A stretch of 64,000 nt of DNA. Origin: an uncultured Chlorobiota bacterium (GTDB taxonomy: Bacteria > Bacteroidota > Ignavibacteria > UBA10030 > UBA6906). The notes beneath the pieces were generated by a model that searched no databases, was not told where the DNA came from, and saw only the letters and a program-made list of their open reading frames with translations. Location: contig CAADGV010000006.1 of assembly GCA_900696645.1 (NCBI GenBank), positions 73,237-137,236 of the forward strand, read 5' to 3'. The translations under genes were made by a program, and so were the position numbers. The number at the start of each line of letters is the position of its first letter. The stretch's first letter is position 1. Positions 1 to 64,000 of the stretch are shown one piece after another.

Positions 1-597
1 GTTGCCGTTGCGCGTGACGGACTTGTTGTTGCGTATGACAAGAGTGGCACGATGGCCTCCGGCTTTCCGCTTCAAGCTGGAACTGGAAACCAGTCTGTTG
101 CAGCTTTCAGCTATTCGGCTCCCGGCAATCAGCTTGTTCAACAGGGATTGGTTGTTGCATCATCGGAGGACGGATCAATCGCAGGATGGTGGACGGGCAG
201 TTCGGGTCCGGCCCAGCAACAAATGCGAGGCTCTACGTGGCTTCAATACCAACACGATGCCCAACACACCGGCCTCGCCATTGAGCCGCTGACAGGGACG
301 CCCCTCAGTTCTTCCTTCTTCGCTAAAGAACGTGCATACAATTGGCCCAACCCGGTGTACGATGGCAGAACATTCATCCGCTATTTCGTGAGCGAGAATG
401 CAACCGTGAAGATCAGGGTTTTCGATCTTGCGGGAGATTTAGTGACGGAATTCAACGGGCCGGGTATTGCCGGAGTTGATAATGAAGTGGAATGGAATGT
501 GCGAGATGTGCAAAGCGGAATCTATCTTGCCCGTATCGAAGCAAGCGGTCCTGGTAAAAGTGAAACTGCAATCGTGAAAATTGCTGTTGTGAAATAA
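1..597 (+). CDS. C-terminal part of a T9SS-secreted protein (5' truncated)
   Basis: The reading frame is open from base 1, so the start lies outside the window; about 198 codons are visible. The first part (GLVVAYDKSGTMASGFPL) resembles FG-GAP/propeller-type blades. From about residue 115 it has the form of a type A sorting domain of the type IX secretion system: a 'NWPNPVYDG' motif, a short beta-sandwich with 'VKIRVFDLAGDLV', the 'SGIYLARIEA' strand, and a terminal 'AIVKIAVVK' strand. I infer that the protein crosses the outer membrane through T9SS and is anchored or released at the surface. Related C-termini recur at 40405, 53652 and 61724. The first half is too short to say what the passenger does. 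Confidence 0.8.
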   Translation, partial: VAVARDGLVVAYDKSGTMASGFPLQAGTGNQSVAAFSYSAPGNQLVQQGLVVASSEDGSIAGWWTGSSGPAQQQMRGSTWLQYQHDAQHTGLAIEPLTGTPLSSSFFAKERAYNWPNPVYDGRTFIRYFVSENATVKIRVFDLAGDLVTEFNGPGIAGVDNEVEWNVRDVQSGIYLARIEASGPGKSETAIVKIAVVK

Positions 598-602
598 GGA
601 TG

Positions 603-642
603 TCATTAGTCATTGGTCTTTAGTCAGTAGTTATTGGTTATG
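603..642. repeat. short degenerate tandem repeat (TTAGTCA/TTGGT units)
   Basis: The 48-base gap between the two genes is built from imperfect copies of TTAGTCA and ATTGGT. It shows no clear promoter. It may be slippage-prone DNA or a remnant of an intergenic repeat. Confidence 0.35.
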
Positions 643-645
643 TGA

Positions 646-3600
646 ATGAGTCGAATTTCCGGCTGTCTCATTGTCTTCTTCCTGTGTATTTCCTCCACGT
701 TTTCTTTTGCTCAAGCGTTGGATGTCTACCATCCCGAACTTGAGTGGAAGACCATCGAAACCGAACATTTTCTGATTCACTTTCATGAAGGGGCGGAACG
801 ATCGGGCAGGGTCGTGGCAAAGATCGCCGAAGATATCTACGGCCCTGTGACATCTCTCTACAATCACAAACCCGATCAGAAAGTCAGCTTCATTATCAAA
901 GACTACGACGATTATTCCAACGGCGCGGCGTACTTCTACGATAACAAGGTCGAGATCTGGGCGCCGAGCATGGACTTCGATTTCCGCGGCACGCATAACT
1001 GGCTGCGCAACGTCATCACGCATGAGTTCATACACATCGTACAAATTCAAACGACGATGAAATTCGGCAGGCGCATGCCGGGGTTCTATCTGCAATGGCT
1101 CGGCTACGAATCCGAGCGCCGCCCCGATGTGTTGTACGGCTTTCCGAATGTGATTGCTTCGTATCCGATTTCGGGATTTCTCGTTCCCGCCTGGTTTGCA
1201 GAAGGTGTCGCCCAATACAATCGTCCGCAGTTGCGCTATGATTTTTGGGACACACACCGTGACATGATTCTGCGTTCGTATGTGCTGCGCGACAGCATTC
1301 TCACGTGGGCACAAATGGGCGTGTTCGGGAAGACAAGTCTCGGCAACGAATCGTCCTACAATTCCGGCTTTGCTTTCGTTCATTACATTGCGCAACGATA
1401 CGGCATTGACAAGCTTAACGAAATCTCGCGCAATCTCGCATCGTTCTCTGCCACAACAATCGACGGCGCAATCGAGAAAGCGCTCGGAAAAAACGGAGAG
1501 ACTGTGTACAACGAATGGCGCGATGAACTCAAACGGGATTATGCCCGGCGCGTCGCGCCGATCAGAGACAAAGTGCAGGAGGGTATTCCGTTTCTCTTTG
1601 TTGATGATGAGAAGAAATTCAAACAACTGCCTGAACCGATCGACGGCAAGCCTGTGTTTGCATTGACGCAAGGAGTCAGGGAAGCTCATCGTGACAAATG
1701 CGGACTGTTTGTTGATATGGGATTTGCAAACCGGTTTCCCTCGTTTTCTCCCGACGGAAAAAGGATTGCGTTTGTCAGCACAATGGGCGCGCCGTACCTT
1801 GGACAGTCGCAGCTAATTGTTGCGGAGATCGGAGGGAAGTATAAAGCCGTAGTGCCGGGCGTCGGATCGGAAGTCAGTTGGTCGCCTGATGGCAACAAGC
1901 TGTATTATTCCCGCATCACGAATCGCAATCCGAATTTTTCGATGCAATCGGATTTGTATGAGTACGACTTGACGAATGAAGATGAGAAGAGGCTGACATA
2001 CGGCAAGCGTGCGATGAGCCCGAACGTGTCGCCTGACGGCAAGTCGCTGGTGTTCGTTGTTGGTGCCGACGGCACGACGAACCTTGCAACAATGAACATC
2101 GATACATCGGGCTACAAGCTGATTACGTCGTTTAAGCAGGGCGAGCAGGTGTACGCCCCGAAATGGAGTCCGAGGGGAGATCGGATTGTCTTCGACTATT
2201 CAATACGGGATGGCCGCGATCTTGGCTGGATTCGTTCGGACGGCAGTGAAATGGAATTCTTAGTGACGGGCGACTTTGATTCACGCGGAGCAGTCTTTAC
2301 GCCCGACGGTTCGGAGATTCTGTATTCATCGGACGAAACCGGAATCTTCAACATCTATTCGTGTAACCCATCGTCAGGCACATCTCAGCAAATTACCAAT
2401 GTGCTCGGAGGGGCGTTCATGCCCGCAATTAACCGCGAAGGTTTGATCGTGTATTCCAACTACACGGCAGAAGGCTACAAATTGTTCGCGCTGAACAAGT
2501 CGGGCGTGCAGCCCGTGAACACTCACTATTTGCCGCTGAACAGCAACGATAGCGCATTGCCCCAGCCCGTGTTTGACCGGATGGTTGACGTTCCTTCTGA
2601 TACCTTTGACTGGCAGGCACTACGGTCGTATGACGACACGGTATTGCCGAATTCCGAGGCGAGATCATACAAAAATGTTTTCACGAGTCTTGCATTCGTG
2701 CCGTTTGTCCGGTTCGATAACTACAATACGAAGAACAAGGCGATCGAATCGATCAAAGCCGGCGTGTACATGTTCTCCAACGAAGTTCTCGAGAAACTGA
2801 GTATGTTCGGCGGCGCTGCCTTCAATTCGAAACTTGAGCGGGATTTGTTTGTGGTATTCGAGTATCGGGGCAGGCTTCCGCTGTTCTATCAACTCGGACT
2901 TGAGCCTGTCGCGTCGCTCGAGATGTACAACGTGACACGCAAAACAGACAATGTGTTGACGTTGCCCGACCGTCCGCCTGTTCCGATTGATGTGACGTAC
3001 AATCTCACCGAGTTTGATGTTGTCTTGACCCAACCATCGCATCTTGGCTCGTTTGAGTTTCGCTATGCGCACAGCCGCTACACATCAACTATTGAAACAT
3101 TCACCACGCGTGCCGATGACACGAGTCCGACACTGCTCATTCCGGGCTCAAGCGATTTGTATTTGATAGCGAACGATCTGACGTTGAAGTGGAATCTCAG
3201 CATTCTTGCCCGTTCCAATACAATGGACATTAACCCGGTTGGCCGGAAAATCCAGTTATCAGTCAATCGCTCGCTGAACAAGTTTAACGGCGATGGAGAT
3301 TATGATATCGGGCCGACGGGTCTGGTGCCGAAGTACAAGAAAGTGAATTTTACGCGTGTGGAATTGAACTGGAAAGAACATATCCCATTCTTCTTCAAGA
3401 ATCATACTCTCACGATCAAAGCCCGCGGCGGTACGATTCTGGAGAATACGGTTGACGACTTCTTTGATTTCTACATCGGAGGGTTGATCGGGATGAAGGG
3501 GTATCCGTTCTACTCTATCGGCGGAAATGAAATGGCTGTCGTCGGGCTTGAGTATCGCTTTCCGCTCGTTTCAAATATCGATGTACGGTTTCTGCAATTC

Positions 3601-3867
3601 TACTTTGACAAATTCTACGCATCATTCTATACAGACTTGGGCAACGCGTGGAGCAGCGCAAAGCCGAAGCTGAAGGAATTCAAGAGCGACGCGGGCGTTG
3701 AATTGCGTCTCGAATCGTTTTCGTGGTATGCATACCCGACCCGCATTTTCTTCAATGCGTCGTACGGGTTCAGCGAATTTGAGAAGGATGTTCGCGGAAC
3801 CCCTATCAAGTACGGGAAAGAGTGGCGGTTCTATTTCGGCGTGTTGTTCGGATTTGATTTTGATTGA
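646..3867 (+). CDS. exported peptidase-MA-like / TolB-propeller / outer-membrane barrel protein
   Basis: The 1073-residue protein has a signal peptide ending at about residue 23 (SFA-QA). Residues 30-300 look like a gluzincin 'peptidase MA' domain: HEFIH at 126-130 supplies two metal-binding histidines and the catalytic Glu127, and WFAEG supplies a probable third ligand, Glu186. Residues about 350-640 carry WD40-like TolB blades, with repeated 'SPDGK' and 'SWSPDG' motifs. The last 400 residues are rich in alternating aromatic strands and end in FGFDFD, as in Omp85/surface-antigen barrels. I infer an outer-membrane protein displaying a metalloprotease and a propeller; the substrate is unknown. 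Start at ATG 646 puts the signal peptide at the N-terminus. The next gene begins 19 bp downstream. Confidence 0.85.
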   Translation: MSRISGCLIVFFLCISSTFSFAQALDVYHPELEWKTIETEHFLIHFHEGAERSGRVVAKIAEDIYGPVTSLYNHKPDQKVSFIIKDYDDYSNGAAYFYDNKVEIWAPSMDFDFRGTHNWLRNVITHEFIHIVQIQTTMKFGRRMPGFYLQWLGYESERRPDVLYGFPNVIASYPISGFLVPAWFAEGVAQYNRPQLRYDFWDTHRDMILRSYVLRDSILTWAQMGVFGKTSLGNESSYNSGFAFVHYIAQRYGIDKLNEISRNLASFSATTIDGAIEKALGKNGETVYNEWRDELKRDYARRVAPIRDKVQEGIPFLFVDDEKKFKQLPEPIDGKPVFALTQGVREAHRDKCGLFVDMGFANRFPSFSPDGKRIAFVSTMGAPYLGQSQLIVAEIGGKYKAVVPGVGSEVSWSPDGNKLYYSRITNRNPNFSMQSDLYEYDLTNEDEKRLTYGKRAMSPNVSPDGKSLVFVVGADGTTNLATMNIDTSGYKLITSFKQGEQVYAPKWSPRGDRIVFDYSIRDGRDLGWIRSDGSEMEFLVTGDFDSRGAVFTPDGSEILYSSDETGIFNIYSCNPSSGTSQQITNVLGGAFMPAINREGLIVYSNYTAEGYKLFALNKSGVQPVNTHYLPLNSNDSALPQPVFDRMVDVPSDTFDWQALRSYDDTVLPNSEARSYKNVFTSLAFVPFVRFDNYNTKNKAIESIKAGVYMFSNEVLEKLSMFGGAAFNSKLERDLFVVFEYRGRLPLFYQLGLEPVASLEMYNVTRKTDNVLTLPDRPPVPIDVTYNLTEFDVVLTQPSHLGSFEFRYAHSRYTSTIETFTTRADDTSPTLLIPGSSDLYLIANDLTLKWNLSILARSNTMDINPVGRKIQLSVNRSLNKFNGDGDYDIGPTGLVPKYKKVNFTRVELNWKEHIPFFFKNHTLTIKARGGTILENTVDDFFDFYIGGLIGMKGYPFYSIGGNEMAVVGLEYRFPLVSNIDVRFLQFYFDKFYASFYTDLGNAWSSAKPKLKEFKSDAGVELRLESFSWYAYPTRIFFNASYGFSEFEKDVRGTPIKYGKEWRFYFGVLFGFDFD

Positions 3868-3886
3868 GAACATGAAGGAGTCTGGA

Positions 3887-4834
3887 ATGGTGAAGTCAAT
3901 AAGTGTTGCTATCCTATGCGTGTTGGTTGTTCCGGCGTTGCTGGCGGGTAGCAAGGGTAAGTCTATTGTTTTCCTTAATCAGTCTTCACTTCAGCAGTCC
4001 TTAACAGGAAACCTCCAGATAGACTTCTTCAGTCAACGTCTAAACATTTCCGAGACAATGCAGTTGCAATCAGATTCGCAGCCTGTCGAAGTGTCGCGCA
4101 AATCGCCATGGCTTGCTGCCGGACTTTCTGCGCTGTTGCCGGGAGCCGGCGAGTTTTACGCCGAAAGCTATTGGAAAGCAGCCGCGTTTCTCGCCATTGA
4201 TATTGCAGCGTGGGGACTTGCGTATCATTTTGACAAAAAAGGTGACCGGCAGACAGATTTCTTCCAGAACTACGCAAATCAGAACTGGGATCCCGAAAAA
4301 TACGCGCAGTTTTCGTTTGACCATTACTTGACGACGCAGCAAAAAGATGATTTCCGGAACCGGTTGTTCCAGCCGGGCGCAACTCCTCGCGAGAGAGTGA
4401 ATTGGAATGTCCTGAATGAAATGGAACGCGTCATCAGTGCGACAGCCGAGGGAAGATTCTACTCGCATACACTGCCACCCTTCGGCGATCAGCAATACTA
4501 TGAACTGATCGGAAAGTACCAGCAGTTCTATCAAGGTTGGAATGATGCCGATCCTTCGCTCACAACCTATGCGCTGATCGAAGCAAAAATCAAGAATGGC
4601 CCCACGAACTTCAAATACTACTCTCTTGAACGCGGCAAGGCAAACGATTTCTATACGACAGCAACAACGTACGTGACGATTGCGATTGTCAATCACGTGC
4701 TCAGCGCCGTTGACGCCGCCTGGACCGCCGCCAGCTACAATCGAAACCTGCATGCGTCGGTTCGTATGCAGCAAGTTCCAACGTACCGCGGATACGCTTT
4801 GATACCTGTAGCGAGGGTTGAGTATTCGTTCTGA
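3887..4834 (+). CDS. exported hypothetical protein, DUF5683-like
   Basis: Predicted 315 residues. I chose ATG 3887 because AGGAG stands six bases upstream and the product then begins with a clean signal peptide (MVKSISVAILCVLVVPALLAG). Longer upstream frames would overlap the preceding gene. A segment near residue 75 (ALLPGAGEFY, then YWKAAAFLAIDIAAW) matches the pattern of DUF5683/P13-like envelope proteins: a Pro-Gly-rich turn followed by a hydrophobic helix. The remainder is hydrophilic and ends in a short aromatic strand (ARVEYSF). It follows the preceding envelope gene by 19 bp and is probably co-transcribed. Function unknown. Confidence 0.75.
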   Translation: MVKSISVAILCVLVVPALLAGSKGKSIVFLNQSSLQQSLTGNLQIDFFSQRLNISETMQLQSDSQPVEVSRKSPWLAAGLSALLPGAGEFYAESYWKAAAFLAIDIAAWGLAYHFDKKGDRQTDFFQNYANQNWDPEKYAQFSFDHYLTTQQKDDFRNRLFQPGATPRERVNWNVLNEMERVISATAEGRFYSHTLPPFGDQQYYELIGKYQQFYQGWNDADPSLTTYALIEAKIKNGPTNFKYYSLERGKANDFYTTATTYVTIAIVNHVLSAVDAAWTAASYNRNLHASVRMQQVPTYRGYALIPVARVEYSF

Positions 4835-4855
4835 GATTGGCGGCAAGAGATGAAA

Positions 4856-4882
4856 AGCAGGCGCAGCGATGCGCCTTTGCTA
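4856..4882. terminator. bidirectional terminator between convergent genes
   Basis: Stem AGGCGCA (4859-4865), loop GCGA, stem TGCGCCT (4870-4876), followed by TTTGC on the plus strand and GCTTTTC on the minus strand. It lies between the convergent ends of the DUF5683-like gene and lptG. Confidence 0.6.
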
Positions 4883-5965
4883 TTTCTGCACCCTGAATGT
4901 GATATAGGCTGCACCACCGAGGAAGAGGAGATTTGCCATCCATGCAGTGAGCAGCGGATTGACGTCGCCATTGTACCCGAACACCTGGCTCACCTTCATG
5001 AAAATAAGATAGATGAAACAAATCAGCAGGCTGATTCCGAGTTGCACACCGATGCCGCCCCGGCGCTTTACCGAGGCAAAGGGAACTCCGAACAAGACAA
5101 CAATCACCGACGCAAAAGGAAATGAAATCTTGCTGTGGTAATCCACCAGCCACCGAGAAACATCCTGCCCCGCCCGCCGTTGGTTTTCGATGAACTTCTC
5201 AAGTGCCCGGTACTCCATTTCATCGGGCTGTTCCTGTTTCTTCCGCAAATCTTCCGGGTCGAAATGTATCTTCTCCAGAAAATGAATCTCGAAAGCCTCG
5301 TAATGCTCTTTATCGTCGGTAAACCATCGCCTGACGCCTGATCGCATCATCCATCGATGGCCGGTGGAGTCCCATTCCATCGTCTGTGCATCGATGCGCC
5401 CGACCAGCATTGTGCGGTTTGTGTCGTCGAAGTCCTGAATGCTAACGCGGCTTGCCGTTGAACGATACTCGTCATAGTATCCGATGGAGAGTATGCGAGT
5501 CGGCGAATCCTGAATATAGATGTTCGCCCCTGAACCGCTGACGGTGTTCTTCAGCAGATACACACGCTCGAGCGTGAACTTGTGTTTGTTGGCCTTGGGC
5601 ACAATCCAGCCGTTGAAGTACACCGAAGCAATGCTGATGATGAATGCGACGACAAGGTAGGGGATGACGATTCTGTACAAACTCATTCCCCCCGCTTTCA
5701 TTGCCGTCAGTTCGTTCTGTGTTGACATACGGGCGGTGACGAAGAGACTTGCCAGCAACAAGGCAACCGGCATAATCAGTTTGATGATCTCCGGCATGAA
5801 ATACAGGTAGTATGTAAGAATGATTTGGACGGATGCATTTCTGTCGATAAAATCATCCAGATTCTCCATCGCATCTATAACGATGAAGATAACGAGAACG
5901 GCTAACAGCGAGAAGAATGTAGTCGTGAGAAACTGCCTGACGATATATCGGTCGATCAGCTTCAT
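4880..5965 (-). CDS. lptG: LPS export permease, YjgP/YjgQ family (LptG-like)
   Basis: A 361-residue inner-membrane permease. The N-terminus 'LIDRYIVRQFL', the following long hydrophobic helix, and the 'NELTAMKAGGMSLYRI' loop are hallmarks of the LptF/LptG family. Three helices precede and three follow a periplasmic beta-jellyroll of about 180 residues. In the Lpt system LptF and LptG pair with the ATPase LptB to extract lipopolysaccharide and pass it to LptC/LptA. Its start overlaps the upstream lptF stop by four bases (ATGA), so the two are translationally coupled. Assignment as LptG rather than LptF rests on the 'DRYI' start and position in the pair; the two families are close. No lptB is visible in this window. 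Confidence 0.88.
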   Translation of the reverse strand: MKLIDRYIVRQFLTTTFFSLLAVLVIFIVIDAMENLDDFIDRNASVQIILTYYLYFMPEIIKLIMPVALLLASLFVTARMSTQNELTAMKAGGMSLYRIVIPYLVVAFIISIASVYFNGWIVPKANKHKFTLERVYLLKNTVSGSGANIYIQDSPTRILSIGYYDEYRSTASRVSIQDFDDTNRTMLVGRIDAQTMEWDSTGHRWMMRSGVRRWFTDDKEHYEAFEIHFLEKIHFDPEDLRKKQEQPDEMEYRALEKFIENQRRAGQDVSRWLVDYHSKISFPFASVIVVLFGVPFASVKRRGGIGVQLGISLLICFIYLIFMKVSQVFGYNGDVNPLLTAWMANLLFLGGAAYITFRVQK

Positions 5966-7428
5966 TCGGCACCCTGGGCATTGTACGATGCATCATCCGG
6001 CAGGTCCTTGCGCCACCGCTTCGGAATGAGTCTTCGCATGAAGCCCCAATCGATAACCACGGCTTCTTTGCCTATGCGCAGAGTCAGATAGACTCCGATG
6101 ATGCCAAGCAAGATGTTAGCGGCCCACATTCCCCAGAATGGTGAGAGGAGATTACGGTCGGCGAGTTTTTCTCCTCCAATCAGAAAAGCCCAGTACATAA
6201 GGAAAAACCCGAAACTCAGCGTTGCGGCAATGCCAAACCCGCCTCGCCGTGACATGATGCCCAGCGGCACACCCACCAGCACGAACACAATGCACGCAAT
6301 CGGAATCGAGTACTTCTTATGAATCTCCACTTTGTACTGGTCGATTCTTCTGTTTTCCATGTCGATCCGAAGCAACTCGTTTTGGACGGTCGAGCTGGTG
6401 ACCCGGACACGTGTCTCGGCAGATTCGGTTCCTCTGATGGTTGTCTGAAGAAGTTGTGCAGGCATATTGAAAGTGCCGAACTGAATTTGCCCTTCGGTCG
6501 GGGGGGCCGGCTTTGGTGGAACGAGGCCCGTGAGGAGGCGTTCCATATCTTGTATCACAAGGTTTTGGAGACCGGAGTCAAGCATTTGTCTCGACTGCTG
6601 CAGACTGTCCACTATGTGCTGCATGACGTGTGCGCTCAGTTCGCGATCGCCGCGCATCACTGTACCTTCCTCGGTTCGCTCGAAGTCAAATCCCTGTACA
6701 TCCGTTACAATGCGGTGGTTTTCAAATCGAACCCTCTTGTACTCGACCATGTTGGCAAGATTGAGTTCATGGATCTCGCCCTTATGTAAATCCATGATGA
6801 GTTTGCGTGCATCCTGCGAAAAGGAGATAGTTCCCCGCTCAGCAGTGATAACGACGTTCGAATTTGGATTCGTATAATCGTACAGGGTAATCCCTTCGAG
6901 GTCGTTGCTCCTCTCGAACGTCTTCTTCACAAGCATACTGTATCCCTGAATTTCCTGCGAGAACAGACCTGCAACCATGCTGAATGTCGGCCGCTTGCGC
7001 CTGATATCCATCGTCAGGGTTTTAGCCCGGTGGTTCGCTTCAGGCAGCACATCATTGTTGAATACAACAAGAATCGTCGCCAGAATTCCCGCGACCACAA
7101 CCACAGGCGCCATCATCCTGTAAATGCTGACACCGCTCGCCTTCATGGCCGTAATCTCGTTCCGGGAAGAAAGATCGCCGAATGCCATCAGTACGGCAAC
7201 CAATACAGACATCGGCACAGCAAGGACAAGCATCCAGGCAAGATTCAGTGTGATGAGTTCGAAGATCGTCCACGCGCTCAATCCTTTTCCTACAAGCTGA
7301 TCGATAAACTTCATCACGAATTGCAGGAGAAACAGGAACATCAGCGTGCAGACGGAGAAGAAGAACGGCCCGATGTGGGCGCGCAGGAGGTAGAATGAAA
7401 GATGTCGCGGAAAGAGGTGAAGCTTCAT
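5962..7428 (-). CDS. lptF: LPS export permease, YjgP/YjgQ family (LptF-like), long form
   Basis: A 488-residue partner of the downstream lptG. It has the family's N-terminal membrane helices (PFFFSVCTLMFLFLLQF), the 'NEITAMKASGVSIYRM' coupling loop, and C-terminal helices starting 'YSIPIACIVFVLVGVPLG'. It is about 120 residues longer than usual. The extra length is a periplasmic insert (about residues 250-350) with a Pro-rich stretch 'VPPKPAPPTEG' and a predicted helical run of short acidic/glutamine blocks. The insert contains a run of seven G residues (6500-6506 on the plus strand) that could be slippage-prone. Start ATG 7428 is supported by the following membrane helix. A short upstream frame ends in an ATGA overlap with this start. 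Confidence 0.87.
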   Translation of the reverse strand: MKLHLFPRHLSFYLLRAHIGPFFFSVCTLMFLFLLQFVMKFIDQLVGKGLSAWTIFELITLNLAWMLVLAVPMSVLVAVLMAFGDLSSRNEITAMKASGVSIYRMMAPVVVVAGILATILVVFNNDVLPEANHRAKTLTMDIRRKRPTFSMVAGLFSQEIQGYSMLVKKTFERSNDLEGITLYDYTNPNSNVVITAERGTISFSQDARKLIMDLHKGEIHELNLANMVEYKRVRFENHRIVTDVQGFDFERTEEGTVMRGDRELSAHVMQHIVDSLQQSRQMLDSGLQNLVIQDMERLLTGLVPPKPAPPTEGQIQFGTFNMPAQLLQTTIRGTESAETRVRVTSSTVQNELLRIDMENRRIDQYKVEIHKKYSIPIACIVFVLVGVPLGIMSRRGGFGIAATLSFGFFLMYWAFLIGGEKLADRNLLSPFWGMWAANILLGIIGVYLTLRIGKEAVVIDWGFMRRLIPKRWRKDLPDDASYNAQGAE

Positions 7429-7553
7429 GCATCAATATACTTGAGTAAGGAGTTTTTTCCAAGGAACAACCGGGGATAGAAGGCTTGAAGTATCTGCTCT
7501 GCCAAATCACCGAACTTGTTTTCCCGCAGGAAGTTGTGGAGTATTTTATACAC
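7425..7553 (-). CDS. possible 42-residue ORF coupled to lptF
   Basis: A frame opening at GTG 7553 and ending TGA at 7425-7427 encodes about 42 residues (contains LHNFLRENKFGDLAEQIL and ends SLLKYIDA). The stop overlaps the lptF start in the ATGA arrangement common in this window, which is the main argument that it is coding. The composition looks protein-like and the frame stays open further upstream without a good start. It may instead be the tail of a decayed gene. I do not recognise it. Confidence 0.28.
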   Translation of the reverse strand: MYKILHNFLRENKFGDLAEQILQAFYPRLFLGKNSLLKYIDA

Positions 7554-7790
7554 AACAAATGGCTTGATATTTAGACGGCAATTCTCTACGTTAATGCAGC
7601 CGAGCCTGTCTTTCTCGGTCCCACATCCAAGGAGGATTGACCATATCGATTGCTTTCGCTAATGCATGGAACCGCCCGTCTTCGGAGTGTTGCAGGTAGA
7701 GGACCGAAGCGTGGCTCATCCGCAAATGCAGAGGTTGGGCACCATCACCACTTTGCGCAAACTTAGTCTACCGCCCAGGGCATATACATT
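7554..7790. other. intergenic region between divergent lptF and sprA
   Basis: No complete conserved gene. On the minus strand a second 42-codon frame (7591-7719, begins MSHASVLYLQ, ends ARLH) has protein-like composition. With the short frame at 7425-7553 it may be the remains of one frameshifted gene. Promoters for the divergent transcripts presumably lie here, but no convincing -35/-10 pair was found for sprA. Confidence 0.4.
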
Positions 7791-10700
7791 TTGAGAATCG
7801 ACGTGGTTTTTCTTCTCCGCAGTCTCATTCATTTTCTGCACACGCATCCCGTCAGGGTTGTCGCGGTCCTTTTCTCAAGTGTTCTTGCGGGAATTATGTT
7901 CCTTTCGCCCGATTTATCATCGGGTTCCTATCGTCCTGCTTCACACTATGAATCTCTGTTTCCTCCGCCGGACTCCATTCCCGGCGGCGTAGTGACAAAA
8001 AATCAACCCGGCGATCCTCAATTTCCAAGTTCAATGAAATCGAGAACAGGGGGGAGAAGTATCGGCGGAGCAAGCGGACAGTTCTCCAGCCCGACCTCTC
8101 GTGCAAGTGAAACCCCGGCATTTGAAGATACGACCTGGGTTGTGTATCTCGATTCCACTGCACGGCTTGAACAGTGGAACTACAAGCGTTACGATCCGCC
8201 GCAGGTGCAGCTTTTCCCCGACCGGGTGTATCCGTTGTTTGCCCAGCCGACACAATCCCAGATTCGCTATGAAGTTACTGCGGACTCAGCCATATCAAGA
8301 CTGCATTTCCGAAAAAGGATTGGCAATGAAGATGTGAGGATTCCCGTCAGTCTCACGCTCAAGGATTATATTGCCGAGCGGCAGAAGTATGAACGCTGGA
8401 AGATGTTCGCCGACGAAGCACGAAAGCCGAAGGCTCTGGCATTGAAGAAAGACATCAGCGATGTATTTTCCAGCTTCACCAAAATTCAGATTCCGGTTCC
8501 GGCGAACCCGATCATGAGCATCTTCGGCAAGCCCGAAATCAATCTGCAGATCAGCGGCGCCGTGGATATTCGTGCAGGCTTTCGTTCCACGAAAAACGAT
8601 CAGCAGACAATCAACGTTTTCGACCAAACACGCAATGAGCCGGACTTCAATCAAGAAGTACAGGTTGCGGTGAACGGCACCATCGGCGACAAGCTGAATA
8701 TCCTTGCCGACTGGAATACACAGCGTACATTCGAGTTTGAGAATCAACTCAAAATCAAATATACAGGCTACGAAGACGAGATTGTACAGAGCATTGAGGC
8801 GGGAAACGTTTCGCTTCAGACTCCCTCAGCTTTGATCGGTCAAAGCGCTGCGCTGTTCGGCATCAAAGCCAAGTTCCAGACTGGCCCGCTGACATTGACG
8901 ACTATTGCATCGCAAAAGAAAGGACAGATCAAAGAAGTTGAAGCCAAAGGCGGCGCGCAAGAGAACCCGTTTTCGATTGATGCGTACGACTACGCAACGA
9001 ATTACTATTTTGTTGATACATCGTACCGTCCCCTTTTTGAGCCTTACTACTTGAATGATCCTGCAACCGTGAGTTCCGGCAGCCAGATACTCGAAGAGGA
9101 AGTGTGGGTGTTCTTTTCCGGCAATGATCAAACGCAAATTCTGAACTCGCGACAAGCTGCCGTTCACATTGTGCTGGATCCGAGGCCTGCCGGCGGTTAC
9201 GGAGACTCGCTGCGGCTTGCTAACGATCCGCCGGGAAGGGTCGAGAACCTTCGAATGCGTCGACTTCTTTCCAATGAATATGAACTGATGGGGGATGGCT
9301 ACATCGGCGTTATTGCACTGAATGCGGTAAGCGACCAGCAAACCGTCGGCATTGCCTATCGAACGGCTGACGGCAGGCAGTACGGTGATTTGTCTCGCGA
9401 TATCCCCGCGCAAGATACCTCGCGCACATTCGTCCTGAAGATGGTGAAACCGAAGAACCTGAATTCCGTCGGTCCGCGATACGATATTGCCTGGAAGCAA
9501 ATGTTGAAGAATATCTACTCGCTCAGGCTCAGGAATATCCGCAAAGCCGGGTTTGAGTTGGATGTGTACCGGCGACAAGACGGTCAAGACCCGGTGAATA
9601 TCATACAGAACGAACGGCTTCTGCGTGTGTTGGGTGTTGACAGATTTAACGCCGATGATTCACCCGCACCAAACGGCGACAACGTGTTCGATTTTCGTCC
9701 TAACAGAACCGTAAAGGAATCGCGCGCCGAGATTATCTTCCCGTATCTCGAGCCGTTCGGCAGCGGGCTTGTCCAGTATTTTCAGTCGCTCAATCCTCCT
9801 GTTACCATTGATCCGGAGGTGTACGGTTTTCGCGAGATCTATGACACAACAAAAACTGTTGCGCAGCAGAGCATCCGGAACAAGTACTTCATCCAGGGAA
9901 AAGCAACGGGTGAAACGAGTTCGAAATATAACTTGGGTTTCAATGTTGTGGAGGGAAGCGTTCGAGTCTACCTGCGTGATCGGCTCTTAACTCCCAATGT
10001 TGATTATACGGTTGATTATATTCTCGGCGAGGTTGTTATTCGCAATCCCGAAGCATTGGTTCCCGGCGCGCAATTGCAGATCAAATACGAGCAGAACGAT
10101 TTGTTCCAGCTCGCTTCGAAAACGTTGTTCGGGGCACGGGGCGACCTGTTTGTTTCGCAAAGCACGAATTTCGGGTTCACTGTTCTCAGTCTGAACCAAC
10201 AATCGTTGAGCGACAAAGTTCGGTTGGGCGAAGAGCCGAACAAGAACACCATTGTCGGGTTTGACGGGCAAACAACCATCAAGCTTCCGTTTCTCACGAG
10301 TGCCATTGATGCATTGCCGGGAATTCAAACCCGGGAACTTTCCGATTTCAAACTCGCGGCAGAGGCCGCATACGTCTCACCTGACCCGAACACGAGAAAG
10401 AGTACTATTTCCAGCGATGGCGGTTCGGGTATTGCGTACATCGACGACTTTGAAGGCTCACGCCGGACGATTCCGCTCGGAACCAACTATGCCCAGTGGT
10501 TTCAGGCAAGCGCGCCGGTTGATTCCTCGTTGGGGGTGAATGATACTTCCAGGATGAAGTTTAAGGCCAAGACAATCTGGTACAATGTGTACAATCTGGT
10601 TCAGTTGACCGACGTCTATCCGGACAAACTTGCCGGGAGCGCTGCAAGCAACCGGCTGACGGTGATGGATGTGAAGTACCACCCGACGCAGCGTGGCATG

Positions 10701-13700
10701 TACAACTACAATCGAGGCTCTGTGGTTGATTCGCTGCAGTTCAGAAACTGGGGCGGCATCATGAGGCCGATTTCCATCGCGGGTACGAACCTGATCACGG
10801 AGAACATCAACTTCATTGAAATCTGGATGATGGTTGGGGCAAACGGAGCGAGGCCCGGTACGGATCCCGGAAAAATGTATATTGATCTCGGTTCCATCAG
10901 CGAAGATGTTATTCCCAACCGCAGATTGAATACGGAAGATCTCGTTCCTCCCAGCACCACAATCAACAACAGTCTGCAGCCGTGGGAAGATGTCGGCCTT
11001 GATATGTTGACTAATGCCGAGGAACTTGCCCTCTACGGTGACCTGAACGGAGATGGGGACCCGAGCGGCGACGATTACGCATACACGCCCAACTCCTTTG
11101 ACTACAGTCGGATCAACGGGACGGAGAACAACCGGACAAGCCAGAATGGATTGTATCCCGATACCGAAGACTTGAATTCAGACGGTACGTTGAACGAAGC
11201 CAATTCGTATTTTCGCTATGAAATCTCACTGGATACTGTGCGAGCACGAAACCCCAACATTGTTGGAGGGGGTATTGGAACGAGTGTCTACTACCAGTTT
11301 AGAATTCCGATTCGTGAATACCAGTCTGTGGTTGGATCGCCGACATTTGAAAATGTTGAGTCTATCCGCCTTTCATTTCAGAATGAAGCTGACTCCGTTT
11401 TTCTACGCATTGCCGACTTCTCCCTTGTCGGAAACCAATGGCAGGAATTGGACAAAGAGGATCCGACGTTCGCGGTAAGTATAGTAGGTATCGAAGAAAA
11501 CTCGAACATCTATGCGTCGCCCCCGGGTGTTATCCGTGAGCGGGATAAGACCCGCCCCGAAGAACAGATCTTCGCCAACGAGCAATCGCTTGCCCTTATT
11601 CTCAGAGGAGTTCCCGACGGACAGTCGCGGCAAGCGGTGAAGTACTACACAACCCGTCCGCTGGATTTGTTCAACTACCGGACGATGAAGATGTACGTTC
11701 ACGGTGACGAGCAATTCCGCTATGTTGATGTGAACAACTATGATGCGGAGTTCTTCTTCCGCTTCGGAGCCGATTCGCTGAACTACTATGAGTATCGGGC
11801 GCCGATTCATCCCGCGTCGCCGCTTCTGCCCGGCGACCCGGTCGAGGTAAAATCCGAGAAACTGTGGAATGCACTCAACAATGTTGAGATTCGCTTTCAG
11901 GATCTTACCGCAATCAAGCAAGGCAGGGATTCTCTCACGCAATTTGTTGAGCGTGTCGTGCCCGGAGGCCCTCCCGGGGCAGTGTACCGCGTCTTGGGAA
12001 ATCCATCTCTCACACAAATCCGTTATATGTCTGTGGGTGTCGCAAACCCGATGGGCAAAGGCACGGTCGATTCGTTGTTCGGCCAGGTGTGGGTGAACGA
12101 GTTGCGTCTTATTGATGTGGATGATTCGCCCGGCTGGGCTTACAGGTTTGATGCAAGTGTGAAGCTTGCCGATCTCGGAATGGTGTCGTTCAATTACTCG
12201 AAAGTGGATCCGAATTTCCACTCCATTGAACAGCGGTTCGGATCACGGCAGACGGGCACGAACTGGGGCATAGCGGCAAACGTTGACTTCGGCAAGTTCT
12301 TCCCGTCGGATTGGGCGGGCACAACTCTCCCGATCTCCTATTCGCACAGTGAGGGACTCATCAGGCCCAAGTATCTTCCGAGCTCGGATGTGTTGGTGAG
12401 TGAGGCCGCCCGGCTTGAGAAAGAACGTCTCATTGCAAAGGGATATTCCGAGGAGTATGCAAGTGCGGCCGCGGCGCAACTTGTGCTTGACGCGGAGACG
12501 TACCGTACGTCCGATTCGTGGGCGGCGCCCAATTTCAGGATTGCGCTCCCTTCGGATGAATGGTGGATTCGTGATACGTGGAATAAGCTGACCTTCGGAT
12601 TCAACTATACGAAATCGAGGGAGAGAAATCCGACTACAGCGTACAGATTATCGTGGCAATGGAGTGCCCGGATTCAATACCAACTTGCGTTCAGTCCCGA
12701 TTACTTTATTCAGCCGTTCAAGAGTATTTTTGCAGGTCTATGGTTCCTGGATGACTACAAGGATATGAAGATCTGGTTTGCGCCGCAGAGCTTCAGTTGG
12801 TCGCTGGGAGCAAACCGCTCGCGTGACAGGTCGTTGCAGCGAACGGTGGGATCACAGGAACAGATCAATCGTAATTTCAATACAACACGATCATTGGGAT
12901 TTGCCTGGAAACTGACGGAAGGCGGCTTGCTGAACCTTTCCGGCGACTATGCGTTGAATGTCGAGGCAAGCTTGTTGAATCTCGAAACGGACCCGCTCAC
13001 GAATCAACAACGCAGGTTCTCCAAAATTCTTGACGATATCTTCTTCAACAATTCGTTCATCAACTTCGGCCAGGATACACGCTATTCACAACGGAACAAC
13101 TTCAGTACCCGGCCGAATATCCCGAACATCTTCAATATCAAAAAGTACCTCGATCTATCGTTCGGGTACAGCGTAGATTACAATTGGCAGAATACGCTGA
13201 TTCGGGGCGACCTCGGGAAATCGGCAGGTTGGGGGAACAATATTACGTTTTCACTCAACTTCAGGTTGAAGCAATTGTTCGACCCGCTCTTTGAATCCTC
13301 TGCCCAGTCATCAAGTGTCGGAGGCCCGATGAACAAAGGGGGCCGAAGGTCGGTTCAGGTGGAGGACGATGGCGGTGCAGGCGATACAACTGCCGTTGCC
13401 GCAAGTGATTCGACGGCTCCCGGAGGAGGCGGGCTTGACAAAGTGCTGGGTCAGTTGAAGGAAGTAGCAAGGCTGTTGATCAAAGTTCCGTTACTCGATT
13501 ACGAGACGGTGAGCGTAACATTCACGCAAACGAACAATGCTGCGAACTCCGGCGTTCTCGGCAGGCCGGGCTTCGTGAACTTCTGGGGGAGGGTACCTTT
13601 CTTTCAGGAGTCCGATCCCCGATACGGCCCCTCACGCCTGTATCAACTCGGCTTGATTTCCGATCCGCACGGAAGGCTCACGAATTTCGGCACGCGACCG

Positions 13701-14798
13701 AAGTTTCCGTTCTTCGGGTGGGATGTTGAACCCGGCCCCCGGGCGGCGAGTGGAACTTTGCAGAACACATTCAGACAAACAAACCGCCTATCGTTCAAAA
13801 CATCGCGGGGTTTGTGGGAAGGGGCGCGACTCGATCTCAACTGGAACGTCGGTTGGTCGTACAGCAGTTCGGAGAATTTTACAACCGATTCACTGGGACG
13901 AATCATTTACAACGATCCTGCCCGCCCCTTTACTGCCAGTTCGTCGGGAAGTGTTGATCGGTCGTTCTTCACGTTGCCGGATTTTCTCTTTTTCGGTTCT
14001 CTCAAAAGCAATCTGAAAGAAGTAGCGACCCGGTACGGCAACCTTTCCGAATCGCAAAGAAATGAGGAGGCGCTTGCCAAGGCATTCGAAGAGGGATTTG
14101 AAGCTCTTCCTTTCTTCAGAAAAATCTTCGGGCCGTTCACTCCGCGTGTGAATTGGAGTTTGCGATGGGATGGGCTCGAGCGTCTTCCCATGTTCGAAAG
14201 TTTCGTCAGCAGGCTCTCGTTCGATCATTCCTACGCGTCGAACTACACACGGTCGTTCGCCAACAGGCCGGGCGGCGGCGGTGAGCGTACGGAGGGCCAA
14301 CGGGTGACATACGGATTTTCGCCGCTGGTTGGGTTGAATTTCACGTTCAAAGATCTACTAAAGGGGGCTATGGGCGCCAACATCCGATACAACACAAACA
14401 CGACGTACGATCTTGCTGTATCGTCGCGGAATATAGTCGAAACCCTCTCGCAAGAAATATCCTTCACGGCATCGTATTCGCGTCGGGGTTTTGAGATTCC
14501 GTTCTTCGGACTATCGTTGAACAACGATCTTGAAATCAATGCGTCATATTCGCTGACGAGAAATTCCCGCAAACAGTTTGAAGTAGCGCGACTGACCATC
14601 GGCAATGTTGATGGCGTTCCGCTCGAAGGCTCGACGCGCACGATTCTCGAGCCGCGAATCAAATATGTGTTGAGTCAACGTGTCAATGCATCGGTGTACT
14701 ATCGTCTCACAAAAATCACTCCCGATGCACAAGGTTCGGCAATTCCCGGAAGCACAACAAACGAGGCGGGACTTGATATTCATATCTCAATTCAGTGA
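7791..14798 (+). CDS. sprA: T9SS outer-membrane translocon SprA
   Basis: At 2335 residues this matches the very large SprA (Sov) family, the outer-membrane channel of the type IX secretion system. A hydrophobic export segment (about residues 20-40) is followed by repeated beta-strand-rich SprA_N regions. The family hallmark 'YIDDFEGS' is at about residue 883. Many amphipathic barrel strands such as 'LSFGYSVDYNW' continue to the C-terminal 'VYYRLTKITP' region. The start is uncertain: TTG 7791 gives an export signal, but I see no good Shine-Dalgarno and no alternative ATG before residue 35. Cargo proteins with matching sorting domains lie at 1, 40405, 53652 and 61724. The regulator gene porX follows 81 bp downstream, an arrangement that suggests joint expression. 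Confidence 0.93.
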   Translation: MRIDVVFLLRSLIHFLHTHPVRVVAVLFSSVLAGIMFLSPDLSSGSYRPASHYESLFPPPDSIPGGVVTKNQPGDPQFPSSMKSRTGGRSIGGASGQFSSPTSRASETPAFEDTTWVVYLDSTARLEQWNYKRYDPPQVQLFPDRVYPLFAQPTQSQIRYEVTADSAISRLHFRKRIGNEDVRIPVSLTLKDYIAERQKYERWKMFADEARKPKALALKKDISDVFSSFTKIQIPVPANPIMSIFGKPEINLQISGAVDIRAGFRSTKNDQQTINVFDQTRNEPDFNQEVQVAVNGTIGDKLNILADWNTQRTFEFENQLKIKYTGYEDEIVQSIEAGNVSLQTPSALIGQSAALFGIKAKFQTGPLTLTTIASQKKGQIKEVEAKGGAQENPFSIDAYDYATNYYFVDTSYRPLFEPYYLNDPATVSSGSQILEEEVWVFFSGNDQTQILNSRQAAVHIVLDPRPAGGYGDSLRLANDPPGRVENLRMRRLLSNEYELMGDGYIGVIALNAVSDQQTVGIAYRTADGRQYGDLSRDIPAQDTSRTFVLKMVKPKNLNSVGPRYDIAWKQMLKNIYSLRLRNIRKAGFELDVYRRQDGQDPVNIIQNERLLRVLGVDRFNADDSPAPNGDNVFDFRPNRTVKESRAEIIFPYLEPFGSGLVQYFQSLNPPVTIDPEVYGFREIYDTTKTVAQQSIRNKYFIQGKATGETSSKYNLGFNVVEGSVRVYLRDRLLTPNVDYTVDYILGEVVIRNPEALVPGAQLQIKYEQNDLFQLASKTLFGARGDLFVSQSTNFGFTVLSLNQQSLSDKVRLGEEPNKNTIVGFDGQTTIKLPFLTSAIDALPGIQTRELSDFKLAAEAAYVSPDPNTRKSTISSDGGSGIAYIDDFEGSRRTIPLGTNYAQWFQASAPVDSSLGVNDTSRMKFKAKTIWYNVYNLVQLTDVYPDKLAGSAASNRLTVMDVKYHPTQRGMYNYNRGSVVDSLQFRNWGGIMRPISIAGTNLITENINFIEIWMMVGANGARPGTDPGKMYIDLGSISEDVIPNRRLNTEDLVPPSTTINNSLQPWEDVGLDMLTNAEELALYGDLNGDGDPSGDDYAYTPNSFDYSRINGTENNRTSQNGLYPDTEDLNSDGTLNEANSYFRYEISLDTVRARNPNIVGGGIGTSVYYQFRIPIREYQSVVGSPTFENVESIRLSFQNEADSVFLRIADFSLVGNQWQELDKEDPTFAVSIVGIEENSNIYASPPGVIRERDKTRPEEQIFANEQSLALILRGVPDGQSRQAVKYYTTRPLDLFNYRTMKMYVHGDEQFRYVDVNNYDAEFFFRFGADSLNYYEYRAPIHPASPLLPGDPVEVKSEKLWNALNNVEIRFQDLTAIKQGRDSLTQFVERVVPGGPPGAVYRVLGNPSLTQIRYMSVGVANPMGKGTVDSLFGQVWVNELRLIDVDDSPGWAYRFDASVKLADLGMVSFNYSKVDPNFHSIEQRFGSRQTGTNWGIAANVDFGKFFPSDWAGTTLPISYSHSEGLIRPKYLPSSDVLVSEAARLEKERLIAKGYSEEYASAAAAQLVLDAETYRTSDSWAAPNFRIALPSDEWWIRDTWNKLTFGFNYTKSRERNPTTAYRLSWQWSARIQYQLAFSPDYFIQPFKSIFAGLWFLDDYKDMKIWFAPQSFSWSLGANRSRDRSLQRTVGSQEQINRNFNTTRSLGFAWKLTEGGLLNLSGDYALNVEASLLNLETDPLTNQQRRFSKILDDIFFNNSFINFGQDTRYSQRNNFSTRPNIPNIFNIKKYLDLSFGYSVDYNWQNTLIRGDLGKSAGWGNNITFSLNFRLKQLFDPLFESSAQSSSVGGPMNKGGRRSVQVEDDGGAGDTTAVAASDSTAPGGGGLDKVLGQLKEVARLLIKVPLLDYETVSVTFTQTNNAANSGVLGRPGFVNFWGRVPFFQESDPRYGPSRLYQLGLISDPHGRLTNFGTRPKFPFFGWDVEPGPRAASGTLQNTFRQTNRLSFKTSRGLWEGARLDLNWNVGWSYSSSENFTTDSLGRIIYNDPARPFTASSSGSVDRSFFTLPDFLFFGSLKSNLKEVATRYGNLSESQRNEEALAKAFEEGFEALPFFRKIFGPFTPRVNWSLRWDGLERLPMFESFVSRLSFDHSYASNYTRSFANRPGGGGERTEGQRVTYGFSPLVGLNFTFKDLLKGAMGANIRYNTNTTYDLAVSSRNIVETLSQEISFTASYSRRGFEIPFFGLSLNNDLEINASYSLTRNSRKQFEVARLTIGNVDGVPLEGSTRTILEPRIKYVLSQRVNASVYYRLTKITPDAQGSAIPGSTTNEAGLDIHISIQ

Positions 14799-14879
14799 GT
14801 GGGTTGAGGAAATGTCGTTTGTTTGAATCTGGCTGTTGATTTAGTTATCATTTTCTTGAATCTGGAAGAGAAGAGAAGT

Positions 14880-16448
14880 ATGGATGAAAACAAAGGCAGA
14901 ATACTTTGGGTTGACGACGAGATAGATTTGCTGCGTTCACACATCCGTCTGCTGTCGGAAAAGGGGTACACAGTCGAAACGGCGACAAACGGCGAAGATG
15001 CGGTGAGTATGGTGAAGGATCGGAATTTCGATCTTGTTTTTCTTGATGAAATGATGGCGGGAATGGGAGGATTGCGCACGCTCGGCGAAATCAAAGACAT
15101 TCGCCCCAATCTGCCCGTCGTGATGGTGACGAAGAATGAGGAAGAAACGCTGATGGAAGAGGCGATAGGCGTGAAGATCAGCGACTATCTGACCAAGCCT
15201 GTCAATCCCAGCCAGATTCTGATGGCGTGCAAGAAGTTTTTGGAGGGGAAGAAGATTGCCGGGGCGACGGTGTCGCGAGACTATGTGAGGGATTTCAACG
15301 AAATCTCGATGGCGTTGATGGGTCCGCTCGATCACGCGGATTGGGTGGAGATGTATACGCGTCTTGTGAACAGGTCAATGGAACTGGATGCGCATCCCGA
15401 ACTCGGATTGAAACAGACGTTGAATGATCAATTCAGGGAATGCAACCTTGCTTTTGGCAAGTACGTCGAAAGCAATTACAGAAATTGGGTCGAGCAAACG
15501 AAGAACCGGCCCGTGTTGTCGCATGAAATTGTCGACCGGTTTCTGATTCCCGAATTGAAGGAAAACAGATCCGTTTTCTTTTTCGTTATTGACTGTCTGC
15601 GTCTCGACCAATGGTTGATGATGGAGAGTCTGCTGCACGAGTATTTCAACATCTCCAAAGAGTACTACTACAGTATTCTTCCGACGGCAACGCCGTACTC
15701 GCGCAACGCCATTTTCAGCGGCTCGTTTCCGAGCGATGTCGAGTTGCGGTATCCGGAATTGTGGGAGAAGAATGAAGACGACGAGAATAGCCGCAATCGT
15801 TTCGAACGGCAATTTCTCGACGGCCTTCTCGAACGCAGAAAAGTTCAGCTTAAGCCCGAAGCGAAGTACGTCAAGATTCTTGACGCGGAATTCGGGCGAA
15901 GCATTGAAAACACGATCAATTCCTACACGAACGCACGGCTGACGTCGATTGTCGTGAATTTCGTCGATATGCTCGCGCACGGGCGTTCCGATTCGCATCT
16001 TCTGAAGGAAATCGCGCCGGACGAGTCGGCGTACAGACTTCTGACAAAGTCCTGGTTCATTCACTCATCCCTGTTCGGCATGTTGAAAATACTCTCGAAA
16101 AACAAGAATGTGCGGATTGTTCTGACAACAGATCACGGCAGCATACGCAGCTTGCGGGGATCGAAAGTCCTTGGCGACCGCGAGGCATCAACCAACCTGC
16201 GCTACAAATACGGGCGCAACTTGAAAGCGGATGACAAAGCGGCCGTCTTTATCAAGAACCCGTTGGAGTACAAGCTGCCGAAGCGCGGCGTTGCAACAAA
16301 CTACATTATTGCAAAAGAAGACTACTACTTCGTCTACCCGACGGATTACCACAAGTATCTCAACCAGTATCGTGACAGCTTCCAGCACGGCGGCATTTCC
16401 ATGGAGGAGATGATTCTGCCTGTTATCAAGCTTGAGCCGAGGGGATGA
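14880..16448 (+). CDS. porX: PorX-type response regulator with PglZ domain
   Basis: Predicted 522 residues. The ATG at 14880 is preceded by a GGAAGAGAAGAG purine run and places the receiver domain at the N-terminus. The receiver domain (residues 5-122) has acidic residues Asp12-Asp13, the phospho-acceptor Asp56 in 'VFLDEMM', Thr84 and Lys106. A helical linker leads to a PglZ domain of the alkaline-phosphatase superfamily (about 225-520), with metal-site motifs 'FVIDCLR', 'ATPYSRNAIFSG', 'LTTDHGS' and 'FQHGG'. This two-domain form is PorX, which controls T9SS in Porphyromonas and Flavobacterium and whose PglZ domain acts on oligonucleotides. It overlaps tsaE by four bases. The sensor kinase PorY is not in the window. 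Confidence 0.92.
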   Translation: MDENKGRILWVDDEIDLLRSHIRLLSEKGYTVETATNGEDAVSMVKDRNFDLVFLDEMMAGMGGLRTLGEIKDIRPNLPVVMVTKNEEETLMEEAIGVKISDYLTKPVNPSQILMACKKFLEGKKIAGATVSRDYVRDFNEISMALMGPLDHADWVEMYTRLVNRSMELDAHPELGLKQTLNDQFRECNLAFGKYVESNYRNWVEQTKNRPVLSHEIVDRFLIPELKENRSVFFFVIDCLRLDQWLMMESLLHEYFNISKEYYYSILPTATPYSRNAIFSGSFPSDVELRYPELWEKNEDDENSRNRFERQFLDGLLERRKVQLKPEAKYVKILDAEFGRSIENTINSYTNARLTSIVVNFVDMLAHGRSDSHLLKEIAPDESAYRLLTKSWFIHSSLFGMLKILSKNKNVRIVLTTDHGSIRSLRGSKVLGDREASTNLRYKYGRNLKADDKAAVFIKNPLEYKLPKRGVATNYIIAKEDYYFVYPTDYHKYLNQYRDSFQHGGISMEEMILPVIKLEPRG

Positions 16449-16876
16449 AGAAGTTTTTTTCGGGATCGGCGAGCGAAACGGCGGCACTCGGTAAGGCGTT
16501 TGCTCAGGAGTTGATGCCGGGCGATGTAGTCACGCTGACCGGAAATCTCGGCAGCGGAAAAACCCGGTTTGTCGTCGGGATGTGTGAGGGATTACATGCA
16601 CACGGCCATGTTGCCAGCCCGACCTTCACGATCATCAACGAATACGATGCACCGTTCGGGAAAGTAGTTCACATCGATCTCTATCGTATCAACAGGCGAG
16701 CGGAAATCAGAGAACTCGGTATCGAGGAGTATTTCACTGATACATGCATTTGCATGATAGAATGGCCTGAACTTGTTTCCGATCTGCTTCCTCCGAAACG
16801 TTATGACATTGTGATCGACTACGGTGAGGGGGAGAACGACAGAGTGATTTCGGTGAGGGAGGTTGTTTCCGCGTGA
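16445..16876 (+). CDS. tsaE: tRNA threonylcarbamoyladenosine biosynthesis ATPase TsaE
   Basis: A 143-residue protein of normal family length. A Walker A motif 'GNLGSGKT' is at residues 33-40, followed by the TsaE-typical 'SPTFTIINEY' and 'HIDLYRI' motifs and 'MIEWPEL' near the C-terminus. With TsaB, TsaD and TsaC it makes the t6A37 modification on ANN-decoding tRNAs; TsaE supplies the ATPase activity that resets the TsaB-TsaD complex. The start overlaps the porX stop (ATGA) and the stop overlaps the tsaB start (GTGA), so porX, tsaE and tsaB appear translationally coupled. tsaD is not in this window. Confidence 0.94.
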   Translation: MKKFFSGSASETAALGKAFAQELMPGDVVTLTGNLGSGKTRFVVGMCEGLHAHGHVASPTFTIINEYDAPFGKVVHIDLYRINRRAEIRELGIEEYFTDTCICMIEWPELVSDLLPPKRYDIVIDYGEGENDRVISVREVVSA

Positions 16877-17556
16877 AAATTCTCGGTATCGAAACTGCAA
16901 CGACGGTATGTGGTGCGGCACTCATTGCCGACGGCTCTGTGTCGGGGGAAGCTGAAATTCATGAGAAGAACGCTCACGCCGAGCGCATTATGAACCTCAT
17001 CGACACGGTTGTCGAACAATCGGGAATTCGTCTTTCGGAACTTGATGCCATAGCCGTTTCCATCGGACCCGGCTCGTTCACAGGATTGCGGATCGGCCTG
17101 AGTGTTGCGAAGGGGCTGTGCTTTTCTCTTGACAAACCTCTTGTCGCCGTTCCGACACTCCATGCATTGGCACATCGGGCCGTGGCAGAGAATAGTGTAA
17201 GAACTCCGTATATTCTTGCAGCGATAGACGCACGAAGAGACGAAGTGTACTGCCAGTTGTTTCGCCGAAACGGAACAACCGTGCATCCGGAATGGGAAGA
17301 GCGGGATTGCACACTTGACGCGCTGTTTAGCGGTGTTTTGAATGAGAGTGTCACAATAACGGGGGATGCGGATGCAAAATTCGCTTCGCATCACGGCGGA
17401 AAAGGAGTTACGCACGTTTCCGGGGAAAGGGCCCGCTGCAGCGCTGCAACCGTCGGGTTGTTGGGGGAACAGTTCGCTCGGGAAGGCAAGTTTGCCGATA
17501 TCAAAACCCTCGAGCCGAAATATATCAAAGAATTCTACACCAATGTTGCGAACTGA
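16873..17556 (+). CDS. tsaB: tRNA threonylcarbamoyladenosine biosynthesis protein TsaB
   Basis: A 227-residue member of the ASKHA-fold TsaB family, with the opening strand 'ILGIETATTVCGAAL' and the signature 'GPGSFTGLRIG' at 65-75. TsaB is the non-catalytic partner that scaffolds TsaD for t6A synthesis. The start is GTG 16873 within a GTGA overlap with tsaE, and 14 bp separate its stop from accD. The length is close to that of E. coli TsaB, and the C-terminus 'TLEPKYIKEF' is also typical. Nothing is odd about it apart from its place directly behind a T9SS regulator. Confidence 0.94.
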   Translation: MKILGIETATTVCGAALIADGSVSGEAEIHEKNAHAERIMNLIDTVVEQSGIRLSELDAIAVSIGPGSFTGLRIGLSVAKGLCFSLDKPLVAVPTLHALAHRAVAENSVRTPYILAAIDARRDEVYCQLFRRNGTTVHPEWEERDCTLDALFSGVLNESVTITGDADAKFASHHGGKGVTHVSGERARCSAATVGLLGEQFAREGKFADIKTLEPKYIKEFYTNVAN

Positions 17557-17570
17557 GAAGGTTATCAGGT

Positions 17571-18413
17571 ATGGCCTGGTTTAGACGATCAAAAGAGAAC
17601 ATAGCACCGGCAACGGCAAAGAAGGAAATGCCGGATGGCATGTGGACGAAATGCGACAAGTGTGATGAAATCATCCACAAAATGGAACTTGAGCAGCACA
17701 TGTACACGTGTCCGAAATGTGACAGACATTTCCGGATTGGCAGCAAGGAGTACTTCAAGATTCTGTTTGATGATGGAACGTTCAAAGAGTACGATCACAA
17801 AATGCGCTCTGTCGATCCGCTGAAGTTCAAGGATACGAAGCGATATCGTGAACGCATTCCGGATGCAATAAAGAAAACAGGATTGTACGACGCAGTTCGG
17901 TGGGGTACAGGGAAGATGAACGAACGCAACGTCGTTATTGCCTGCATGGATTTTGCATTCATCGGTGGAAGTATGGGTTCGGTAGTGGGCGAAAAAATCG
18001 GTCGGGCAATTGACCGCGGTTGGAAAACGAAAACTCCCGTCATTATAGTTTCCTCAAGCGGTGGTGCCCGCATGATGGAAGGCGCGTACTCATTGATGCA
18101 AATGGCGAAAACCAGCGCAAAGCTGGCGCGGCTTGGCGATGCGGGCATTCCCTTCATTTCCATTCTTACCGATCCGACAACCGGCGGCGTGACGGCGAGT
18201 TATTCCATGCTCGGTGACGTGAATCTAGCCGAACCCGGTGCATTGATAGGCTTTGCGGGGCCGCGGGTCATCAAACAAACAATCGGCAAGGATTTGCCGC
18301 CGGGTTTCCAGCGATCAGAGTTCCTGCTTGAACACGGGTTTGTTGACATGATTGTGCATCGGAAGGAAATGAAGGGCACCGTGTCGACATTACTCTCCTT
18401 GATGACGCAATGA
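17571..18413 (+). CDS. accD: acetyl-CoA carboxylase carboxyltransferase subunit beta
   Basis: A 280-residue AccD. The N-terminal zinc ribbon uses Cys28, Cys31, Cys47 and Cys50 (TKCDKC and TCPKC). The crotonase-fold carboxyltransferase domain follows, with the CoA/oxyanion motifs 'SSSGGARMMEG' and 'TDPTTGGVTASYS'. With AccA it moves the carboxyl group from biotin-BCCP to acetyl-CoA, making malonyl-CoA for fatty-acid synthesis. accA, accB and accC are not in the window. It starts at ATG 17571, 14 bp after tsaB, in the same housekeeping run. Confidence 0.95.
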   Translation: MAWFRRSKENIAPATAKKEMPDGMWTKCDKCDEIIHKMELEQHMYTCPKCDRHFRIGSKEYFKILFDDGTFKEYDHKMRSVDPLKFKDTKRYRERIPDAIKKTGLYDAVRWGTGKMNERNVVIACMDFAFIGGSMGSVVGEKIGRAIDRGWKTKTPVIIVSSSGGARMMEGAYSLMQMAKTSAKLARLGDAGIPFISILTDPTTGGVTASYSMLGDVNLAEPGALIGFAGPRVIKQTIGKDLPPGFQRSEFLLEHGFVDMIVHRKEMKGTVSTLLSLMTQ

Positions 18414-18474
18414 ACGCCTCCCGTACCGGCAACAGCATGTCCGGTTTCCATATCCTGTTTTTTCCAAGAACTGT

Positions 18475-19380
18475 ATGATTATTCACCTGCTTGGCGTCCC
18501 CATGGATTTGGGCTCCGGTCGACGCGGCGTCGATATGGGGCCCTCCGCTATTCGCATCGCCGGCCTTGCTGACCGGTTGAAGGAACTCGGCCACAAGATC
18601 ATTGACGACGGCGATATAGATATCAAGATCATGGAGGAACTCCGTATCGGTGATGTTCGGGCGCGCTATCTGAAGGAAATCTCCCGCGCCTCGACAATTC
18701 TCTCCCGCCATGCTGAGGGCATCATGAACAAAGGACACTTTCCGTTGATTTTGGGAGGTGATCACTCTGTTGCTGTCGGCTCGATTTCCGGCGTGGCTGC
18801 ATTCGCCAGAAGGAAAAGAAGGAAACTCGGTATTCTCTGGGTGGATGCACATGGCGATATGAACACGCCGGCAACATCCCCGTCAGGGAATGTCCACGGT
18901 ATGCCATTGGCATGTCTGCTCGGGTACGGCCCCGGTGACTTGAGAAAAGTTGGTGGAGATTTCGACAAAGTGAATCCCGACAACGTTGCGCTTGTCGGTG
19001 TACGCAGTCTTGACGGCGGAGAGCGAAAGTTCATCGAGCAAACAGGGGTTCACGTATTTACCATGTCGGATATCGACCGGCAAGGGATTCATCGTGTCAT
19101 GAAGAAGGCGATTGCAAAAGTCACAAACGGAACAAGTTACGTTCATGTCAGCTTCGATCTCGATGCTGTTGATCCGACAATAGCGCCGGGAGTCGGAACG
19201 CCGGTAAAGGGGGGGCTCGACTACCGTGAAGCTCATCTCATTATGGAATCGTTGTACGAGGCAAAAGCGATGACATCGCTTGAGATCGTGGAAGTCAATC
19301 CAATACTCGATGAGCAAAACACTTCGGCTGAATTTGCGGTTGAGATAATCCAGTCTGCATTCGGAAAGAGGATATTGTAG
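18475..19380 (+). CDS. rocF: arginase (arginase/agmatinase family)
   Basis: A 301-residue ureohydrolase. The manganese-binding motifs are all present: 'GGDHS' (His97), 'DAHGD' (124-128) and 'SFDLDAVDP' (Asp228, Asp230). The N-terminal 'GVDMGPSAIR' and the loop 'SPSGNVHGMPLA' favour arginase over agmatinase. The enzyme hydrolyses L-arginine to ornithine and urea. It lies 61 bp after accD and 11 bp before panC. No urease or ornithine-pathway genes are visible, so whether it works in arginine catabolism, polyamine supply or nitrogen balance cannot be told from here. The start ATG at 18475 is the only reasonable one. Confidence 0.9.
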   Translation: MIIHLLGVPMDLGSGRRGVDMGPSAIRIAGLADRLKELGHKIIDDGDIDIKIMEELRIGDVRARYLKEISRASTILSRHAEGIMNKGHFPLILGGDHSVAVGSISGVAAFARRKRRKLGILWVDAHGDMNTPATSPSGNVHGMPLACLLGYGPGDLRKVGGDFDKVNPDNVALVGVRSLDGGERKFIEQTGVHVFTMSDIDRQGIHRVMKKAIAKVTNGTSYVHVSFDLDAVDPTIAPGVGTPVKGGLDYREAHLIMESLYEAKAMTSLEIVEVNPILDEQNTSAEFAVEIIQSAFGKRIL

Positions 19381-19391
19381 AAAGTCCCCCA

Positions 19392-20240
19392 ATGGTAATT
19401 AGAGATATTCGTGAAATGCGGCAGACGGCCGAGCGATTGCGCCTCACGGGAAAACGTATCAGCGTCGTACCCACCATGGGCTATTTGCACGAAGGGCATC
19501 TCTCGCTGATTCGTATAGCGAAGAAAAAATCCGACGTTACCATCACAACACTGTTTGTTAATCCTACGCAGTTTGGCCCGAACGAAGATTTCTCGCACTA
19601 CCCCCGCTCCTTTGAACGGGATCTTTCTCTTGCCCACTCGGCGGGCACCGACTACCTGTTTGCCCCTGAAGCATCACAGATGTATCCGACCGGATACTCA
19701 ACGTATGTCAACGTGGAAGGAGTCGCGGACGTACTCGAAGGAAAGTCACGGCCGGGACATTTCCGCGGCGTTGCGACGGTAGTGACGAAGTTGCTGAACC
19801 TGACCAAACCCCACGTTGCAGTGTTTGGCCAGAAGGATGCACAGCAAGTGGCTGTAATCCGGAGATTGGTGAGGGACTTGAATATTGATGTTGAAGTACT
19901 GGTCGTGCCTATTGTGCGTGAGCCTGACGGACTGGCGATGAGTTCCCGCAACACATATCTCAATGCTGAACAGCGTCGTCAGGCAACAGTGTTGTATCAA
20001 GCTCTTGTGCTGGCTGAGCAACGCATCAAGCAGGGCGTTCGTGAGTGTAGCAAGATTATTGATGAGATGAAAAGTCTCATAACTGCCAACTCGTCCGGCC
20101 AAATCGATTACATTTCGATAGCGGACAACAATTCTCTTCAAGAGTTGGCTGCTCTTCAGTTGCGGCAATCCGTGCTGGTCTCGCTGGCGGTGAAGTTTGG
20201 GACAACGAGGTTAATCGACAATATAGTACTTCTTGTGTAG
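19392..20240 (+). CDS. panC: pantothenate synthetase
   Basis: A 282-residue PanC of normal length. The nucleotidyltransferase HIGH-like motif is 'MGYLHEGHLSL' (29-39). The 'FVNPTQFGPNEDFSHYPR' pantoate-binding segment and the KMSKS-like 'AMSSRNTYL' are also present. It condenses pantoate with beta-alanine using ATP, making pantothenate for coenzyme A. This fits broadly with the neighbouring acyl-CoA gene accD, but no other pan gene is nearby. The start ATG 19392 is 11 bp after the arginase stop, and the stop is five bases before the next gene. Confidence 0.95.
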   Translation: MVIRDIREMRQTAERLRLTGKRISVVPTMGYLHEGHLSLIRIAKKKSDVTITTLFVNPTQFGPNEDFSHYPRSFERDLSLAHSAGTDYLFAPEASQMYPTGYSTYVNVEGVADVLEGKSRPGHFRGVATVVTKLLNLTKPHVAVFGQKDAQQVAVIRRLVRDLNIDVEVLVVPIVREPDGLAMSSRNTYLNAEQRRQATVLYQALVLAEQRIKQGVRECSKIIDEMKSLITANSSGQIDYISIADNNSLQELAALQLRQSVLVSLAVKFGTTRLIDNIVLLV

Positions 20241-20245
20241 GTGAT

Positions 20246-21001
20246 ATGAAACGGCCTCTTGCAGTCATCATCATGGCGGCGGGGAAGGGAACCCGCATGA
20301 ACAATCCCGACATGGCGAAAGTCATGTTTTTGATCAACGGCAAGCCGATGGTCGAGCATGTTGTGGAACTTGCCCTCAAACTCGAAGCACAGCGGGTGGT
20401 AGTGATTGTCGGATGGCAGAAAGACTCGGTTATCAATCATCTCAAGAAGTACACAAACCGGAATGTTGAATGCGTTGAACAGAATCCGCAATGTGGGACG
20501 GGGCACGCCGTTATGCAAGCGGAGGGTGCCTTTCGCAAATTCGACGGGGATGTGCTTGTGCTTTCCGGCGATGTTCCGATGCTGACCTACGAAACCGCGG
20601 CATCGTTGATCGAACTCCATCATTCGACAGCCGCCCGCGCAACGGTACTCACTGCAGTACTTGATGACGCAACCGGATACGGACGAATTCTCCGCAACAC
20701 GGACGGAAGCGTGTTAGGTATAGTCGAGCACAAGGATGCAACGCCCGAACAGCTTGAAATTCGCGAGATAAATTCCGGCATCTACGTCTTTGACGCAACG
20801 TTGTTGTTCGAAAGTTTGAAACACATCACCCCGACAAACGCCCAAAAAGAGTACTACTTGACGGATGTGTTCCACTACTTCTGGCTTCATCAATACAAAG
20901 TCAGCGCTAGCGTGGCAGGAAATCCATTGGAGATCCAAGGCATTAACACAGTTGACCAACTCGAAGCGGCAAGGGAACTTATGCAGAAGTCCGGCAGTTG
21001 A
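20246..21001 (+). CDS. GlmU-like sugar nucleotidyltransferase lacking the acetyltransferase domain
   Basis: A 251-residue Rossmann-type NTP transferase. 'AAGKGTRM' (11-18) is the nucleotide-binding signature, and 'CGTGHAVMQAEG' (83-94), 'LSGDVPML' and 'EINSGIYVFD' match the uridylyltransferase half of GlmU. The C-terminal left-handed beta-helix of bifunctional GlmU is absent, so this is a single-domain UDP-GlcNAc pyrophosphorylase-like enzyme or a paralogue with another sugar substrate. It probably supplies nucleotide sugars for the cell envelope. It starts five bases after panC. The next gene is separated by 68 bp and has its own strong ribosome binding site. Confidence 0.85.
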   Translation: MKRPLAVIIMAAGKGTRMNNPDMAKVMFLINGKPMVEHVVELALKLEAQRVVVIVGWQKDSVINHLKKYTNRNVECVEQNPQCGTGHAVMQAEGAFRKFDGDVLVLSGDVPMLTYETAASLIELHHSTAARATVLTAVLDDATGYGRILRNTDGSVLGIVEHKDATPEQLEIREINSGIYVFDATLLFESLKHITPTNAQKEYYLTDVFHYFWLHQYKVSASVAGNPLEIQGINTVDQLEAARELMQKSGS

Positions 21002-21069
21002 CAATCATAGGTGTTTTTGGTATCATTTCATTAGAAAAAGCGTGTGCTGAAAGGTCAAAGGAGAACATC

Positions 21070-21576
21070 ATGAAGAAACTGGCTTTGTTATTCACTCTGG
21101 TTACCGTTGGATTCGGGATTGCATCGGCGCAGCTCAAGTCTCAGGCTGCCCAAGAGACGCAAGTATCGATTACGCGTCTCGGTGGTGATTCATCGCCTCT
21201 GTCGTACCTATTCGGATGGTTCGATCCCGACAAGTTCACGATGCGTCACTCTTTCGATATGTCATTCATGACGGCCGGCGGACACGGACTCTCTCTCGGT
21301 ACATATACCAACACGATGATGTATCAGTTCGACGACAATCTGAATGCCCGCGCCGATATTGCGTTCAGCTTCTCGCCGTACAGCTCGTTCTCGACTTTTG
21401 ACAAGAAGGATCTCAGCCAGGTGTATTTGAAGAACGCCGAGGTCAACTACAAACCGTGGGATAATACAAAGATCTCGCTTTCGTTCAGACAGATGCCATA
21501 CGGAACAGGCTACTACTATTCACCGTTTTACAGTCCGTACTATTACAACCCATTCTACCGAGAAGCAGGATTCTGA
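21070..21576 (+). CDS. exported hypothetical protein
   Basis: Predicted 168 residues. ATG 21070 is set by AAAGGAG at 21058-21063 and yields a signal peptide cut after 'IASA'. The mature part has alternating strands ('MRHSFDMSFMTAGGHG', 'ARADIAFSFSPYSSF', 'TKISLSFRQMPYG'), as in a small outer-membrane barrel. It ends in a Tyr/Pro-rich tail 'YYYSPFYSPYYYNPFY'. It is not a family I recognise by name. A rho-independent terminator follows directly, so the gene closes the run from porX onward. Confidence 0.75.
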   Translation: MKKLALLFTLVTVGFGIASAQLKSQAAQETQVSITRLGGDSSPLSYLFGWFDPDKFTMRHSFDMSFMTAGGHGLSLGTYTNTMMYQFDDNLNARADIAFSFSPYSSFSTFDKKDLSQVYLKNAEVNYKPWDNTKISLSFRQMPYGTGYYYSPFYSPYYYNPFYREAGF

Positions 21577-21621
21577 CAAAAGGACTTTCAAGCTGTTGTG
21601 AATTGCTGCGGTTTTCAGCAG

Positions 21622-21674
21622 AGCCGGACTGTTCTTGCGGTCAGTGCAAGAAGAGGGTCGGTTTTCGTATTTTT
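21622..21674 (+). terminator. rho-independent terminator
   Basis: A long imperfect stem pairs GCCGGACTGTTCTTGC with GCAAGAAGAGGGTCGGT around a short GGTCAGT loop, followed by TTTTCGTATTTTT. It sits 45 bp behind the exported hypothetical gene. Its position also argues that the next gene starts downstream of it. Confidence 0.65.
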
Positions 21675-21703
21675 GCGCCTACATCACCGGATCGAAACAC
21701 ACT

Positions 21704-22171
21704 TTGAGTTTGCAGACTTTCCTCTCAAGCACAAAAAGGGTTCGTAGAACCGCGGTTACCACTCTGATTATAGTGCTGGTAATTGTTGTTGGCTTCCTCG
21801 GCTACTCATTTGTCTCCCGCAATTTCATTGAACCTCCTGTTGATGCCACAAAGGGTGATGTTCTGCCCGGGCAGGTCATCCAGATTGATTTACTCAACGG
21901 TTGCGGTGAACGCGGGGCGGCCTCCAAGTTCACTAACTACCTTCGTGCCCGCGGGTATGATGTGGTGGAGATGAAGAACTACAAAACGTTCGATGTGAAG
22001 GAGTCGCTTATCATCGACCGGAGCGGCAATGTCGAGGTAGCGAGAAAGGTAGCGTACGCGCTCGGCGTTAACGAGAAGAACATTATTCAACAAATCAACC
22101 ATGACTATTTTGTCGATGTTTCTGTTGTCGTCGGCAAAGATTTTGCACTCTTGAAACCCTATACCCGCTAA
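21704..22171 (+). CDS. membrane-anchored LytR_C domain protein
   Basis: The frame is open from TTG 21635, but the first part falls inside a terminator stem, so I use TTG 21704 (155 residues); TTG 21710 is equally possible. There is a short basic N-terminus, one membrane helix (TLIIVLVIVVGFLGYSFV), and a periplasmic LytR_C domain (VIQIDLLNGCGERGAAS to DVSVVVGKDF). This is the domain appended to LytR-CpsA-Psr cell-wall enzymes, but here it stands alone without the catalytic part. Stand-alone LytR_C proteins are common just upstream of rsfS, which is also the case here (20-bp gap). Function unknown. Confidence 0.75.
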   Translation: MSLQTFLSSTKRVRRTAVTTLIIVLVIVVGFLGYSFVSRNFIEPPVDATKGDVLPGQVIQIDLLNGCGERGAASKFTNYLRARGYDVVEMKNYKTFDVKESLIIDRSGNVEVARKVAYALGVNEKNIIQQINHDYFVDVSVVVGKDFALLKPYTR

Positions 22172-22191
22172 TCATACCAGGAGAAGATGCG

Positions 22192-22641
22192 TTGAAATCA
22201 TCCGCATTAGCAAATGCAATTGCGAAACTCGCGCTCACAAAAAAGGCTCACGATGTCGTGATCATGGATTTGCGTCCGTTAACATCGATGACGGATTTCT
22301 TTGTTGTCTGTTCCGCCGATTCCGACATTCAGGTCAAGGCGATTACCGATGCTGTTCTTGATGGTACGGAGACAAAAGGAATCGGCCCGTGGCACAAGGA
22401 GACGAGGAGTCATAGTTGGATGCTGCTGGATTTCTCGGATGTTGTTCTTCACATCTTCCACAAGACTGCGCGGAGTTTTTACAATCTTGAGAAATTGTGG
22501 GGCGATGCAAAGATGAAACGCATCAGCGATGAAAAACCTGTTACTGCAACGCGAACACGGAAGACAGCATCTACCAGGAAACCGTCGTCACGCAGAAAAT
22601 CTGCCTCAGGAAAGGCCCCCCGAAAGAAAGCTGCTCAATGA
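22192..22641 (+). CDS. rsfS: ribosomal silencing factor RsfS with basic C-terminal tail
   Basis: A 149-residue Iojap/DUF143 protein. RsfS binds L14 on the 50S subunit and blocks subunit joining when nutrients are scarce. Family motifs 'MTDFFVVCSADSDIQVKAI' and 'WMLLDFSDVVLHIFH' are present, and the Tyr-Asn-Leu-Glu-Lys-Leu-Trp ending of the core is at about residue 105. The start is TTG 22192, chosen because AGGAG lies eight bases upstream. After the core there is a tail of about 40 residues made almost only of Lys, Arg, Ser, Thr and Ala, longer than usual for this family. The stop overlaps argS by four bases. Confidence 0.92.
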   Translation: MKSSALANAIAKLALTKKAHDVVIMDLRPLTSMTDFFVVCSADSDIQVKAITDAVLDGTETKGIGPWHKETRSHSWMLLDFSDVVLHIFHKTARSFYNLEKLWGDAKMKRISDEKPVTATRTRKTASTRKPSSRRKSASGKAPRKKAAQ

Positions 22642-24269
22642 AAGAATATCTGCAAGAAAGAATCGCTTCATCACTCCAATCGCTCGGAATTACTTCAGAT
22701 ATGCCTGTCACGCTTGAAAAGCCCCGCCAAGCCGCCCACGGCGATCTGACAACAAATATTGCCATGATGCTGGCCAAAGGTCAGAAGAAGAACCCGCGCC
22801 AGTTCGCTGCGGACATAGTCGGCAGGTTGCAGATTGATGCTTCACTGGTTTCACGAATTGAGATTGCCGGACCGGGCTTCATCAACTTTACGTTCACTGA
22901 AAAATTCTACCGGCAAGAACTCTCCCGCCTGCTGGCTCACGAACAAATGTTTGGCCGGTCCGATGTTGGAAAAGGAAAGAAGACGCAAGTCGAATTCGTC
23001 AGCGCAAATCCTACCGGCCCCCTTACCGTGGGCCACGGACGCGGTGCGGTGTACGGCGATACGGTATCCAACCTGCTTGAGTGGACGGGACACGACGTAA
23101 CGCGTGAGTACTACTTTAATAACGCAGGCAGACAAATGCGCGTGTTGGGCGATTCGGTTCGGTTGCGGTATCTGCAAGCGGTCGGCGAGCAGGTAGAATT
23201 CCCCGAAGACTACTATCAGGGTGAGTACATCAAGGATATCGCTTCACATTTGAAGGATGAATTTGGAGATGGGCTGAAGAACGAACCCGCCGAAGGTAAG
23301 TTCAAAGCACAAGCCGAGAAAGAAATCTTTGATGACATCAAGAAAACTCTGAAGTCGCTCGGCATTGTGCACAAGACGTTCTTCAATGAAAACTCACTCT
23401 ATGAAGATGGCAAAATCAAGGAGGTGTTGGAGGAGTTCAAGAAGAAAGGTCTCTCGTATGAAAGCGAAGGAGCCGTATGGCTGAAAATGAGCGCGTTGGG
23501 CGGAGAGAAGGACAAGGTAATTGTGAAGAACACAGGCGAGCCGACGTACAGGCTTCCGGATATTGCATACCACGTCGACAAATTCCGGAGGGGATTTGAT
23601 CTCATCGTTGACATCTTCGGCTCAGATCATATTGCAACATATCCCGACGTGCTCGCGGGAGTGAAGGCACTCGGTTACGACGAGGCGAAAGTGAAAGTAC
23701 TGATTCACCAGTTCGTGACGATCATGCAGGGAACAGAAGTGGTGAAGATGTCCACCCGCAAAGCCAATTACATCACGCTCGACGATCTGATTGCCGAAGT
23801 CGGTGCGGATGTTGTTCGCTATTTCTTCTTGATGCGGAGCATGACAAGCCACCTGAACTTTGACCTCGTGCTTGCGAAGCAACAATCGGATGAAAATCCG
23901 GTATTCTATCTCCAGTATGCGCATGCACGCATTTGCAGCATCATGCGAAAAGCGGAAGAAGAGGGGCAGAAGGCAGGCTCAACGCCGAATCTGGAATTGC
24001 TGAAAGAGCCCGATGAGTTCGATCTCATCAAGATGTTGTTGGAGTTCCCCGAAACCGTTCAGTATTGTGCCGAGACATTTGAGATTCACCGTTTGGCCGA
24101 GTACCTGCAGGATGTCGCGACGGCATTTCACAAGTTCTACCACAACTGCCGGGTATTGAGTGAAGATGCAGAACTCACCCAAGCCCGGCTTGCCCTATGC
24201 AACGCGACGAAAGCGGTTCTGCGCAACGGGCTTGCCGTGCTGGGGATATCGGCGCCGGAGAAGATGTAG
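22638..24269 (+). CDS. argS: arginyl-tRNA synthetase
   Basis: A 543-residue class I synthetase. The N-terminal Arg_tRNA_synt_N domain (1-90) is followed by the catalytic core with 'SANPTGPLTVGHGRG' (122-136, HIGH-like) and 'KMSTRKANYITLDDL' (KMSK-like). The helical DALR anticodon domain ends the protein, with 'NCRVLSEDAELTQARLALC'. It charges tRNA-Arg. It is translationally coupled to rsfS by an ATGA overlap, and its end closes the operon that begins with the LytR_C gene. The length and all motifs are normal. Confidence 0.96.
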   Translation: MKEYLQERIASSLQSLGITSDMPVTLEKPRQAAHGDLTTNIAMMLAKGQKKNPRQFAADIVGRLQIDASLVSRIEIAGPGFINFTFTEKFYRQELSRLLAHEQMFGRSDVGKGKKTQVEFVSANPTGPLTVGHGRGAVYGDTVSNLLEWTGHDVTREYYFNNAGRQMRVLGDSVRLRYLQAVGEQVEFPEDYYQGEYIKDIASHLKDEFGDGLKNEPAEGKFKAQAEKEIFDDIKKTLKSLGIVHKTFFNENSLYEDGKIKEVLEEFKKKGLSYESEGAVWLKMSALGGEKDKVIVKNTGEPTYRLPDIAYHVDKFRRGFDLIVDIFGSDHIATYPDVLAGVKALGYDEAKVKVLIHQFVTIMQGTEVVKMSTRKANYITLDDLIAEVGADVVRYFFLMRSMTSHLNFDLVLAKQQSDENPVFYLQYAHARICSIMRKAEEEGQKAGSTPNLELLKEPDEFDLIKMLLEFPETVQYCAETFEIHRLAEYLQDVATAFHKFYHNCRVLSEDAELTQARLALCNATKAVLRNGLAVLGISAPEKM

Positions 24270-24281
24270 CCGGGAAAGTTA

Positions 24282-24310
24282 TTGACTCTTAGACTATTAA
24301 GTACGATACT
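24282..24310 (+). promoter_or_regulatory. promoter for the 24319 cassette; near-leaderless
   Basis: -35 TTGACT (24282-24287), 17-nt spacer, -10 GATACT (24305-24310). The ATG at 24319 follows the -10 by only eight bases, so the transcript would have almost no leader and no Shine-Dalgarno. Confidence 0.6.
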
Positions 24311-24318
24311 GTATCAGA

Positions 24319-24552
24319 ATGCACTTCGAAGTTCTTGGCGAGATCACGCGGGTTGAAGTGATAGCGGTAGGTCGGAGCATTCGCCTCCTTCCTCTTCTAC
24401 GCAAACGGTATGGCAGCGGGCGCTGGAGAAAGCTGAAGGGTCACGCCACTGTTCGCTTGGCTGACGGCTCAGTTCGTGTTGCTGAGGTTCATTGGTTTGA
24501 AGCGCACGGCATCGGTAAGAGAAAAATGAGAATCAAGAGGTTTTTGGACTGA
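24319..24552 (+). CDS. conserved small hypothetical protein
   Basis: A 77-residue basic protein. It has a compact pattern of strands (VLGEITRVEVIAVG), an Arg-rich block (LPLLRKRYGSGRWRKLKG), and a beta-hairpin (ATVRLADGSVRVAEVHWFEAHG) ending in KRKMRIKRFLD. I do not recognise a named family. It is the first gene of a three-gene cassette: the next starts five bases after its stop, and the third (a broken DUF2283 gene) follows by two bases. Such small cassettes often behave as accessory or toxin-antitoxin-like units, but nothing here proves that. A promoter placed eight bases before the ATG supports expression. Confidence 0.65.
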   Translation: MHFEVLGEITRVEVIAVGRSIRLLPLLRKRYGSGRWRKLKGHATVRLADGSVRVAEVHWFEAHGIGKRKMRIKRFLD

Positions 24553-24556
24553 GAAT

Positions 24557-24859
24557 ATGGCTAAACGAAAAGGCTCCCCGCAATTCGCAATCTGCATACA
24601 TTCGGATGATCCGGATCTGCTAACGCCACGAATGATCTATAAGATCATTCCGGATGAGCAAGCAGCACAATCAGATTATTTACGTGTGGTGGATAACGAA
24701 GGCGCGGATTACCTGTACCCTGCGACATACTTTGCGATCGCTTCATTCCCGGAGCCAGTAGAAAAGGCTCTCTCGAAACTTGCTCCGCTTGGTTCTCCAC
24801 TTCGCGGTCGCCGACTGCGGTCAGAGTCCAAGCTCAAGAAGACAAGGATTAGAACGTAA
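24557..24859 (+). CDS. conserved small hypothetical protein
   Basis: A 100-residue protein, second in the small cassette. The core runs 'FAICIHSDDPDLLTPRMIY' then 'DYLRVVDNEGADYLYPATYF', and the C-terminal 30 residues are strongly basic (GRRLRSESKLKKTRIRT). The mix of an acidic folded core and a basic tail suggests nucleic-acid or partner binding, but I assign no function. Both neighbours lie within five bases, so the three genes are one transcript. Confidence 0.62.
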   Translation: MAKRKGSPQFAICIHSDDPDLLTPRMIYKIIPDEQAAQSDYLRVVDNEGADYLYPATYFAIASFPEPVEKALSKLAPLGSPLRGRRLRSESKLKKTRIRT

Positions 24860-24860
24860 G

Positions 24861-25092
24861 ATGAGTGCTGTGATGAAATTCAACTACTATCCTGAAACTG
24901 ACTCGCTTTACATTGACCTTTCAGAAAAAGCAAAGTGTCGATTCAAAGGAAGTTGCTGAAGATGTCGTCGTTGATTTTGATGAGAACGGCGCAATCGTTG
25001 GAATCGACTTTGACCACGCAAGCAAGATTGTCAATCTAGAACGAATAGAATCTGCGTCATTGCCGATTAGCTCCTTCTCGATCGCCCCGTAG
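24861..25092 (+). pseudogene. DUF2283 protein gene broken by a one-base frameshift
   Basis: From ATG 24861 the frame reads MKFNYYPETDSLYIDLSEKA and then runs to an early TGA. Moving one base at the AAA run at 24932-24934 restores a typical DUF2283 ending: SVDSKEVAEDVVVDFDENG, then GIDFDHASKIVNLERIE, and a stop at 25090-25092. The intact product would be about 76 residues. A single extra A explains the break, so this is either a true recent pseudogene or a sequencing error in a homopolymer. DUF2283 proteins are small and uncharacterised. It is the third member of the cassette that starts at 24319. Confidence 0.8.
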
Positions 25093-25131
25093 ATAAGCAC
25101 TCTTCATTTGCAGAGTTGTTCAACTACTTGT

Positions 25132-26052
25132 CTATCCCGCCCTTCGATACAGCTTCTCATCAGCAAACAAGCCATTGTCCACCACTGCATTGACGTTGTC
25201 AAGCAGATAGGGGAATGCCAGCGCGGTCGCTTGCGGCACAAGCACCGGCTTTCCTTCGCGCAACATGGCCATCATTTGCAGCGCGTTGGCGATCGCCTTG
25301 CCGCCAGTTGTATTGTTGAAGATGATGTTGATATTCTCGCATTTCTCCTCAAGCGCCGCTAACCTGCGCTTTAACTCACGCAACTCCTTCGCGTTGTACA
25401 GATAGTCGTAACGTGTGTCCATCCCGTTTACGAGCCATCCTTTTTCATTTCTGCCATGAAGCCGAACGTACGCGGTTGTTCCTGCAACTTCCGTTACAAA
25501 CGGCATATACCGGTTGATGCGGGGCAGGTCGGCGTTTACAATGCCGAGTTGGTTATCGCGGAGGAAACTCCTGAGGAAATGCACATCATTCCACGATTCA
25601 TTTCTGAACTCGACAAAGAGCGGAAAGCCTCTGAACGTTCCGCTCAGTTTTTCCAAGTGGTACCGGTTTGCGCTTGTATTAGTGAACGAATAAGGCAGCT
25701 GCACAAGTACGGCACCTAATTTGTCGTTCTTCTGGAACTCCTGCAAAAGTCCCCGCAGACGCGTCGCCCGCTCAGGCTTGATTTCCTTGCCGTGAACGAA
25801 CGATTTGTGCAGCTTCACATTGAACCGGAATCGCTTGTTTTCGGCCACCGCCGCAATCCACTGCAGCGCATCAGTCACTCCCAACGAATCATCCCAGAAC
25901 GTTGAGCGAACCTCGACCGAATCGAAGTACCGGGCGTAGAAGCGAAGTCGGGCATCGGAATCCTCCATCGGCGCACTGTACAGACATTGATTGAAGCACT
26001 CGTGTTCCCACCCGCCGATGCCGATCGAGTACTGAACAGGTTTCTTGTTCAT
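25132..26052 (-). CDS. DUF72 (YecE-like) TIM-barrel protein
   Basis: Predicted 306 residues. ATG 26052 is chosen because GGAGG stands six bases upstream; an in-frame extension to 26124 would run through the promoter. Family features are 'IGIGGWEHECFNQCLYS' at the N-terminus, 'FNVKLHKSFVHG', 'LVQLPYSFTNT', 'FPLFVEFRNESW' and 'AYVRLHGRNE'. DUF72 proteins adopt a TIM barrel resembling sugar isomerases/endonuclease IV, but no activity is established. A second, more distant DUF72 gene lies at 32104-33105, so the two flank the restriction island. Upstream it shares a 240-bp region with a divergent S24-type repressor gene, which may control it. Confidence 0.85.
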   Translation of the reverse strand: MNKKPVQYSIGIGGWEHECFNQCLYSAPMEDSDARLRFYARYFDSVEVRSTFWDDSLGVTDALQWIAAVAENKRFRFNVKLHKSFVHGKEIKPERATRLRGLLQEFQKNDKLGAVLVQLPYSFTNTSANRYHLEKLSGTFRGFPLFVEFRNESWNDVHFLRSFLRDNQLGIVNADLPRINRYMPFVTEVAGTTAYVRLHGRNEKGWLVNGMDTRYDYLYNAKELRELKRRLAALEEKCENINIIFNNTTGGKAIANALQMMAMLREGKPVLVPQATALAFPYLLDNVNAVVDNGLFADEKLYRRAG

Positions 26053-26112
26053 AACGCCTCCGCGAAAAAAGTTCTTGACACAACGCTTGTAATTCCGTAT
26101 TATTGCTGCAGC

Positions 26113-26141
26113 AAGATACGACATAATTGTCGTCTTGTCAA
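26113..26141 (-). promoter_or_regulatory. promoter with palindromic operator for the DUF72 gene
   Basis: On the minus strand, -35 TTGACA (26136-26141), 17-nt spacer, -10 TATCTT (26113-26118). The spacer is filled by an inverted repeat, ACGACA-N4-TGTCGT at 26118-26133. A protein bound there would block RNA polymerase. The divergent XRE/S24 regulator is the obvious candidate (inference). Confidence 0.65.
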
Positions 26142-26220
26142 GATGTACAGCGACAAAAATGTTTAGACAGTCGGTTTCGTCTGTATAGTCTGTAAGTCAG
26201 CACTGGGCACAGTTCCTTTT

Positions 26221-26274
26221 TTCACACAAATGTGAACTTCGTATCTTGGTGTCTTTGTGGTTTTCTTTTAATAT
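26221..26274 (+). promoter_or_regulatory. promoter and palindrome upstream of the S24 repressor gene
   Basis: The inverted repeat TTCACA-CAAA-TGTGAA (26221-26236) lies ten bases before -35 TTGGTG (26246-26251). A 17-nt spacer leads to -10 TAATAT (26269-26274). The palindrome differs in sequence from the one in the DUF72 promoter. Confidence 0.5.
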
Positions 26275-26290
26275 TTAGATGAGGTTTCGT

Positions 26291-26941
26291 ATGAAATCCA
26301 CCATCGGCGATCGCATACGCGAGGCGAGGGAAAACAAAGAACTCGACCAAGCGACCCTCGCACACAAAGCCAACATCGTTACCCGCACGCTGCAACGTTG
26401 GGAGAAAGGCGAGCAAATCCCCGACGGCATTTCAATTACCAAAATCGCCAAAGCCACCGGCGTACATCCCCACTGGCTGCTGACGGGCGAAGGAGAAATG
26501 TACGATGCACCGGTCCGGCCATCGAACGTGTTTCAACTTCCCAACACATTCCGCCGAAACGCAAAACTGGTTGAGTTGCCAATCATGTCCGCCGTACCTG
26601 CCGGCAAGCTTGCCACTAATTTTCACCCCGACTACGTTGACGACTATATTGCTGTTGACGACGTACGCGACCCGCAGGCGTTTGCGCTCAAAGTCAAAGG
26701 CAACAGTATGGCGCCCCGTATCGAGGACGGCGATACTGTTGTCGTCAGTCCTGCACAGGAACCGCACAACGGCGACGTTTGCGTCGTACGAGTCAACGGC
26801 GAAGACACGCTCAAGAAAGTAAAGTTCGAAGGAAACTACATCCACCTCATTCCCCTCAATCCAGACTTCGAGCCGGTGACAGTGAGGAAGAAGGACGTGA
26901 ACTTCTGCTGGAAGGTGGTGAAGATGGTGAAGGAGTTGTAG
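26291..26941 (+). CDS. XRE-family / S24 peptidase-type transcriptional regulator
   Basis: Predicted 216 residues. I use ATG 26291 (GAGG six bases upstream) because ATG 26279 lies only four bases after the -10. Residues 3-62 form a lambda-repressor-type helix-turn-helix (IGDRIREARENKELDQATLAHKA read in two parts). Residues about 90-210 are a LexA-like S24 domain with catalytic Ser139 ('GNSMAPRIEDGD'), a Lys at 175-176 ('EDTLKKV') and a candidate Ala-Gly cleavage site at 104-105 ('VPAGK'). Such CI-like regulators are inactivated by RecA-stimulated self-cleavage during DNA damage. No phage structural genes surround it, so I read it as a stand-alone stress regulator of the divergent DUF72 gene, possibly also of the island downstream. 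Confidence 0.85.
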   Translation: MKSTIGDRIREARENKELDQATLAHKANIVTRTLQRWEKGEQIPDGISITKIAKATGVHPHWLLTGEGEMYDAPVRPSNVFQLPNTFRRNAKLVELPIMSAVPAGKLATNFHPDYVDDYIAVDDVRDPQAFALKVKGNSMAPRIEDGDTVVVSPAQEPHNGDVCVVRVNGEDTLKKVKFEGNYIHLIPLNPDFEPVTVRKKDVNFCWKVVKMVKEL

Positions 26942-26952
26942 GGGGAGATTAC

Positions 26953-26990
26953 GGATTGTCCGAAGGACTCCTTTGGGAGGGGATTACGGA
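26953..26990 (+). repeat. left copy of the 38-bp inverted repeat bounding the island
   Basis: This 38-base sequence is repeated in inverse orientation at 32057-32094 with one mismatch. Internally it holds two small palindromes, GTCC-GAA-GGAC and CTCC-TTTG-GGAG. It begins 11 bases after the repressor stop. Confidence 0.85.
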
Positions 26991-27019
26991 CTTCAGCCCC
27001 TTAACACATGGGAGATTGT

Positions 27020-27430
27020 ATGAAAGCTACAGCAACTTTCTCAGTCAAGAAATGGGATGAGAACACGTACGCGCAAATCTCGCCTACCGTAAAAATGACG
27101 AAAGCTTCCGTCGAGTATGCGCTTACAGGCGAGCTGGAGGGCGCCGCATTCGAGGAATGCCTGATGTTTTACAGTCACTTAGATGAAAAAGACCAGCACA
27201 ACTCCACCGCCGCGTACATCGGGTTGATGCGGTTTGAAGGAAAACTCAACGGCCGCACCGGCAGTTTCGTGATGAAGGACGACGGCAAGTTTGAAGCCGG
27301 CAGCGCTGATTCGTTGCTGACGATTCTCAAAGGATCGGGAACGAGCGATCTCAAAAGTATCACCGGGACGGGGATGTACCGTGCGAACAAGGAGGGGGTG
27401 AGATTGGAGTTGGAGTATGAGGTGGGATAG
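27020..27430 (+). CDS. DUF3224 domain protein
   Basis: A 136-residue protein with the DUF3224 pattern: 'KATATFSVKKWDENTY', 'KMTKASVEYALTGELEG', 'YIGLMRFEGKLNGRTGSFV' and the closing 'LELEYEV' strand. These are small lipocalin/allene-oxide-cyclase-like beta-barrels without an established role. ATG 27020 was chosen over 27008 because GGGAG precedes it by about six bases. It is the first gene inside the left inverted repeat and may be a passenger unrelated to the restriction genes, which have their own promoter. Confidence 0.85.
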   Translation: MKATATFSVKKWDENTYAQISPTVKMTKASVEYALTGELEGAAFEECLMFYSHLDEKDQHNSTAAYIGLMRFEGKLNGRTGSFVMKDDGKFEAGSADSLLTILKGSGTSDLKSITGTGMYRANKEGVRLELEYEVG

Positions 27431-27458
27431 CGATGTCAGTTGGTCAGGCCATCTCCTT

Positions 27459-27486
27459 TTGAATTCTCATAAAGTCTTACTATACT
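27459..27486 (+). promoter_or_regulatory. promoter for the restriction-modification genes
   Basis: -35 TTGAAT (27459-27464), 16-nt spacer, -10 TATACT (27481-27486), about 30 bases before the methyltransferase start. Confidence 0.5.
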
Positions 27487-27518
27487 ATCGAACACAATCT
27501 TAACAGCTGGAATACAAT

Positions 27519-28925
27519 TTGAACCTCTCACAAGCCACACTGGCCCCACGCAAGACAAGTGAACTGGATAGTTTTGCTGAAATGCCTTTGGACTCTCTGC
27601 TCCACAGTGACCTGGATTTCCATGGTGTCGAGAGCAATCACGGTGCTCACAATTTCCATTCGTTCCCTGCAAAGTTTCCCCCTCAACTTCCTTCAAAGTT
27701 CATAGCCTCACTTACAAAGTGCGGAGACATCGTTCTGGATCCGATGATGGGCTCAGGAACGACGCTTGTTGAGGTACAAGCGTTGGGTAGGACGGGGGTT
27801 GGTTTCGATATTGATCCACTGGCCGTGAGGCTTGCAAAGGTCAAGACGACTCCCCTCAAGAAGAGTAAGGTGCTTGACACGGGAGCAACAATCGTCGTTG
27901 CTGCTCGCAAAATGTGCGAAAAGGATCGAAAAAGCCTCGAACGCGAACTAAGTTCTAGATGGCCGGACGAGGCGAGAACTTTCATTGACTATTGGTTTAT
28001 CAAGGAGACACAATATGAGTTGCTGTCACTAATTAAGCATATTGAAACGTTGCGCGATGTGAAACTGCGGACTTTCTTTGAGGTGGCTCTTTCCGGAACG
28101 ATAATAACCAAGTCTGGCGGGGTTTCCCTCGCCTTAGATCTTGCTCATACTCGTCCCCACAAAGCAAAGGTAGTTTACGGTTCTGATGGGAATATCATCT
28201 TCGGGAGTGAACTGCTTAAGTCTCCGTCCCCACGACTTCCTCACGTAACGAAGCGCCTTCGATCCGCAATCGACGAGTTTGAGAGACGTTATTCTCGGAA
28301 TCTGGAGAGCTTGCCGGAGACGTTGACCAATCAAATACAACCAATCATTGACTTTGCCGACGCAAAATCACTCCCGCTTCAAGAGGAATCCGTTGATTTG
28401 ATAGTGACCTCTCCGCCTTATGCCTCCAATGCAATTGACTATATGAGAGCGCACAAATTCTCCCTCGTCTGGCTGGGGCACGACTATCACGAACTCAGTG
28501 AAAAGCGAGGTACGTATATTGGTGGTGAATCAACGTCGGGGTTCAGCTTCGAGAGGCTACCTGACTTCACGATGAGTGTCGTGAATGAAGTTGGATCAGT
28601 TGACAGCAAGAAGGGAGTTGTGCTTCATCGGTATTTCTCTGAGATGACCGGAGTACTTCGGGAAATGCATCGAGTGCTTCGTTCCGGACATTCTACAATC
28701 ATAGTTGTCGGAAACTCGATAATGCGCGGGATCGACACCCAAATTAGTAACTGCCTGTCGGACATTGGAGTCTCGATAGGCTTTGTTCAGCCAGTGATAG
28801 GTGAACGTAACATCGACCGCAATCGAAGAATGCTCCCGGCGGGAATGAGAATTGACCAGACTTCGCAAATCCAGCAGCGGATGCACAAGGAATACATTGT
28901 AGGGCTTACCAAACCTCGAGATTAA
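27519..28925 (+). CDS. type II DNA methyltransferase, amino (N4-cytosine or N6-adenine) class
   Basis: A 468-residue enzyme. Near the N-terminus is a motif X-like 'HNFHSFPAKFPP' (44-55), then the AdoMet-binding motif I 'DPMMGSGTT' (74-82) with 'GFDIDPLA', and the catalytic motif IV 'TSPPY' at 297-301. This chemistry methylates an exocyclic amino group; Ser-Pro-Pro-Tyr is typical of N4-cytosine enzymes. The 180 residues between motifs I and IV probably hold target recognition. The start is probably TTG 27519; no strong Shine-Dalgarno is present and ATG 27582 is a later alternative. The restriction gene starts 11 bp after its stop, so it should protect the site that enzyme cuts. Confidence 0.9.
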   Translation: MNLSQATLAPRKTSELDSFAEMPLDSLLHSDLDFHGVESNHGAHNFHSFPAKFPPQLPSKFIASLTKCGDIVLDPMMGSGTTLVEVQALGRTGVGFDIDPLAVRLAKVKTTPLKKSKVLDTGATIVVAARKMCEKDRKSLERELSSRWPDEARTFIDYWFIKETQYELLSLIKHIETLRDVKLRTFFEVALSGTIITKSGGVSLALDLAHTRPHKAKVVYGSDGNIIFGSELLKSPSPRLPHVTKRLRSAIDEFERRYSRNLESLPETLTNQIQPIIDFADAKSLPLQEESVDLIVTSPPYASNAIDYMRAHKFSLVWLGHDYHELSEKRGTYIGGESTSGFSFERLPDFTMSVVNEVGSVDSKKGVVLHRYFSEMTGVLREMHRVLRSGHSTIIVVGNSIMRGIDTQISNCLSDIGVSIGFVQPVIGERNIDRNRRMLPAGMRIDQTSQIQQRMHKEYIVGLTKPRD

Positions 28926-28936
28926 GCTAAACGGTT

Positions 28937-29782
28937 ATGCACACGATTGAAACACTCCGGAAGAAATTCCAACGTCGCGTTTGCAAAGAATCAATATTTC
29001 TAAAATCTGGGCGCACTCCAAGCATCGCAGACACCGGCAGTAAGCTAAGTAGTGAAGTTGCAAAAGCCATTGTGAAAGCAATCGGAAACCCTATCAGTGC
29101 ACGAGACATAGACGGTCAGACAGCAGGGAAGAATTTCGAGACCATAACAATGGAATTCGTCGAATCTTCCATTGCTGCTTTGTCTCATTTGCGCCCCGGG
29201 CATTGGCTGTATTCAGTGCACAATGATATCTCTCAGTTTGTTCAGTACGCGCATCTTGCGGACCTGAAGAGAATTGTCAAACTTAACAAAGAGGCCCTTA
29301 CGGCATTAGGCGATTATGTTGTTAATCCCGATGTGGTTGTCGCGAGAAAGCCTATTTCGGATCAAGAGATCAACCTGCATCACTCCTTGGTACGTTCAGG
29401 AAGTTACCCGAAACTATCGCCATTGAGAGCGGCTAATCAAACCTCGGAAATGCCCAGCCTTCACGCGAGTATCTCATGCAAACTGACATTGCGAAGTGAT
29501 CGCTCACAGAATGCGCGCACCGAAGGATTGAACCTCATAAGAAACCGCAAAGGTCACACCCCGCATATATGCGTCGTTACCGCCGAACCCATGCCCACGA
29601 GACTCGCATCTCTGGCACTTGGTACAGGTGACATAGATTGCGTTTATCATTTTGCGCTTGACGAGCTTGAGGAGGCTGTCAAGAGCTCAAAGAATGAAGC
29701 AGCTATTGATGCGCTTGTGCCGCTCATTGAGGGAAAGAGACTTCGTGATATTGCAGACCTGCCTTTTGATTTGATCGCGTAG
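28937..29782 (+). CDS. NgoMIV-family type II restriction endonuclease (predicted target GCCGGC)
   Basis: The 281-residue protein closely resembles NgoMIV (286 residues), a tetrameric type IIF enzyme cutting GCCGGC. Shared stretches include 'LHASISCK', 'QNARTEGLNLIRNRKG', 'PHICVVTAEPMPTR' and 'LGTGDIDCVYHFAL'. The catalytic layout is present: Glu68 (NFET), Asp132 (NPDVVV), Ser180-Cys181-Lys182 and Glu196. The base-reading segment 'RSDR' (186-189) is kept, so I predict the same target. The family match is from memory of NgoMIV, not a search. It lies 11 bp after the methyltransferase gene. The cognate methylase of NgoMIV itself is a C5-cytosine enzyme, whereas here it is an amino-methylase. Confidence 0.9.
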   Translation: MHTIETLRKKFQRRVCKESIFLKSGRTPSIADTGSKLSSEVAKAIVKAIGNPISARDIDGQTAGKNFETITMEFVESSIAALSHLRPGHWLYSVHNDISQFVQYAHLADLKRIVKLNKEALTALGDYVVNPDVVVARKPISDQEINLHHSLVRSGSYPKLSPLRAANQTSEMPSLHASISCKLTLRSDRSQNARTEGLNLIRNRKGHTPHICVVTAEPMPTRLASLALGTGDIDCVYHFALDELEEAVKSSKNEAAIDALVPLIEGKRLRDIADLPFDLIA

Positions 29783-29933
29783 GTAGAACCCGAACCCACA
29801 AGCATCGCCGGAGCGGATGAATGCCAGTTAGATAAGAGAGGACCCATGACACTTGATCAACTTCTGAAGCCAATCTTCCGCCTGAAGAGTAGAGAGCTTT
29901 CTCCGAGCCAAGCTTGGTCAAGGTATCAAGTTG

Positions 29934-30161
29934 ATGCCCTTGTCTCTTCTTATCACACTTCAAAATGATTTCAGAATCGCGGTTGATGGTGTTTCCGTTT
30001 GGCTGACTTGCCAGCGACGGGGAGAGGAACCCTCCCAACAAATCCAAATTCCTCGACAAGAATTCAATAAAATGGTTCAATGGTACATAAAGCCGCAGAG
30101 GTTGAGAACGGTGAGGCAGATTGCGCGAAGTGTGATGAGGATGTCGAGAGAACTGACATAG
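29934..30161 (+). CDS. small hypothetical protein
   Basis: A 75-residue frame between the endonuclease and tcmP. It starts at ATG 29934 (TTG 29931 is also possible). The segment 'FRIAVDGVSVWLTCQRRGEE' followed by 'IQIPRQEFNKMVQWYIKPQ' looks like a real small beta-rich protein with a basic tail. I know no named family. A second short frame (29846-29968, 40 codons, with AGAGG before its ATG) overlaps its start in another frame and could be a leader peptide or a frameshifted N-terminus. The remaining bases of the 425-bp gap show nothing. Confidence 0.45.
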   Translation: MPLSLLITLQNDFRIAVDGVSVWLTCQRRGEEPSQQIQIPRQEFNKMVQWYIKPQRLRTVRQIARSVMRMSRELT

Positions 30162-30207
30162 AAGAAATCTGAACTTAGATAAAACTGGTCACACTGAAGA
30201 GTCGTTC

Positions 30208-31323
30208 ATGACTTCTGAAAGTATTTGGGAAGCAGCTCCGCACACCATCGCTAAGATTGTAATTCTCGAAAAGTATCTTACAGCTTGGTTTCAGATACTT
30301 GGTAGAACTCGAAAGAAGCAGGATCTTTGGTACATAGATGGATTTGCAGGTCCCGGGAAATATCTCAACTATCCCAAAGGGTCGCCAGTCGCAGCACTCG
30401 CAGCGGCAAGAAGTTCTTTGCTTTCAAGCAAACAAAATTGGATTGCTCAAGACATACGCTGTTCCTTTATTGAATCTGACGAAGGGAGATTCAACAGTCT
30501 TAGCCAAGAGATCAAGGATTTTGAGAACGAAGAAAAATTGAAGTTCAATGCAATAAACGAAACCTTTGTTAACGGTCTTACACAGATTCAAGCCGAAGCA
30601 AATTCTCCATTTAGGCTCAGGTTTCCTATCTTCGCTTTCATTGACCCATGCGGGGCAACTGGAGTGCCTTTTAAGATTGTTTCAAATATCTTGGCTCAGC
30701 CGACAGCTGAGATTTTGCTTAACTTTGATGCAGATGGGATTGCAAGAATCTACGCGGCAAAGGAGAGTGCAAATCATGAATCTATACTCAATGAGATATT
30801 TGGTGACGATAGCTGGAAGCATCGTTTGTCAATTGTGAACTCATTCGGAAAACAATGCAGAGAAGTGCTGGCTCTCTACAAAGAGAAACTTAGACAATTG
30901 AAGGGAATCCGATATGTTTTTGCTTTTGAGATGCGAACAAAGCTTAATAGTTTGAATTACTTCCTCGTATTTGCAAGTCAACATCCTCTCGGTCTAGAGA
31001 AGATGAAAGAAGCTATGAAGGCTGTTGACCAAAGTGGAGAATACTGCTTTTCAGATGCTCGCATTGACCAAGAGCTACTTTTTTCATTTAATGATCCAAG
31101 CATTTATGCCGAGTCACTTCACCACGCCTTCGTCGGAAGGCAAGTTTCGTATGCTGATTGCAATGATTTTGCGCTAAATGAAACACCGTTTCTAAACCCA
31201 AAGTCTATGCTAAAAATCCTGGAAGAGAAAGGCATTGTCACAATCATTTCAAATGACCCCAAGCGGCGAAAAGGGACCTTCAACGAAGAAAAGGTTCTTG
31301 CAATTCATTTCGACAACCAATAG
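30208..31323 (+). CDS. tcmP: three-Cys-motif partner protein TcmP
   Basis: A 371-residue protein of the TcmP family, defined by occurring next to genes for Gp37/Gp68-like proteins with a three-cysteine motif, which is the case here (two-base gap). The N-terminus 'AKIVILEKYLTAWFQIL' and 'WYIDGFAGPGKY' (41-52) are typical. I note that 'DGFAGPGKY', the acidic strand end 'FIESDE' (87-92) and 'FIDPCGATG' (144-152) are laid out like motifs I, II and IV of class I AdoMet methyltransferases, so a methyltransferase-like fold is plausible (inference). No function is established to my knowledge. The base composition is the most A+T-rich in the region, suggesting transfer. Confidence 0.88.
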   Translation: MTSESIWEAAPHTIAKIVILEKYLTAWFQILGRTRKKQDLWYIDGFAGPGKYLNYPKGSPVAALAAARSSLLSSKQNWIAQDIRCSFIESDEGRFNSLSQEIKDFENEEKLKFNAINETFVNGLTQIQAEANSPFRLRFPIFAFIDPCGATGVPFKIVSNILAQPTAEILLNFDADGIARIYAAKESANHESILNEIFGDDSWKHRLSIVNSFGKQCREVLALYKEKLRQLKGIRYVFAFEMRTKLNSLNYFLVFASQHPLGLEKMKEAMKAVDQSGEYCFSDARIDQELLFSFNDPSIYAESLHHAFVGRQVSYADCNDFALNETPFLNPKSMLKILEEKGIVTIISNDPKRRKGTFNEEKVLAIHFDNQ

Positions 31324-31325
31324 CT

Positions 31326-32063
31326 ATGGCTGAATCCTCCATCGAATGGACTGAACTCACTTGGAATCCCACCACGGGCTGCACCAAGATCTCCGCCGGT
31401 TGCAAGTTCTGTTACGCTGAAGTGATGTCCCGCCGGTTGCAAGCTATGGGGATTGAAAAGTACAAAGACGGTTTCAAAGTCAGAATTCATCCCGAAACCC
31501 TCAAGATTCCCAATACCTGGAAATCATCCAAGATCGTTTTCGTCAACTCGATGAGTGATCTGTTTCATGAGCAGATTCCTCTTTCGTTCATTCAGCGTGT
31601 CTTTGCTGTTATGAACGACAACCCCAATCATGTCTTTCAAGTACTGACAAAGCGAGCAGAACGACTGCACGAACTTCACAAAGAACTGAAATGGACGCAC
31701 AACATCTGGATGGGTGTGTCGGTGGAAGATGAACGGGTTGCATATCGGATTGGATTGCTTCGTAAGACTGGGGCGAAGGTGAAATTCTTATCTCTCGAAC
31801 CGCTGATTGGCCCGCTTCCCAACCTAAATCTCAAGAAGATTGATTGGGTCATCGTCGGCGGTGAAAGCGGGCACCGGCCGCGACCAATGAAAGCAGATTG
31901 GGTGTTGGATATTCAGGAACAGTGCAGGCGGGCGGATGTTGCGTTCTTCTTCAAGCAGTGGGGTGGCCGGAACAAGAAGGCTAACGGGAGAATTCTCAAC
32001 GGGCAAACCTTCGACGAAATGCCCGGGCGCTTTGTTCAAACGGGCGCAAGCACCAATCCGTAA
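31326..32063 (+). CDS. DUF5131 (phage Gp37/Gp68-like) three-cysteine protein
   Basis: A 245-residue protein. The start 'SIEWTELTWNPTTGC' and cysteines 19, 26 and 29 (C-x6-C-x2-C, then Tyr) give the family's three-Cys motif, which resembles the cluster-binding loop of radical-SAM enzymes. Later motifs are 'IFVNSMSDLFHE'-like (VFVNSMSDLFHE), 'WMGVSVED', 'LSLEPLIGP' and 'VIVGGESG'. The family is found in phages and bacteria and is usually paired with TcmP, the gene two bases upstream. An iron-sulphur, possibly radical-SAM, enzyme acting on a substrate handled by TcmP is a reasonable inference, not a known fact. It is the last gene before the right inverted repeat, which overlaps its stop. Confidence 0.9.
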   Translation: MAESSIEWTELTWNPTTGCTKISAGCKFCYAEVMSRRLQAMGIEKYKDGFKVRIHPETLKIPNTWKSSKIVFVNSMSDLFHEQIPLSFIQRVFAVMNDNPNHVFQVLTKRAERLHELHKELKWTHNIWMGVSVEDERVAYRIGLLRKTGAKVKFLSLEPLIGPLPNLNLKKIDWVIVGGESGHRPRPMKADWVLDIQEQCRRADVAFFFKQWGGRNKKANGRILNGQTFDEMPGRFVQTGASTNP

Positions 32064-32094
32064 TCCCCTCCCATAGGAGTCCTTCGGACAATCC
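32057..32094 (-). repeat. right copy of the 38-bp inverted repeat bounding the island
   Basis: Inverse copy of 26953-26990 with one mismatch. It overlaps the last codons of the DUF5131 gene and ends ten bases before the DUF72 stop on the other strand. Confidence 0.85.
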
Positions 32095-32103
32095 CCAATC
32101 CTC

Positions 32104-33105
32104 TCACAGCTTCTCCACCGGATACTTATCCAGCATATCAAGTATCCCCTCAATCGTCTTCGGTGAATTTCCCTCCGCCCTGTTGTTGATATAGGCATAG
32201 AGTGAGCGTCCTTCGGCAATGCAGCGATGCACCGCCTCAACAATCCCGAGTCGCAACTCGGGATTTTCTTCTTTGATTTCTGTGTAGGGTTGAAAGAGAC
32301 GAACGGCGTCTTCGTACTTTCTGCCAGCCTTGAGCAATGCCCGTGATACGGAGAATTTCGTCGTAAGAACGCCCCCAATCTTCAACTGCTCGATGATCGG
32401 CGGCATGCGGGTCCAGTTGTTCAGCACGTGAGCAACGCTGTGTGCCTCCAGCATTTTCAGATATTCTTCCGTCAAGAACTCCTCGTTGCGTAATTCGATG
32501 GCGTAGTCGAATCCTTTCGGCAGACGACGAAGAAAGTTGTCAATTATCTCTACAAACTTCCCGTACCTGATTCCCGAGTTCGGATGAAACGTCGAGAACT
32601 CGAAAATGATCACGCCTCTTTTTCTCTTCAGATGCTCCAGTGGTTTGAGAAACTGGGACTGAAACAACTCAACATTGAGAAAATCGGGGTTCTCCGTTCC
32701 GGCTTTCGGGCCGAAGCGGGGAATGTCGGGATAGCGTTTGATCGTGATGCGGTCGGTGACTTTGAGCGAGAGTTTGAACTCATCCGACGTTTGATCGTGG
32801 ATGAACTTCATCTTGTCGGGATCGGGGAAGTCGTACAGCGCAAAGTCGGCGCAGACGGTGGGGAAGAGTTCCGAATATTCGGCGAGGGCGTTGTCGTTAA
32901 ACGCCTTCTTCGATTTGTATTCTTTGTTGTAGATTTGCCCGCGCCAGCCGGGATACTTCCACGACGATCCGCCGAAGTAGATGCCTCTGCTCGCCCAGCG
33001 CTTGATGCGGGGTCGGTTCTTTTCGACGTATTCCGGCGTTTTTACTGGCGGTGACGGCTCTTCGCCGAAAAGGGAAAGGGTTGCGTTCTGTTTCTTCTTA
33101 CTCAC
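32104..33105 (-). CDS. DUF72 (YecE-like) TIM-barrel protein, second copy
   Basis: Predicted 333 residues from GTG 33105 (MSKKKQNATLSLFG). A longer frame to GTG 33153 exists, but its start lies inside a large palindrome. Family motifs are 'IYFGGSSWKYPGWRGQIY', 'FKLSLKVTDRITIKR', 'GVIIFEFSTFHPNSG' and 'FDYAIELRNEEFL'. It differs clearly from the DUF72 protein at 25132 in length and sequence and has a polar N-terminal extension ahead of the barrel. DUF72 activity is unknown. The gene lies just outside the right inverted repeat, convergent with the island genes. Confidence 0.83.
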   Translation of the reverse strand: MSKKKQNATLSLFGEEPSPPVKTPEYVEKNRPRIKRWASRGIYFGGSSWKYPGWRGQIYNKEYKSKKAFNDNALAEYSELFPTVCADFALYDFPDPDKMKFIHDQTSDEFKLSLKVTDRITIKRYPDIPRFGPKAGTENPDFLNVELFQSQFLKPLEHLKRKRGVIIFEFSTFHPNSGIRYGKFVEIIDNFLRRLPKGFDYAIELRNEEFLTEEYLKMLEAHSVAHVLNNWTRMPPIIEQLKIGGVLTTKFSVSRALLKAGRKYEDAVRLFQPYTEIKEENPELRLGIVEAVHRCIAEGRSLYAYINNRAEGNSPKTIEGILDMLDKYPVEKL

Positions 33106-33144
33106 TGATGTTACGCAAATTTTTAATTTCGTTTGTTTCCCTAA

Positions 33145-33210
33145 CGACCTCACCCTAAATCCAACATCTCCCCTTCTCGTCTTAGGAGAAGGGGCCGGGG
33201 GATGAGGTCG
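33145..33210. repeat. large interrupted palindrome
   Basis: Outer arms CGACCTCA (33145-33152) and TGAGGTCG (33203-33210) enclose inner arms CCCCTTCTC (33170-33178) and GAGAAGGGG (33186-33194). Repeats of this general CCTCACCC...CCCTTCTC form occur between genes in many bacteria. It may act as a structured 5' region or a terminator. Confidence 0.6.
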
Positions 33211-33273
33211 GTATCAAAAATAGAAGCGCCTTTGGGTTTTGCGCAACATCAATTACTCATTTCGTGTTGAGAC

Positions 33274-33301
33274 GACAAAGCCCGTTACGCGTGCAACGGG
33301 C
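33274..33301 (-). terminator. terminator of the DUF1015-DUF5674 transcript
   Basis: On the minus strand GCCCGTT (33295-33301), loop GCACGCGT, AACGGGC (33280-33286), then TTTGTC. It lies 28 bp behind the stop of the 111-residue gene. Confidence 0.65.
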
Positions 33302-33328
33302 CTCAGAATTCTTTCCGGCAAACTTCCT

Positions 33329-33664
33329 TCACTGAATGTTCTTACGTGCTGCGAGCGCAAACCAAAGAAAATACTTGCTGAAGAACTCGGGAGTGAAGTT
33401 GTACGTGTTATTCCCGACATACAAATCACAAAGGAACTCCCGCGTTCTGACTATCTCTTTGAGACGGTATCGCCAACGAGGGTCAGCTATTGTGAGATCA
33501 ATCAATTCCAGCGACCGGTACAATGCTCTGATCGCAAATTCCTCGTTACCCTTCTTCTTCCATGAAGCAATACGCTCAACTTCACTGCCGATGTTTGCCA
33601 TCTGCTCCAGCAGACTCATCTGGTGCCAGCGTTGGGCGAACTCTTCTGTGCCGAATCCGGACAA
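33329..33664 (-). CDS. conserved hypothetical protein
   Basis: A 111-residue, probably all-helical soluble protein. 'WHQMSLLEQMANIGSEVER', 'RALYRSLELIDLTIAD' and 'RLKEIVRTREFLCDL' look like a conserved family found in many Bacteroidota and Chlorobi-type genomes, which I cannot name. The start TTG 33664 is supported by AAGGA seven bases upstream, inside the end of the preceding DUF5674 reading frame. Its translation therefore probably depended on that gene. A terminator follows. The coupling to DUF5674 suggests the two acted together before the upstream gene was damaged. Confidence 0.7.
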   Translation of the reverse strand: MSGFGTEEFAQRWHQMSLLEQMANIGSEVERIASWKKKGNEEFAIRALYRSLELIDLTIADPRWRYRLKEIVRTREFLCDLYVGNNTYNFTPEFFSKYFLWFALAARKNIQ

Positions 33665-33666
33665 TT

Positions 33667-34010
33667 CTATTCCTTCACCAATTCCTTGACGATCTGAACA
33701 ATTGCTGCCTGCAATGCGGGATCATCAACTGAGCGAGTCCGATTTCCATGTTTCGGGTACATTGATCATTGAATCGAATTCGATCATCGCTTCACCCGTC
33801 AGCGAGGGATACAGATTTGTTCCCCACAAATTCGGCTGTAGGCTGCCATCCGCCAGAAGAAGGCTTTCTTCGTCCGCATGTAATTCTCCGCCAACAGCCA
33901 TTATTCTGCGTTTGATGTCCACTACGGCCTTAACCAGGTCGCCACCGAGGAGATCCAGCCATGTCTTGAAGTTCAGAGCGGGTTACGGAATTTGTGATAA
34001 TCTTGATCAT
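33667..34010 (-). pseudogene. DUF5674 protein gene with two frameshifts
   Basis: Translation from ATG 34010 starts MIKIITNSVTRSELQD, then must shift near 33962 to read LGGDLVKAVVDIKRRIMAV and GGELHADEESLLLADG, the DUF5674 signature. Near FDSMIN (about 33755) the frame must shift again to recover HGNRTRSVDDPALQAAIVQI and the stop at 33667. The repaired product would be about 110 residues, normal for DUF5674, whose function is unknown. Two independent one-base indels argue for a decayed gene, although poor local sequence quality cannot be excluded. It lies nine bases after DUF1015 and three before the next gene. Confidence 0.78.
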
Positions 34011-34018
34011 CGCTCTCG

Positions 34019-35260
34019 TTAACTCAAGAAATGCACAACAACCCCATCCCGCAGCTTCGGCTCGAACCAGGTTGACTTCGGCGGCATGATCTTGCCCGCA
34101 TCGGCAATCGTCAGCAACTCTTCGATTGACGTTGGGTAGAGGGCAAACGCAACCGCCATCTCTCCTGAATTCACTCGCTTTTCCAACTCTTTGATGCCGC
34201 GAATACCACCGACAAAGTCAATGCGCTTGTTCGTGCGCGGGTCGTCAATGCCGAGAATGGGGGCGAGGATGTTCTTCTGCAAGATCGATACGTCAAGCTT
34301 TTCAACGGGGTCGGGATTGGTGAGATAGGAGAGATCGGCTTTCAGTGTGTACCAGTGGCCGTTCAGGTACATGCCGTACTCGCCTTTGACTTTCGGCTGT
34401 GCCTGGCCCGACTTCTGTACCGTGAACTTGTGCTGCTTGATCTCTTCAAGAAATGCCTCTTCGCTACGCGCGTTCAGATCCTTCACGACTCTGTTGTATT
34501 CCATTATTCGAAGCTGATTATGCGGAAAGAGAACGGCAAGGAAGAAGTTATACTCTTCGTCTCCTTTGTGATTCGGATTGGCGTCAGCGATTTCTTTGCC
34601 GACCCGCGCCGCTGCTGCCGAGCGATGATGACCATCCGCGACATATAAATAGTTCACGCGTCCGAAATGCTCAACAAGCTGGCGAATCAGCCGCTCGTCC
34701 GAAATCACCAAGAGTTGATGACGTATGCCATCATCAGCAACAAAATTGTACGTCGGATCAACGAGTCGTACACGATCCACAATCGCGTCAATGCGCGGCT
34801 CGGCGTGGTACGTCAGAAATATCGGGCCGGTGTGGGCGTTTGTCACTTTCACATGCCGTGTCCTGTCGTCTTCCTTGTCCTTGCGCGTCAGCTCATGCTT
34901 TTTGATTGTGTCGTTGAGGTACTCTTGCACCGAAGCACAGCCGATAATGCCGTACTGCGTGTGATTGCCCATCGTTTGAGCGTAGACATAAAAATAGGGA
35001 TGCGGATCTTCCTTCAAAATTCCATCACGAATCAGCTTCTGCAAATTCTCCTTCCCTTTTTCATATACAGCCGGGTCGTACAAATCCGTGCCGTGAGGCA
35101 GATCAATTTCCGGCTTTCCGACGTGAAGGAACGAAAGGGGCTTGCCTTGCGCTTCAATGCGGGCCTCTTCTGAACTCAAAACGTCATACGGTTTTGCCGC
35201 AACCTGAGCGGCATATTGGGGGAGAGGACGAAATCCCTTAAACGGTCGAACTGTTGCCAT
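34019..35260 (-). CDS. DUF1015 protein, ParB/SerK-like
   Basis: A 413-residue member of DUF1015. It begins 'VRPFKGFRPLPQYAAQVAAKPYDVL' (seen in two parts) and contains 'YVADGHHRSAAAARV' with Asp209-Gly-His-His-Arg. The DGHHR motif is shared with ParB/sulfiredoxin-fold proteins, including free-serine kinases such as SerK and SbnI. The gene lies directly downstream of serA and its aminotransferase, and DUF1015 genes are commonly found with serine-pathway genes. A role in serine phosphorylation or serine-pathway control is therefore plausible (inference only). The start ATG 35260 is clear. A terminator separates it from serA, so it may also have its own promoter. Confidence 0.85.
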   Translation of the reverse strand: MATVRPFKGFRPLPQYAAQVAAKPYDVLSSEEARIEAQGKPLSFLHVGKPEIDLPHGTDLYDPAVYEKGKENLQKLIRDGILKEDPHPYFYVYAQTMGNHTQYGIIGCASVQEYLNDTIKKHELTRKDKEDDRTRHVKVTNAHTGPIFLTYHAEPRIDAIVDRVRLVDPTYNFVADDGIRHQLLVISDERLIRQLVEHFGRVNYLYVADGHHRSAAAARVGKEIADANPNHKGDEEYNFFLAVLFPHNQLRIMEYNRVVKDLNARSEEAFLEEIKQHKFTVQKSGQAQPKVKGEYGMYLNGHWYTLKADLSYLTNPDPVEKLDVSILQKNILAPILGIDDPRTNKRIDFVGGIRGIKELEKRVNSGEMAVAFALYPTSIEELLTIADAGKIMPPKSTWFEPKLRDGVVVHFLS

Positions 35261-35299
35261 GGACTATCTCACGATTCTTGTTGGGTGAAGAATGAAGAA

Positions 35300-35345
35300 A
35301 AAAGTGCACGGAAGAGAAGATCACTCTGGATTTCCGTGCACTTTG
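35300..35345 (-). terminator. terminator of the serA transcript
   Basis: On the minus strand AAGTGCACGGAA pairs with TTCCGTGCACTT over an 18-base loop, and a run of Ts follows. The perfect 12-bp stem stands between serA and DUF1015. Confidence 0.85.
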
Positions 35346-35379
35346 AGATTACGACTTTGGACTGAGAGAAGCAACTACG

Positions 35380-36315
35380 CTACACGAGAACTTCCCCTTT
35401 CTTGAACTCGCCGAGCGCCGCAACTACCTTCTCGGCAATCTCAACGCCTACCCGATCCTGCGCCTCCTTCGTCGAACCGCCGATGTGGGGCGTAACCGAG
35501 ACGCGGGGATGGTTGATGAGTTCGAACTCCTCCTGCGTCGGAGGCTCATGCTCGAACACGTCGAGAGCTGCGTACTGGACTTTGTGGCTGTTGAGCGCTT
35601 CGAGCAAATCCCGCTCGTTCACGACGCCACCACGAGCGCAGTTGATGAGGATGACGCCATTCTTCATCTTCTCGAAATCATTCTTCGAGATGAGCGGGCC
35701 GCCGGCTTTGTCGAACGGCACATGCAGCGTGATGTAGTCGGAGATACGCAGAAGTTCTTCCTTCGATACCATCTTCACGCCTTTAATGTCCGTGTCCTTG
35801 ATGTACATGTCATAGGCTACGACGTTCATCATCAAGCCCAAAGCGCGCTTGGCGACTTCCGTCCCAATGTTGCCGAAGCCGATAATGCCGAGCGTTTTGC
35901 CTGTTACCTCGATACCTTTGCTGAATTCCTTCTTGGGCCATTCCCGGTGGCGCATGGCAATGTTGCTCATCGGCACGAACCGCCCGATAGCAAGCAGATG
36001 CGCAATCGTCAGCTCCGCAACCGAAATGGATGACGCTTTCGGCGTGTTGAGGACTTTGATCTGCTTCATCTTGGCGTATTCAACGTCAATGTTGTCAACG
36101 CCAACGCCGCCGCGGGCAATGACTTTCAGGTTTTTACCGGCATCAATCACCGCCTTTGTTACTTTTGTCGCCGAGCGGACGATGATGGCATCGTATTCGG
36201 GGATAGTTGCTAACAATTCGTCCGGAGTGAGGGTTTTCTGCGTGAGTTCAAAACCGGCTTTCAGCAGAATATCGGCACCGGATTTTTCGATTCCGTCTGT
36301 GATAAGGATTTTCAT
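35380..36315 (-). CDS. serA: D-3-phosphoglycerate dehydrogenase, short form
   Basis: Predicted 311 residues. ATG 36315 is chosen because AAAGGG lies six bases upstream. It is a D-isomer 2-hydroxyacid dehydrogenase: NAD-binding 'GFGNIGTEVAKRA', catalytic Arg in 'NCARGGVVNERDLL', the Glu region 'DVFEHEPP' and catalytic His in 'TPHIGGSTKEAQ'. This last motif is typical of SerA. The regulatory ACT/ASB domains of long SerA are absent, so feedback inhibition by serine through ACT is not expected. It oxidises 3-phosphoglycerate to 3-phosphohydroxypyruvate, first step of serine synthesis. The aminotransferase gene 42 bp upstream fits the next step. Confidence 0.92.
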   Translation of the reverse strand: MKILITDGIEKSGADILLKAGFELTQKTLTPDELLATIPEYDAIIVRSATKVTKAVIDAGKNLKVIARGGVGVDNIDVEYAKMKQIKVLNTPKASSISVAELTIAHLLAIGRFVPMSNIAMRHREWPKKEFSKGIEVTGKTLGIIGFGNIGTEVAKRALGLMMNVVAYDMYIKDTDIKGVKMVSKEELLRISDYITLHVPFDKAGGPLISKNDFEKMKNGVILINCARGGVVNERDLLEALNSHKVQYAALDVFEHEPPTQEEFELINHPRVSVTPHIGGSTKEAQDRVGVEIAEKVVAALGEFKKGEVLV

Positions 36316-36357
36316 GGTCGTCCCTTTCATATTGTAGAACGGAACTCCTGTTCCGCT

Positions 36358-37428
36358 CTAGAGTTTAAGAATGCTTTCGATAGCTGCTGTTACTTCCTTC
36401 ACGTCTTTGAGTGTCAGCTCGCCCATATGCGCAATGCGGAATGTCTTCTCCTTCAAATCGCCGTAGCCGTTGGAAATCTGCAGCCCGACTTTTGCAAGTT
36501 CGCTGTTCAGGTTGGCAACGTTGATGTTCCGCGTGTTCGTGATCGTGGTAAGAGTCTGCGACGCATATTTCTCAACAGGGAAGAGGGCAAAATGTTTCTT
36601 CGCCCAGGCGCGGGTGAACTCGGCCATTTCCTTATGGCGGGCAAAGCGGTTGTCGAGACCTTCTGCGAGAATGCGATCCAACTGGAAATTCAGCGCAAAC
36701 ATATGCGGTAACGACGGCGTTGCGTGATACTGGTGATCCTTCGTCTCGATGTATTTGTAGATTTCGAGAAGATCGAGATACCAGCCGCGATGCTTCACTT
36801 GCTTGCCGTGTTCGAGCGCCTTCCGGGAGATCGAGCAGATTGCCATACCGGGGGGCAACGCCAGCGCTTTTTGCGTTGAGGTAATGCAGACATCGATGCC
36901 CAACTTGTCCACTTCCACCTTTGCGCCGCTCAATGCGCTGACGGAATCAACAAGCCACATCACGTCGGGATATTTCTTGCGGACTTCGGCGATCTCCGCA
37001 AGCGGATTCATGATGCCGGTGCTTGTCTCGTTGTGCGTGATCGTGAAGACGTCGTACTTGCCGGTGGAGAGATATTGGTCGACGATTTCAGGCGTTGTCG
37101 GCTCGCCCCATTTTGCTTCATGTTTGTCGGCGGGGATGTTGTTCACTTCCGCCATTTTGTACCAACGGTTGCCGAATGCCCCGACGGAGAACACAACGGC
37201 GCGCTTGGCCGTCAGCGAGCGGATGGAGCCTTCCATCAATCCCGAACCGGAGCTTGTTGAGAGGAGGATGGGATTTTCCGTGTACATCACTTTCTGCAGC
37301 TTCTCTGAAATTTCCTTCTGCATCTTCGATGCATCTTTGCTGCGATGCCCGATCATCGGAGTTGCGAGTTTGGCCAACACCTCAGGCGCAACTTCGGTGG
37401 GGCCGGGGATGAAGAGTTTCTTGTGCAT
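36358..37428 (-). CDS. class V aminotransferase, probable phosphoserine or serine-glyoxylate type
   Basis: Predicted 356 residues from ATG 37428 (GAGG five bases upstream; longer frames add an unrelated leader). It begins 'KLFIPGPTEVAPEVL', typical of the alanine/serine-glyoxylate aminotransferase branch. It has the PLP-binding Asp161 in 'WLVDSVSAL' and the Schiff-base Lys187 in 'CITSTQKALA'. Organisms lacking classical SerC use such an enzyme as phosphoserine aminotransferase. Its location upstream of serA in one transcript makes this the best guess, converting 3-phosphohydroxypyruvate to phosphoserine with glutamate. Serine-pyruvate or alanine-glyoxylate activity cannot be excluded from sequence. 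No serB is in the window. Confidence 0.88.
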   Translation of the reverse strand: MHKKLFIPGPTEVAPEVLAKLATPMIGHRSKDASKMQKEISEKLQKVMYTENPILLSTSSGSGLMEGSIRSLTAKRAVVFSVGAFGNRWYKMAEVNNIPADKHEAKWGEPTTPEIVDQYLSTGKYDVFTITHNETSTGIMNPLAEIAEVRKKYPDVMWLVDSVSALSGAKVEVDKLGIDVCITSTQKALALPPGMAICSISRKALEHGKQVKHRGWYLDLLEIYKYIETKDHQYHATPSLPHMFALNFQLDRILAEGLDNRFARHKEMAEFTRAWAKKHFALFPVEKYASQTLTTITNTRNINVANLNSELAKVGLQISNGYGDLKEKTFRIAHMGELTLKDVKEVTAAIESILKL

Positions 37429-37611
37429 GATTGCCTCGGTAGTTATCGTGTAGGTGAACGCGTAGTAATACTCTTCTAAAGAAGGCAACCGTTGTGCCAC
37501 GCCGGATTGTGAGAACTGTTTGAATTTCACGTTTAAACGTCGGGTTGATGTTGCCCTTTCCTACAAATCGGAGGAGAGAGACACGGGTTTTTCAAAAGTG
37601 GGAATGAGCGA

Positions 37612-38730
37612 GTGATGAATGTTTCTACACCTCTGTTTTGGCGAACTTACTGCTTCGGCGTATTGATATTCTTGATGGGTTTTTGTTATTTGGCTTCAGT
37701 TATGCGCCTAACTCCAACCCTGACCTTCCTGCTCCGCCAGAATCTGCTTGCTGTTCTTGATGGTACGTTCACATCAAAACAGCTCAGCGCTATTGTCAAT
37801 CTGAGCGTTGCCTTGGCTCTCGAACTGCTCACCCGGAAATCCGGCGGCAGAAGACTTTCTTCGTTGCTGGGACTCAATGAGAAAGATCTCGCCTACGACT
37901 CCATCGCCGACCTGTTCCAGCGCAATGAAGAAGGACGTTTTGTCCAGCTTGATGCCTATTTCAGCAGTTTCGACCTTGATAGCGTTTCTGATGAAGAACT
38001 GCTTGTGGCGCTTCGCAGACTTGTCTATGCGCGTGTGAACCAAGCGTTGTTCAGGATGTATCAGGACATCGACCCCGCTTTTTACAGGATACTCCGCAAC
38101 GTCAAGCTTGCGGTGGAACGGATGAATCAGTTCGAGCAAATGGATCGTTTCGGGGAATCGTCCATTGCACCGGCACTCTGTGAAACCAATGAACACCTGC
38201 CAACCCTTGACCCCAACGAAGTACAGTACCACCTGATCTCAGCATCAGTTGGCACGGAGAACATACCGCAAATGCTCGGCAAGCTTTCAGTCTTTTTGAG
38301 ACAACAGGATTGTCACTCGCGCATCTTGCCGGTGATTACGGTGGCAAAGATTCTCCAGTCGGTGTATGCAGTCAAGAACCAGCCGTTGCTGCTCCCTCCG
38401 ACAGTCGAACATGAATTGCCGGACTCCGACACCGGAGAGATCGTCAGGAATGTCTGTAACGACGTGAAAACGGAATCGGCAAAGAAGTACCTCGCCAGGA
38501 AGAAAGTCAGCGAAGAGGCCTTCGATGCATACTTCGATGTGATCGAGTCGAGCATCATGGCTCGGATTGTAGAACAGAACGGGAGTGCAATATCATACTA
38601 TGAACTGCTGAAAGCACAACTTCCCGACCTGACTCCGGAGGAATACAGAAAACATCACCGCGCAAAACTGGAGTACCTTGGCGCACTTGCGTACAAACGG
38701 GCAATCGGAAAGCTAAAGGAGAATATGTGA
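37612..38730 (+). CDS. hypothetical protein, mostly helical
   Basis: A 372-residue protein with no motif I recognise. The annotated start, GTG 37612, gives an N-terminal hydrophobic stretch (FGVLIFLMGFCYLASVM) that could be a membrane anchor. ATG 37702 (MRLTPTLTFLLRQN) is an alternative that would make it soluble. The rest is charged and helical with regular leucines, ending in a basic region (EEYRKHHRAKLEYLG, KRAIGKLKENM). The gene is 63 bp upstream of an anti-sigma-like zinc-finger protein, which may be functionally linked. The 81-bp gap on the left is shared with the divergent aminotransferase transcript. Confidence 0.7.
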   Translation: MMNVSTPLFWRTYCFGVLIFLMGFCYLASVMRLTPTLTFLLRQNLLAVLDGTFTSKQLSAIVNLSVALALELLTRKSGGRRLSSLLGLNEKDLAYDSIADLFQRNEEGRFVQLDAYFSSFDLDSVSDEELLVALRRLVYARVNQALFRMYQDIDPAFYRILRNVKLAVERMNQFEQMDRFGESSIAPALCETNEHLPTLDPNEVQYHLISASVGTENIPQMLGKLSVFLRQQDCHSRILPVITVAKILQSVYAVKNQPLLLPPTVEHELPDSDTGEIVRNVCNDVKTESAKKYLARKKVSEEAFDAYFDVIESSIMARIVEQNGSAISYYELLKAQLPDLTPEEYRKHHRAKLEYLGALAYKRAIGKLKENM

Positions 38731-38793
38731 TTCCGTCACAATCGCCTCGTGGTTCTGTTCGGCAGACGTGAAGAATGTCACTCATAGAGATAT

Positions 38794-40215
38794 ATGAAGC
38801 ACGTTGAACAACATATCCTTGAACTGTACGTCCTGAACACAGCCGCTGTCGAACCGCGGAAAGTTGAGATTGAAGCGCATCTTGCAGAGTGTGCAGGATG
38901 TCGTGCGCTGGTCGAGCAGATGACAGAGTCGTACGGCAATGTCGAGGAGACCTTCAACGAACTTGAAGCGGGTGCGGAAACAACCGGACGCAACCTTGTC
39001 CCCCGCCGTTTCCAATCGATTGCGCCGAAAACGCCGGATACAATGGCATCTGCTTCGTATCGGCCGGTCACTGCCTTGCAGCGATTTCAGTATTTTGTGC
39101 GGCGGCATCCGGTAATGGTGGGAGGAGGGACATTTTTGGCATTGGCTGGCTTTGCATTAATTGCCAATATCATGCTCAAGCCGAACGTCACCAAAGATCT
39201 GAACCCCGAGTTCTACAGATACAATCCGGCCTCAAACACAGCCGAGATTCTCAACAAGAACCACGAAATTTTGTGGCAGATTCCAACCAGGAATGTGGTC
39301 GGCATCCAACGTTCAGAACATGATTTTGGTACGCCGGCAATAGTCATTGCGGATTCGAGCAGTAATAGTAAGATCACAACGACAATCTGGCATCCGGGAG
39401 ACGGGCCGGAAGCGGGTTCACCCTATGTTCGTGTATATGATTTCAAAGGCAGCGTGCTGAAGAAAGCCGAATTCGATGAATCGGTAGAGTACCTGGGGCG
39501 GGTGTATTCGGACAATTGGCGCACAGACAAGGTCGTAGCGATTGACAAGGGAGAGAAGGAGTTTTTCGTTTGTTGGGGAAACGGACGATCTCCCAATGTC
39601 ATTTCCCGTTATGATGCACACGGCACTGAACTCGGGCAGTATTGGCACTTTGGGAACATTACGGGAATGTTCCCGGTCGATGTAGATAATGACGGACGCA
39701 AAGAACTGGTGATTACAGGCAGCAACGACGTGCTTGATTCAGTGGGCGGACAGTTTCCGGCAATCGCCGTTCTTGACCCGGAACGTATGATCGGAAAGAA
39801 GAAATCCGCCTGCTCGTCCGGATTTGCGTTACCGGCTTCGGATGCTGAGATTTTTTATGTTCGTCTCCCGCTTTCTCCACTGTCTGCTGCATTGACGAAA
39901 TATGAGAGAGTTAATCGCCTTCAATGGGCGGGAGATAACCGTCTAGCATTTCTGGTAACAAACACATCACAAGAGATGGATCCTGACGTTGCAAACTATG
40001 AGTATATATTCCAAAGCAATTTCAGTATTGCCGAAGTCAAATCAACCGATGTGACCGACCTCTTGTACGCCCAGAAGGTCCGTGAAGGTCTGGTAAAAGG
40101 GTCTTTGGATGCTGCATATCTGCAAGCTCTGAAAACCGCAGTTCGCTATTGGGATGGCGAGAAGTGGGTGAAGGTGGCGGTGAAGATTACGAATAGAGAG
40201 GTAGTGCAAAAATAG
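38794..40215 (+). CDS. membrane protein with anti-sigma-type zinc finger and periplasmic propeller-like domain
   Basis: A 473-residue protein. Residues 1-45 hold a zf-HC2 motif, H-x3-C-x2-C (His29, Cys33, Cys36, in 'AHLAECAGC'), as in cytoplasmic anti-sigma domains. A membrane helix at about 109-131 (VGGGTFLALAGFALIANIML) is followed by a large extracytoplasmic part with FG-GAP/VCBS-like calcium motifs ('PVDVDNDGRKELVITG'). This is the layout of a transmembrane sensor that could sequester a sigma factor. No sigma-factor gene is adjacent, so the partner is unknown. A strong terminator follows. Confidence 0.75.
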   Translation: MKHVEQHILELYVLNTAAVEPRKVEIEAHLAECAGCRALVEQMTESYGNVEETFNELEAGAETTGRNLVPRRFQSIAPKTPDTMASASYRPVTALQRFQYFVRRHPVMVGGGTFLALAGFALIANIMLKPNVTKDLNPEFYRYNPASNTAEILNKNHEILWQIPTRNVVGIQRSEHDFGTPAIVIADSSSNSKITTTIWHPGDGPEAGSPYVRVYDFKGSVLKKAEFDESVEYLGRVYSDNWRTDKVVAIDKGEKEFFVCWGNGRSPNVISRYDAHGTELGQYWHFGNITGMFPVDVDNDGRKELVITGSNDVLDSVGGQFPAIAVLDPERMIGKKKSACSSGFALPASDAEIFYVRLPLSPLSAALTKYERVNRLQWAGDNRLAFLVTNTSQEMDPDVANYEYIFQSNFSIAEVKSTDVTDLLYAQKVREGLVKGSLDAAYLQALKTAVRYWDGEKWVKVAVKITNREVVQK

Positions 40216-40243
40216 CAGCCAATTGAGAGGCTGATACGGGATT

Positions 40244-40283
40244 ATCCCGCCTCACGCACAAGTGTGGGGCGGGATTTTTTTTT
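40244..40283 (+). terminator. strong rho-independent terminator
   Basis: ATCCCGCCTCACGC pairs with GTGTGGGGCGGGAT around ACAA and is followed by nine Ts. It ends the zinc-finger gene transcript. Confidence 0.92.
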
Positions 40284-40404
40284 CGGCACTCAAACTTACC
40301 TGCCACACTATAATCAACACAGTGCGACCGGAATGGATGCCGAAAACACCAAGGCGATGTGACTTAATCGCCTAATCTTATAACTCATTCAAAAGGGGCT
40401 CACA

Positions 40405-41667
40405 ATGAGAATCTATAGTTTCTTCGTAACGACTGTTCTGTTCGTCCTCTACTCTCTGAATGTCCAACATACCTTTGCCCAAAATGAGTTCTGGCGGTGG
40501 GGAGGGTTAGGTCCAGGTCACATAACACCGGCAACCAATAATCGCGTGTTCGTGAGTCAATACATGAATGGATTGGTAGTCACGACTGATCTTGGGAATA
40601 GTTGGAAGAACTTGGGTTTAGCAAACCTTGACCTTCGCCAGGTTTGTGTAAGTCCCACCAATGGCTACATTTTTGTCGCCACCTCGGGTGACAGCGGAGG
40701 AGTGTTTCGCTCGACAGATAATGGCAATTCCTGGGTGAGAGTTGTGACTGGAATGGGATCGACTTACACGCCGACGCGGGCAATAGCAGTTAATTCCTCT
40801 GGGCAACTGTTTGCGGGTACTTATTTGGACGGAGTTTATAAGTCAGAAAACAATGGGGGTAGCTGGTCTCCAGTTTTAGCTGCAATTGATGTATTTGATC
40901 TGCTGGTTGTTTCAGGAAAGACCTTTGTCGGGTGCGCTCAAGGAATATACTCATCAACAGATAATGGCAGCACTTGGATATTGGATAACAGCGGTGTAAT
41001 TCAGGGTGCCATCACTTCATTTGCAGTGAATCCGAACGGGCACATTTTTGCTGCGACCTACGATGTCGGCCATATCTATCGCTCCACAAACAACGGAACA
41101 ACTTGGACGCGAGCTAACCCGTTGGTTCAGGCGCATGACATTCAGCATATTGTTTTCAATCCGAACAATGGAGTTGCCTTCGCTGCAACAGACAGTGGAA
41201 TTTACAAGAGTACCGATAGCTTCGCGAGTTGGCAGCGGCTTGATGGCGACATACGTCGTATCTACGGATCCCCGCAGAAGTTAGGAATGACACCGACAGG
41301 TTTTCTTTTTGCTTCATTTGTCAGCGGGGCCCTTTTGAGGAGCGATATCTCGACGCAAGTAAGCGAAAACCCATCCTTACAGCCGATAACCTTTGGTTTG
41401 AGACAGAATTACCCTAACCCCTTCAACCCAGCCACAACAATTGAGTACGAGTTGCCAACGCGCGGGAATGTCTCTATCAACATCTACAACTCCATCGGGC
41501 AACTCGTAAGAACACTCGTCAGCGGCGAAACGAAGGAGCCGGGTGCGTATTCCGTCACCTGGGATGGGAGCGATAACAGGGGAAGTCGAGTTTCTTCTGG
41601 TGCTTACTTCTACACATTGCGATCGGGCGAGTATGTTTCAACGAAAAAGTCAATTCTGCTCAAGTAG
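40405..41667 (+). CDS. T9SS-secreted BNR/sortilin-type propeller protein
   Basis: A 420-residue protein with signal peptide (cut near 'HTFA-QN'). About seven BNR/photosynthesis-stability-like repeats follow, with the unit 'STDNGxTW' (for example at 'RSTDNGNSW', 'SSTDNGSTW', 'RSTNNGTTW'). The last 85 residues are a textbook type A sorting domain: 'RQNYPNPFNPATTIEYEL', 'ISIYNSIGQLV'-like strand (NIYNSIGQLVRTL), 'SSGAYFYTLRSGEY', and Lys-Lys-Ser-Ile-Leu-Leu-Lys end. I infer surface display through SprA. AAAAGGGG precedes the ATG, and an inverted repeat AGGCGAT...ATCGCCT (40352-40373) in the leader could be a regulatory site. A terminator follows. Confidence 0.9.
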   Translation: MRIYSFFVTTVLFVLYSLNVQHTFAQNEFWRWGGLGPGHITPATNNRVFVSQYMNGLVVTTDLGNSWKNLGLANLDLRQVCVSPTNGYIFVATSGDSGGVFRSTDNGNSWVRVVTGMGSTYTPTRAIAVNSSGQLFAGTYLDGVYKSENNGGSWSPVLAAIDVFDLLVVSGKTFVGCAQGIYSSTDNGSTWILDNSGVIQGAITSFAVNPNGHIFAATYDVGHIYRSTNNGTTWTRANPLVQAHDIQHIVFNPNNGVAFAATDSGIYKSTDSFASWQRLDGDIRRIYGSPQKLGMTPTGFLFASFVSGALLRSDISTQVSENPSLQPITFGLRQNYPNPFNPATTIEYELPTRGNVSINIYNSIGQLVRTLVSGETKEPGAYSVTWDGSDNRGSRVSSGAYFYTLRSGEYVSTKKSILLK

Positions 41668-41692
41668 CCCTGAACCTGTCCGGCAGAATCCA

Positions 41693-41726
41693 GAGCCCGC
41701 CTCTCACTAATGAGGCGGGCTCTTTT
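41693..41726 (+). terminator. rho-independent terminator
   Basis: Perfect stem GAGCCCGCCTC / GAGGCGGGCTC with a TCACTAAT loop and TTTTGT tail. Confidence 0.92.
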
Positions 41727-41792
41727 GTGCTTGGGTCGGCTGGAGAACCATGAAGCGTCGAAGCGGCCTGCTTCAGGAAATCGGCAGGGGTG

Positions 41793-41821
41793 TTGCGATA
41801 GTTGTTGAGAACGTCTATCTT
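41793..41821 (+). promoter_or_regulatory. promoter of the hicBA locus
   Basis: -35 TTGCGA (41793-41798), 17-nt spacer, -10 TATCTT (41816-41821). This gives a leader of about 20 bases containing AAAGG before the hicB ATG. Confidence 0.5.
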
Positions 41822-41845
41822 ACCTGCAACAAGAAAGGTGTGCCC

Positions 41846-42085
41846 ATGAAGAAGGCTCAAGAATTTGACATAGATTACTATCAGGACGAAGATGGGTGGT
41901 TCACGGCAGTAGTGCCCGCAATTCGAGGGTGCGTTGCCTCAGGCAAAACACTGAAGGAAGCCCATCGCAATGCTATTGATGCTATCGAGAGTTGCTTGGA
42001 GGCGAGAGAGAAGGTGGCCGCGAAGAACCTTCGCAAGTCGCGCTATGGCGGCGTGAACCTGTACCGGCGCGTGTCGAATGCCTAA
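41846..42085 (+). CDS. hicB: HicB-family antitoxin
   Basis: A 79-residue protein with the HicB RNase-H-like fold pattern: 'DIDYYQDEDGWFTAVVPAIRGC' (in two parts), 'ASGKTLKEAHRNAIDAIESCLEA'. HicB neutralises the HicA mRNA interferase and represses the operon. ATG 41846 is preferred (AAAGG upstream, correct length); the frame stays open further upstream but is not HicB-like there. The stop overlaps the start of hicA by eight bases, so the antitoxin gene comes first here, the reverse of many hicAB loci. The downstream toxin gene is frameshifted, leaving an antitoxin probably without an active toxin. Confidence 0.87.
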   Translation: MKKAQEFDIDYYQDEDGWFTAVVPAIRGCVASGKTLKEAHRNAIDAIESCLEAREKVAAKNLRKSRYGGVNLYRRVSNA

Positions 42086-42297
42086 ACTCGCTCGCATATC
42101 GTATCGCGAGCTTGCATCAAAACTGCGACGCGCAGGATACATCGAAGTCCGCGCAAAACGACATCCAGTCTATTACCTCGAAGAGAAGAACATTCACCAT
42201 ACCCGTGCCACGACATCCAGGTGATGTCCCCATCGGGACGTTGCGCGCTATAGTCCGGGAAATGGGAATCACTGTGGATGAATTCAATGAACTGTGA
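42078..42297 (+). pseudogene. hicA: hicA toxin gene with a one-base frameshift
   Basis: From ATG 42078 the frame reads MPKLARISYRELASKL and RRAGYIEVRAKRHPVYYLEE, the HicA double-stranded-RNA-binding-like fold. At 'AACATTCACC' (about 42188) one extra T breaks the frame. Skipping it restores TIPVPRHPGDVPIGTLRAIV, the catalytic His region and a normal end FNEL at 42297. The repaired protein would be 72 residues, the usual length. HicA cleaves mRNA and tmRNA. A toxin lost while its antitoxin stays intact is a common path of decay, but a sequencing indel would look the same. Confidence 0.82.
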
Positions 42298-42476
42298 ATC
42301 CGACAAGGTTCGCGTCCCATATCAAGAATCGGGTCTTATTGCCTCTGCTGTCACGGTTTCCTGAACCAACTCAGCACCGCGACAGCAACGCGGCTGATGG
42401 AAAAGATTTGTCGTCACGGTGCCATAACAATCAAGGAACCGTGACGACCGGGTCGGGCAGGATTTCTTTCCATCTC
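42298..42476. repeat. two hairpin elements; one has a near copy at 63559
   Basis: 42347-42386 forms GCTGTC-A-CGGT...ACCG-C-GACAGC. A similar element lies at 63559-63600 and shares its interior, including the GAACCAAC motif. 42410-42448 is a perfect 11-bp stem, GTCGTCACGGT / ACCGTGACGAC, with a 17-base loop. They lie between hicA and the btuB promoter and could include the end of the hic transcript. No gene is present in this stretch. Confidence 0.6.
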
Positions 42477-42505
42477 TTGACTTCCGCGCTTCAACCCCCT
42501 ATATT
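42477..42505 (+). promoter_or_regulatory. promoter of the riboswitch-btuB transcript
   Basis: -35 TTGACT (42477-42482), 17-nt spacer, -10 TATATT (42500-42505), about 30 bases before the riboswitch. Confidence 0.75.
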
Positions 42506-42542
42506 GTCTTCCACAAGTTCGCTCTTTCTCAAAACAGATTTT

Positions 42543-42710
42543 GGTGTCCCGTTTAAATCACGGGATGAAAAGGGAATTCCGTACATCCGCCTCGGGCGGA
42601 TACAAGCGGAAGCTGCCCCGCAACTGTAAACGGCAATTCGTTCGGCTGTCACTATGAAAATGGGAAGACAGGCGATGCAACCGAAGCCGTAAGCCAGGAA
42701 ACCTGCCAAA
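42543..42710 (+). promoter_or_regulatory. cobalamin (adenosylcobalamin) riboswitch
   Basis: The conserved elements appear in order: GGTGTCCC at the 5' side, AAAAGGGAATTCCG, the B12 box core AGCTGCCCCGCAACTGTAA at about 42610-42628, TGGGAAGACAGGCGATG, and the closing AAGCCAGGAAACCTGCC at about 42692-42707. It lies directly before a BtuB-type receptor gene. By analogy with the family, B12 binding would switch off expression of the transporter. Confidence 0.95.
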
Positions 42711-42794
42711 ATCTTCAGTCCTACACAATCTTCGCGGGAAGATTCGGGAACAACATGAAAGTGTTTTGTTCGACCCTGTCTTTCCCGGCGAGAG

Positions 42795-44825
42795 ATGGGG
42801 TTTTTTGTTGTGCCGAAATCAATACTCATCAAATACATCTCTGCCTTCATTCTTGCGCTGACGTTCTGCGTAAGTGCCGCAGCTTCCGAACAGCCGGAAG
42901 ATTCATCCGGCGCCGCTAAGTCCTATTCGTTTGGAGAGATTGTCGTTACCGCCACCCGATCGCCGCTCAGCCGTCTGGATTCGCCGTCACGGGTTCAACT
43001 GATCGCCGCGGAGGAAATCCACTCCTCTCTCGAAAAAAAACTCGGTGAGTTGCTGTCCGGCAAAACTGGCCTGCTTGTAAGAGAATACGGATTCGGCGCG
43101 AGCTTGCAAACTGTTTCGTTCAGAGGGATGAGTGCCGAACACAGTGTGGTTCTGCTCGACGGCATGCCAATCGGCAATGTGCAAACGGGGCTTACCGATC
43201 TCTCACTCATTCCTCTCGACAATGTCGAAAGCATTGAGTTGGTTCGGGGAGGGAGTTCTGCGCAATATGGCAGCGATGCGATCGGCGGGGCGATTAATAT
43301 CCTGACTTCACCGGTGAGCGGAGGCTTCGTGCGGTTCGACGCGGCGACACGGTCGGCAGGCTCGCAACGTGCAGGCGTTACGGGTCAAGTCAGATTGTCG
43401 GATGAATTGGGGATTCGGCTCGGCAGCGCTGTCGAGTACGGAAGGGGAGATTTTGATTTTGAGATTCAGGATGGCGGGAGAATAGTTAATGCAATCCGTT
43501 CGGGTTCCGATTTCCATTCCCGGCAGATTTACGTCAGAGGTGACTGGCTCTCAAGTCCTGAAACAGGCGGTTCGTTGATGCTGTCGTCGCAGAATACCGA
43601 TCGCGGAACGCCGGGTCCGGTACTCTCCATTCAGAACCAAGGAACAGCCCGCCAAACGGACGAAGTGGTGCAGGCAAGCGGCTCGTTCCGCACACGTCTT
43701 GCTGATCAAACCCGACTCTCGGCCGGGTTGCATGTGCAGAACGCCTATCAGCATTATGTTGACAGGCTCGGACTTTTTCAAGCCGACAATTACTATCGCA
43801 ACATTCTGACAACCGTTCAGGTGAATCTCCACCATTCGATATTGCCTAACCTGCTTGTTCATCCGGGAGTTGAAGTCGGGTATGCAACGACCTCCGGCAA
43901 CGCGCTTGCGACAGACCATTCGCGTACGCACTCGGCGTTGTACACCGGTGTTGAACTCCATTCGGACTTCAATCCGCTGCGCATTTCATTCTATCCCTCA
44001 ATCCGCTATGACAAGTATTCATCGATCGGCTCGTCGCTCAGCCCGAAAGTGGGGGTGAATATCCGGTATCAGTCGGGCGAGAATCCGATGGAATCATTCG
44101 GCGCAACGTTGCATGCAACTGCCGGAAGAAACTTCCGTGCCCCGACTTTCAACGAATTGTACTATGCGGGCTCGGGCGGACGCGGCAATCTAAATCTCAA
44201 TCCTGAACGCTCGACAAGTTTTGATGCCGGAATTACTCTGCAATACTCGCTGATCGGCCGTCATGAATTCGACGTAACATATTATTCTATCGCGACGCAA
44301 GATCGCATTCAGTGGCTTCCTACGTCGGTAACAACCATCTGGTCGCCGGTGAATATCGGCAAGACGCAATCGTACGGAGTAGAGTTGGAATACCGCTGGT
44401 GGCCGATTCCCGGCTATCTGATGCTTGAGGGGAACTACGCAACCATTGACGCCCGGAAGAAGTTTGCGTCATCGCCAACTGATCCGTCATTCAACAAACA
44501 ATTGATATTCGTGCCGTTAGAGACGGGGCATGCGGGACTCACTGTTGGTTTCCCGATACATGCGGCGATTTTGTCAAGAGTGTTCCTGAAACTTGAGGGA
44601 AGTTATGTCGGCATAAGGTACGTTGCTGAAGACAATACACAGGGGCTTCCTTCATATTTCTCGATGAACGGAAGTTGCAGACTGGAGATGCAACTGTTTG
44701 ACATGACGATGTTTGCAAAGTACGAAATGCTGAACATGCTGAACGAGTCGTATGAGATTCTCCCCAGATATCCTGTTCCGCTGCGGCATCACTCATTTTC
44801 CATCACCATTCAAAAACCTTTGTAA
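42795..44825 (+). CDS. btuB: TonB-dependent vitamin B12 receptor, BtuB-like
   Basis: A 676-residue outer-membrane receptor. Signal peptide to about residue 33 (CVSAAASEQ), then a TonB-box-like 'GEIVVTATRSPLSRL'. The plug domain carries 'SFRGMSAEHSVVLLDGMPI' and 'IELVRGGSSAQYGSDAIGGAINI'. A 22-strand barrel follows, with 'NFRAPTFNELYY' and the terminal aromatic strand 'FSITIQKPL'. The cobalamin riboswitch directly upstream identifies the ligand as B12 or a related corrinoid. The lipoprotein gene nine bases downstream is BtuG-like. Start ATG 42795 overlaps the end of the structured leader; the signal peptide supports it. Confidence 0.93.
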   Translation: MGFFVVPKSILIKYISAFILALTFCVSAAASEQPEDSSGAAKSYSFGEIVVTATRSPLSRLDSPSRVQLIAAEEIHSSLEKKLGELLSGKTGLLVREYGFGASLQTVSFRGMSAEHSVVLLDGMPIGNVQTGLTDLSLIPLDNVESIELVRGGSSAQYGSDAIGGAINILTSPVSGGFVRFDAATRSAGSQRAGVTGQVRLSDELGIRLGSAVEYGRGDFDFEIQDGGRIVNAIRSGSDFHSRQIYVRGDWLSSPETGGSLMLSSQNTDRGTPGPVLSIQNQGTARQTDEVVQASGSFRTRLADQTRLSAGLHVQNAYQHYVDRLGLFQADNYYRNILTTVQVNLHHSILPNLLVHPGVEVGYATTSGNALATDHSRTHSALYTGVELHSDFNPLRISFYPSIRYDKYSSIGSSLSPKVGVNIRYQSGENPMESFGATLHATAGRNFRAPTFNELYYAGSGGRGNLNLNPERSTSFDAGITLQYSLIGRHEFDVTYYSIATQDRIQWLPTSVTTIWSPVNIGKTQSYGVELEYRWWPIPGYLMLEGNYATIDARKKFASSPTDPSFNKQLIFVPLETGHAGLTVGFPIHAAILSRVFLKLEGSYVGIRYVAEDNTQGLPSYFSMNGSCRLEMQLFDMTMFAKYEMLNMLNESYEILPRYPVPLRHHSFSITIQKPL

Positions 44826-44834
44826 GGATAAGCT

Positions 44835-45866
44835 ATGATACAATACTGCTGCGGTTTCATGCTGTTGTCAATCCTCTTCTTTCAAGGATGCAGAAATAAC
44901 AATATCACCGATCCGCCCCCTCCAACTCCGCCGCAGAGCGACCGGGGCGCTTTTATTATCAACGAGGGATTGTGGCCGAATGCCGGCTCAATCAGCTTCT
45001 ACAACATCACTAAGGACTCCGTGTTTCAGAATGTTATCGGCGCCTCGGCCGGATGGATTACGCCGAATGACGGTTATGTCGTTAACGGCAGGCTGTACGT
45101 GGTAGTGAATGGCGGCGACAAGATCTACGTGCGGAATGCCGAAACCTTTCAGGCGTTGGATTCAATTTCCCTGCCCGCCGGCAGCGGGCCCGCGTACATT
45201 TCGGTTATCGACAGCGCGAAAGCCTACGTTGCGAATTACAACGGAACCATCAGCATTGTAAACCTTTCAAACCGGACGGTGTTGCTGACAAGCGCCGCTG
45301 TTGTTGCGTTCCCGGGCGGAATTGCCGTGAACGGCGGGCGAGTCTTTGTCTCGGACTACGGCTTGTGGCCGGATTTCAAGAATGTCGTCAAGGTGCTGGA
45401 CGGGAATTCGCTGGCCGTTGTTGATTCGGCACGGGTAGGGTTAGCGGCAGGATCAATGGCGAGCAGTGGAAACAGAGTGTACGTTGTATGCGCAAACAAC
45501 TTCCCGCAAAAGGGCAAGGTATTTGCCATCAATGCTTCAAACTCGGCTGTTGTTGATTCGATTACAATCGGCGACGGGCCTTCCGATATAGCAGTAAGAA
45601 ATCAAACCCTCTATGTTCTCCACAGCGATCATGTTATGCGACTCGGCATAAATCCGCTGTCGGTGGCAGATTCCCTCTTTATTCGTCTGTCAAATGCCTT
45701 CTATTTCTATTCCATGCAAGTCGACAACGTAACCGGTGACGTGTATGTCTCCCAGGTTATCAGCAACGGCGGAGCAGGAGAAGTTTCTGTGTATTCGTCC
45801 GCCGGCGTTCAAAAACGACTACCGTTCAGTGTCGGCGCATTTCCCGGCTCGATTGTCTTCAAATAG
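44835..45866 (+). CDS. btuG: BtuG-like surface lipoprotein with beta-propeller
   Basis: A 343-residue protein. The signal peptide ends in a lipobox FFQGC with acylated Cys19, followed by a Pro-rich tether (TDPPPPTPPQSD). The rest is a YncE/DUF5074-type propeller: 'GAFIINEGLWPNAGSIS', 'YVVNGRLYVVVNGGDKIYV' and 'AYVANYNGTISIVNL' are blade repeats. In Bacteroides, BtuG is such a propeller lipoprotein that covers BtuB and captures B12 with very high affinity. Position nine bases after a riboswitch-controlled btuB makes the same role likely here. Orthology itself is inference, since propeller sequences diverge fast. Confidence 0.8.
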   Translation: MIQYCCGFMLLSILFFQGCRNNNITDPPPPTPPQSDRGAFIINEGLWPNAGSISFYNITKDSVFQNVIGASAGWITPNDGYVVNGRLYVVVNGGDKIYVRNAETFQALDSISLPAGSGPAYISVIDSAKAYVANYNGTISIVNLSNRTVLLTSAAVVAFPGGIAVNGGRVFVSDYGLWPDFKNVVKVLDGNSLAVVDSARVGLAAGSMASSGNRVYVVCANNFPQKGKVFAINASNSAVVDSITIGDGPSDIAVRNQTLYVLHSDHVMRLGINPLSVADSLFIRLSNAFYFYSMQVDNVTGDVYVSQVISNGGAGEVSVYSSAGVQKRLPFSVGAFPGSIVFK

Positions 45867-45990
45867 CGGAGCAACTTCCCTTCTATTCGTGGAATTATAC
45901 AGGAAAGGCAGAGGGTAAGAAAAGCGCGACCCGATGCAGATCACATGCGGCAATGCGCACTTTTTCTACCTTGTGCAGTGATTTTCGATG

Positions 45991-46019
45991 TTGTAAACAC
46001 GTCTCTACTTTCCTATATT
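45991..46019 (+). promoter_or_regulatory. promoter of carA; near-leaderless
   Basis: -35 TTGTAA (45991-45996), 17-nt spacer, -10 TATATT (46014-46019). The carA ATG (46028) follows the -10 by eight bases, leaving no room for a Shine-Dalgarno. Confidence 0.7.
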
Positions 46020-46027
46020 GAGCCACA

Positions 46028-47176
46028 ATGAAAGCAAAACTCGCACTCGAAAACGGCACTATTCTGTCCGGCGAAGCATTCGGAGCGGAAGGGGAAACCA
46101 CAGGGGAAGTTGTTTTCAACACAAGCCTGTCCGGTTACCAGGAAATCTTCTCTGATCCTTCGTATTCCGGCCAGATTGTCACGATGACCTATCCGCTCAT
46201 CGGCAACTACGGCACCAATGCAGACGACGGCGAATCTCCGGCACCCCAGGTTGCCGGCGTTATTGTGAAGGAATACTTCGACTTTCACAGCAATTTCCGC
46301 GCATCGGAAAGTCTCGGGTCGTGGCTGAAACGGCACAATGTTGTGGCAGTGCAGGGACTCGATACGCGCATGATTACGAAGATGATTCGAACATTCGGCG
46401 CGATGCGCGGCATACTTTCGACCGCGGACATGGATGATCAGCGGTTGATGATGAAGGTGAAGGGGGCTCCCGAAATGACGGGCCTCGATTTGACGAGGGT
46501 CGTCTCCTGCAAAGAGCCCTATAAGTGGGATGAGGTGGATAGAACGCCCTTCCTGCTTAAGCCAATTGCAAACGGCAAAACAAACGGGAAGCGCTTCAAG
46601 GTTATTGCGTACGATTGCGGCATCAAGCAGAACATCATGCGCCGTTTGACGAGCTACGGCTGTGATGTGACAGTTGTTCCCGCCCTTCATCCTGCAGAAG
46701 AAGTTCTGGCTATGAACCCCGACGGCATTTTTGTGTCGAACGGGCCGGGAGATCCCGCTGCCGTCAAGAAGGCCATTCAGAATCTCAAAACGCTGCTCGG
46801 CAAGAAACCGATTTTCGGTATTTGTCTTGGACATCAATTGCTTGCGCTTGCGTTCAATGCCAAGACGTTCAAGTTGAAGTTCGGACATCGTGGCGGAAAC
46901 CATCCCGTCAAGAATCTTCTCACTCAAAGAATAGAAATCACGTCGCAGAATCACGGATTTGCCGTCGATCCTGCAACGCTCGACCCGAAGACTCTTGAAG
47001 TAACGCATGTGAACCTGAATGACGGTACCAACGAAGGATTCCGTCACAGGGAGATGCCGGTTTTTTCGGTACAATATCACCCTGAGGCCTCGCCCGGTCC
47101 GCACGACAGCGACTACCTTTTTGCCGATTTCGTGGAGATGATGAGGACGGGCGAGCCTGCGGCTGCTCGCTTGTAG
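46028..47176 (+). CDS. carA: carbamoyl-phosphate synthase small subunit
   Basis: A 382-residue glutamine amidotransferase subunit. The N-terminal CPSase_sm_chain domain has '[21 protein letters not shown]' (two parts) and '[10 protein letters not shown]'. The class I amidotransferase domain has the nucleophile Cys266 in '[13 protein letters not shown]' and the His/Glu motif '[12 protein letters not shown]'. It supplies ammonia to CarB for carbamoyl phosphate, used in pyrimidine and arginine synthesis. carB is not next to it, unlike in many bacteria; the following gene is unrelated. Transcription appears to start at or next to the ATG. Confidence 0.96.
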
Positions 47177-47224
47177 TTCAATCCGGTTTCAATACTGCTT
47201 TTGGCACTACAACACACATTTTGA

Positions 47225-48631
47225 ATGGTATCAACTGAAATAGTTGGGGGGGATACTATCCCGACAGTTGTTCACGAGTCCGGAACGGTTTCGCTGGACA
47301 TTGTAACAGATTCCCGTGGTTTTGACGCGCTTGAAGGTGAATGGAACACGCTTCTCGATCGTTGTGATGCATCCGTGTATCAAACATTCGAATGGCAGCG
47401 GACGTGGTGGAAGCATTTCGGAGAAGGGAATTCGGATGCGACTCTTCACCTTATTGTTCTGCGCCGTGACGGCGAGGTATGCGGTATAGCCCCGTTCTTT
47501 GTTGAACGTGTGCGTACCCTGGGCGTGTTGGGTCACCGACGTTTGTTGTTCCTCGCCCAGGGTCCGTCCGACTATCTCAATGTTCTTTTTCCGAGGGGAG
47601 AAGAGGAAGAATGTGCGGAACGGGTCGCTTCATATCTCGCGGAAGCAAAGCATCTGTTCGATGTAATGCACCTTGAGGATTTGACGGACAGATCCGTCAG
47701 TCATACCCACTTGTACAATGCACTTAAGCGCAGGCAGTTCAGAGGGGAACACTTCATCAACGAGTATTGCCCCCGTACCACGTTGCTGGGGACATGGGAA
47801 GAAACGCTTGCTACGTTCAAGATCGATAACCGGAGGGAAATCAGGCGCCGTGCCCGGAACATCGAGAAAAATTTCGCCGTCGAATACGAAGTCGTGACGG
47901 ATGAGTCTGAAGCTGCCCCTAAAATAGATGAGTTTATTGCCTTGCATCAAAGCAAATGGCAGAACGACGGGCATAGCGGAGTATTTGCCGAGTCGCAAAC
48001 GGGGAGATTTCATCGCGAGGTGGCCACGTTGTTTGCGCGCCGCGGCTGGCTGTTTCTCGCTTTTCTGCGGGCGAACGGAACGCTTGCCGCGAGCCTGTAT
48101 TGCTTTTTGTTTCGGGATGATCTGGCAGTGTATCTTACCGGCAACGCCAACCGCAGCGATGTGTTCAAGTTCTCCCCCGGGCGTGTGTTAACGGCGTTCT
48201 GCATGGAAGAAGCAGTGAAGCGCGGCAAGAAGGTCTGCGACTTTATGCGCGGCACGGAGCAATACAAATACGAACTTGACGCGAAAGATATTCCGAATTG
48301 GGCGATTCTCATGTACAATCCCCATTCCGTTCGTCCTGAACTCCGCTACAAGCTCGATTTACTCGTCCGTTCGCTGCAACGGCGTTCGGCGCGGGAATGG
48401 TTACTGTTCAAGGTTGTCGCCCGTGAACACGGCATCTTCTCTAAAGAAATCGTTCAGCATGTCAAGACGCGGTTCAGGCAGAACGTGGCCGACGGAATGC
48501 TGAAAGCAAAAGACCCGGCGCGTGCCACACATTTGCCGACGGCCGACAAGCGTCAAGCAAACGGTCAGCAGAAGAAATCAGATTCCGTCCCGGATTCATC
48601 CGGCCCACACTCACACAAAGGAATAGTATGA
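47225..48631 (+). CDS. FemAB/CelD-type GNAT acyltransferase
   Basis: A 468-residue protein. Residues about 25-370 match the GNAT_acetyltransf_6 (CelD/BcsL-like) double-GNAT fold, with 'TFEWQRTWWKHFGEGN', 'APFFVERVRTLGVLGHRRLLF' (two parts), 'RREIRRRARNIEKNF', 'FLRANGTLAASLYCFLFRD' and 'KVCDFMRGTEQYKYEL'. Members transfer acyl or aminoacyl groups during polysaccharide or lipid assembly. The C-terminal 45 residues are low-complexity and basic. Its stop overlaps the next gene, a DegT-type aminotransferase, by ATGA, so the two probably act on the same envelope sugar. The substrate is unknown. Confidence 0.82.
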   Translation: MVSTEIVGGDTIPTVVHESGTVSLDIVTDSRGFDALEGEWNTLLDRCDASVYQTFEWQRTWWKHFGEGNSDATLHLIVLRRDGEVCGIAPFFVERVRTLGVLGHRRLLFLAQGPSDYLNVLFPRGEEEECAERVASYLAEAKHLFDVMHLEDLTDRSVSHTHLYNALKRRQFRGEHFINEYCPRTTLLGTWEETLATFKIDNRREIRRRARNIEKNFAVEYEVVTDESEAAPKIDEFIALHQSKWQNDGHSGVFAESQTGRFHREVATLFARRGWLFLAFLRANGTLAASLYCFLFRDDLAVYLTGNANRSDVFKFSPGRVLTAFCMEEAVKRGKKVCDFMRGTEQYKYELDAKDIPNWAILMYNPHSVRPELRYKLDLLVRSLQRRSAREWLLFKVVAREHGIFSKEIVQHVKTRFRQNVADGMLKAKDPARATHLPTADKRQANGQQKKSDSVPDSSGPHSHKGIV

Positions 48632-49683
48632 CGTTTAACGAATATCAGAGGTCATTGGGCGGCTCGTCGTACTTGTATGCCAATGCAAGCAATGCGATGA
48701 AGGATTTGCTCGACTACATTGCGCGGCGTTCGGAAACCAAGACGCCCAATATCGTTCTTCCCGCATATATTCCTGCCAAGTTGTACCGGACTGCCCTCGC
48801 CGCCGGGTTCGAAGTCAAGTTCTATGAAGTATTCGGGAAATGCACGTTCGATCTCAAGCAAGTCGAGGGGTTGATCGATGGCAACACGCTGGCAGTGTTC
48901 TACGTTCACTATTTCGGTTTTCCGAATCAAATCCGTGAACTCTCGGCACTGACAAAGCAGAAGGGAGTGTATCTGATCGAGGATTGTGCCCTTTCCGTTG
49001 CGGCGGAGCATGAAGGTAAGAAGTTGGGCAACTACGGCGACTTTGCACTGTTCAGTATGAGAAAGATGTTCTTGTATTCAGAGGGTGGTTTTCTCAGGCT
49101 CGATGAACAATTCAGCGACTTCCGTCCCAACTACGAATGGCGGGTAAAGAGCTGTTTCTCTGTTCAGAAATACGTGAAGCAGCGTGCAAAGTATATGTAC
49201 GTGCGGCTGACAGGCGGTAAGGACCCTCTTCACGTCGTGAAGCCCGATCCGACGGGCTACATGGATTGGAGCACGCCGAAACAAACACTGAACGTCAAAA
49301 TGTTGTCGGCGTTTACGGAAAACCGACTGAAATACGTGAATCTCGAAAAGGTTGTCCGGAAACGCCGTGAGAACTACCAATACGTGCACGAACGGTTTCC
49401 CGCCATGCCACATTTGGAGCTTGTGAACAAAACTCTGCCGGATGGTTGCACGCCATACAGTCTCCCGTTCCTTGTCCACAACGGGAAACGTAACGAACTC
49501 CGGGATGGTCTTCTGTACAGTGGCACAATGTGCGGAGCAGGATGGCCCGAAGCTCCGTTTGCTGATGGGCTACCGAAGACGAAAGAGCTTTCAGGCAAAC
49601 TGCTCGAAATTCCTATTCATCAGGCGCTCACGCGACAGCAATTGGATCACTCGCTGCGTACACTGGAGAAAATGGCGAAATGA
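48628..49683 (+). CDS. DegT/DnrJ/EryC1/StrS-family aminotransferase-like protein
   Basis: A 351-residue fold-type I PLP protein. 'VLPAYIPAKLY' opens the fold, 'VYLIEDCALSVAAEH' carries the PLP-phenol Asp119, and 'GDFALFSMRKMFLYSEGGFL' carries the Schiff-base Lys146 followed by the family's Glu-Gly-Gly. Such enzymes make 3- or 4-amino sugars for surface polysaccharides. It is somewhat shorter than the typical 370-400 residues. Coupled by ATGA overlap to the acyltransferase upstream, the pair could make and N-acylate an amino sugar. A terminator follows 15 bp after the stop. Confidence 0.82.
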   Translation: MTFNEYQRSLGGSSYLYANASNAMKDLLDYIARRSETKTPNIVLPAYIPAKLYRTALAAGFEVKFYEVFGKCTFDLKQVEGLIDGNTLAVFYVHYFGFPNQIRELSALTKQKGVYLIEDCALSVAAEHEGKKLGNYGDFALFSMRKMFLYSEGGFLRLDEQFSDFRPNYEWRVKSCFSVQKYVKQRAKYMYVRLTGGKDPLHVVKPDPTGYMDWSTPKQTLNVKMLSAFTENRLKYVNLEKVVRKRRENYQYVHERFPAMPHLELVNKTLPDGCTPYSLPFLVHNGKRNELRDGLLYSGTMCGAGWPEAPFADGLPKTKELSGKLLEIPIHQALTRQQLDHSLRTLEKMAK

Positions 49684-49697
49684 CATACTCATTCGCT

Positions 49698-49730
49698 GCC
49701 CCGACTCTGATAGCAGGGTCGGGGCTTTTT
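49698..49730 (+). terminator. rho-independent terminator
   Basis: GCCCCGAC (with CTG extension) pairs with GTCGGGGC, followed by five Ts. Confidence 0.9.
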
Positions 49731-49783
49731 CATTCTTCCACTCTTCTCAATAAGTAAAGTCGAGATTGCTTCTGACGCAAAGC

Positions 49784-49823
49784 CAACTCGCTCACGGTCT
49801 TGGTCTCTGCCGGGAGCGAGTTG
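49784..49823. repeat. inverted repeat
   Basis: CAACTCGCTC (49784-49793) and GAGCGAGTTG (49814-49823) form a perfect 10-bp stem over a 20-base loop, in the gap between two convergent genes. No T-run follows. Confidence 0.55.
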
Positions 49824-49880
49824 CCGTGGCAATAAGCCCAATGCGCTTTGCCGGAACTGAGGAAACAGTTCGGGTAATAG

Positions 49881-50318
49881 TTATGATGCGGCTTGTTTAC
49901 CGCCCTTGTAGATCATTCCCGCAAGAATTCCGAGCAATATACATGTAACAAACATGCCGACTCCCCACGCAACAATGACTTTCCCCTGATAATAGAACAC
50001 AGCATGGTCCATGAACATCTTCGGAAAGCCAATCAGCGCACCGATCAATGCGCCGTAGCGGAACCCTTCGCCAATTCCCGGCTTGCCTTCATATCCGAGG
50101 GAAAAGATATAGCAGAACAGCCCCGCAAACAGGGCATATCCGACATACATCCAGTGCATGCGACTCATCATGTCTTCCGGTGAGCGCCAGTAGTGGGAGT
50201 GCTCTGCGTACCAGTCGGACAGCAGGGCCCCGTGAATGAGATATTGGATGGCAGACATAACAACAAACACTGCCACTGTAGCAATAGCCCATTGCTTGAC
50301 ATTGAGCGTGGAGTTCAT
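49881..50318 (-). CDS. small four-helix integral membrane protein
   Basis: A 145-residue protein with four predicted membrane helices: 'WAIATVAVFVVMSAIQYLIH', 'VGYALFAGLFCYIFSLGY', 'YGALIGALIGFPKMFMDHAV' and 'WGVGMFVTCILLGILAGMIY'. A loop after helix 1 is rich in His, Trp and Tyr (WYAEHSHYWRSPEDMM). I know no named family with certainty. The start ATG 50318 is backed by GAGGAG. It stands alone on its strand; the first operator-type promoter of the 50.8-57.8 kb regulon lies further right and reads toward it, but a structured region at 50538-50605 intervenes. Confidence 0.7.
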   Translation of the reverse strand: MNSTLNVKQWAIATVAVFVVMSAIQYLIHGALLSDWYAEHSHYWRSPEDMMSRMHWMYVGYALFAGLFCYIFSLGYEGKPGIGEGFRYGALIGALIGFPKMFMDHAVFYYQGKVIVAWGVGMFVTCILLGILAGMIYKGGKQAAS

Positions 50319-50616
50319 GACTCCTCCTCAGTAGTTGTTGGTTGATGCTGTGATTTTTCTCCGGCCTCTACCCTTGTACTGAACATACGGATGTCAGCAC
50401 AATGCAAAAACCTCGCGCCAATCAGGCGATGACTATTGTCATCCCTGCTCATGCGCATTCAGGAGGTTTCATAGTGGAGCTTTCGAATATCAATTGCCGA
50501 AAGATAACAGATTTCTGAACAAGAAAATGAAAGGCAAGACGACTCGCCCATAAGCATTGGTCAGATGCCTTCTGCCCGAAGGCAGCGGAAACGAGTCGTC
50601 GTTGTGGAGAGAATCG
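50319..50616. other. gap with a structured element
   Basis: No gene seen. ACGACTCG near 50539 and CGAGTCGT near 50598 pair over an inner stem GCCTTC-TGCCC-GAAGGC. On the minus strand this lies just behind the 52-residue peptide gene and may end its transcript. Confidence 0.45.
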
Positions 50617-50775
50617 TTACTGCAGAATCAAATCGTCGATGTCGTATCGCTTGGGCTCGTAGGGCAAATCCCTGCCTGCATCGCTTGGTTGTACAGACGG
50701 CGTTGTGCGTGCCCGAAGCACTTTCTCGGCTGCGACGGCAAGCGTGAATAACGACAATGCAAATAGTGTTTTCAT
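50617..50775 (-). CDS. 52-residue exported peptide (regulon member)
   Basis: A short gene, ATG 50775 to TAA at 50617-50619. The N-terminus MKTLFALSLFTLAVAAEKVL is a signal peptide. The mature part is about 35 residues, with a basic start (RARTTPSVQP) and an acidic end (YDIDDLILQ). AAGGA lies eight bases before the ATG. The strongest evidence that it is real is the promoter: the shared operator at 50828-50843 and a TATATT -10 at 50799-50804, giving a leader of about 17 bases. It is the most downstream member of the regulon. Function unknown; an exported signal or structural peptide is possible. Confidence 0.72.
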   Translation of the reverse strand: MKTLFALSLFTLAVAAEKVLRARTTPSVQPSDAGRDLPYEPKRYDIDDLILQ

Positions 50776-50798
50776 GATTTTCCTTAAATCTTTCCTTC

Positions 50799-50843
50799 AA
50801 TATACGTTGCCAAGCTGCTTTCGGGCATACCGCGTTTGGGGTA
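50799..50843 (-). promoter_or_regulatory. regulon promoter 1 (52-residue peptide)
   Basis: On the minus strand: operator TACCCCAAACGCGGTA (50828-50843), exactly 23 nt, then -10 TATATT (50799-50804). It begins four bases past the stop of the 87-residue gene. It is the weakest operator match of the five but has a perfect -10. Confidence 0.8.
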
Positions 50844-50846
50844 TTT

Positions 50847-51110
50847 TCAGAGCTGCTTCAGACTTGGCATGGCCAACAGCAGGTTCCTGTCGCGCTCATC
50901 CACTTCTACGACATGCCCCGGCCGCTCAAACCAATACCTCTTGCCCGATACAAATCCGTGAACAGTCAGGCTTGAGTTTCCCCTGTACTCGAACAACACA
51001 ACGCTGCGCTTTGGCCCGGCCATGAATCCGGCCTGCCCCGGGATTGTGCCGGATGTTTGTGCTTCTGTGGATTTGTAGAGTTGTTTCCGCTGTTTGCCGC
51101 AACAAGCCAT
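50847..51110 (-). CDS. small hypothetical protein (regulon member)
   Basis: An 87-residue protein. It starts with a Cys pair in a basic peptide (MACCGKQRKQ). The centre (VVLFEYRGNSSLTVHG) and end (GKRYWFERPGHVVEVDERD, LLLAMPSLKQL) are predicted strands and a short helix. AGGAG stands eight bases before the ATG. It begins one base after the stop of the DUF1360 gene, so both share regulon promoter 2. I do not recognise the family; the small barrel-like pattern recalls adaptor proteins of phage-like structures, but that is only an impression. Confidence 0.72.
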   Translation of the reverse strand: MACCGKQRKQLYKSTEAQTSGTIPGQAGFMAGPKRSVVLFEYRGNSSLTVHGFVSGKRYWFERPGHVVEVDERDRNLLLAMPSLKQL

Positions 51111-51111
51111 G

Positions 51112-51393
51112 TCAAGTCTCCTTGTAGATTAGGCGTTGAAGAATAATAGCGCCCGCCGAAAGCGAAAGCCACAGCAACACTCCTTCACTCCAGCTTTCGG
51201 CGAGCCACCAACCGAACGGGATTGCCATCCAGATACTCAAGCAGTAGAAGCAATCCATCAGTTTTCCGAAGAACCCGTTTCCCGCTGCCCGCCGCAGGTG
51301 AATTACCGCATCCCAAGGCCCGTCTTCCGCCTGAAGCAGATGCGTCAGTCGCCAGACGGAAAGAACAGCCAACACAAACCAGTAAAATTCCAT
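51112..51393 (-). CDS. DUF1360 membrane protein (regulon member)
   Basis: A 93-residue protein with two or three membrane helices: 'FYWFVLAVLSVWRLTHLL' and 'GVLLWLSLSAGAIILQRLI' at the ends, plus the DUF1360 signature 'LMDCFYCLSIWMAIPFGWW' in the middle, where the C-x2-C pair faces the membrane border. DUF1360 has no known function. It is driven by regulon promoter 2, whose -10 position lies only five bases before the ATG, so the message may be leaderless. It is tightly coupled to the 87-residue gene behind it. Confidence 0.82.
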   Translation of the reverse strand: MEFYWFVLAVLSVWRLTHLLQAEDGPWDAVIHLRRAAGNGFFGKLMDCFYCLSIWMAIPFGWWLAESWSEGVLLWLSLSAGAIILQRLIYKET

Positions 51394-51398
51394 GTTGC

Positions 51399-51443
51399 AA
51401 AATGTCGATTCCTGTGCTTTGCTACCATACCGTATTCGCGGTA
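51399..51443 (-). promoter_or_regulatory. regulon promoter 2 (DUF1360 operon)
   Basis: On the minus strand: operator TACCGCGAATACGGTA (51428-51443), 23 nt, -10 position CATTTT (51399-51404). The operator is one of the best matches; the -10 is poor, consistent with dependence on an activator. Confidence 0.75.
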
Positions 51444-51462
51444 ATTACATGTCCGAAGGCTG

Positions 51463-51586
51463 GCATGTAGCAGGGGAGGCGATTCGGAGAATCGCCCTAC
51501 AGACATGTACACTTCGGCGCGCCGGGCCCATCCCACCGGAGCCCGACGCGCCGACTCGTCACATCAGGGCGATTCAGGATTGCCCT
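51463..51586. repeat. cluster of three intergenic inverted repeats
   Basis: Three palindromic units in tandem: around GGCGATTCGGAGAATCGCC (51467-51500), TCGGCGCG...CGCGCCGA (51514-51554), and AGGGC...GCCCT (51566-51586). The first and third share 'GGGCGATTC' and 'CCCTACAG', so they are related copies of one repeat. They separate the 432-residue gene from promoter 2 and probably end its transcript. Confidence 0.65.
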
Positions 51587-51590
51587 ACAG

Positions 51591-52889
51591 CTACGCTGGC
51601 TGCTCCTCTTCTTCCGGGCAGGGGCAGCAGCGGTATTCCTGCGATTTCTCCAACAATTCGATCTTCTTTTTCAGAAGTTCGTTTTCGAGATGCCTCCGTT
51701 CGAGATCAAGCTCGATTCCTTTGGCGACGCTGTCTTCACATGTGTCGCATTCGTCGAGACATCCCTTTACGATCATACCCGGAGTCGGCAGCGAACTCTT
51801 GCGCTCGAACGAAAACTCCCGCACGATGCGATCCGAGATCTTGCCGTTCGCCCCTATCAGGCCTTGCTTCTTGAGATTGGCATCGACTTCTTTCAACGCT
51901 TCTTGTCGGAGGTTCTCGGGTATTGGTTGTAATTCTGTCGGGAAACCTTGTCGCCCGGCTGCAAATTTCAGCTTTGCGGCTTCACTTTGTCTCCCGATTT
52001 CCTCTATTTTCAGCCTGTTTTCAGATGTTGCCAGCACGGCATTCGGGATTGCGCTCACGTCGCCGTCAGCAAGGAATGGATTGTTCGTTACTCTTGTATC
52101 CGCTGCCGGGTCAATCACACGCCGCTCGATGGCATTCAGCTTGAAGCGGACAATCTGTGTCTTGTTGATTTGATAGAAGAAGTAGGTTACCGCGTGGCAT
52201 TTGTTCGGATTCGAGAACTCGCGGGAGGCGGATTCAAAATGGTCTTCCGATTCGCCTTCCTGATGCGTACGGCTCGACACCTCGCCGATGGAAAGCGAGC
52301 TGGCGGCGCGGGTGCCCATCTCGGCACGGCGGTCGGAAGCCGAAACATGCTGCGACAATTCCCTGATGAACGTATGCGTTGACGATGCCTCGTACGATCC
52401 GCTGACATCCACCGATGCGCCGCCGAAGAAGCTCTGGATTGCGCCGCTTGTTCCGGCATGCCCCTTTGCCGAGCCACGGTTGCTGCTGCTTGCGCTCGAT
52501 TGGTCACGCACCGAAACATCGGACATGAAGTCGTGCATGCTGGCCATGTAGAACCGCTCTTCCGACGTTTGCTCGTTGCGGTAGCTCAGCTTGCTTTCGC
52601 TGTCGAACGAGAAGCGTGTCCGGCGGTCGGATGTGAATAGCCGGACTTTTTCGCCGGGCAGCAGCGTTGTGCTGTACACCAGATCGCCTAATGCCATCGG
52701 GCCGGGGCAGCGCTCCATTCGTGCGTGAATCGAAACCTCCACCTGAACGGGTCGCCCGCTCGAAACGACTCTCGTCGTGTGCTTCATGCGGTAGTGGAAA
52801 TCCAGCGAGTCGCATGCCGCGTCCGTGTCCAGCTCGGGGCAGCATGTCAATGCGTTGGTAGCGTTAGGGTTTTCGTTTTGGGTTGCCAT
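51591..52889 (-). CDS. unrecognised 432-residue Cys-rich protein with C-terminal coiled coil (regulon member)
   Basis: ATG 52889 has GGAGG five bases upstream. There is no signal peptide or membrane helix. The N-terminal 30 residues carry Cys16, Cys17 and Cys26. Residues 35-125 are a probable beta domain (VQVEVSIHARMERCPGP, LLPGEKVRLFTSDRRTRFS). Residues 130-175 are Ser/Gly/Ala-rich. Residues 175-270 form a second folded part (CHAVTYFFYQINKTQIVRF). Cys377, Cys381 and Cys384 (GCLDECDTC) precede a coiled coil of about 35 residues, and the chain ends CCPCPEEEEQPA. It has eleven cysteines in all. I know no family. Control by regulon promoter 3 ties it to the neighbouring small genes. A self-assembling or metal-binding scaffold is a guess. 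Confidence 0.8.
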   Translation of the reverse strand: MATQNENPNATNALTCCPELDTDAACDSLDFHYRMKHTTRVVSSGRPVQVEVSIHARMERCPGPMALGDLVYSTTLLPGEKVRLFTSDRRTRFSFDSESKLSYRNEQTSEERFYMASMHDFMSDVSVRDQSSASSSNRGSAKGHAGTSGAIQSFFGGASVDVSGSYEASSTHTFIRELSQHVSASDRRAEMGTRAASSLSIGEVSSRTHQEGESEDHFESASREFSNPNKCHAVTYFFYQINKTQIVRFKLNAIERRVIDPAADTRVTNNPFLADGDVSAIPNAVLATSENRLKIEEIGRQSEAAKLKFAAGRQGFPTELQPIPENLRQEALKEVDANLKKQGLIGANGKISDRIVREFSFERKSSLPTPGMIVKGCLDECDTCEDSVAKGIELDLERRHLENELLKKKIELLEKSQEYRCCPCPEEEEQPA

Positions 52890-52943
52890 AAATCCTCCCT
52901 GCAAACCTTGTGATTGATACTGTTGGGTGACTTGTGCGGCAGA

Positions 52944-52988
52944 AATATAGCCTCACGAAGAGGCCTGAACCATGCCGTTAACGCGGCA
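52944..52988 (-). promoter_or_regulatory. regulon promoter 3 (432-residue protein)
   Basis: On the minus strand: operator TGCCGCGTTAACGGCA (52973-52988), 23 nt, -10 TATATT (52944-52949). The operator is fully palindromic and lies just past the stop of the 49-residue gene. Confidence 0.82.
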
Positions 52989-52996
52989 TATTGTGT

Positions 52997-53146
52997 CTAT
53001 TGACGGCTGATAACCAGTTCCTCATCAAGCATGTGGCTGTACGCAATGGCGTACCAGGATTGTATCTGCATCTCCGCTTCGATCAGGATGCTGATAAGTA
53101 CCCGCTCATTGTGCGGAAGATTTGCCGGTAAGAATCGGTTGTACAT
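52997..53146 (-). CDS. 49-residue peptide (regulon member)
   Basis: The ATG at 53146 has AAAGGAG six bases upstream, a strong signal for so small a gene; a longer in-frame extension would run through the promoter. The peptide (MYNRFLPANLPHNERVLISI, then an amphipathic helix with EAEMQIQSWYAIAYSHMLDEE) has a short N-terminal arm and one long helix, suitable for oligomerisation or membrane-surface binding. I recognise no family. It has its own regulon promoter 4 and is followed directly by the operator of promoter 3, so the 432-residue gene can be read from either. Confidence 0.72.
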   Translation of the reverse strand: MYNRFLPANLPHNERVLISILIEAEMQIQSWYAIAYSHMLDEELVISRQ

Positions 53147-53172
53147 GATTGACTCCTTTGTAGCTTTGAGCA

Positions 53173-53217
53173 AATATAGCATGCCGGAGTAGGGAAGAAC
53201 ATACCGCGAGTACGGTA
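53173..53217 (-). promoter_or_regulatory. regulon promoter 4 (49-residue peptide)
   Basis: On the minus strand: operator TACCGTACTCGCGGTA (53202-53217), 23 nt, -10 TATATT (53173-53178). The expected start of transcription is about 20 bases before the Shine-Dalgarno. Confidence 0.85.
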
Positions 53218-53308
53218 AAATGCGGTTTTCGATTGCTTATTTCGGGGGCGTTTGGTAAGCTAAGAGGGGCTTCTTGAGGTTACAACCGAGATTTCGGCAT
53301 CAACAAAC

Positions 53309-53611
53309 ATGTTCTTCCGCATCTGGCAATTCCGGCCGAATCCGCAGAAGATTTCTGAGTTTGTGGATGTGTACGGCCCGAACGGTGAGTGGGCGAGGCT
53401 GTTTCGTCTCGCCAACGGCTTTGTTGAGACCGAGTTGGTGCAGTCAACATCGGATCCGTCGGTTTACCTGACTATTGATCGCTGGACGGATCAAGAATCG
53501 TGGGAGGCGTTCAGGGTTGCATACGCGGTAGATTATACTGCATTGGACAAGAAGTGTGAGTCACTCACGACTGATGAACGTGAGATTGGCAACTTCAGTA
53601 CGACCGGCTAA
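53309..53611 (+). CDS. antibiotic-biosynthesis-monooxygenase-like (ABM) dimeric barrel protein
   Basis: A 100-residue protein with the ferredoxin-like ABM pattern: 'FFRIWQFRPNPQKISEFVDVY' (two parts), 'FVETELVQSTSDPSVYLTIDRW' (two parts), and 'WEAFRVAYAVDYTALD', ending in a helix and a short tail. Such proteins include small oxygenases and many of unknown role; no cofactor residue can be named from sequence. The gene is divergent from the regulon's 49-residue gene. The operator at 53202 is not at an activating distance from a -10 on this strand, so I do not count it as a regulon member. No Shine-Dalgarno is evident before ATG 53309. Confidence 0.72.
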   Translation: MFFRIWQFRPNPQKISEFVDVYGPNGEWARLFRLANGFVETELVQSTSDPSVYLTIDRWTDQESWEAFRVAYAVDYTALDKKCESLTTDEREIGNFSTTG

Positions 53612-53651
53612 GAATTCTAACCATCATATCAAAAAACATAAGGAACCAACC

Positions 53652-56462
53652 ATGAAGTCCATCATCTACTGCTTCATCATTCTCTTTGCGTTGGGCGCGG
53701 CGAATGCCCAGCCCTTGAAGCGCCTCGACCCGCTGTTAGCCGAGAAGCTTCAACATTACGACGAAACGACGCCGATCGACATCATCATTGTTCTTGCCGA
53801 TCAGGTTGACGTGAACGGCATGAGGGATGCGTTCAAAGCAGCGCGGGCTCCGAAGGAAGTCCGGCACGTACAGGTTGTAACTGCCCTCCAACAAAAAGCC
53901 GCCGCAACGCAAGGCCCGATACTGCAACATCTTGCCGTCCGGCAATCCGCCGGAACAGTTGTCAAATACGAGCCGATGTGGATTGTGAATATGGTATTCG
54001 CCTCGGCAACGAAGCAAGCAGTGTACGAGCTGGCTGAGCGGACTGATATTGAGATGGTGTTTGAAGACGGATTGCTGCAGTTGGATGAGCCTGTTGATTC
54101 ATCGCCCGCCTCGCCCTCTTCACCGGGCTCAGCCGAGCCGAACCTCCGTGCAATCAACGCGAACAGGTTGTGGGATCTGGGCTACACTGGGCAAGGTATG
54201 CTTGTCATGAACATTGATACAGGAGTCAACGGCGTGCATCCCGCGCTTGCTCCCCGATGGCGTGGGAATCAGCCCGGCGTGCAGTGGTATCACGCCTGGT
54301 TCGATCAGAAAGTGCCGCCTTCGCCAGTTCCGCTTGACTACGGCTCGACGAAACACGGCTCGCACACAATGGGAATAATGATGGGAATGGATCCGGTTAC
54401 TTCAGATACCATCGGCATTGCGCCGGGCGCATTGTGGATTGCTTCACCGACTATCGACGTGGGATTCAGTCCGCACACAAGCTACACGCTGAAGGCGTTT
54501 CAATGGGCAGCCGATCCGGACAGCAATCTCGGTACTTCCAACGATGTTCCCGACGTCATTTCCAACTCGTATCAGGATCCGAACGTGAGCGCCACCGAGT
54601 GCAGCGGTGCAAGCGGATATTGGGCGGCAGTGGACGCATTGGAGGCGATTGGCACGGCAGTCATCTGGTCTGCGGGTAATGCGGGCTCGGGAGCATCAAC
54701 CATTACCCCCCCGAAGAACCGCATCACGACAAACGTGAACTTCTTCGCTGTCGGAAATTTGAACACCTCAACGGCTCAGCCGTGGGTCATCTCAAGCTCA
54801 AGCAGCCGCGGCCCGTCGAAATGCGACAACACAGTCGTTAAGCCGGAAGTCGTGGCTCCCGGCACAACGATCCGTTCGGCGCTTGCGGGCACTACGTATG
54901 GCAATCTCTCCGGAACGTCGATGGCATCGCCGCATGTTGCGGGAGCTTTGGCTTTGCTGCGCAGCGCAAATCCCGCGTTTACATGTTCGGAGTTGAAGGA
55001 AGTTTTGTATAACACCGCAATCGACTATGGCGTAGTGGGAGAGGATAATATATACGGTAGGGGATTTATCGATTTGTGGGCGGCGTTCCAGGAGATTTCT
55101 GTGGCGAATCCCCGCATCGAAGGAACCGTTACCGGCGCATCGGGTGATACTCTCTCGGACGTCTCCGTCATGAATTTAACCACCGGAATTTCGGTAAAAA
55201 CGAATCAGCGCGGATTCTTCCGGTTTGTTTTGCAGGATACAGGTGTGTACCGGATCCGCTTTATGAAACTTGGTTACTTCACGAAGATTGACACGGTAGA
55301 TGTGCCCGAAGATTCAACCACATACACAAGGCAAATCACTCTCAATCGTACACCGGCACCTTCGGTGAGCGTGAATCCGCCCTCTATCACGCTCAATTTG
55401 AGTCATGGGGATAGCGCAACGCGGACATTGACAGTAAATAACACCGGCCCGGCAGCAAGCCAGCTTGCTTACAGTCTCAGTATTAGCGGCGGTATTGGCG
55501 GACTTCTCGAGGAACCCATCGGCACATCGGCCTCCACATTCAGCGGATCGAATCTCGTACGCGGCAACCGGTATCAAGCCACACGCCGTACGACGCTGAA
55601 GGAAATCAAGTCGTATCACGTTATCAGTGCTGCAACGCAAATGCGTTTTGCGGTGTACGAAAGCAGCACGCCGACCGGATCGTTTACGCGAATCTTCGAC
55701 GGCCCGCCTGTGACGACCGGGACGGGAACCGGCTTTTTCGGCTCGGGACCCATCAGTGTTCAACTTGATTCGGGGAAATACTATCTGATTGGTGCGGGAT
55801 GGTTAGGGAGTGTCACGTACTACAACAGCACTTCGTCCACGACACCTGTCGGGTTTGGCTCGGCGTTGTCCGGCTTTACGGCCTCATATCCGCCGCCGGC
55901 AAGCGTCACCATCAGCAGCACAACCACGGCCTTCTACCGGGGCGCCGTTGTTACAACAAGCGGAAAGTTCATTACCGTGACGAATGCGGAGGGGGATACG
56001 CTGGGAGGCGGCCTCGGCAGTGATCATTCCGTGAAAGTGGTTACGCAATATCTCGATCCGGCAGGAGGGCCCTATTCGGGGCACATCGTGGTGACCTCCA
56101 ACGACACGGCGCAGGCAAATGTGTTGATTCCCGTGTCGGTGGATTTTACGACTGGAGTTCCCGAGCGGGCAGGCATTCCAGCAACGTACGCTATGCATCA
56201 GAACTATCCCAATCCTTTCAATCCGGCGACAACGATCAATTTTGATTTGCCCGAGGCGTCGCATGTTTCACTTGCTGTGTTCGATGTGTTGGGAAGAAAG
56301 GTGGCTGAGATTGCCAACGGGCAGTTCGATGCGGGATATCGTTCGGTTGTGTGGCAGGCGGGGAATCTTGCCAGCGGAGTCTATTTCGTCCGCTTTAATG
56401 TGTCGGATGCAAAGGGGCTCAACAAGTACTCGACGATCGGCAAGCTGATGCTGATGAAGTAA
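53652..56462 (+). CDS. T9SS-secreted subtilisin-like (S8) serine protease
   Basis: Predicted 936 residues from ATG 53652 (AAGGA upstream, signal peptide ending GAANA-QP). Residues 40-145 form an I9-type inhibitor propeptide. The catalytic domain has Asp189 ('NIDTGVNG'), His235 ('KHGSHTMG'), the oxyanion Asn343 ('SAGNAG') and Ser423 ('SGTSMASPHVAGA'). A carboxypeptidase-regulatory-like domain (about 495-570, 'EGTVTGASGDTLSDV'), further beta domains, and a type A sorting domain ('HQNYPNPFNPATTINFDL', 'LASGVYFVRF', 'GKLMLMK') follow. I infer an extracellular protease exported through SprA. A bidirectional terminator follows. Confidence 0.94.
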   Translation: MKSIIYCFIILFALGAANAQPLKRLDPLLAEKLQHYDETTPIDIIIVLADQVDVNGMRDAFKAARAPKEVRHVQVVTALQQKAAATQGPILQHLAVRQSAGTVVKYEPMWIVNMVFASATKQAVYELAERTDIEMVFEDGLLQLDEPVDSSPASPSSPGSAEPNLRAINANRLWDLGYTGQGMLVMNIDTGVNGVHPALAPRWRGNQPGVQWYHAWFDQKVPPSPVPLDYGSTKHGSHTMGIMMGMDPVTSDTIGIAPGALWIASPTIDVGFSPHTSYTLKAFQWAADPDSNLGTSNDVPDVISNSYQDPNVSATECSGASGYWAAVDALEAIGTAVIWSAGNAGSGASTITPPKNRITTNVNFFAVGNLNTSTAQPWVISSSSSRGPSKCDNTVVKPEVVAPGTTIRSALAGTTYGNLSGTSMASPHVAGALALLRSANPAFTCSELKEVLYNTAIDYGVVGEDNIYGRGFIDLWAAFQEISVANPRIEGTVTGASGDTLSDVSVMNLTTGISVKTNQRGFFRFVLQDTGVYRIRFMKLGYFTKIDTVDVPEDSTTYTRQITLNRTPAPSVSVNPPSITLNLSHGDSATRTLTVNNTGPAASQLAYSLSISGGIGGLLEEPIGTSASTFSGSNLVRGNRYQATRRTTLKEIKSYHVISAATQMRFAVYESSTPTGSFTRIFDGPPVTTGTGTGFFGSGPISVQLDSGKYYLIGAGWLGSVTYYNSTSSTTPVGFGSALSGFTASYPPPASVTISSTTTAFYRGAVVTTSGKFITVTNAEGDTLGGGLGSDHSVKVVTQYLDPAGGPYSGHIVVTSNDTAQANVLIPVSVDFTTGVPERAGIPATYAMHQNYPNPFNPATTINFDLPEASHVSLAVFDVLGRKVAEIANGQFDAGYRSVVWQAGNLASGVYFVRFNVSDAKGLNKYSTIGKLMLMK

Positions 56463-56482
56463 CGTGACGTAGTATTCAAAAC

Positions 56483-56511
56483 AAAAAAGCCCGGCTCGCG
56501 TCGGGCTTTTT
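56483..56511. terminator. bidirectional rho-independent terminator
   Basis: AAAAAAGCCCG, loop GCTCGCGT, CGGGCTTTTT. It serves the convergent protease and response-regulator genes. Confidence 0.92.
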
Positions 56512-56514
56512 GTG

Positions 56515-57186
56515 CTACAACAACTTCTCCTTCAACGCCTTTGCCACCGCCTCGCTGCGTGAGTGTACCTGCATTTTCTCGTAGATGTTCTTCATATGTG
56601 TATCAATCGTGTAGTAGGCGAGAAAGAGCTTATCGGCTATTTGCTTTTTGGTGAGGCCGTCAATCAGCAGCTTGAGGATTTCCTTCTCCCGCGTCGTCAG
56701 GCCATAGTCGGCTTCGGGGACGGTGAACTTGGTGAACATCGTCAACACTTTGCGGGCAATCTGGGCGTTCATCGGCGCGCCGCCACCCACGACTTCTTTC
56801 ACTGCCTGCACAATCTCCTCGGGCATGGCATTTTTCAGAAGGTAGCCGTTTGCGCCCGCACAAATGGCATTGAACACTTCCTGATCTCCCTCCTTAATCG
56901 TCAGAATGATAATGTCTGTCGCGGGGGAGATGGCTTTGATACGCTTGACGCCCTCGATGCCGCTCATTCCCGGCAAGCCGATATCCATCAGCACGACTTC
57001 GGGGGCGTAATCGTCCTCAAGCGCTTTCAGTGCATCCTCCGCAGACGAAAACGCCTGCTTGCATTCGAAGCCGGGCGTTTCGCCGAGTAGCGAACAAATT
57101 GCCGTCCGGAAGAAATTATCATCCTCAACAACCCAAAGGCTGATCGTATCAATCGTGTTGATGAACTGCCGTTTTGCTGCCGCCAT
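56515..57186 (-). CDS. NarL/FixJ (LuxR)-family response regulator
   Basis: A 223-residue regulator. The receiver domain has acidic Glu21, Asp22 and Asp23, phospho-acceptor Asp68 ('VVLMDIGLPGMSG'), Thr96 and Lys98. The C-terminal LuxR helix-turn-helix (about 158-215) reads 'LTTREKEILKLLIDGLTKKQIADKL' (two parts) and 'TIDTHMKNIYEKMQVHSRSEA'. NarL/FixJ proteins bind paired 7-bp half-sites spaced by two bases. This is exactly the form of the five operators in 50.8-57.8 kb, so I propose it activates them. It lies 46 bp after the lipoprotein gene and is probably co-transcribed with it from regulon promoter 5. The partner kinase is at 57770. Confidence 0.92.
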   Translation of the reverse strand: MAAAKRQFINTIDTISLWVVEDDNFFRTAICSLLGETPGFECKQAFSSAEDALKALEDDYAPEVVLMDIGLPGMSGIEGVKRIKAISPATDIIILTIKEGDQEVFNAICAGANGYLLKNAMPEEIVQAVKEVVGGGAPMNAQIARKVLTMFTKFTVPEADYGLTTREKEILKLLIDGLTKKQIADKLFLAYYTIDTHMKNIYEKMQVHSRSEAVAKALKEKLL

Positions 57187-57232
57187 GTGAGAACGTCATC
57201 TGTGAAAATCTGTGTAATCGTGATCTGCTTCT

Positions 57233-57697
57233 TTATTCAGTCGGGATTCCGACGTACACGCCTGTTGTGTCGCCACCCTCTGCAAAGTTCGCAACCTCAA
57301 CCCAACGGATGTGTGGCAGGCCGTCTTCATTCTGAACTTGCAGAACGGGCGGTCCGCCCACCGCAACGGTATTGGAGGCAAACGTAAACGTCCGGTGTCG
57401 TTCCGGGGTTTCAAGATTCGACTTTCTCATATTGCCACCGCGTGACGAGTAAATTCCCCACCCGATTGTCGGGGGAAGATTTTCACCTGCCTTGATATTG
57501 AGATGGCCGTTTTCGACAACCACAAGCAACAAACCAATTCCTTTGATCTCCTTGCGGATTGTTGTGTCAGGCAAGACTTGTCGGGTACTCAGCGGGAAGG
57601 TAACCTGAAGCTGACCCGGCACGGGCTGTTGCTGGCCGGGAGTACACCCCTGCAATGCGATTATTGCAATGCCGAGAAGAAGAAACACCGTTTTCAT
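57233..57697 (-). CDS. lipoprotein of unknown function (regulon member)
   Basis: A 154-residue protein. The signal peptide ends in the lipobox ALQGC with acylated Cys18, then a Gln/Pro-rich linker (TPGQQQPVPGQ) and a beta-rich domain ('VTFPLSTRQVLPDTTIRKEI', 'IGLLLVVVENGHLNIKAGE'). AGGAGG precedes ATG 57697. It sits between the sensor kinase and the response regulator and carries its own regulon promoter, whose operator overlaps the kinase stop codon. An accessory ligand-binding or feedback lipoprotein for the kinase is plausible from this position (inference). No family recognised. Confidence 0.78.
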   Translation of the reverse strand: MKTVFLLLGIAIIALQGCTPGQQQPVPGQLQVTFPLSTRQVLPDTTIRKEIKGIGLLLVVVENGHLNIKAGENLPPTIGWGIYSSRGGNMRKSNLETPERHRTFTFASNTVAVGGPPVLQVQNEDGLPHIRWVEVANFAEGGDTTGVYVGIPTE

Positions 57698-57732
57698 AAT
57701 GCCGCCTCCTGAAATTGAAGAAATATGAATTG

Positions 57733-57777
57733 AATGAACAAACTTGGTTCAACAGTTGACATACCGCGTTCACGGTA
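57733..57777 (-). promoter_or_regulatory. regulon promoter 5 (lipoprotein and response regulator)
   Basis: On the minus strand: operator TACCGTGAACGCGGTA (57762-57777), 23 nt, -10 position TTCATT (57733-57738). The operator overlaps the kinase stop codon. The poor -10 fits activator dependence. Confidence 0.75.
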
Positions 57778-60700
57778 TCTTCAGCGCAAGCTCCGTAGTT
57801 GTGCCCTTTCCGACCGAACTCATGATACTGATTTTGCCGCCCAATTTCCCAGCCCGCTTACGCAAATTGTTCAGGCCGTGTCCCTTCTTGATCGCTTCCT
57901 CATCGAACCCGACACCGTTGTCGGAGATCATCAGTGTGAACATCTCCTTCTGAACCTGAAGATCGATAGTGATGTGTGTCGCCTTTGCGTGTTTGATGGT
58001 GTTGTTGAGAATTTCACGGAATATCATAAGCAGGTTGTGCCGGAACTCGGCGCCGAGAATCTTGTTGCCGGCCGCGCCGTTGCTGTTGAACGAGTATTCC
58101 ATGCCGGCAAGCAATTGCGACGCCGTATCCTTCAGCTTTAGGATTGTTGCATCTAACGTATCATGTTCGGGGTTGACGCTCCAGACGATGTTCCGCAGAG
58201 CATCGGCGGCGCTGCGTGCGGCGCTCGTGGCGGTTGCAAGATGGCCTGAATCAGGCGTATTTCCGGGCAATCGCCTACGTACAACGTCGGTAATCATCGC
58301 AATGCTGCTCAGGCTGCTGCCGATGTCATCGTGCAGGTCGCTCGCAATGCGGACACGCATCCGTTCCATCTCCAATAATTTTGCAACACGATAGTTGTAG
58401 ATTGCCGCGCCTATGCCGATCAGCACTGCTGCTGCAAGTAAACGGAACCACCACGTTTGCCACCAGGGCGGATTGATGGTGATGGAGATGCTGCTTCCTT
58501 CAGTGTTCCAAATGCCGTGATTGTTAGAGCCAATCACTCTGAACACGTACGTTCCCGGCTGCAAACCGGGGTAGCTTGCATAGCGCCGCGTTCCCGACTT
58601 CACCCATTCGGCATCAAGACCCTCCATCTTGTATGCGTAGAGATTTCTTGAAGGATTGGTATAGTCGAGGGAGGAGATAACGAACGAAAGAAAATTCTCG
58701 TTATAGCCCAGCGTGAAAGAAGGATTCCGTTCGCCCGCCGAGAACGCGGCATACGGGTTCTCGAAGATGTTGAATCCCGAAACCACAACTGGCGGCGGAT
58801 TATCATTCTCTATGAGACTATCAGGATGAAAATAGCTGAGTCCGTATTGACTTCCAATGTAAAATGTGCCGTCGGCGCCGGTGAAATGTGCATCAGTAAA
58901 ATCGTCGCTCAGAAATCCGTCATTCGAATCGAAGGTGACGAACGTTCTGCGTTGAGGGTTAAACTTGCAGATGCCGCGGGTTGTTACAAGCCACAGATTG
59001 CCCCGCTTGTCCTTCATAATAGTACGAATGTAATCCGAAGGCAGCCCGTCCGTTCGAAGGAGCCGCTCGAACCGTCCGCTTGCCGCATCGAAGCGATTCA
59101 GCCCGCCTGCTGTTCCAATCCAGATATTCCCGGCTGCATCTTCTTCAATCGCATACACACGATTGTTCGAGATGCTATGCAGATTTGCGGGATTGTTGAG
59201 ATAACGCGTGAACTTCATCGTTGTTCGTTTGAGGGAATTCAGTCCGCCCCCTTCGGTACCAATCCAAAGAGTTCCTCTGCTATCTTCAAACAACGCGCTC
59301 AGCCGGTCGGTGCTGAGACTGGCTGAATCCGCGGGGTTGTGCTTGAACTGGCGGAGCTCGCCCGTTGCAGGATTGAGCATGTTCAAGCCGCCGGAATGCA
59401 TTCCATCAGCGGAAGTGGCAATCCACAACATCCCGTCCGCAGTTTCGAGTATTTCGTCAATGGCATTGCTGCTGATGGAATTGCGCCGATCATCCGCATG
59501 AAATACAGTGAAACGGTTTGCCGATCTATCAAGTCTCGCCAATCCGCTGCGCGCCGTGCCGACCCACAAGTTGCCGCTTCGGTCAACCCGAACTGCGCTC
59601 ACATCGTCCTCGGGAAGAGTGTTGGCAGTTGCGGCATTGTAGCGATAGCGGGAAGTGACGCCGGTTTGAAGGTTCACAGCATTCAAGCCGCCACCGAACG
59701 TTCCGACCCAGAGGGTCCCCGTATTATCCTCGGTGACAGACCACACGGCTCCCTTGCTTAGGGTGTTTACGTTCGCCGGATTATGACGAAGGTGGCGGAT
59801 TGCCTGTTGCCGTTCAGCATTCAGTTTGGAGACACCTCCGCCCTCCGTTCCAATCCAGAGTCCGCCCGTCCTGTCCGTAAACATGCTGCGAATAATGTCG
59901 CCGCTCAGGCTTGTACTTCGCGCCGGGTCTGCAACGAACCGCTCGAACGTCGATTGTGCGGGATCGAAACGGAAGACGCCCATTCCCTGTGTGCCAATCC
60001 AAAAAGACGGTCTCATGCCTGTGTACGCTTCGCCCATTGCATAAACGGGAAACATTGCCGGGGATGAAGAGGGAGAACGCGGCGGATAAAATCGCGTAAA
60101 CGTTCCGCTTGCCTCTTCGAACTTGTTGAGTCCGTTGTCGGTGCCAATCCAGACCCTTCCTACGGCATCGACAAAAATGGATTTCACACCGTTGTTGCTG
60201 AGAGATGTCGGATTGGCGGGATTGTGAAGATAGCGGGTAAAGGAGGTTCTTGCGCGGTCGAGTACCGTCACACCGCCGCTTGCCGTTCCTATCCAGAGTC
60301 TTCCGCTTCTGTCCTCGGCAAGTGAACGGATATTATTGTCGCTGATGCTGTTTGCATTCAGCGAGTCAAACGTGAAGCGCGTGAAGCGTCCCGTTTGCGG
60401 ATTGAAGCGGCTCAGCCCGTCGAACCACGTGCCGATCCAGATCACTTCCGAAGCGTCCCGGACAATGGATTTGATCTGATTGGAAGCAATGCTGTTCGGA
60501 TCGTCAGGATCATGAACGAACCGCTGTACTTTTTCTGTCGAGAGAGAGAGCCTGCTCAATCCTCCGCTGAATGTTCCGATCCACAGATTGTCATTCCCGT
60601 CCTCGCAAAGTGCCAGCACGGCGTCGTCGGAGAGGGAGTTGGTGTCGGCGGGATTGTGCTTGTAGGGAGTGAATTCGTAACCGTCGAATCGTGCGAGCCC

Positions 60701-60904
60701 GCCGGATGTGCCGAACCAGATGAAGCCGCGGGAGTCTTGCAGAATTGCGTTCACATCGGAATTGGGAAGTCCGTGCTCGACGGAATACCGGTGAAACGTT
60801 TGTGCAGAAAGAAGAGACGAGCCGAACAGCAGCCACATGACGATCCATCCGCGCCGCAATCCCCCCGGCAGCCGCCCCCCGCGACGGATAATCAGTTCTT
60901 TCAC
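57770..60904 (-). CDS. two-component sensor histidine kinase with Reg_prop beta-propeller sensor
   Basis: A 1044-residue membrane kinase. A signal peptide/anchor (IVMWLLFGSSLLSAQ) leads to about 700 residues of two-component-regulator propeller repeats, with the recurrent unit 'WIGTxxGGL' and 'DRSGxLWVGT', then a Y_Y_Y domain ('PGTYVFRVIGSNNHGIWN'). One membrane helix (about 818-838) is followed by a HisKA_3 dimerisation domain with His858 ('DLHDDIGSSLSSI') and a HATPase domain ('NNTIKHAKATHITIDL', 'ISDNGVGFDEEAIKKGHGLNNL'). HisKA_3 kinases signal to NarL-type regulators such as the one encoded at 56515. In Bacteroidota such propellers often sense polysaccharide fragments, but here no glycan genes are nearby. 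Confidence 0.93.
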   Translation of the reverse strand: MKELIIRRGGRLPGGLRRGWIVMWLLFGSSLLSAQTFHRYSVEHGLPNSDVNAILQDSRGFIWFGTSGGLARFDGYEFTPYKHNPADTNSLSDDAVLALCEDGNDNLWIGTFSGGLSRLSLSTEKVQRFVHDPDDPNSIASNQIKSIVRDASEVIWIGTWFDGLSRFNPQTGRFTRFTFDSLNANSISDNNIRSLAEDRSGRLWIGTASGGVTVLDRARTSFTRYLHNPANPTSLSNNGVKSIFVDAVGRVWIGTDNGLNKFEEASGTFTRFYPPRSPSSSPAMFPVYAMGEAYTGMRPSFWIGTQGMGVFRFDPAQSTFERFVADPARSTSLSGDIIRSMFTDRTGGLWIGTEGGGVSKLNAERQQAIRHLRHNPANVNTLSKGAVWSVTEDNTGTLWVGTFGGGLNAVNLQTGVTSRYRYNAATANTLPEDDVSAVRVDRSGNLWVGTARSGLARLDRSANRFTVFHADDRRNSISSNAIDEILETADGMLWIATSADGMHSGGLNMLNPATGELRQFKHNPADSASLSTDRLSALFEDSRGTLWIGTEGGGLNSLKRTTMKFTRYLNNPANLHSISNNRVYAIEEDAAGNIWIGTAGGLNRFDAASGRFERLLRTDGLPSDYIRTIMKDKRGNLWLVTTRGICKFNPQRRTFVTFDSNDGFLSDDFTDAHFTGADGTFYIGSQYGLSYFHPDSLIENDNPPPVVVSGFNIFENPYAAFSAGERNPSFTLGYNENFLSFVISSLDYTNPSRNLYAYKMEGLDAEWVKSGTRRYASYPGLQPGTYVFRVIGSNNHGIWNTEGSSISITINPPWWQTWWFRLLAAAVLIGIGAAIYNYRVAKLLEMERMRVRIASDLHDDIGSSLSSIAMITDVVRRRLPGNTPDSGHLATATSAARSAADALRNIVWSVNPEHDTLDATILKLKDTASQLLAGMEYSFNSNGAAGNKILGAEFRHNLLMIFREILNNTIKHAKATHITIDLQVQKEMFTLMISDNGVGFDEEAIKKGHGLNNLRKRAGKLGGKISIMSSVGKGTTTELALKIP

Positions 60905-61313
60905 GTTCTTGATGAAGATGATGGAACAGAGACCGGATTATCCTAACCAAACAGGCAACGAAAATCAAGAAGAACAAAGTGATAGCGGCTTACGCGTATC
61001 GCTATCTTGACAATTGATTTATCCTTCAGTATGTTTCTGCGAGTTTCGTTCTAGCCCATGAAGGATCGCATGATGGAGAGTAAGACATCAGGGGGAGGTT
61101 CGGTTGCGGCGATTGTCTTCACACGCTTAACGCTCCTGTCTCCGTTTGAAGGTTGCGACAATTCTCGCACTGCCCCGGCTGCTCCTACACCCCCCCCCCG
61201 CCAAGAAGTTCGGAACACAAGGCACGTGACTGGATATAGCTTGACCCGCGCTGCGGTTGCAGCGTGGGTTTATTCATTGTGTTCAACCTATCCATTCACA
61301 CAAGGAGGTAACA
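60905..61313. other. intergenic region with a C10 tract and a hairpin
   Basis: No convincing gene. It contains a run of ten C residues at 61190-61199 and a hairpin CCCGCGCTGC / GCAGCGTGGG at 61245-61268 followed by TTTATT, 45 bases before the next gene. The hairpin could be a terminator or attenuator. The promoter of the kinase gene presumably lies near 60950-61020 but was not recognised. Confidence 0.5.
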
Positions 61314-61724
61314 ATGGCCACTTTTTTTGTGAGAGCATTCGTACTGATCATAGCGCTGATATTGGTTACCAGTATCACCGCATTTGCTCAGGAGTCGCAA
61401 TCGAGACCAGCGTTCATCGGTCTGGTGAAGTTCAATAATGGCAGTCCAGCTCCGGACGCAACGAGAGTCTGGGTGGTGAAAGGAACGTGCACCAGTGATT
61501 CGTACAATCATTGTTGCAGCCCCCCAACGTGCCCTCAGGCCGGACAGTATTTCATCGATAGCCAAGATCCCGGCCTTTGCGGATACGGTACCTATACCGT
61601 GTATGCATTCTACGATAACACCGGTCAAGGTTGGTCGTGCAGCGGGTCAACCGTAGTGACATGGGACGCGCAGAACGATCCGGCGACAGCCAACATTACC
61701 ATGAATCCATGTCAGGATTATTAA
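61314..61724 (+). CDS. small exported Cys-rich protein
   Basis: A 136-residue protein. ATG 61314 follows AAGGAGGT closely, the best Shine-Dalgarno in the window. The signal peptide ends 'SITAFA-QE'. The mature part has a strand-rich start (PAFIGLVKFNNGSPAPDATRV in two parts) and a cluster of cysteines ('GTCTSD', 'NHCCSPPTCPQ', 'GLCGYG', 'WSCSG', 'NPCQDY') suited to disulfides. 'TRVWVVKGTC' and 'YTVYAFYDN' suggest an immunoglobulin- or carboxypeptidase-regulatory-like fold. The family is unknown. Its stop overlaps the start of the next gene by one base (TAATG), so they are coupled. Confidence 0.75.
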   Translation: MATFFVRAFVLIIALILVTSITAFAQESQSRPAFIGLVKFNNGSPAPDATRVWVVKGTCTSDSYNHCCSPPTCPQAGQYFIDSQDPGLCGYGTYTVYAFYDNTGQGWSCSGSTVVTWDAQNDPATANITMNPCQDY

Positions 61725-63502
61725 TGAAGCAGGTCGCCATGAGAATAGCGATCCGGGTGTTTGTACTGGTCTGTGCATTCACATCCCCACTGAATGCACA
61801 GACTCCGGTCTTGCGAAACGGTTTCCCGGTACTTGTTGACCTGAACAGCACAGGGGGGGGCGACTCCGGCCCCACCCTGGCGGATGTAACGGGAGACGGC
61901 ATGTTGGAAATAATCAACTGTAGCGCAAACGCAGTCTACGTGATTCGGCATGATGGCACTTTCTTGCCGGGATGGCCACAACGAGCACCATTACCGTATG
62001 TGTTTAACTATGCAGCCGCAGTTGGAGACATTACGGGGGACGATAACAAGGAAATCGTAGCCCTTGCCCGTGATGCAACCCTGTACGGGGATTCACTCTG
62101 TTTCGTGTACGCGTGGAGGTCAACCGGACAGTTGCTTCCCGGTTTTCCGGTTGGTTTTGGCGCTTCCCGTCATTCACCGGTTCTGTACGATCTCGATGGC
62201 GATGGAATTCTGGAAATCATTCAAGTCTTTGTCGGCGGAGGGCACTATTGCAGTGGCGAACCAGCAAAATGTTACGTCATTAAAGGCAATGGATCAATCA
62301 TGCCTGGTTGGCCGCAGGTTCTCGGGCCAAAAACCGGCACGCCGAAACCCGCCGTTGGTGACATTGATGGTGATGGCTTACCGGAAGTAATAACTGTGCT
62401 GGGTACCTGCTACGATTCGACGCCTCCCAAGAAGCCGTGGTTGTATGCTTGGCACCGGAATGGAGTTTTGGTCGATGGCTTTCCAAGAGAATACGGGACC
62501 GACCCCTTACCCATTGACCTCAACCCGCTTCATGAGCCAGCACTCCTGCCGCCTGACAGCAACGGGAACAGGCATATTGCTTTCGGCGCCTATTTCTTCA
62601 CAATCATTCCTACGCTTATTGATAGCAACCTGATATGGGTCGTGGATCACACTGGCGAAATTGTTCCCGGTTGGCCACGGGACACGGATGGTTTCTCGGT
62701 ATACGCCCCACTGATTTCGTATAAGACCCAAAACGATTCAACGCCGGGGGTAGGGATCAACGTGGCAAATCGCATTCGCATTTGGACAGCGAGCGCCACC
62801 CCAGTTGTGGACCTTTGGGCTGGAGGGTCAATTAACAAGTTTGGCTTGGGCGACCTCGATACCGCTTCGGCTGGCTTCGAGTTTGCTCTGTCATCGTACT
62901 GGGGAGTCGACACGGGTTTTGGCTTTCAGGGGTTCTATTCCAACGGACAACAATTGAGCTGGTCACCGTTGACAATATGGGGTGGCGCGGCTTATCAGCA
63001 GCCGGCTTTTGGAGATCTTGACAACGATGGAAGCGTCGAGGTGGTTGTGATGTCAAGAGTCTATCCACCGCCGCCGGATGCTCCGCGAGGTTACATCTGG
63101 TGCTGGACGCTTCCGGGACTTCAGTTTACGAAGAATCGCTTCCCCTGGCCAATGTTTGGACACGATCGATTGCACACCAGCCAGGCCGGCTTCGATCCGG
63201 AATCGGGCGTCGTGAGCGTCAAAGAAACCAGGTCACTGCCGAGCGGGCCGGAACTCCATCAGAATTTTCCCAATCCCTTCAACGCTCTGACGACGATACG
63301 TTACAGCGTGCTGGAGTCAGGGCATGTACACCTCGCAGTGAGCGATCTCCTCGGCCGGGAGGTTGCCGTACTTGTCAACGAGTTCAAAGTGAAGGGTGAT
63401 CACACGGTGAGGTTCAATGCGTCCAGGCTCGCAAGCGGCGTATACTTCTACCACCTTCAGTCTGAACTGGATATCGTCAAGAAGATGATCGTCATCAAGT
63501 GA
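61724..63502 (+). CDS. T9SS-secreted FG-GAP/VCBS repeat protein
   Basis: Predicted 592 residues from ATG 61724 (AGGA upstream, stop-start overlap with the previous gene). Signal peptide to about residue 31 (SPLNA-QT). The body is a series of FG-GAP/VCBS blades with calcium-type loops: 'LADVTGDGMLEIIN', 'VGDITGDDNKEIVA', 'LYDLDGDGILEIIQ', 'VGDIDGDGLPEVIT' and 'FGDLDNDGSVEVVV'. The end is a type A sorting domain ('HQNFPNPFNALTTIRYSV', 'LASGVYFYHLQSE'). An eight-G run (61853-61860) early in the coding sequence could switch the gene off by slippage. A terminator follows. I infer surface adhesion or binding. Confidence 0.88.
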   Translation: MKQVAMRIAIRVFVLVCAFTSPLNAQTPVLRNGFPVLVDLNSTGGGDSGPTLADVTGDGMLEIINCSANAVYVIRHDGTFLPGWPQRAPLPYVFNYAAAVGDITGDDNKEIVALARDATLYGDSLCFVYAWRSTGQLLPGFPVGFGASRHSPVLYDLDGDGILEIIQVFVGGGHYCSGEPAKCYVIKGNGSIMPGWPQVLGPKTGTPKPAVGDIDGDGLPEVITVLGTCYDSTPPKKPWLYAWHRNGVLVDGFPREYGTDPLPIDLNPLHEPALLPPDSNGNRHIAFGAYFFTIIPTLIDSNLIWVVDHTGEIVPGWPRDTDGFSVYAPLISYKTQNDSTPGVGINVANRIRIWTASATPVVDLWAGGSINKFGLGDLDTASAGFEFALSSYWGVDTGFGFQGFYSNGQQLSWSPLTIWGGAAYQQPAFGDLDNDGSVEVVVMSRVYPPPPDAPRGYIWCWTLPGLQFTKNRFPWPMFGHDRLHTSQAGFDPESGVVSVKETRSLPSGPELHQNFPNPFNALTTIRYSVLESGHVHLAVSDLLGREVAVLVNEFKVKGDHTVRFNASRLASGVYFYHLQSELDIVKKMIVIK

Positions 63503-63524
63503 TCTGACATCTGTTCACGTTCGG

Positions 63525-63554
63525 AGGCCGATTCCAACGGGGTCGGCCTTTTTT
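63525..63554 (+). terminator. rho-independent terminator
   Basis: GGCCGA...TCGGCC stem followed by six Ts, 22 bp after the FG-GAP gene. Confidence 0.88.
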
Positions 63555-63558
63555 CTCG

Positions 63559-63600
63559 GCTGTTGCGGTTTTCCCGAACCAACGTAGCACCGTGACAGTA
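63559..63600. repeat. hairpin element related to the one at 42347
   Basis: CTGTTGCGGT pairs with ACCGTGACAG. The interior shares CCGAACCAAC and AGCACCG with 42347-42386, so both belong to one dispersed intergenic repeat. Confidence 0.6.
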
Positions 63601-63832
63601 ACCTTATCCCCCGGTTCATTGCTCGCGATATCCGTATTGTCCTGCCAGCCTCCAGCTCGTGAGTGGGGTGGAGCCTTTATCAACTCCGCATCCCGCGGTC
63701 AGGCAGTCAATGGTTGGAGGAATTCGCAGCGCGGCTGACGCGCAACGAACATGCTAAATGCAGTAACCCGCGATACGACGTAGTGCCACTCACCAAACAG
63801 CAATTCTCTTTCGCCTTATCTTACGATTGTTC
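63601..63832. other. intergenic region without recognisable genes
   Basis: I see no coding frame, tRNA or strong repeat in this stretch. Confidence 0.5.
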
Positions 63833-63923
63833 TTGACTTCTCTCTATGGCAAATGTATATTGCCCGCAGTCAGAGACAACTCCAAAGTTGCCTTCAATTG
63901 TCAAAACTCTTTGTTCTTTGACG
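63833..63923 (+). promoter_or_regulatory. strong promoter and boxA-like antitermination site (probable rRNA operon leader)
   Basis: -35 TTGACT (63833-63838), 17-nt spacer, -10 TATATT (63856-63861). TGTTCTTTGACG at 63912-63923 resembles the boxA element found before 16S rRNA (TGCTCTTTAACA), and a GCACCG-AGTGA-CGGTGC hairpin follows at 63938-63954. No rRNA sequence is inside the window, so the operon itself is inferred. Confidence 0.55.
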
Positions 63924-64000
63924 TGCGGTGAGATGGCGCACCGAGTGACGGTGCAGAGGAGAGCTCCCACAAGAGACCAGCCTCGCCATTCGCCATTCGC

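Follow-up and report, generated by a model that had tools for sequence, protein, structure and literature searches.

The half-site consensus of NarL is TACYYMT. Bacteroides hybrid two-component systems share a sensor architecture of propeller repeats, a Y_Y_Y domain and a kinase. These hybrids combine sensor and regulator in one protein (PMC11253607). In E. coli, a single 7-2-7 site immediately 5' of the -35 element suffices for NarL to activate yeaR-yoaG; NarL also activates ogt, where the NarL II site abuts the -35 element, centred at -44.5 (PMC7419079). NarL activates at only 11 of the 26 regulatory regions listed for it (PMC7419079).

The window analysed here is the whole stretch of 64,000 nucleotides from an uncultured Chlorobiota bacterium. 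Its minus strand carries five palindromes (s1 to s5) of 7-bp inverted half-sites with a 2-bp gap, and each is followed exactly 23 nt 3' by a hexamer (Table 1). The first-pass annotation had claimed these palindromes, the 23-nt distance and the division into three perfect TATATT hexamers (s1, s3, s4) and two weak ones (s2, s5), and all of this was reproduced when the sites were re-read from the sequence and recomputed. The dinucleotide TG, absent from that annotation, lies directly 3' of the operator at all five sites; because it follows all five palindromes, the element of operator plus TG is asymmetric and has a direction. The sites abut the -35 region at this fixed distance from the hexamer. 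In relatives GGTA is usually followed by TTG, a -35-like start, compared with which the TG of the window promoters is a poorer one, and a -35 consensus is lacking in the window. At s1 to s4 and in most relatives, the palindrome stops where the -35 region begins and leaves the -10 and the start uncovered, with the spacing fixed at 23-24 nt. The spacers between operator and -10 are mutually unrelated among the window promoters. At s5 there is no convincing -10 at 23 nt, and promoter 5 is weak. It is noted that the DUF1360 mRNA would be leaderless, starting at or adjoining the ATG (window 51393-51404), if the s2 hexamer is its -10.

Table 1. Predicted operators, associated hexamers and genes in the window
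Feature	Position	Strand	Remarks
52-aa ORF, unit 1	50617..50775	minus	N-terminal hydrophobic stretch; ORF shared with G001
-10 TATATT of s1	50799..50804	minus	6/6 kept in sister species G001
Operator s1	50828..50843 (50843-50828)	minus	TACCCCAAACGCGGTA = TACCCCA-AA-CGCGGTA; 3 nt 3' of the 87-aa ORF stop
87-aa ORF, unit 2	50847..51110	minus	no family match
DUF1360 protein, 93 aa, unit 2	51112..51393	minus	Pfam PF07098
Weak -10 CATTTT of s2	51399..51404	minus	5 nt 5' of ATG
Operator s2	51428..51443 (51443-51428)	minus	TACCGCGAATACGGTA = TACCGCG-AA-TACGGTA
432/437-aa protein, unit 3	51591..52904	minus	likely ATG start 52889; no family match
-10 TATATT of s3	52944..52949	minus	6/6 in G001
Operator s3	52973..52988 (52988-52973)	minus	TGCCGCGTTAACGGCA = TGCCGCG-TT-AACGGCA; 8 nt 3' of the 49-aa ORF stop
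49-aa ORF, unit 4	52997..53146	minus	ORF shared with G001
-10 TATATT of s4	53173..53178	minus	read directly, recomputed
Operator s4	53202..53217 (53217-53202)	minus	TACCGTACTCGCGGTA = TACCGTA-CT-CGCGGTA; 0 mismatches to the 45-nt pattern
NarL/LuxR-type response regulator	56515..57186	minus	Response_reg + GerE; recognition helix TIDTHMKNIY; D195 at the NarL Lys188 position
154-aa putative lipoprotein, unit 5	57233..57697	minus	co-directional with regulator
Weak hexamer TTCATT of s5	57733..57738	minus	23 nt from s5; not conserved in G001
Operator s5	57762..57777 (57777-57762)	minus	TACCGTGAACGCGGTA = TACCGTG-AA-CGCGGTA; overlaps kinase gene 3' end
Sensor kinase	57770..60904	minus	Reg_prop propellers, Y_Y_Y, HisKA_3 (PF07730), HATPase_c (PF02518)

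Conservation of the operators in relatives had been proposed as a check, and G001, the sister species, has kept the sites. Four of the five are present there within three mismatches, and the counterpart of s5 is recognisable at the same junction as TACCGTAATCGCGGTA. Operator plus TG is identical between the two species (18/18) at s1, s2 and s4, in spite of a diverged upstream 60 nt at s2 and with only 13 of 21 spacer positions shared at s4. The G001 copy of s3, TACCGTATCGGCGGCA, is nearer to the motif than the window copy, and most of the bases altered in G001 at s3 and s5 still fit the motif. The spacer of s5 is, like its hexamer, not conserved.

The window has 30 matches to TACCG-N6-CGGTA when two mismatches are allowed; shuffled sequences have 15.2 on average and at most 25. 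The palindrome alone (up to one mismatch) was discarded as a genome-wide criterion, with 15 places against 13 in the reversed control. Since the palindrome alone is not enriched, the specificity is carried by the -10 spacing and the TG. A 45-nt pattern joining operator, TG, spacing and -10 (TACCGYRNNYRCGGTATG-N21-TATATT, up to three mismatches allowed) matches eight places in the 4.2-Mb genome and none in its reversed control; five of these eight matches are not independent, because those five sites define the pattern, and three (the C12, C36 and C19 sites) are new beyond the window. The C12 and C36 sites recur in G001. In relatives, the same pattern is found at 29 places outside the window's genome (G000), against 7 in controls. 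The 23-nt step, for which a genome-wide scan had been suggested, is retained far above control. The window's own genome was covered by pattern searches and selected stretches. Two more palindromes of the same type, each followed by TTGAC and a poor -10 hexamer, were seen in contig C22 (L025:6927 and L025:10205, both minus); they could be extra regulon members or belong to another regulator.

Within the order, one promoter layout is seen repeatedly. In 98 of its genomes, TACC-N8-GGTATTG-N20-TAnnnT has 74 exact matches, compared to 3 in the reversed control. Outside the order, matches in the class still exceed the control, with a part resembling repeated unrelated sequence; many class-wide matches of family f17 are by appearance one repeated non-palindromic sequence and were not counted. 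In a genus of family f6 (g38; G049, G084), TACCGGATTTCCGGTATTG sites form a larger set that resembles a regulon, with as many as 10 in a genome (e.g. L241:9842, L250:1639); many have no regulator gene in the stretch examined, and others lie 33 nt from a TVDTH regulator. In family f2, related operators (TACCTCA-N2-TGAGGTATTGAC or similar, then TATATT) were found at L075:7824, 9241 and 10661, L076:8711 (minus) and L078:9123 (minus). At L075:10661, L076 and L078 the operator is followed by conserved non-coding sequence (around GATCGCTCGGGAGGCGGA) that lies within a terminator-like hairpin, AGCCAAAGAG...CTCTTTGGCTTTT; this is possibly an operator-driven small RNA, and it has no Rfam match.

The regulator of the window has a receiver domain (PF00072, 8.9e-22) and a C-terminal GerE helix-turn-helix (PF00196, 1.7e-19) in Pfam. 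It aligns over its full length with VraR and NarL, NarL 1a04 being its second-best PDB match. The HisKA_3 kinase lies beside it, and this adjacency recurs in relatives. As with s5 in the window, a palindrome is present at the kinase/regulator junction in G001, G006, G011, G017, G019 and G045; in G013, G017, G019 and G046 one lies just 3' of the regulator. Around regulators retrieved by protein or alignment query, blind to DNA motifs (110 loci), TACC-N8-GGTA occurs 16 times, against a first-order Markov expectation of 0.2, and gaps other than 8 give 0-4 palindromes. Twelve of these 16 palindromes, sampled regardless of any -10, have TAnnnT 23-24 nt downstream on the regulator's strand (Markov expectation 0.0). 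The enrichment and the junction placement across genera make a much stronger tie between operator and regulator than nearness in one genome could. The assignment of the 7-2-7 operators to the regulator of the same block, made originally from one sequence, is backed by this cross-genus linkage and by a match between recognition helix and operator. It should be mentioned that two close homologues of the regulator (G000:C24 and G001:C23, helix TIDMHMRG) have no such palindrome nearby.

The match concerns base 5 of the half-site. Helices and half-sites pair as T[VI]DTH with TACCG, TVHTH or TVHSH with TACCC, TVQSH with TACCA and TVRTH with TACCT. In the alignment, the residue in question stands opposite the leading Lys of STVKVHVKH in NarL, at NarL position 188. 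Across 36 regulators, the pairing is uniform for Asp (G, 17/17), His (C, 5/5) and Gln (A, 4/4), and mixed for Asn, Lys and Glu. Residue and base 5 share 1.59 bits of mutual information (permutation p = 5e-5, 21 clusters at <70% identity); shared ancestry accounts for part of the support for the relation, the tree giving 2-4 independent pairs, none contrary and too few for significance. Base 6 is not significantly related to the helix residue (p = 0.057). T[IV]DTHx[KR] has a single coding match in the window's genome, which is this regulator, and this sole occurrence points to it as the reader of TACCG. At L278:1393, TACCGAT-AA-TTCGGTA with TACATT at 23 nt lies at a kinase gene start whose regulator has a TIDTH helix; it fits the Asp-G pairing and stands outside the statistics. 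We tentatively propose, holding it somewhat more doubtful than probable, that, where a NarL-type regulator is paired with a Reg_prop kinase, its residue at NarL 188 would set base 5 (Asp-G, His-C, Gln/Asn-A, Arg-T) within a fixed frame of TACC...GGTA, 8-bp gap and 23-24 nt step to the -10. If true, such a code could be read directly: a single residue could predict the regulon of a regulator of this class that has not been studied, and a single substitution could shift the specificity. With the layout fixed and base 5 variable, the DNA specificity of a large family of regulators can be tested directly. This possible relation, seen across relatives, appears, like the gene set itself, not to have been described before, and it is the part most worth following.

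The putative targets are mostly small or unclassified proteins. Their tandem order is s4, 49-aa ORF, s3, 432-aa protein, s2, DUF1360 protein and 87-aa ORF, s1, 52-aa ORF; s5 precedes the lipoprotein gene and then the regulator gene. Apart from DUF1360, no family was found for the target proteins in Pfam, NCBIfam or PADLOC, and PHROGs returned only phrog_781, of unknown function, for the DUF1360 protein. Among 60 relatives, the 432-aa protein occurs in G000 and G001 alone, and it has no plasmid relative that we could find; its ends are Cys-rich and its middle Ser-rich, and an AlphaFold model from two-sequence input reached a pLDDT of 33, too low to be of use. Rfam gave no match over 44-64 kb of the window or in five relative loci. 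The gene downstream of the C12 site encodes a 367-aa lipoprotein that carries an HExxH protease-like motif; the gene downstream of the C36 site has a counterpart in G001 with a Por_Secre_tail at its end; and the C19 site lies near an AraC-type gene. The sensor propeller together with lipoprotein and secreted targets suggests a stimulus at the cell surface. The earlier proposal of a five-unit regulon is supported; it is weaker at s5, whose -10 is poor and unconserved, and at least two further members lie outside the block.

Considering the sites, their geometry and conservation, the regulator-family linkage and the agreement of helix and operator, all obtained by computation, we regard it as highly probable that the five palindromes are operators of the regulator at 56515-57186, phosphorylated by the adjoining Reg_prop/Y_Y_Y/HisKA_3 kinase, and that it activates the five units and the C12 and C36 genes. 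A small gene set is thus very probably switched on by the kinase-regulator pair. Binding, activation rather than repression, dependence on phosphorylation and the signal are what we infer. The sensor kinase would phosphorylate the adjacent regulator, whose dimer would bind the 7-2-7 repeat, centred near -43 and directly 5' of a poor -35, and recruit RNA polymerase to the -10 located 23 nt downstream. The four tandem units would be turned on, as would the lipoprotein-regulator transcript through s5 and the unlinked genes for the HExxH lipoprotein (C12) and a T9SS-sorted secreted protein (C36). The same operators and regulator could instead serve repression or dual action, for example with the regulator repressing its own transcript at s5 and activating the others. 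This is unlikely, though the lack of a clear, conserved -10 at 23 nt from s5 would suit it, as would the record of NarL itself at its listed regions. Against it are the yeaR/ogt activator geometry of s1 to s4 and most relatives, with -10 and start uncovered, and the lack of a -35 consensus, a lack to be expected where promoters depend on an activator.

That a different DNA-binding protein binds the palindromes, with the regulator nearby incidentally, we consider very improbable. Many order-wide matches do have no regulator within a few kb around the palindrome, and the operator role is a prediction, but an incidental neighbour would hardly explain 16 palindromes where 0.2 are expected around regulators fetched by protein, the way in which separate genera repeat the position at the kinase/regulator junction, or the agreement of the recognition-helix residue with base 5. 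Least probable of all is a chance or duplicated promoter motif, in which local duplication gave rise to the four tandem units and left the operators behind as relics. Units 1 to 4 are indeed adjacent and co-directional, and in G026 a tandem gene array contains a related operator three times; however, the four units encode unrelated proteins behind unrelated spacers, the G001 operators are intact where spacers and flanks have changed, and the unlinked C12 and C36 sites are conserved.

Activation by the window regulator, the reading we prefer, links an unstudied two-component system of a poorly known Bacteroidota-related lineage, with Ignavibacteria among its named relatives, to its targets from sequence alone; no paper on this regulon was found in the open-access literature. 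VraR, DevR (DosR) and DesR, the nearest solved structures by sequence besides NarL, have operators and targets that differ from those of the window, and they have no Reg_prop kinase. The window kinase has the same sensor architecture as the Bacteroides Reg_prop/Y_Y_Y hybrids; unlike those hybrids, the window has two separate proteins for kinase and regulator, and a LuxR/GerE domain serves as output. The closest likeness is to NarL at yeaR and ogt, with a 7-2-7 inverted repeat abutting the -35 and a regulator of the same family (Response_reg and GerE). The window promoters share this layout, with the operator centre near -43 as in the first-pass annotation. From the layout and the shared family, the most likely mechanism is that the phosphorylated regulator acts as a class II activator and also regulates its own transcript at s5. 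In contrast to NarL, the window half-site is mostly TACCGYR, Asp replaces Lys at the NarL 188 position, the kinase has Reg_prop and Y_Y_Y domains, the targets show no evident nitrate link, and the autoregulatory site lies inside the kinase/regulator junction. Base 5 of the window half-sites is G, which departs from the NarL consensus; the window site would therefore work like a NarL site and yet not be NarL's. The regulon has new content and is of an ordinary kind, belonging to a class of switch that is already known.
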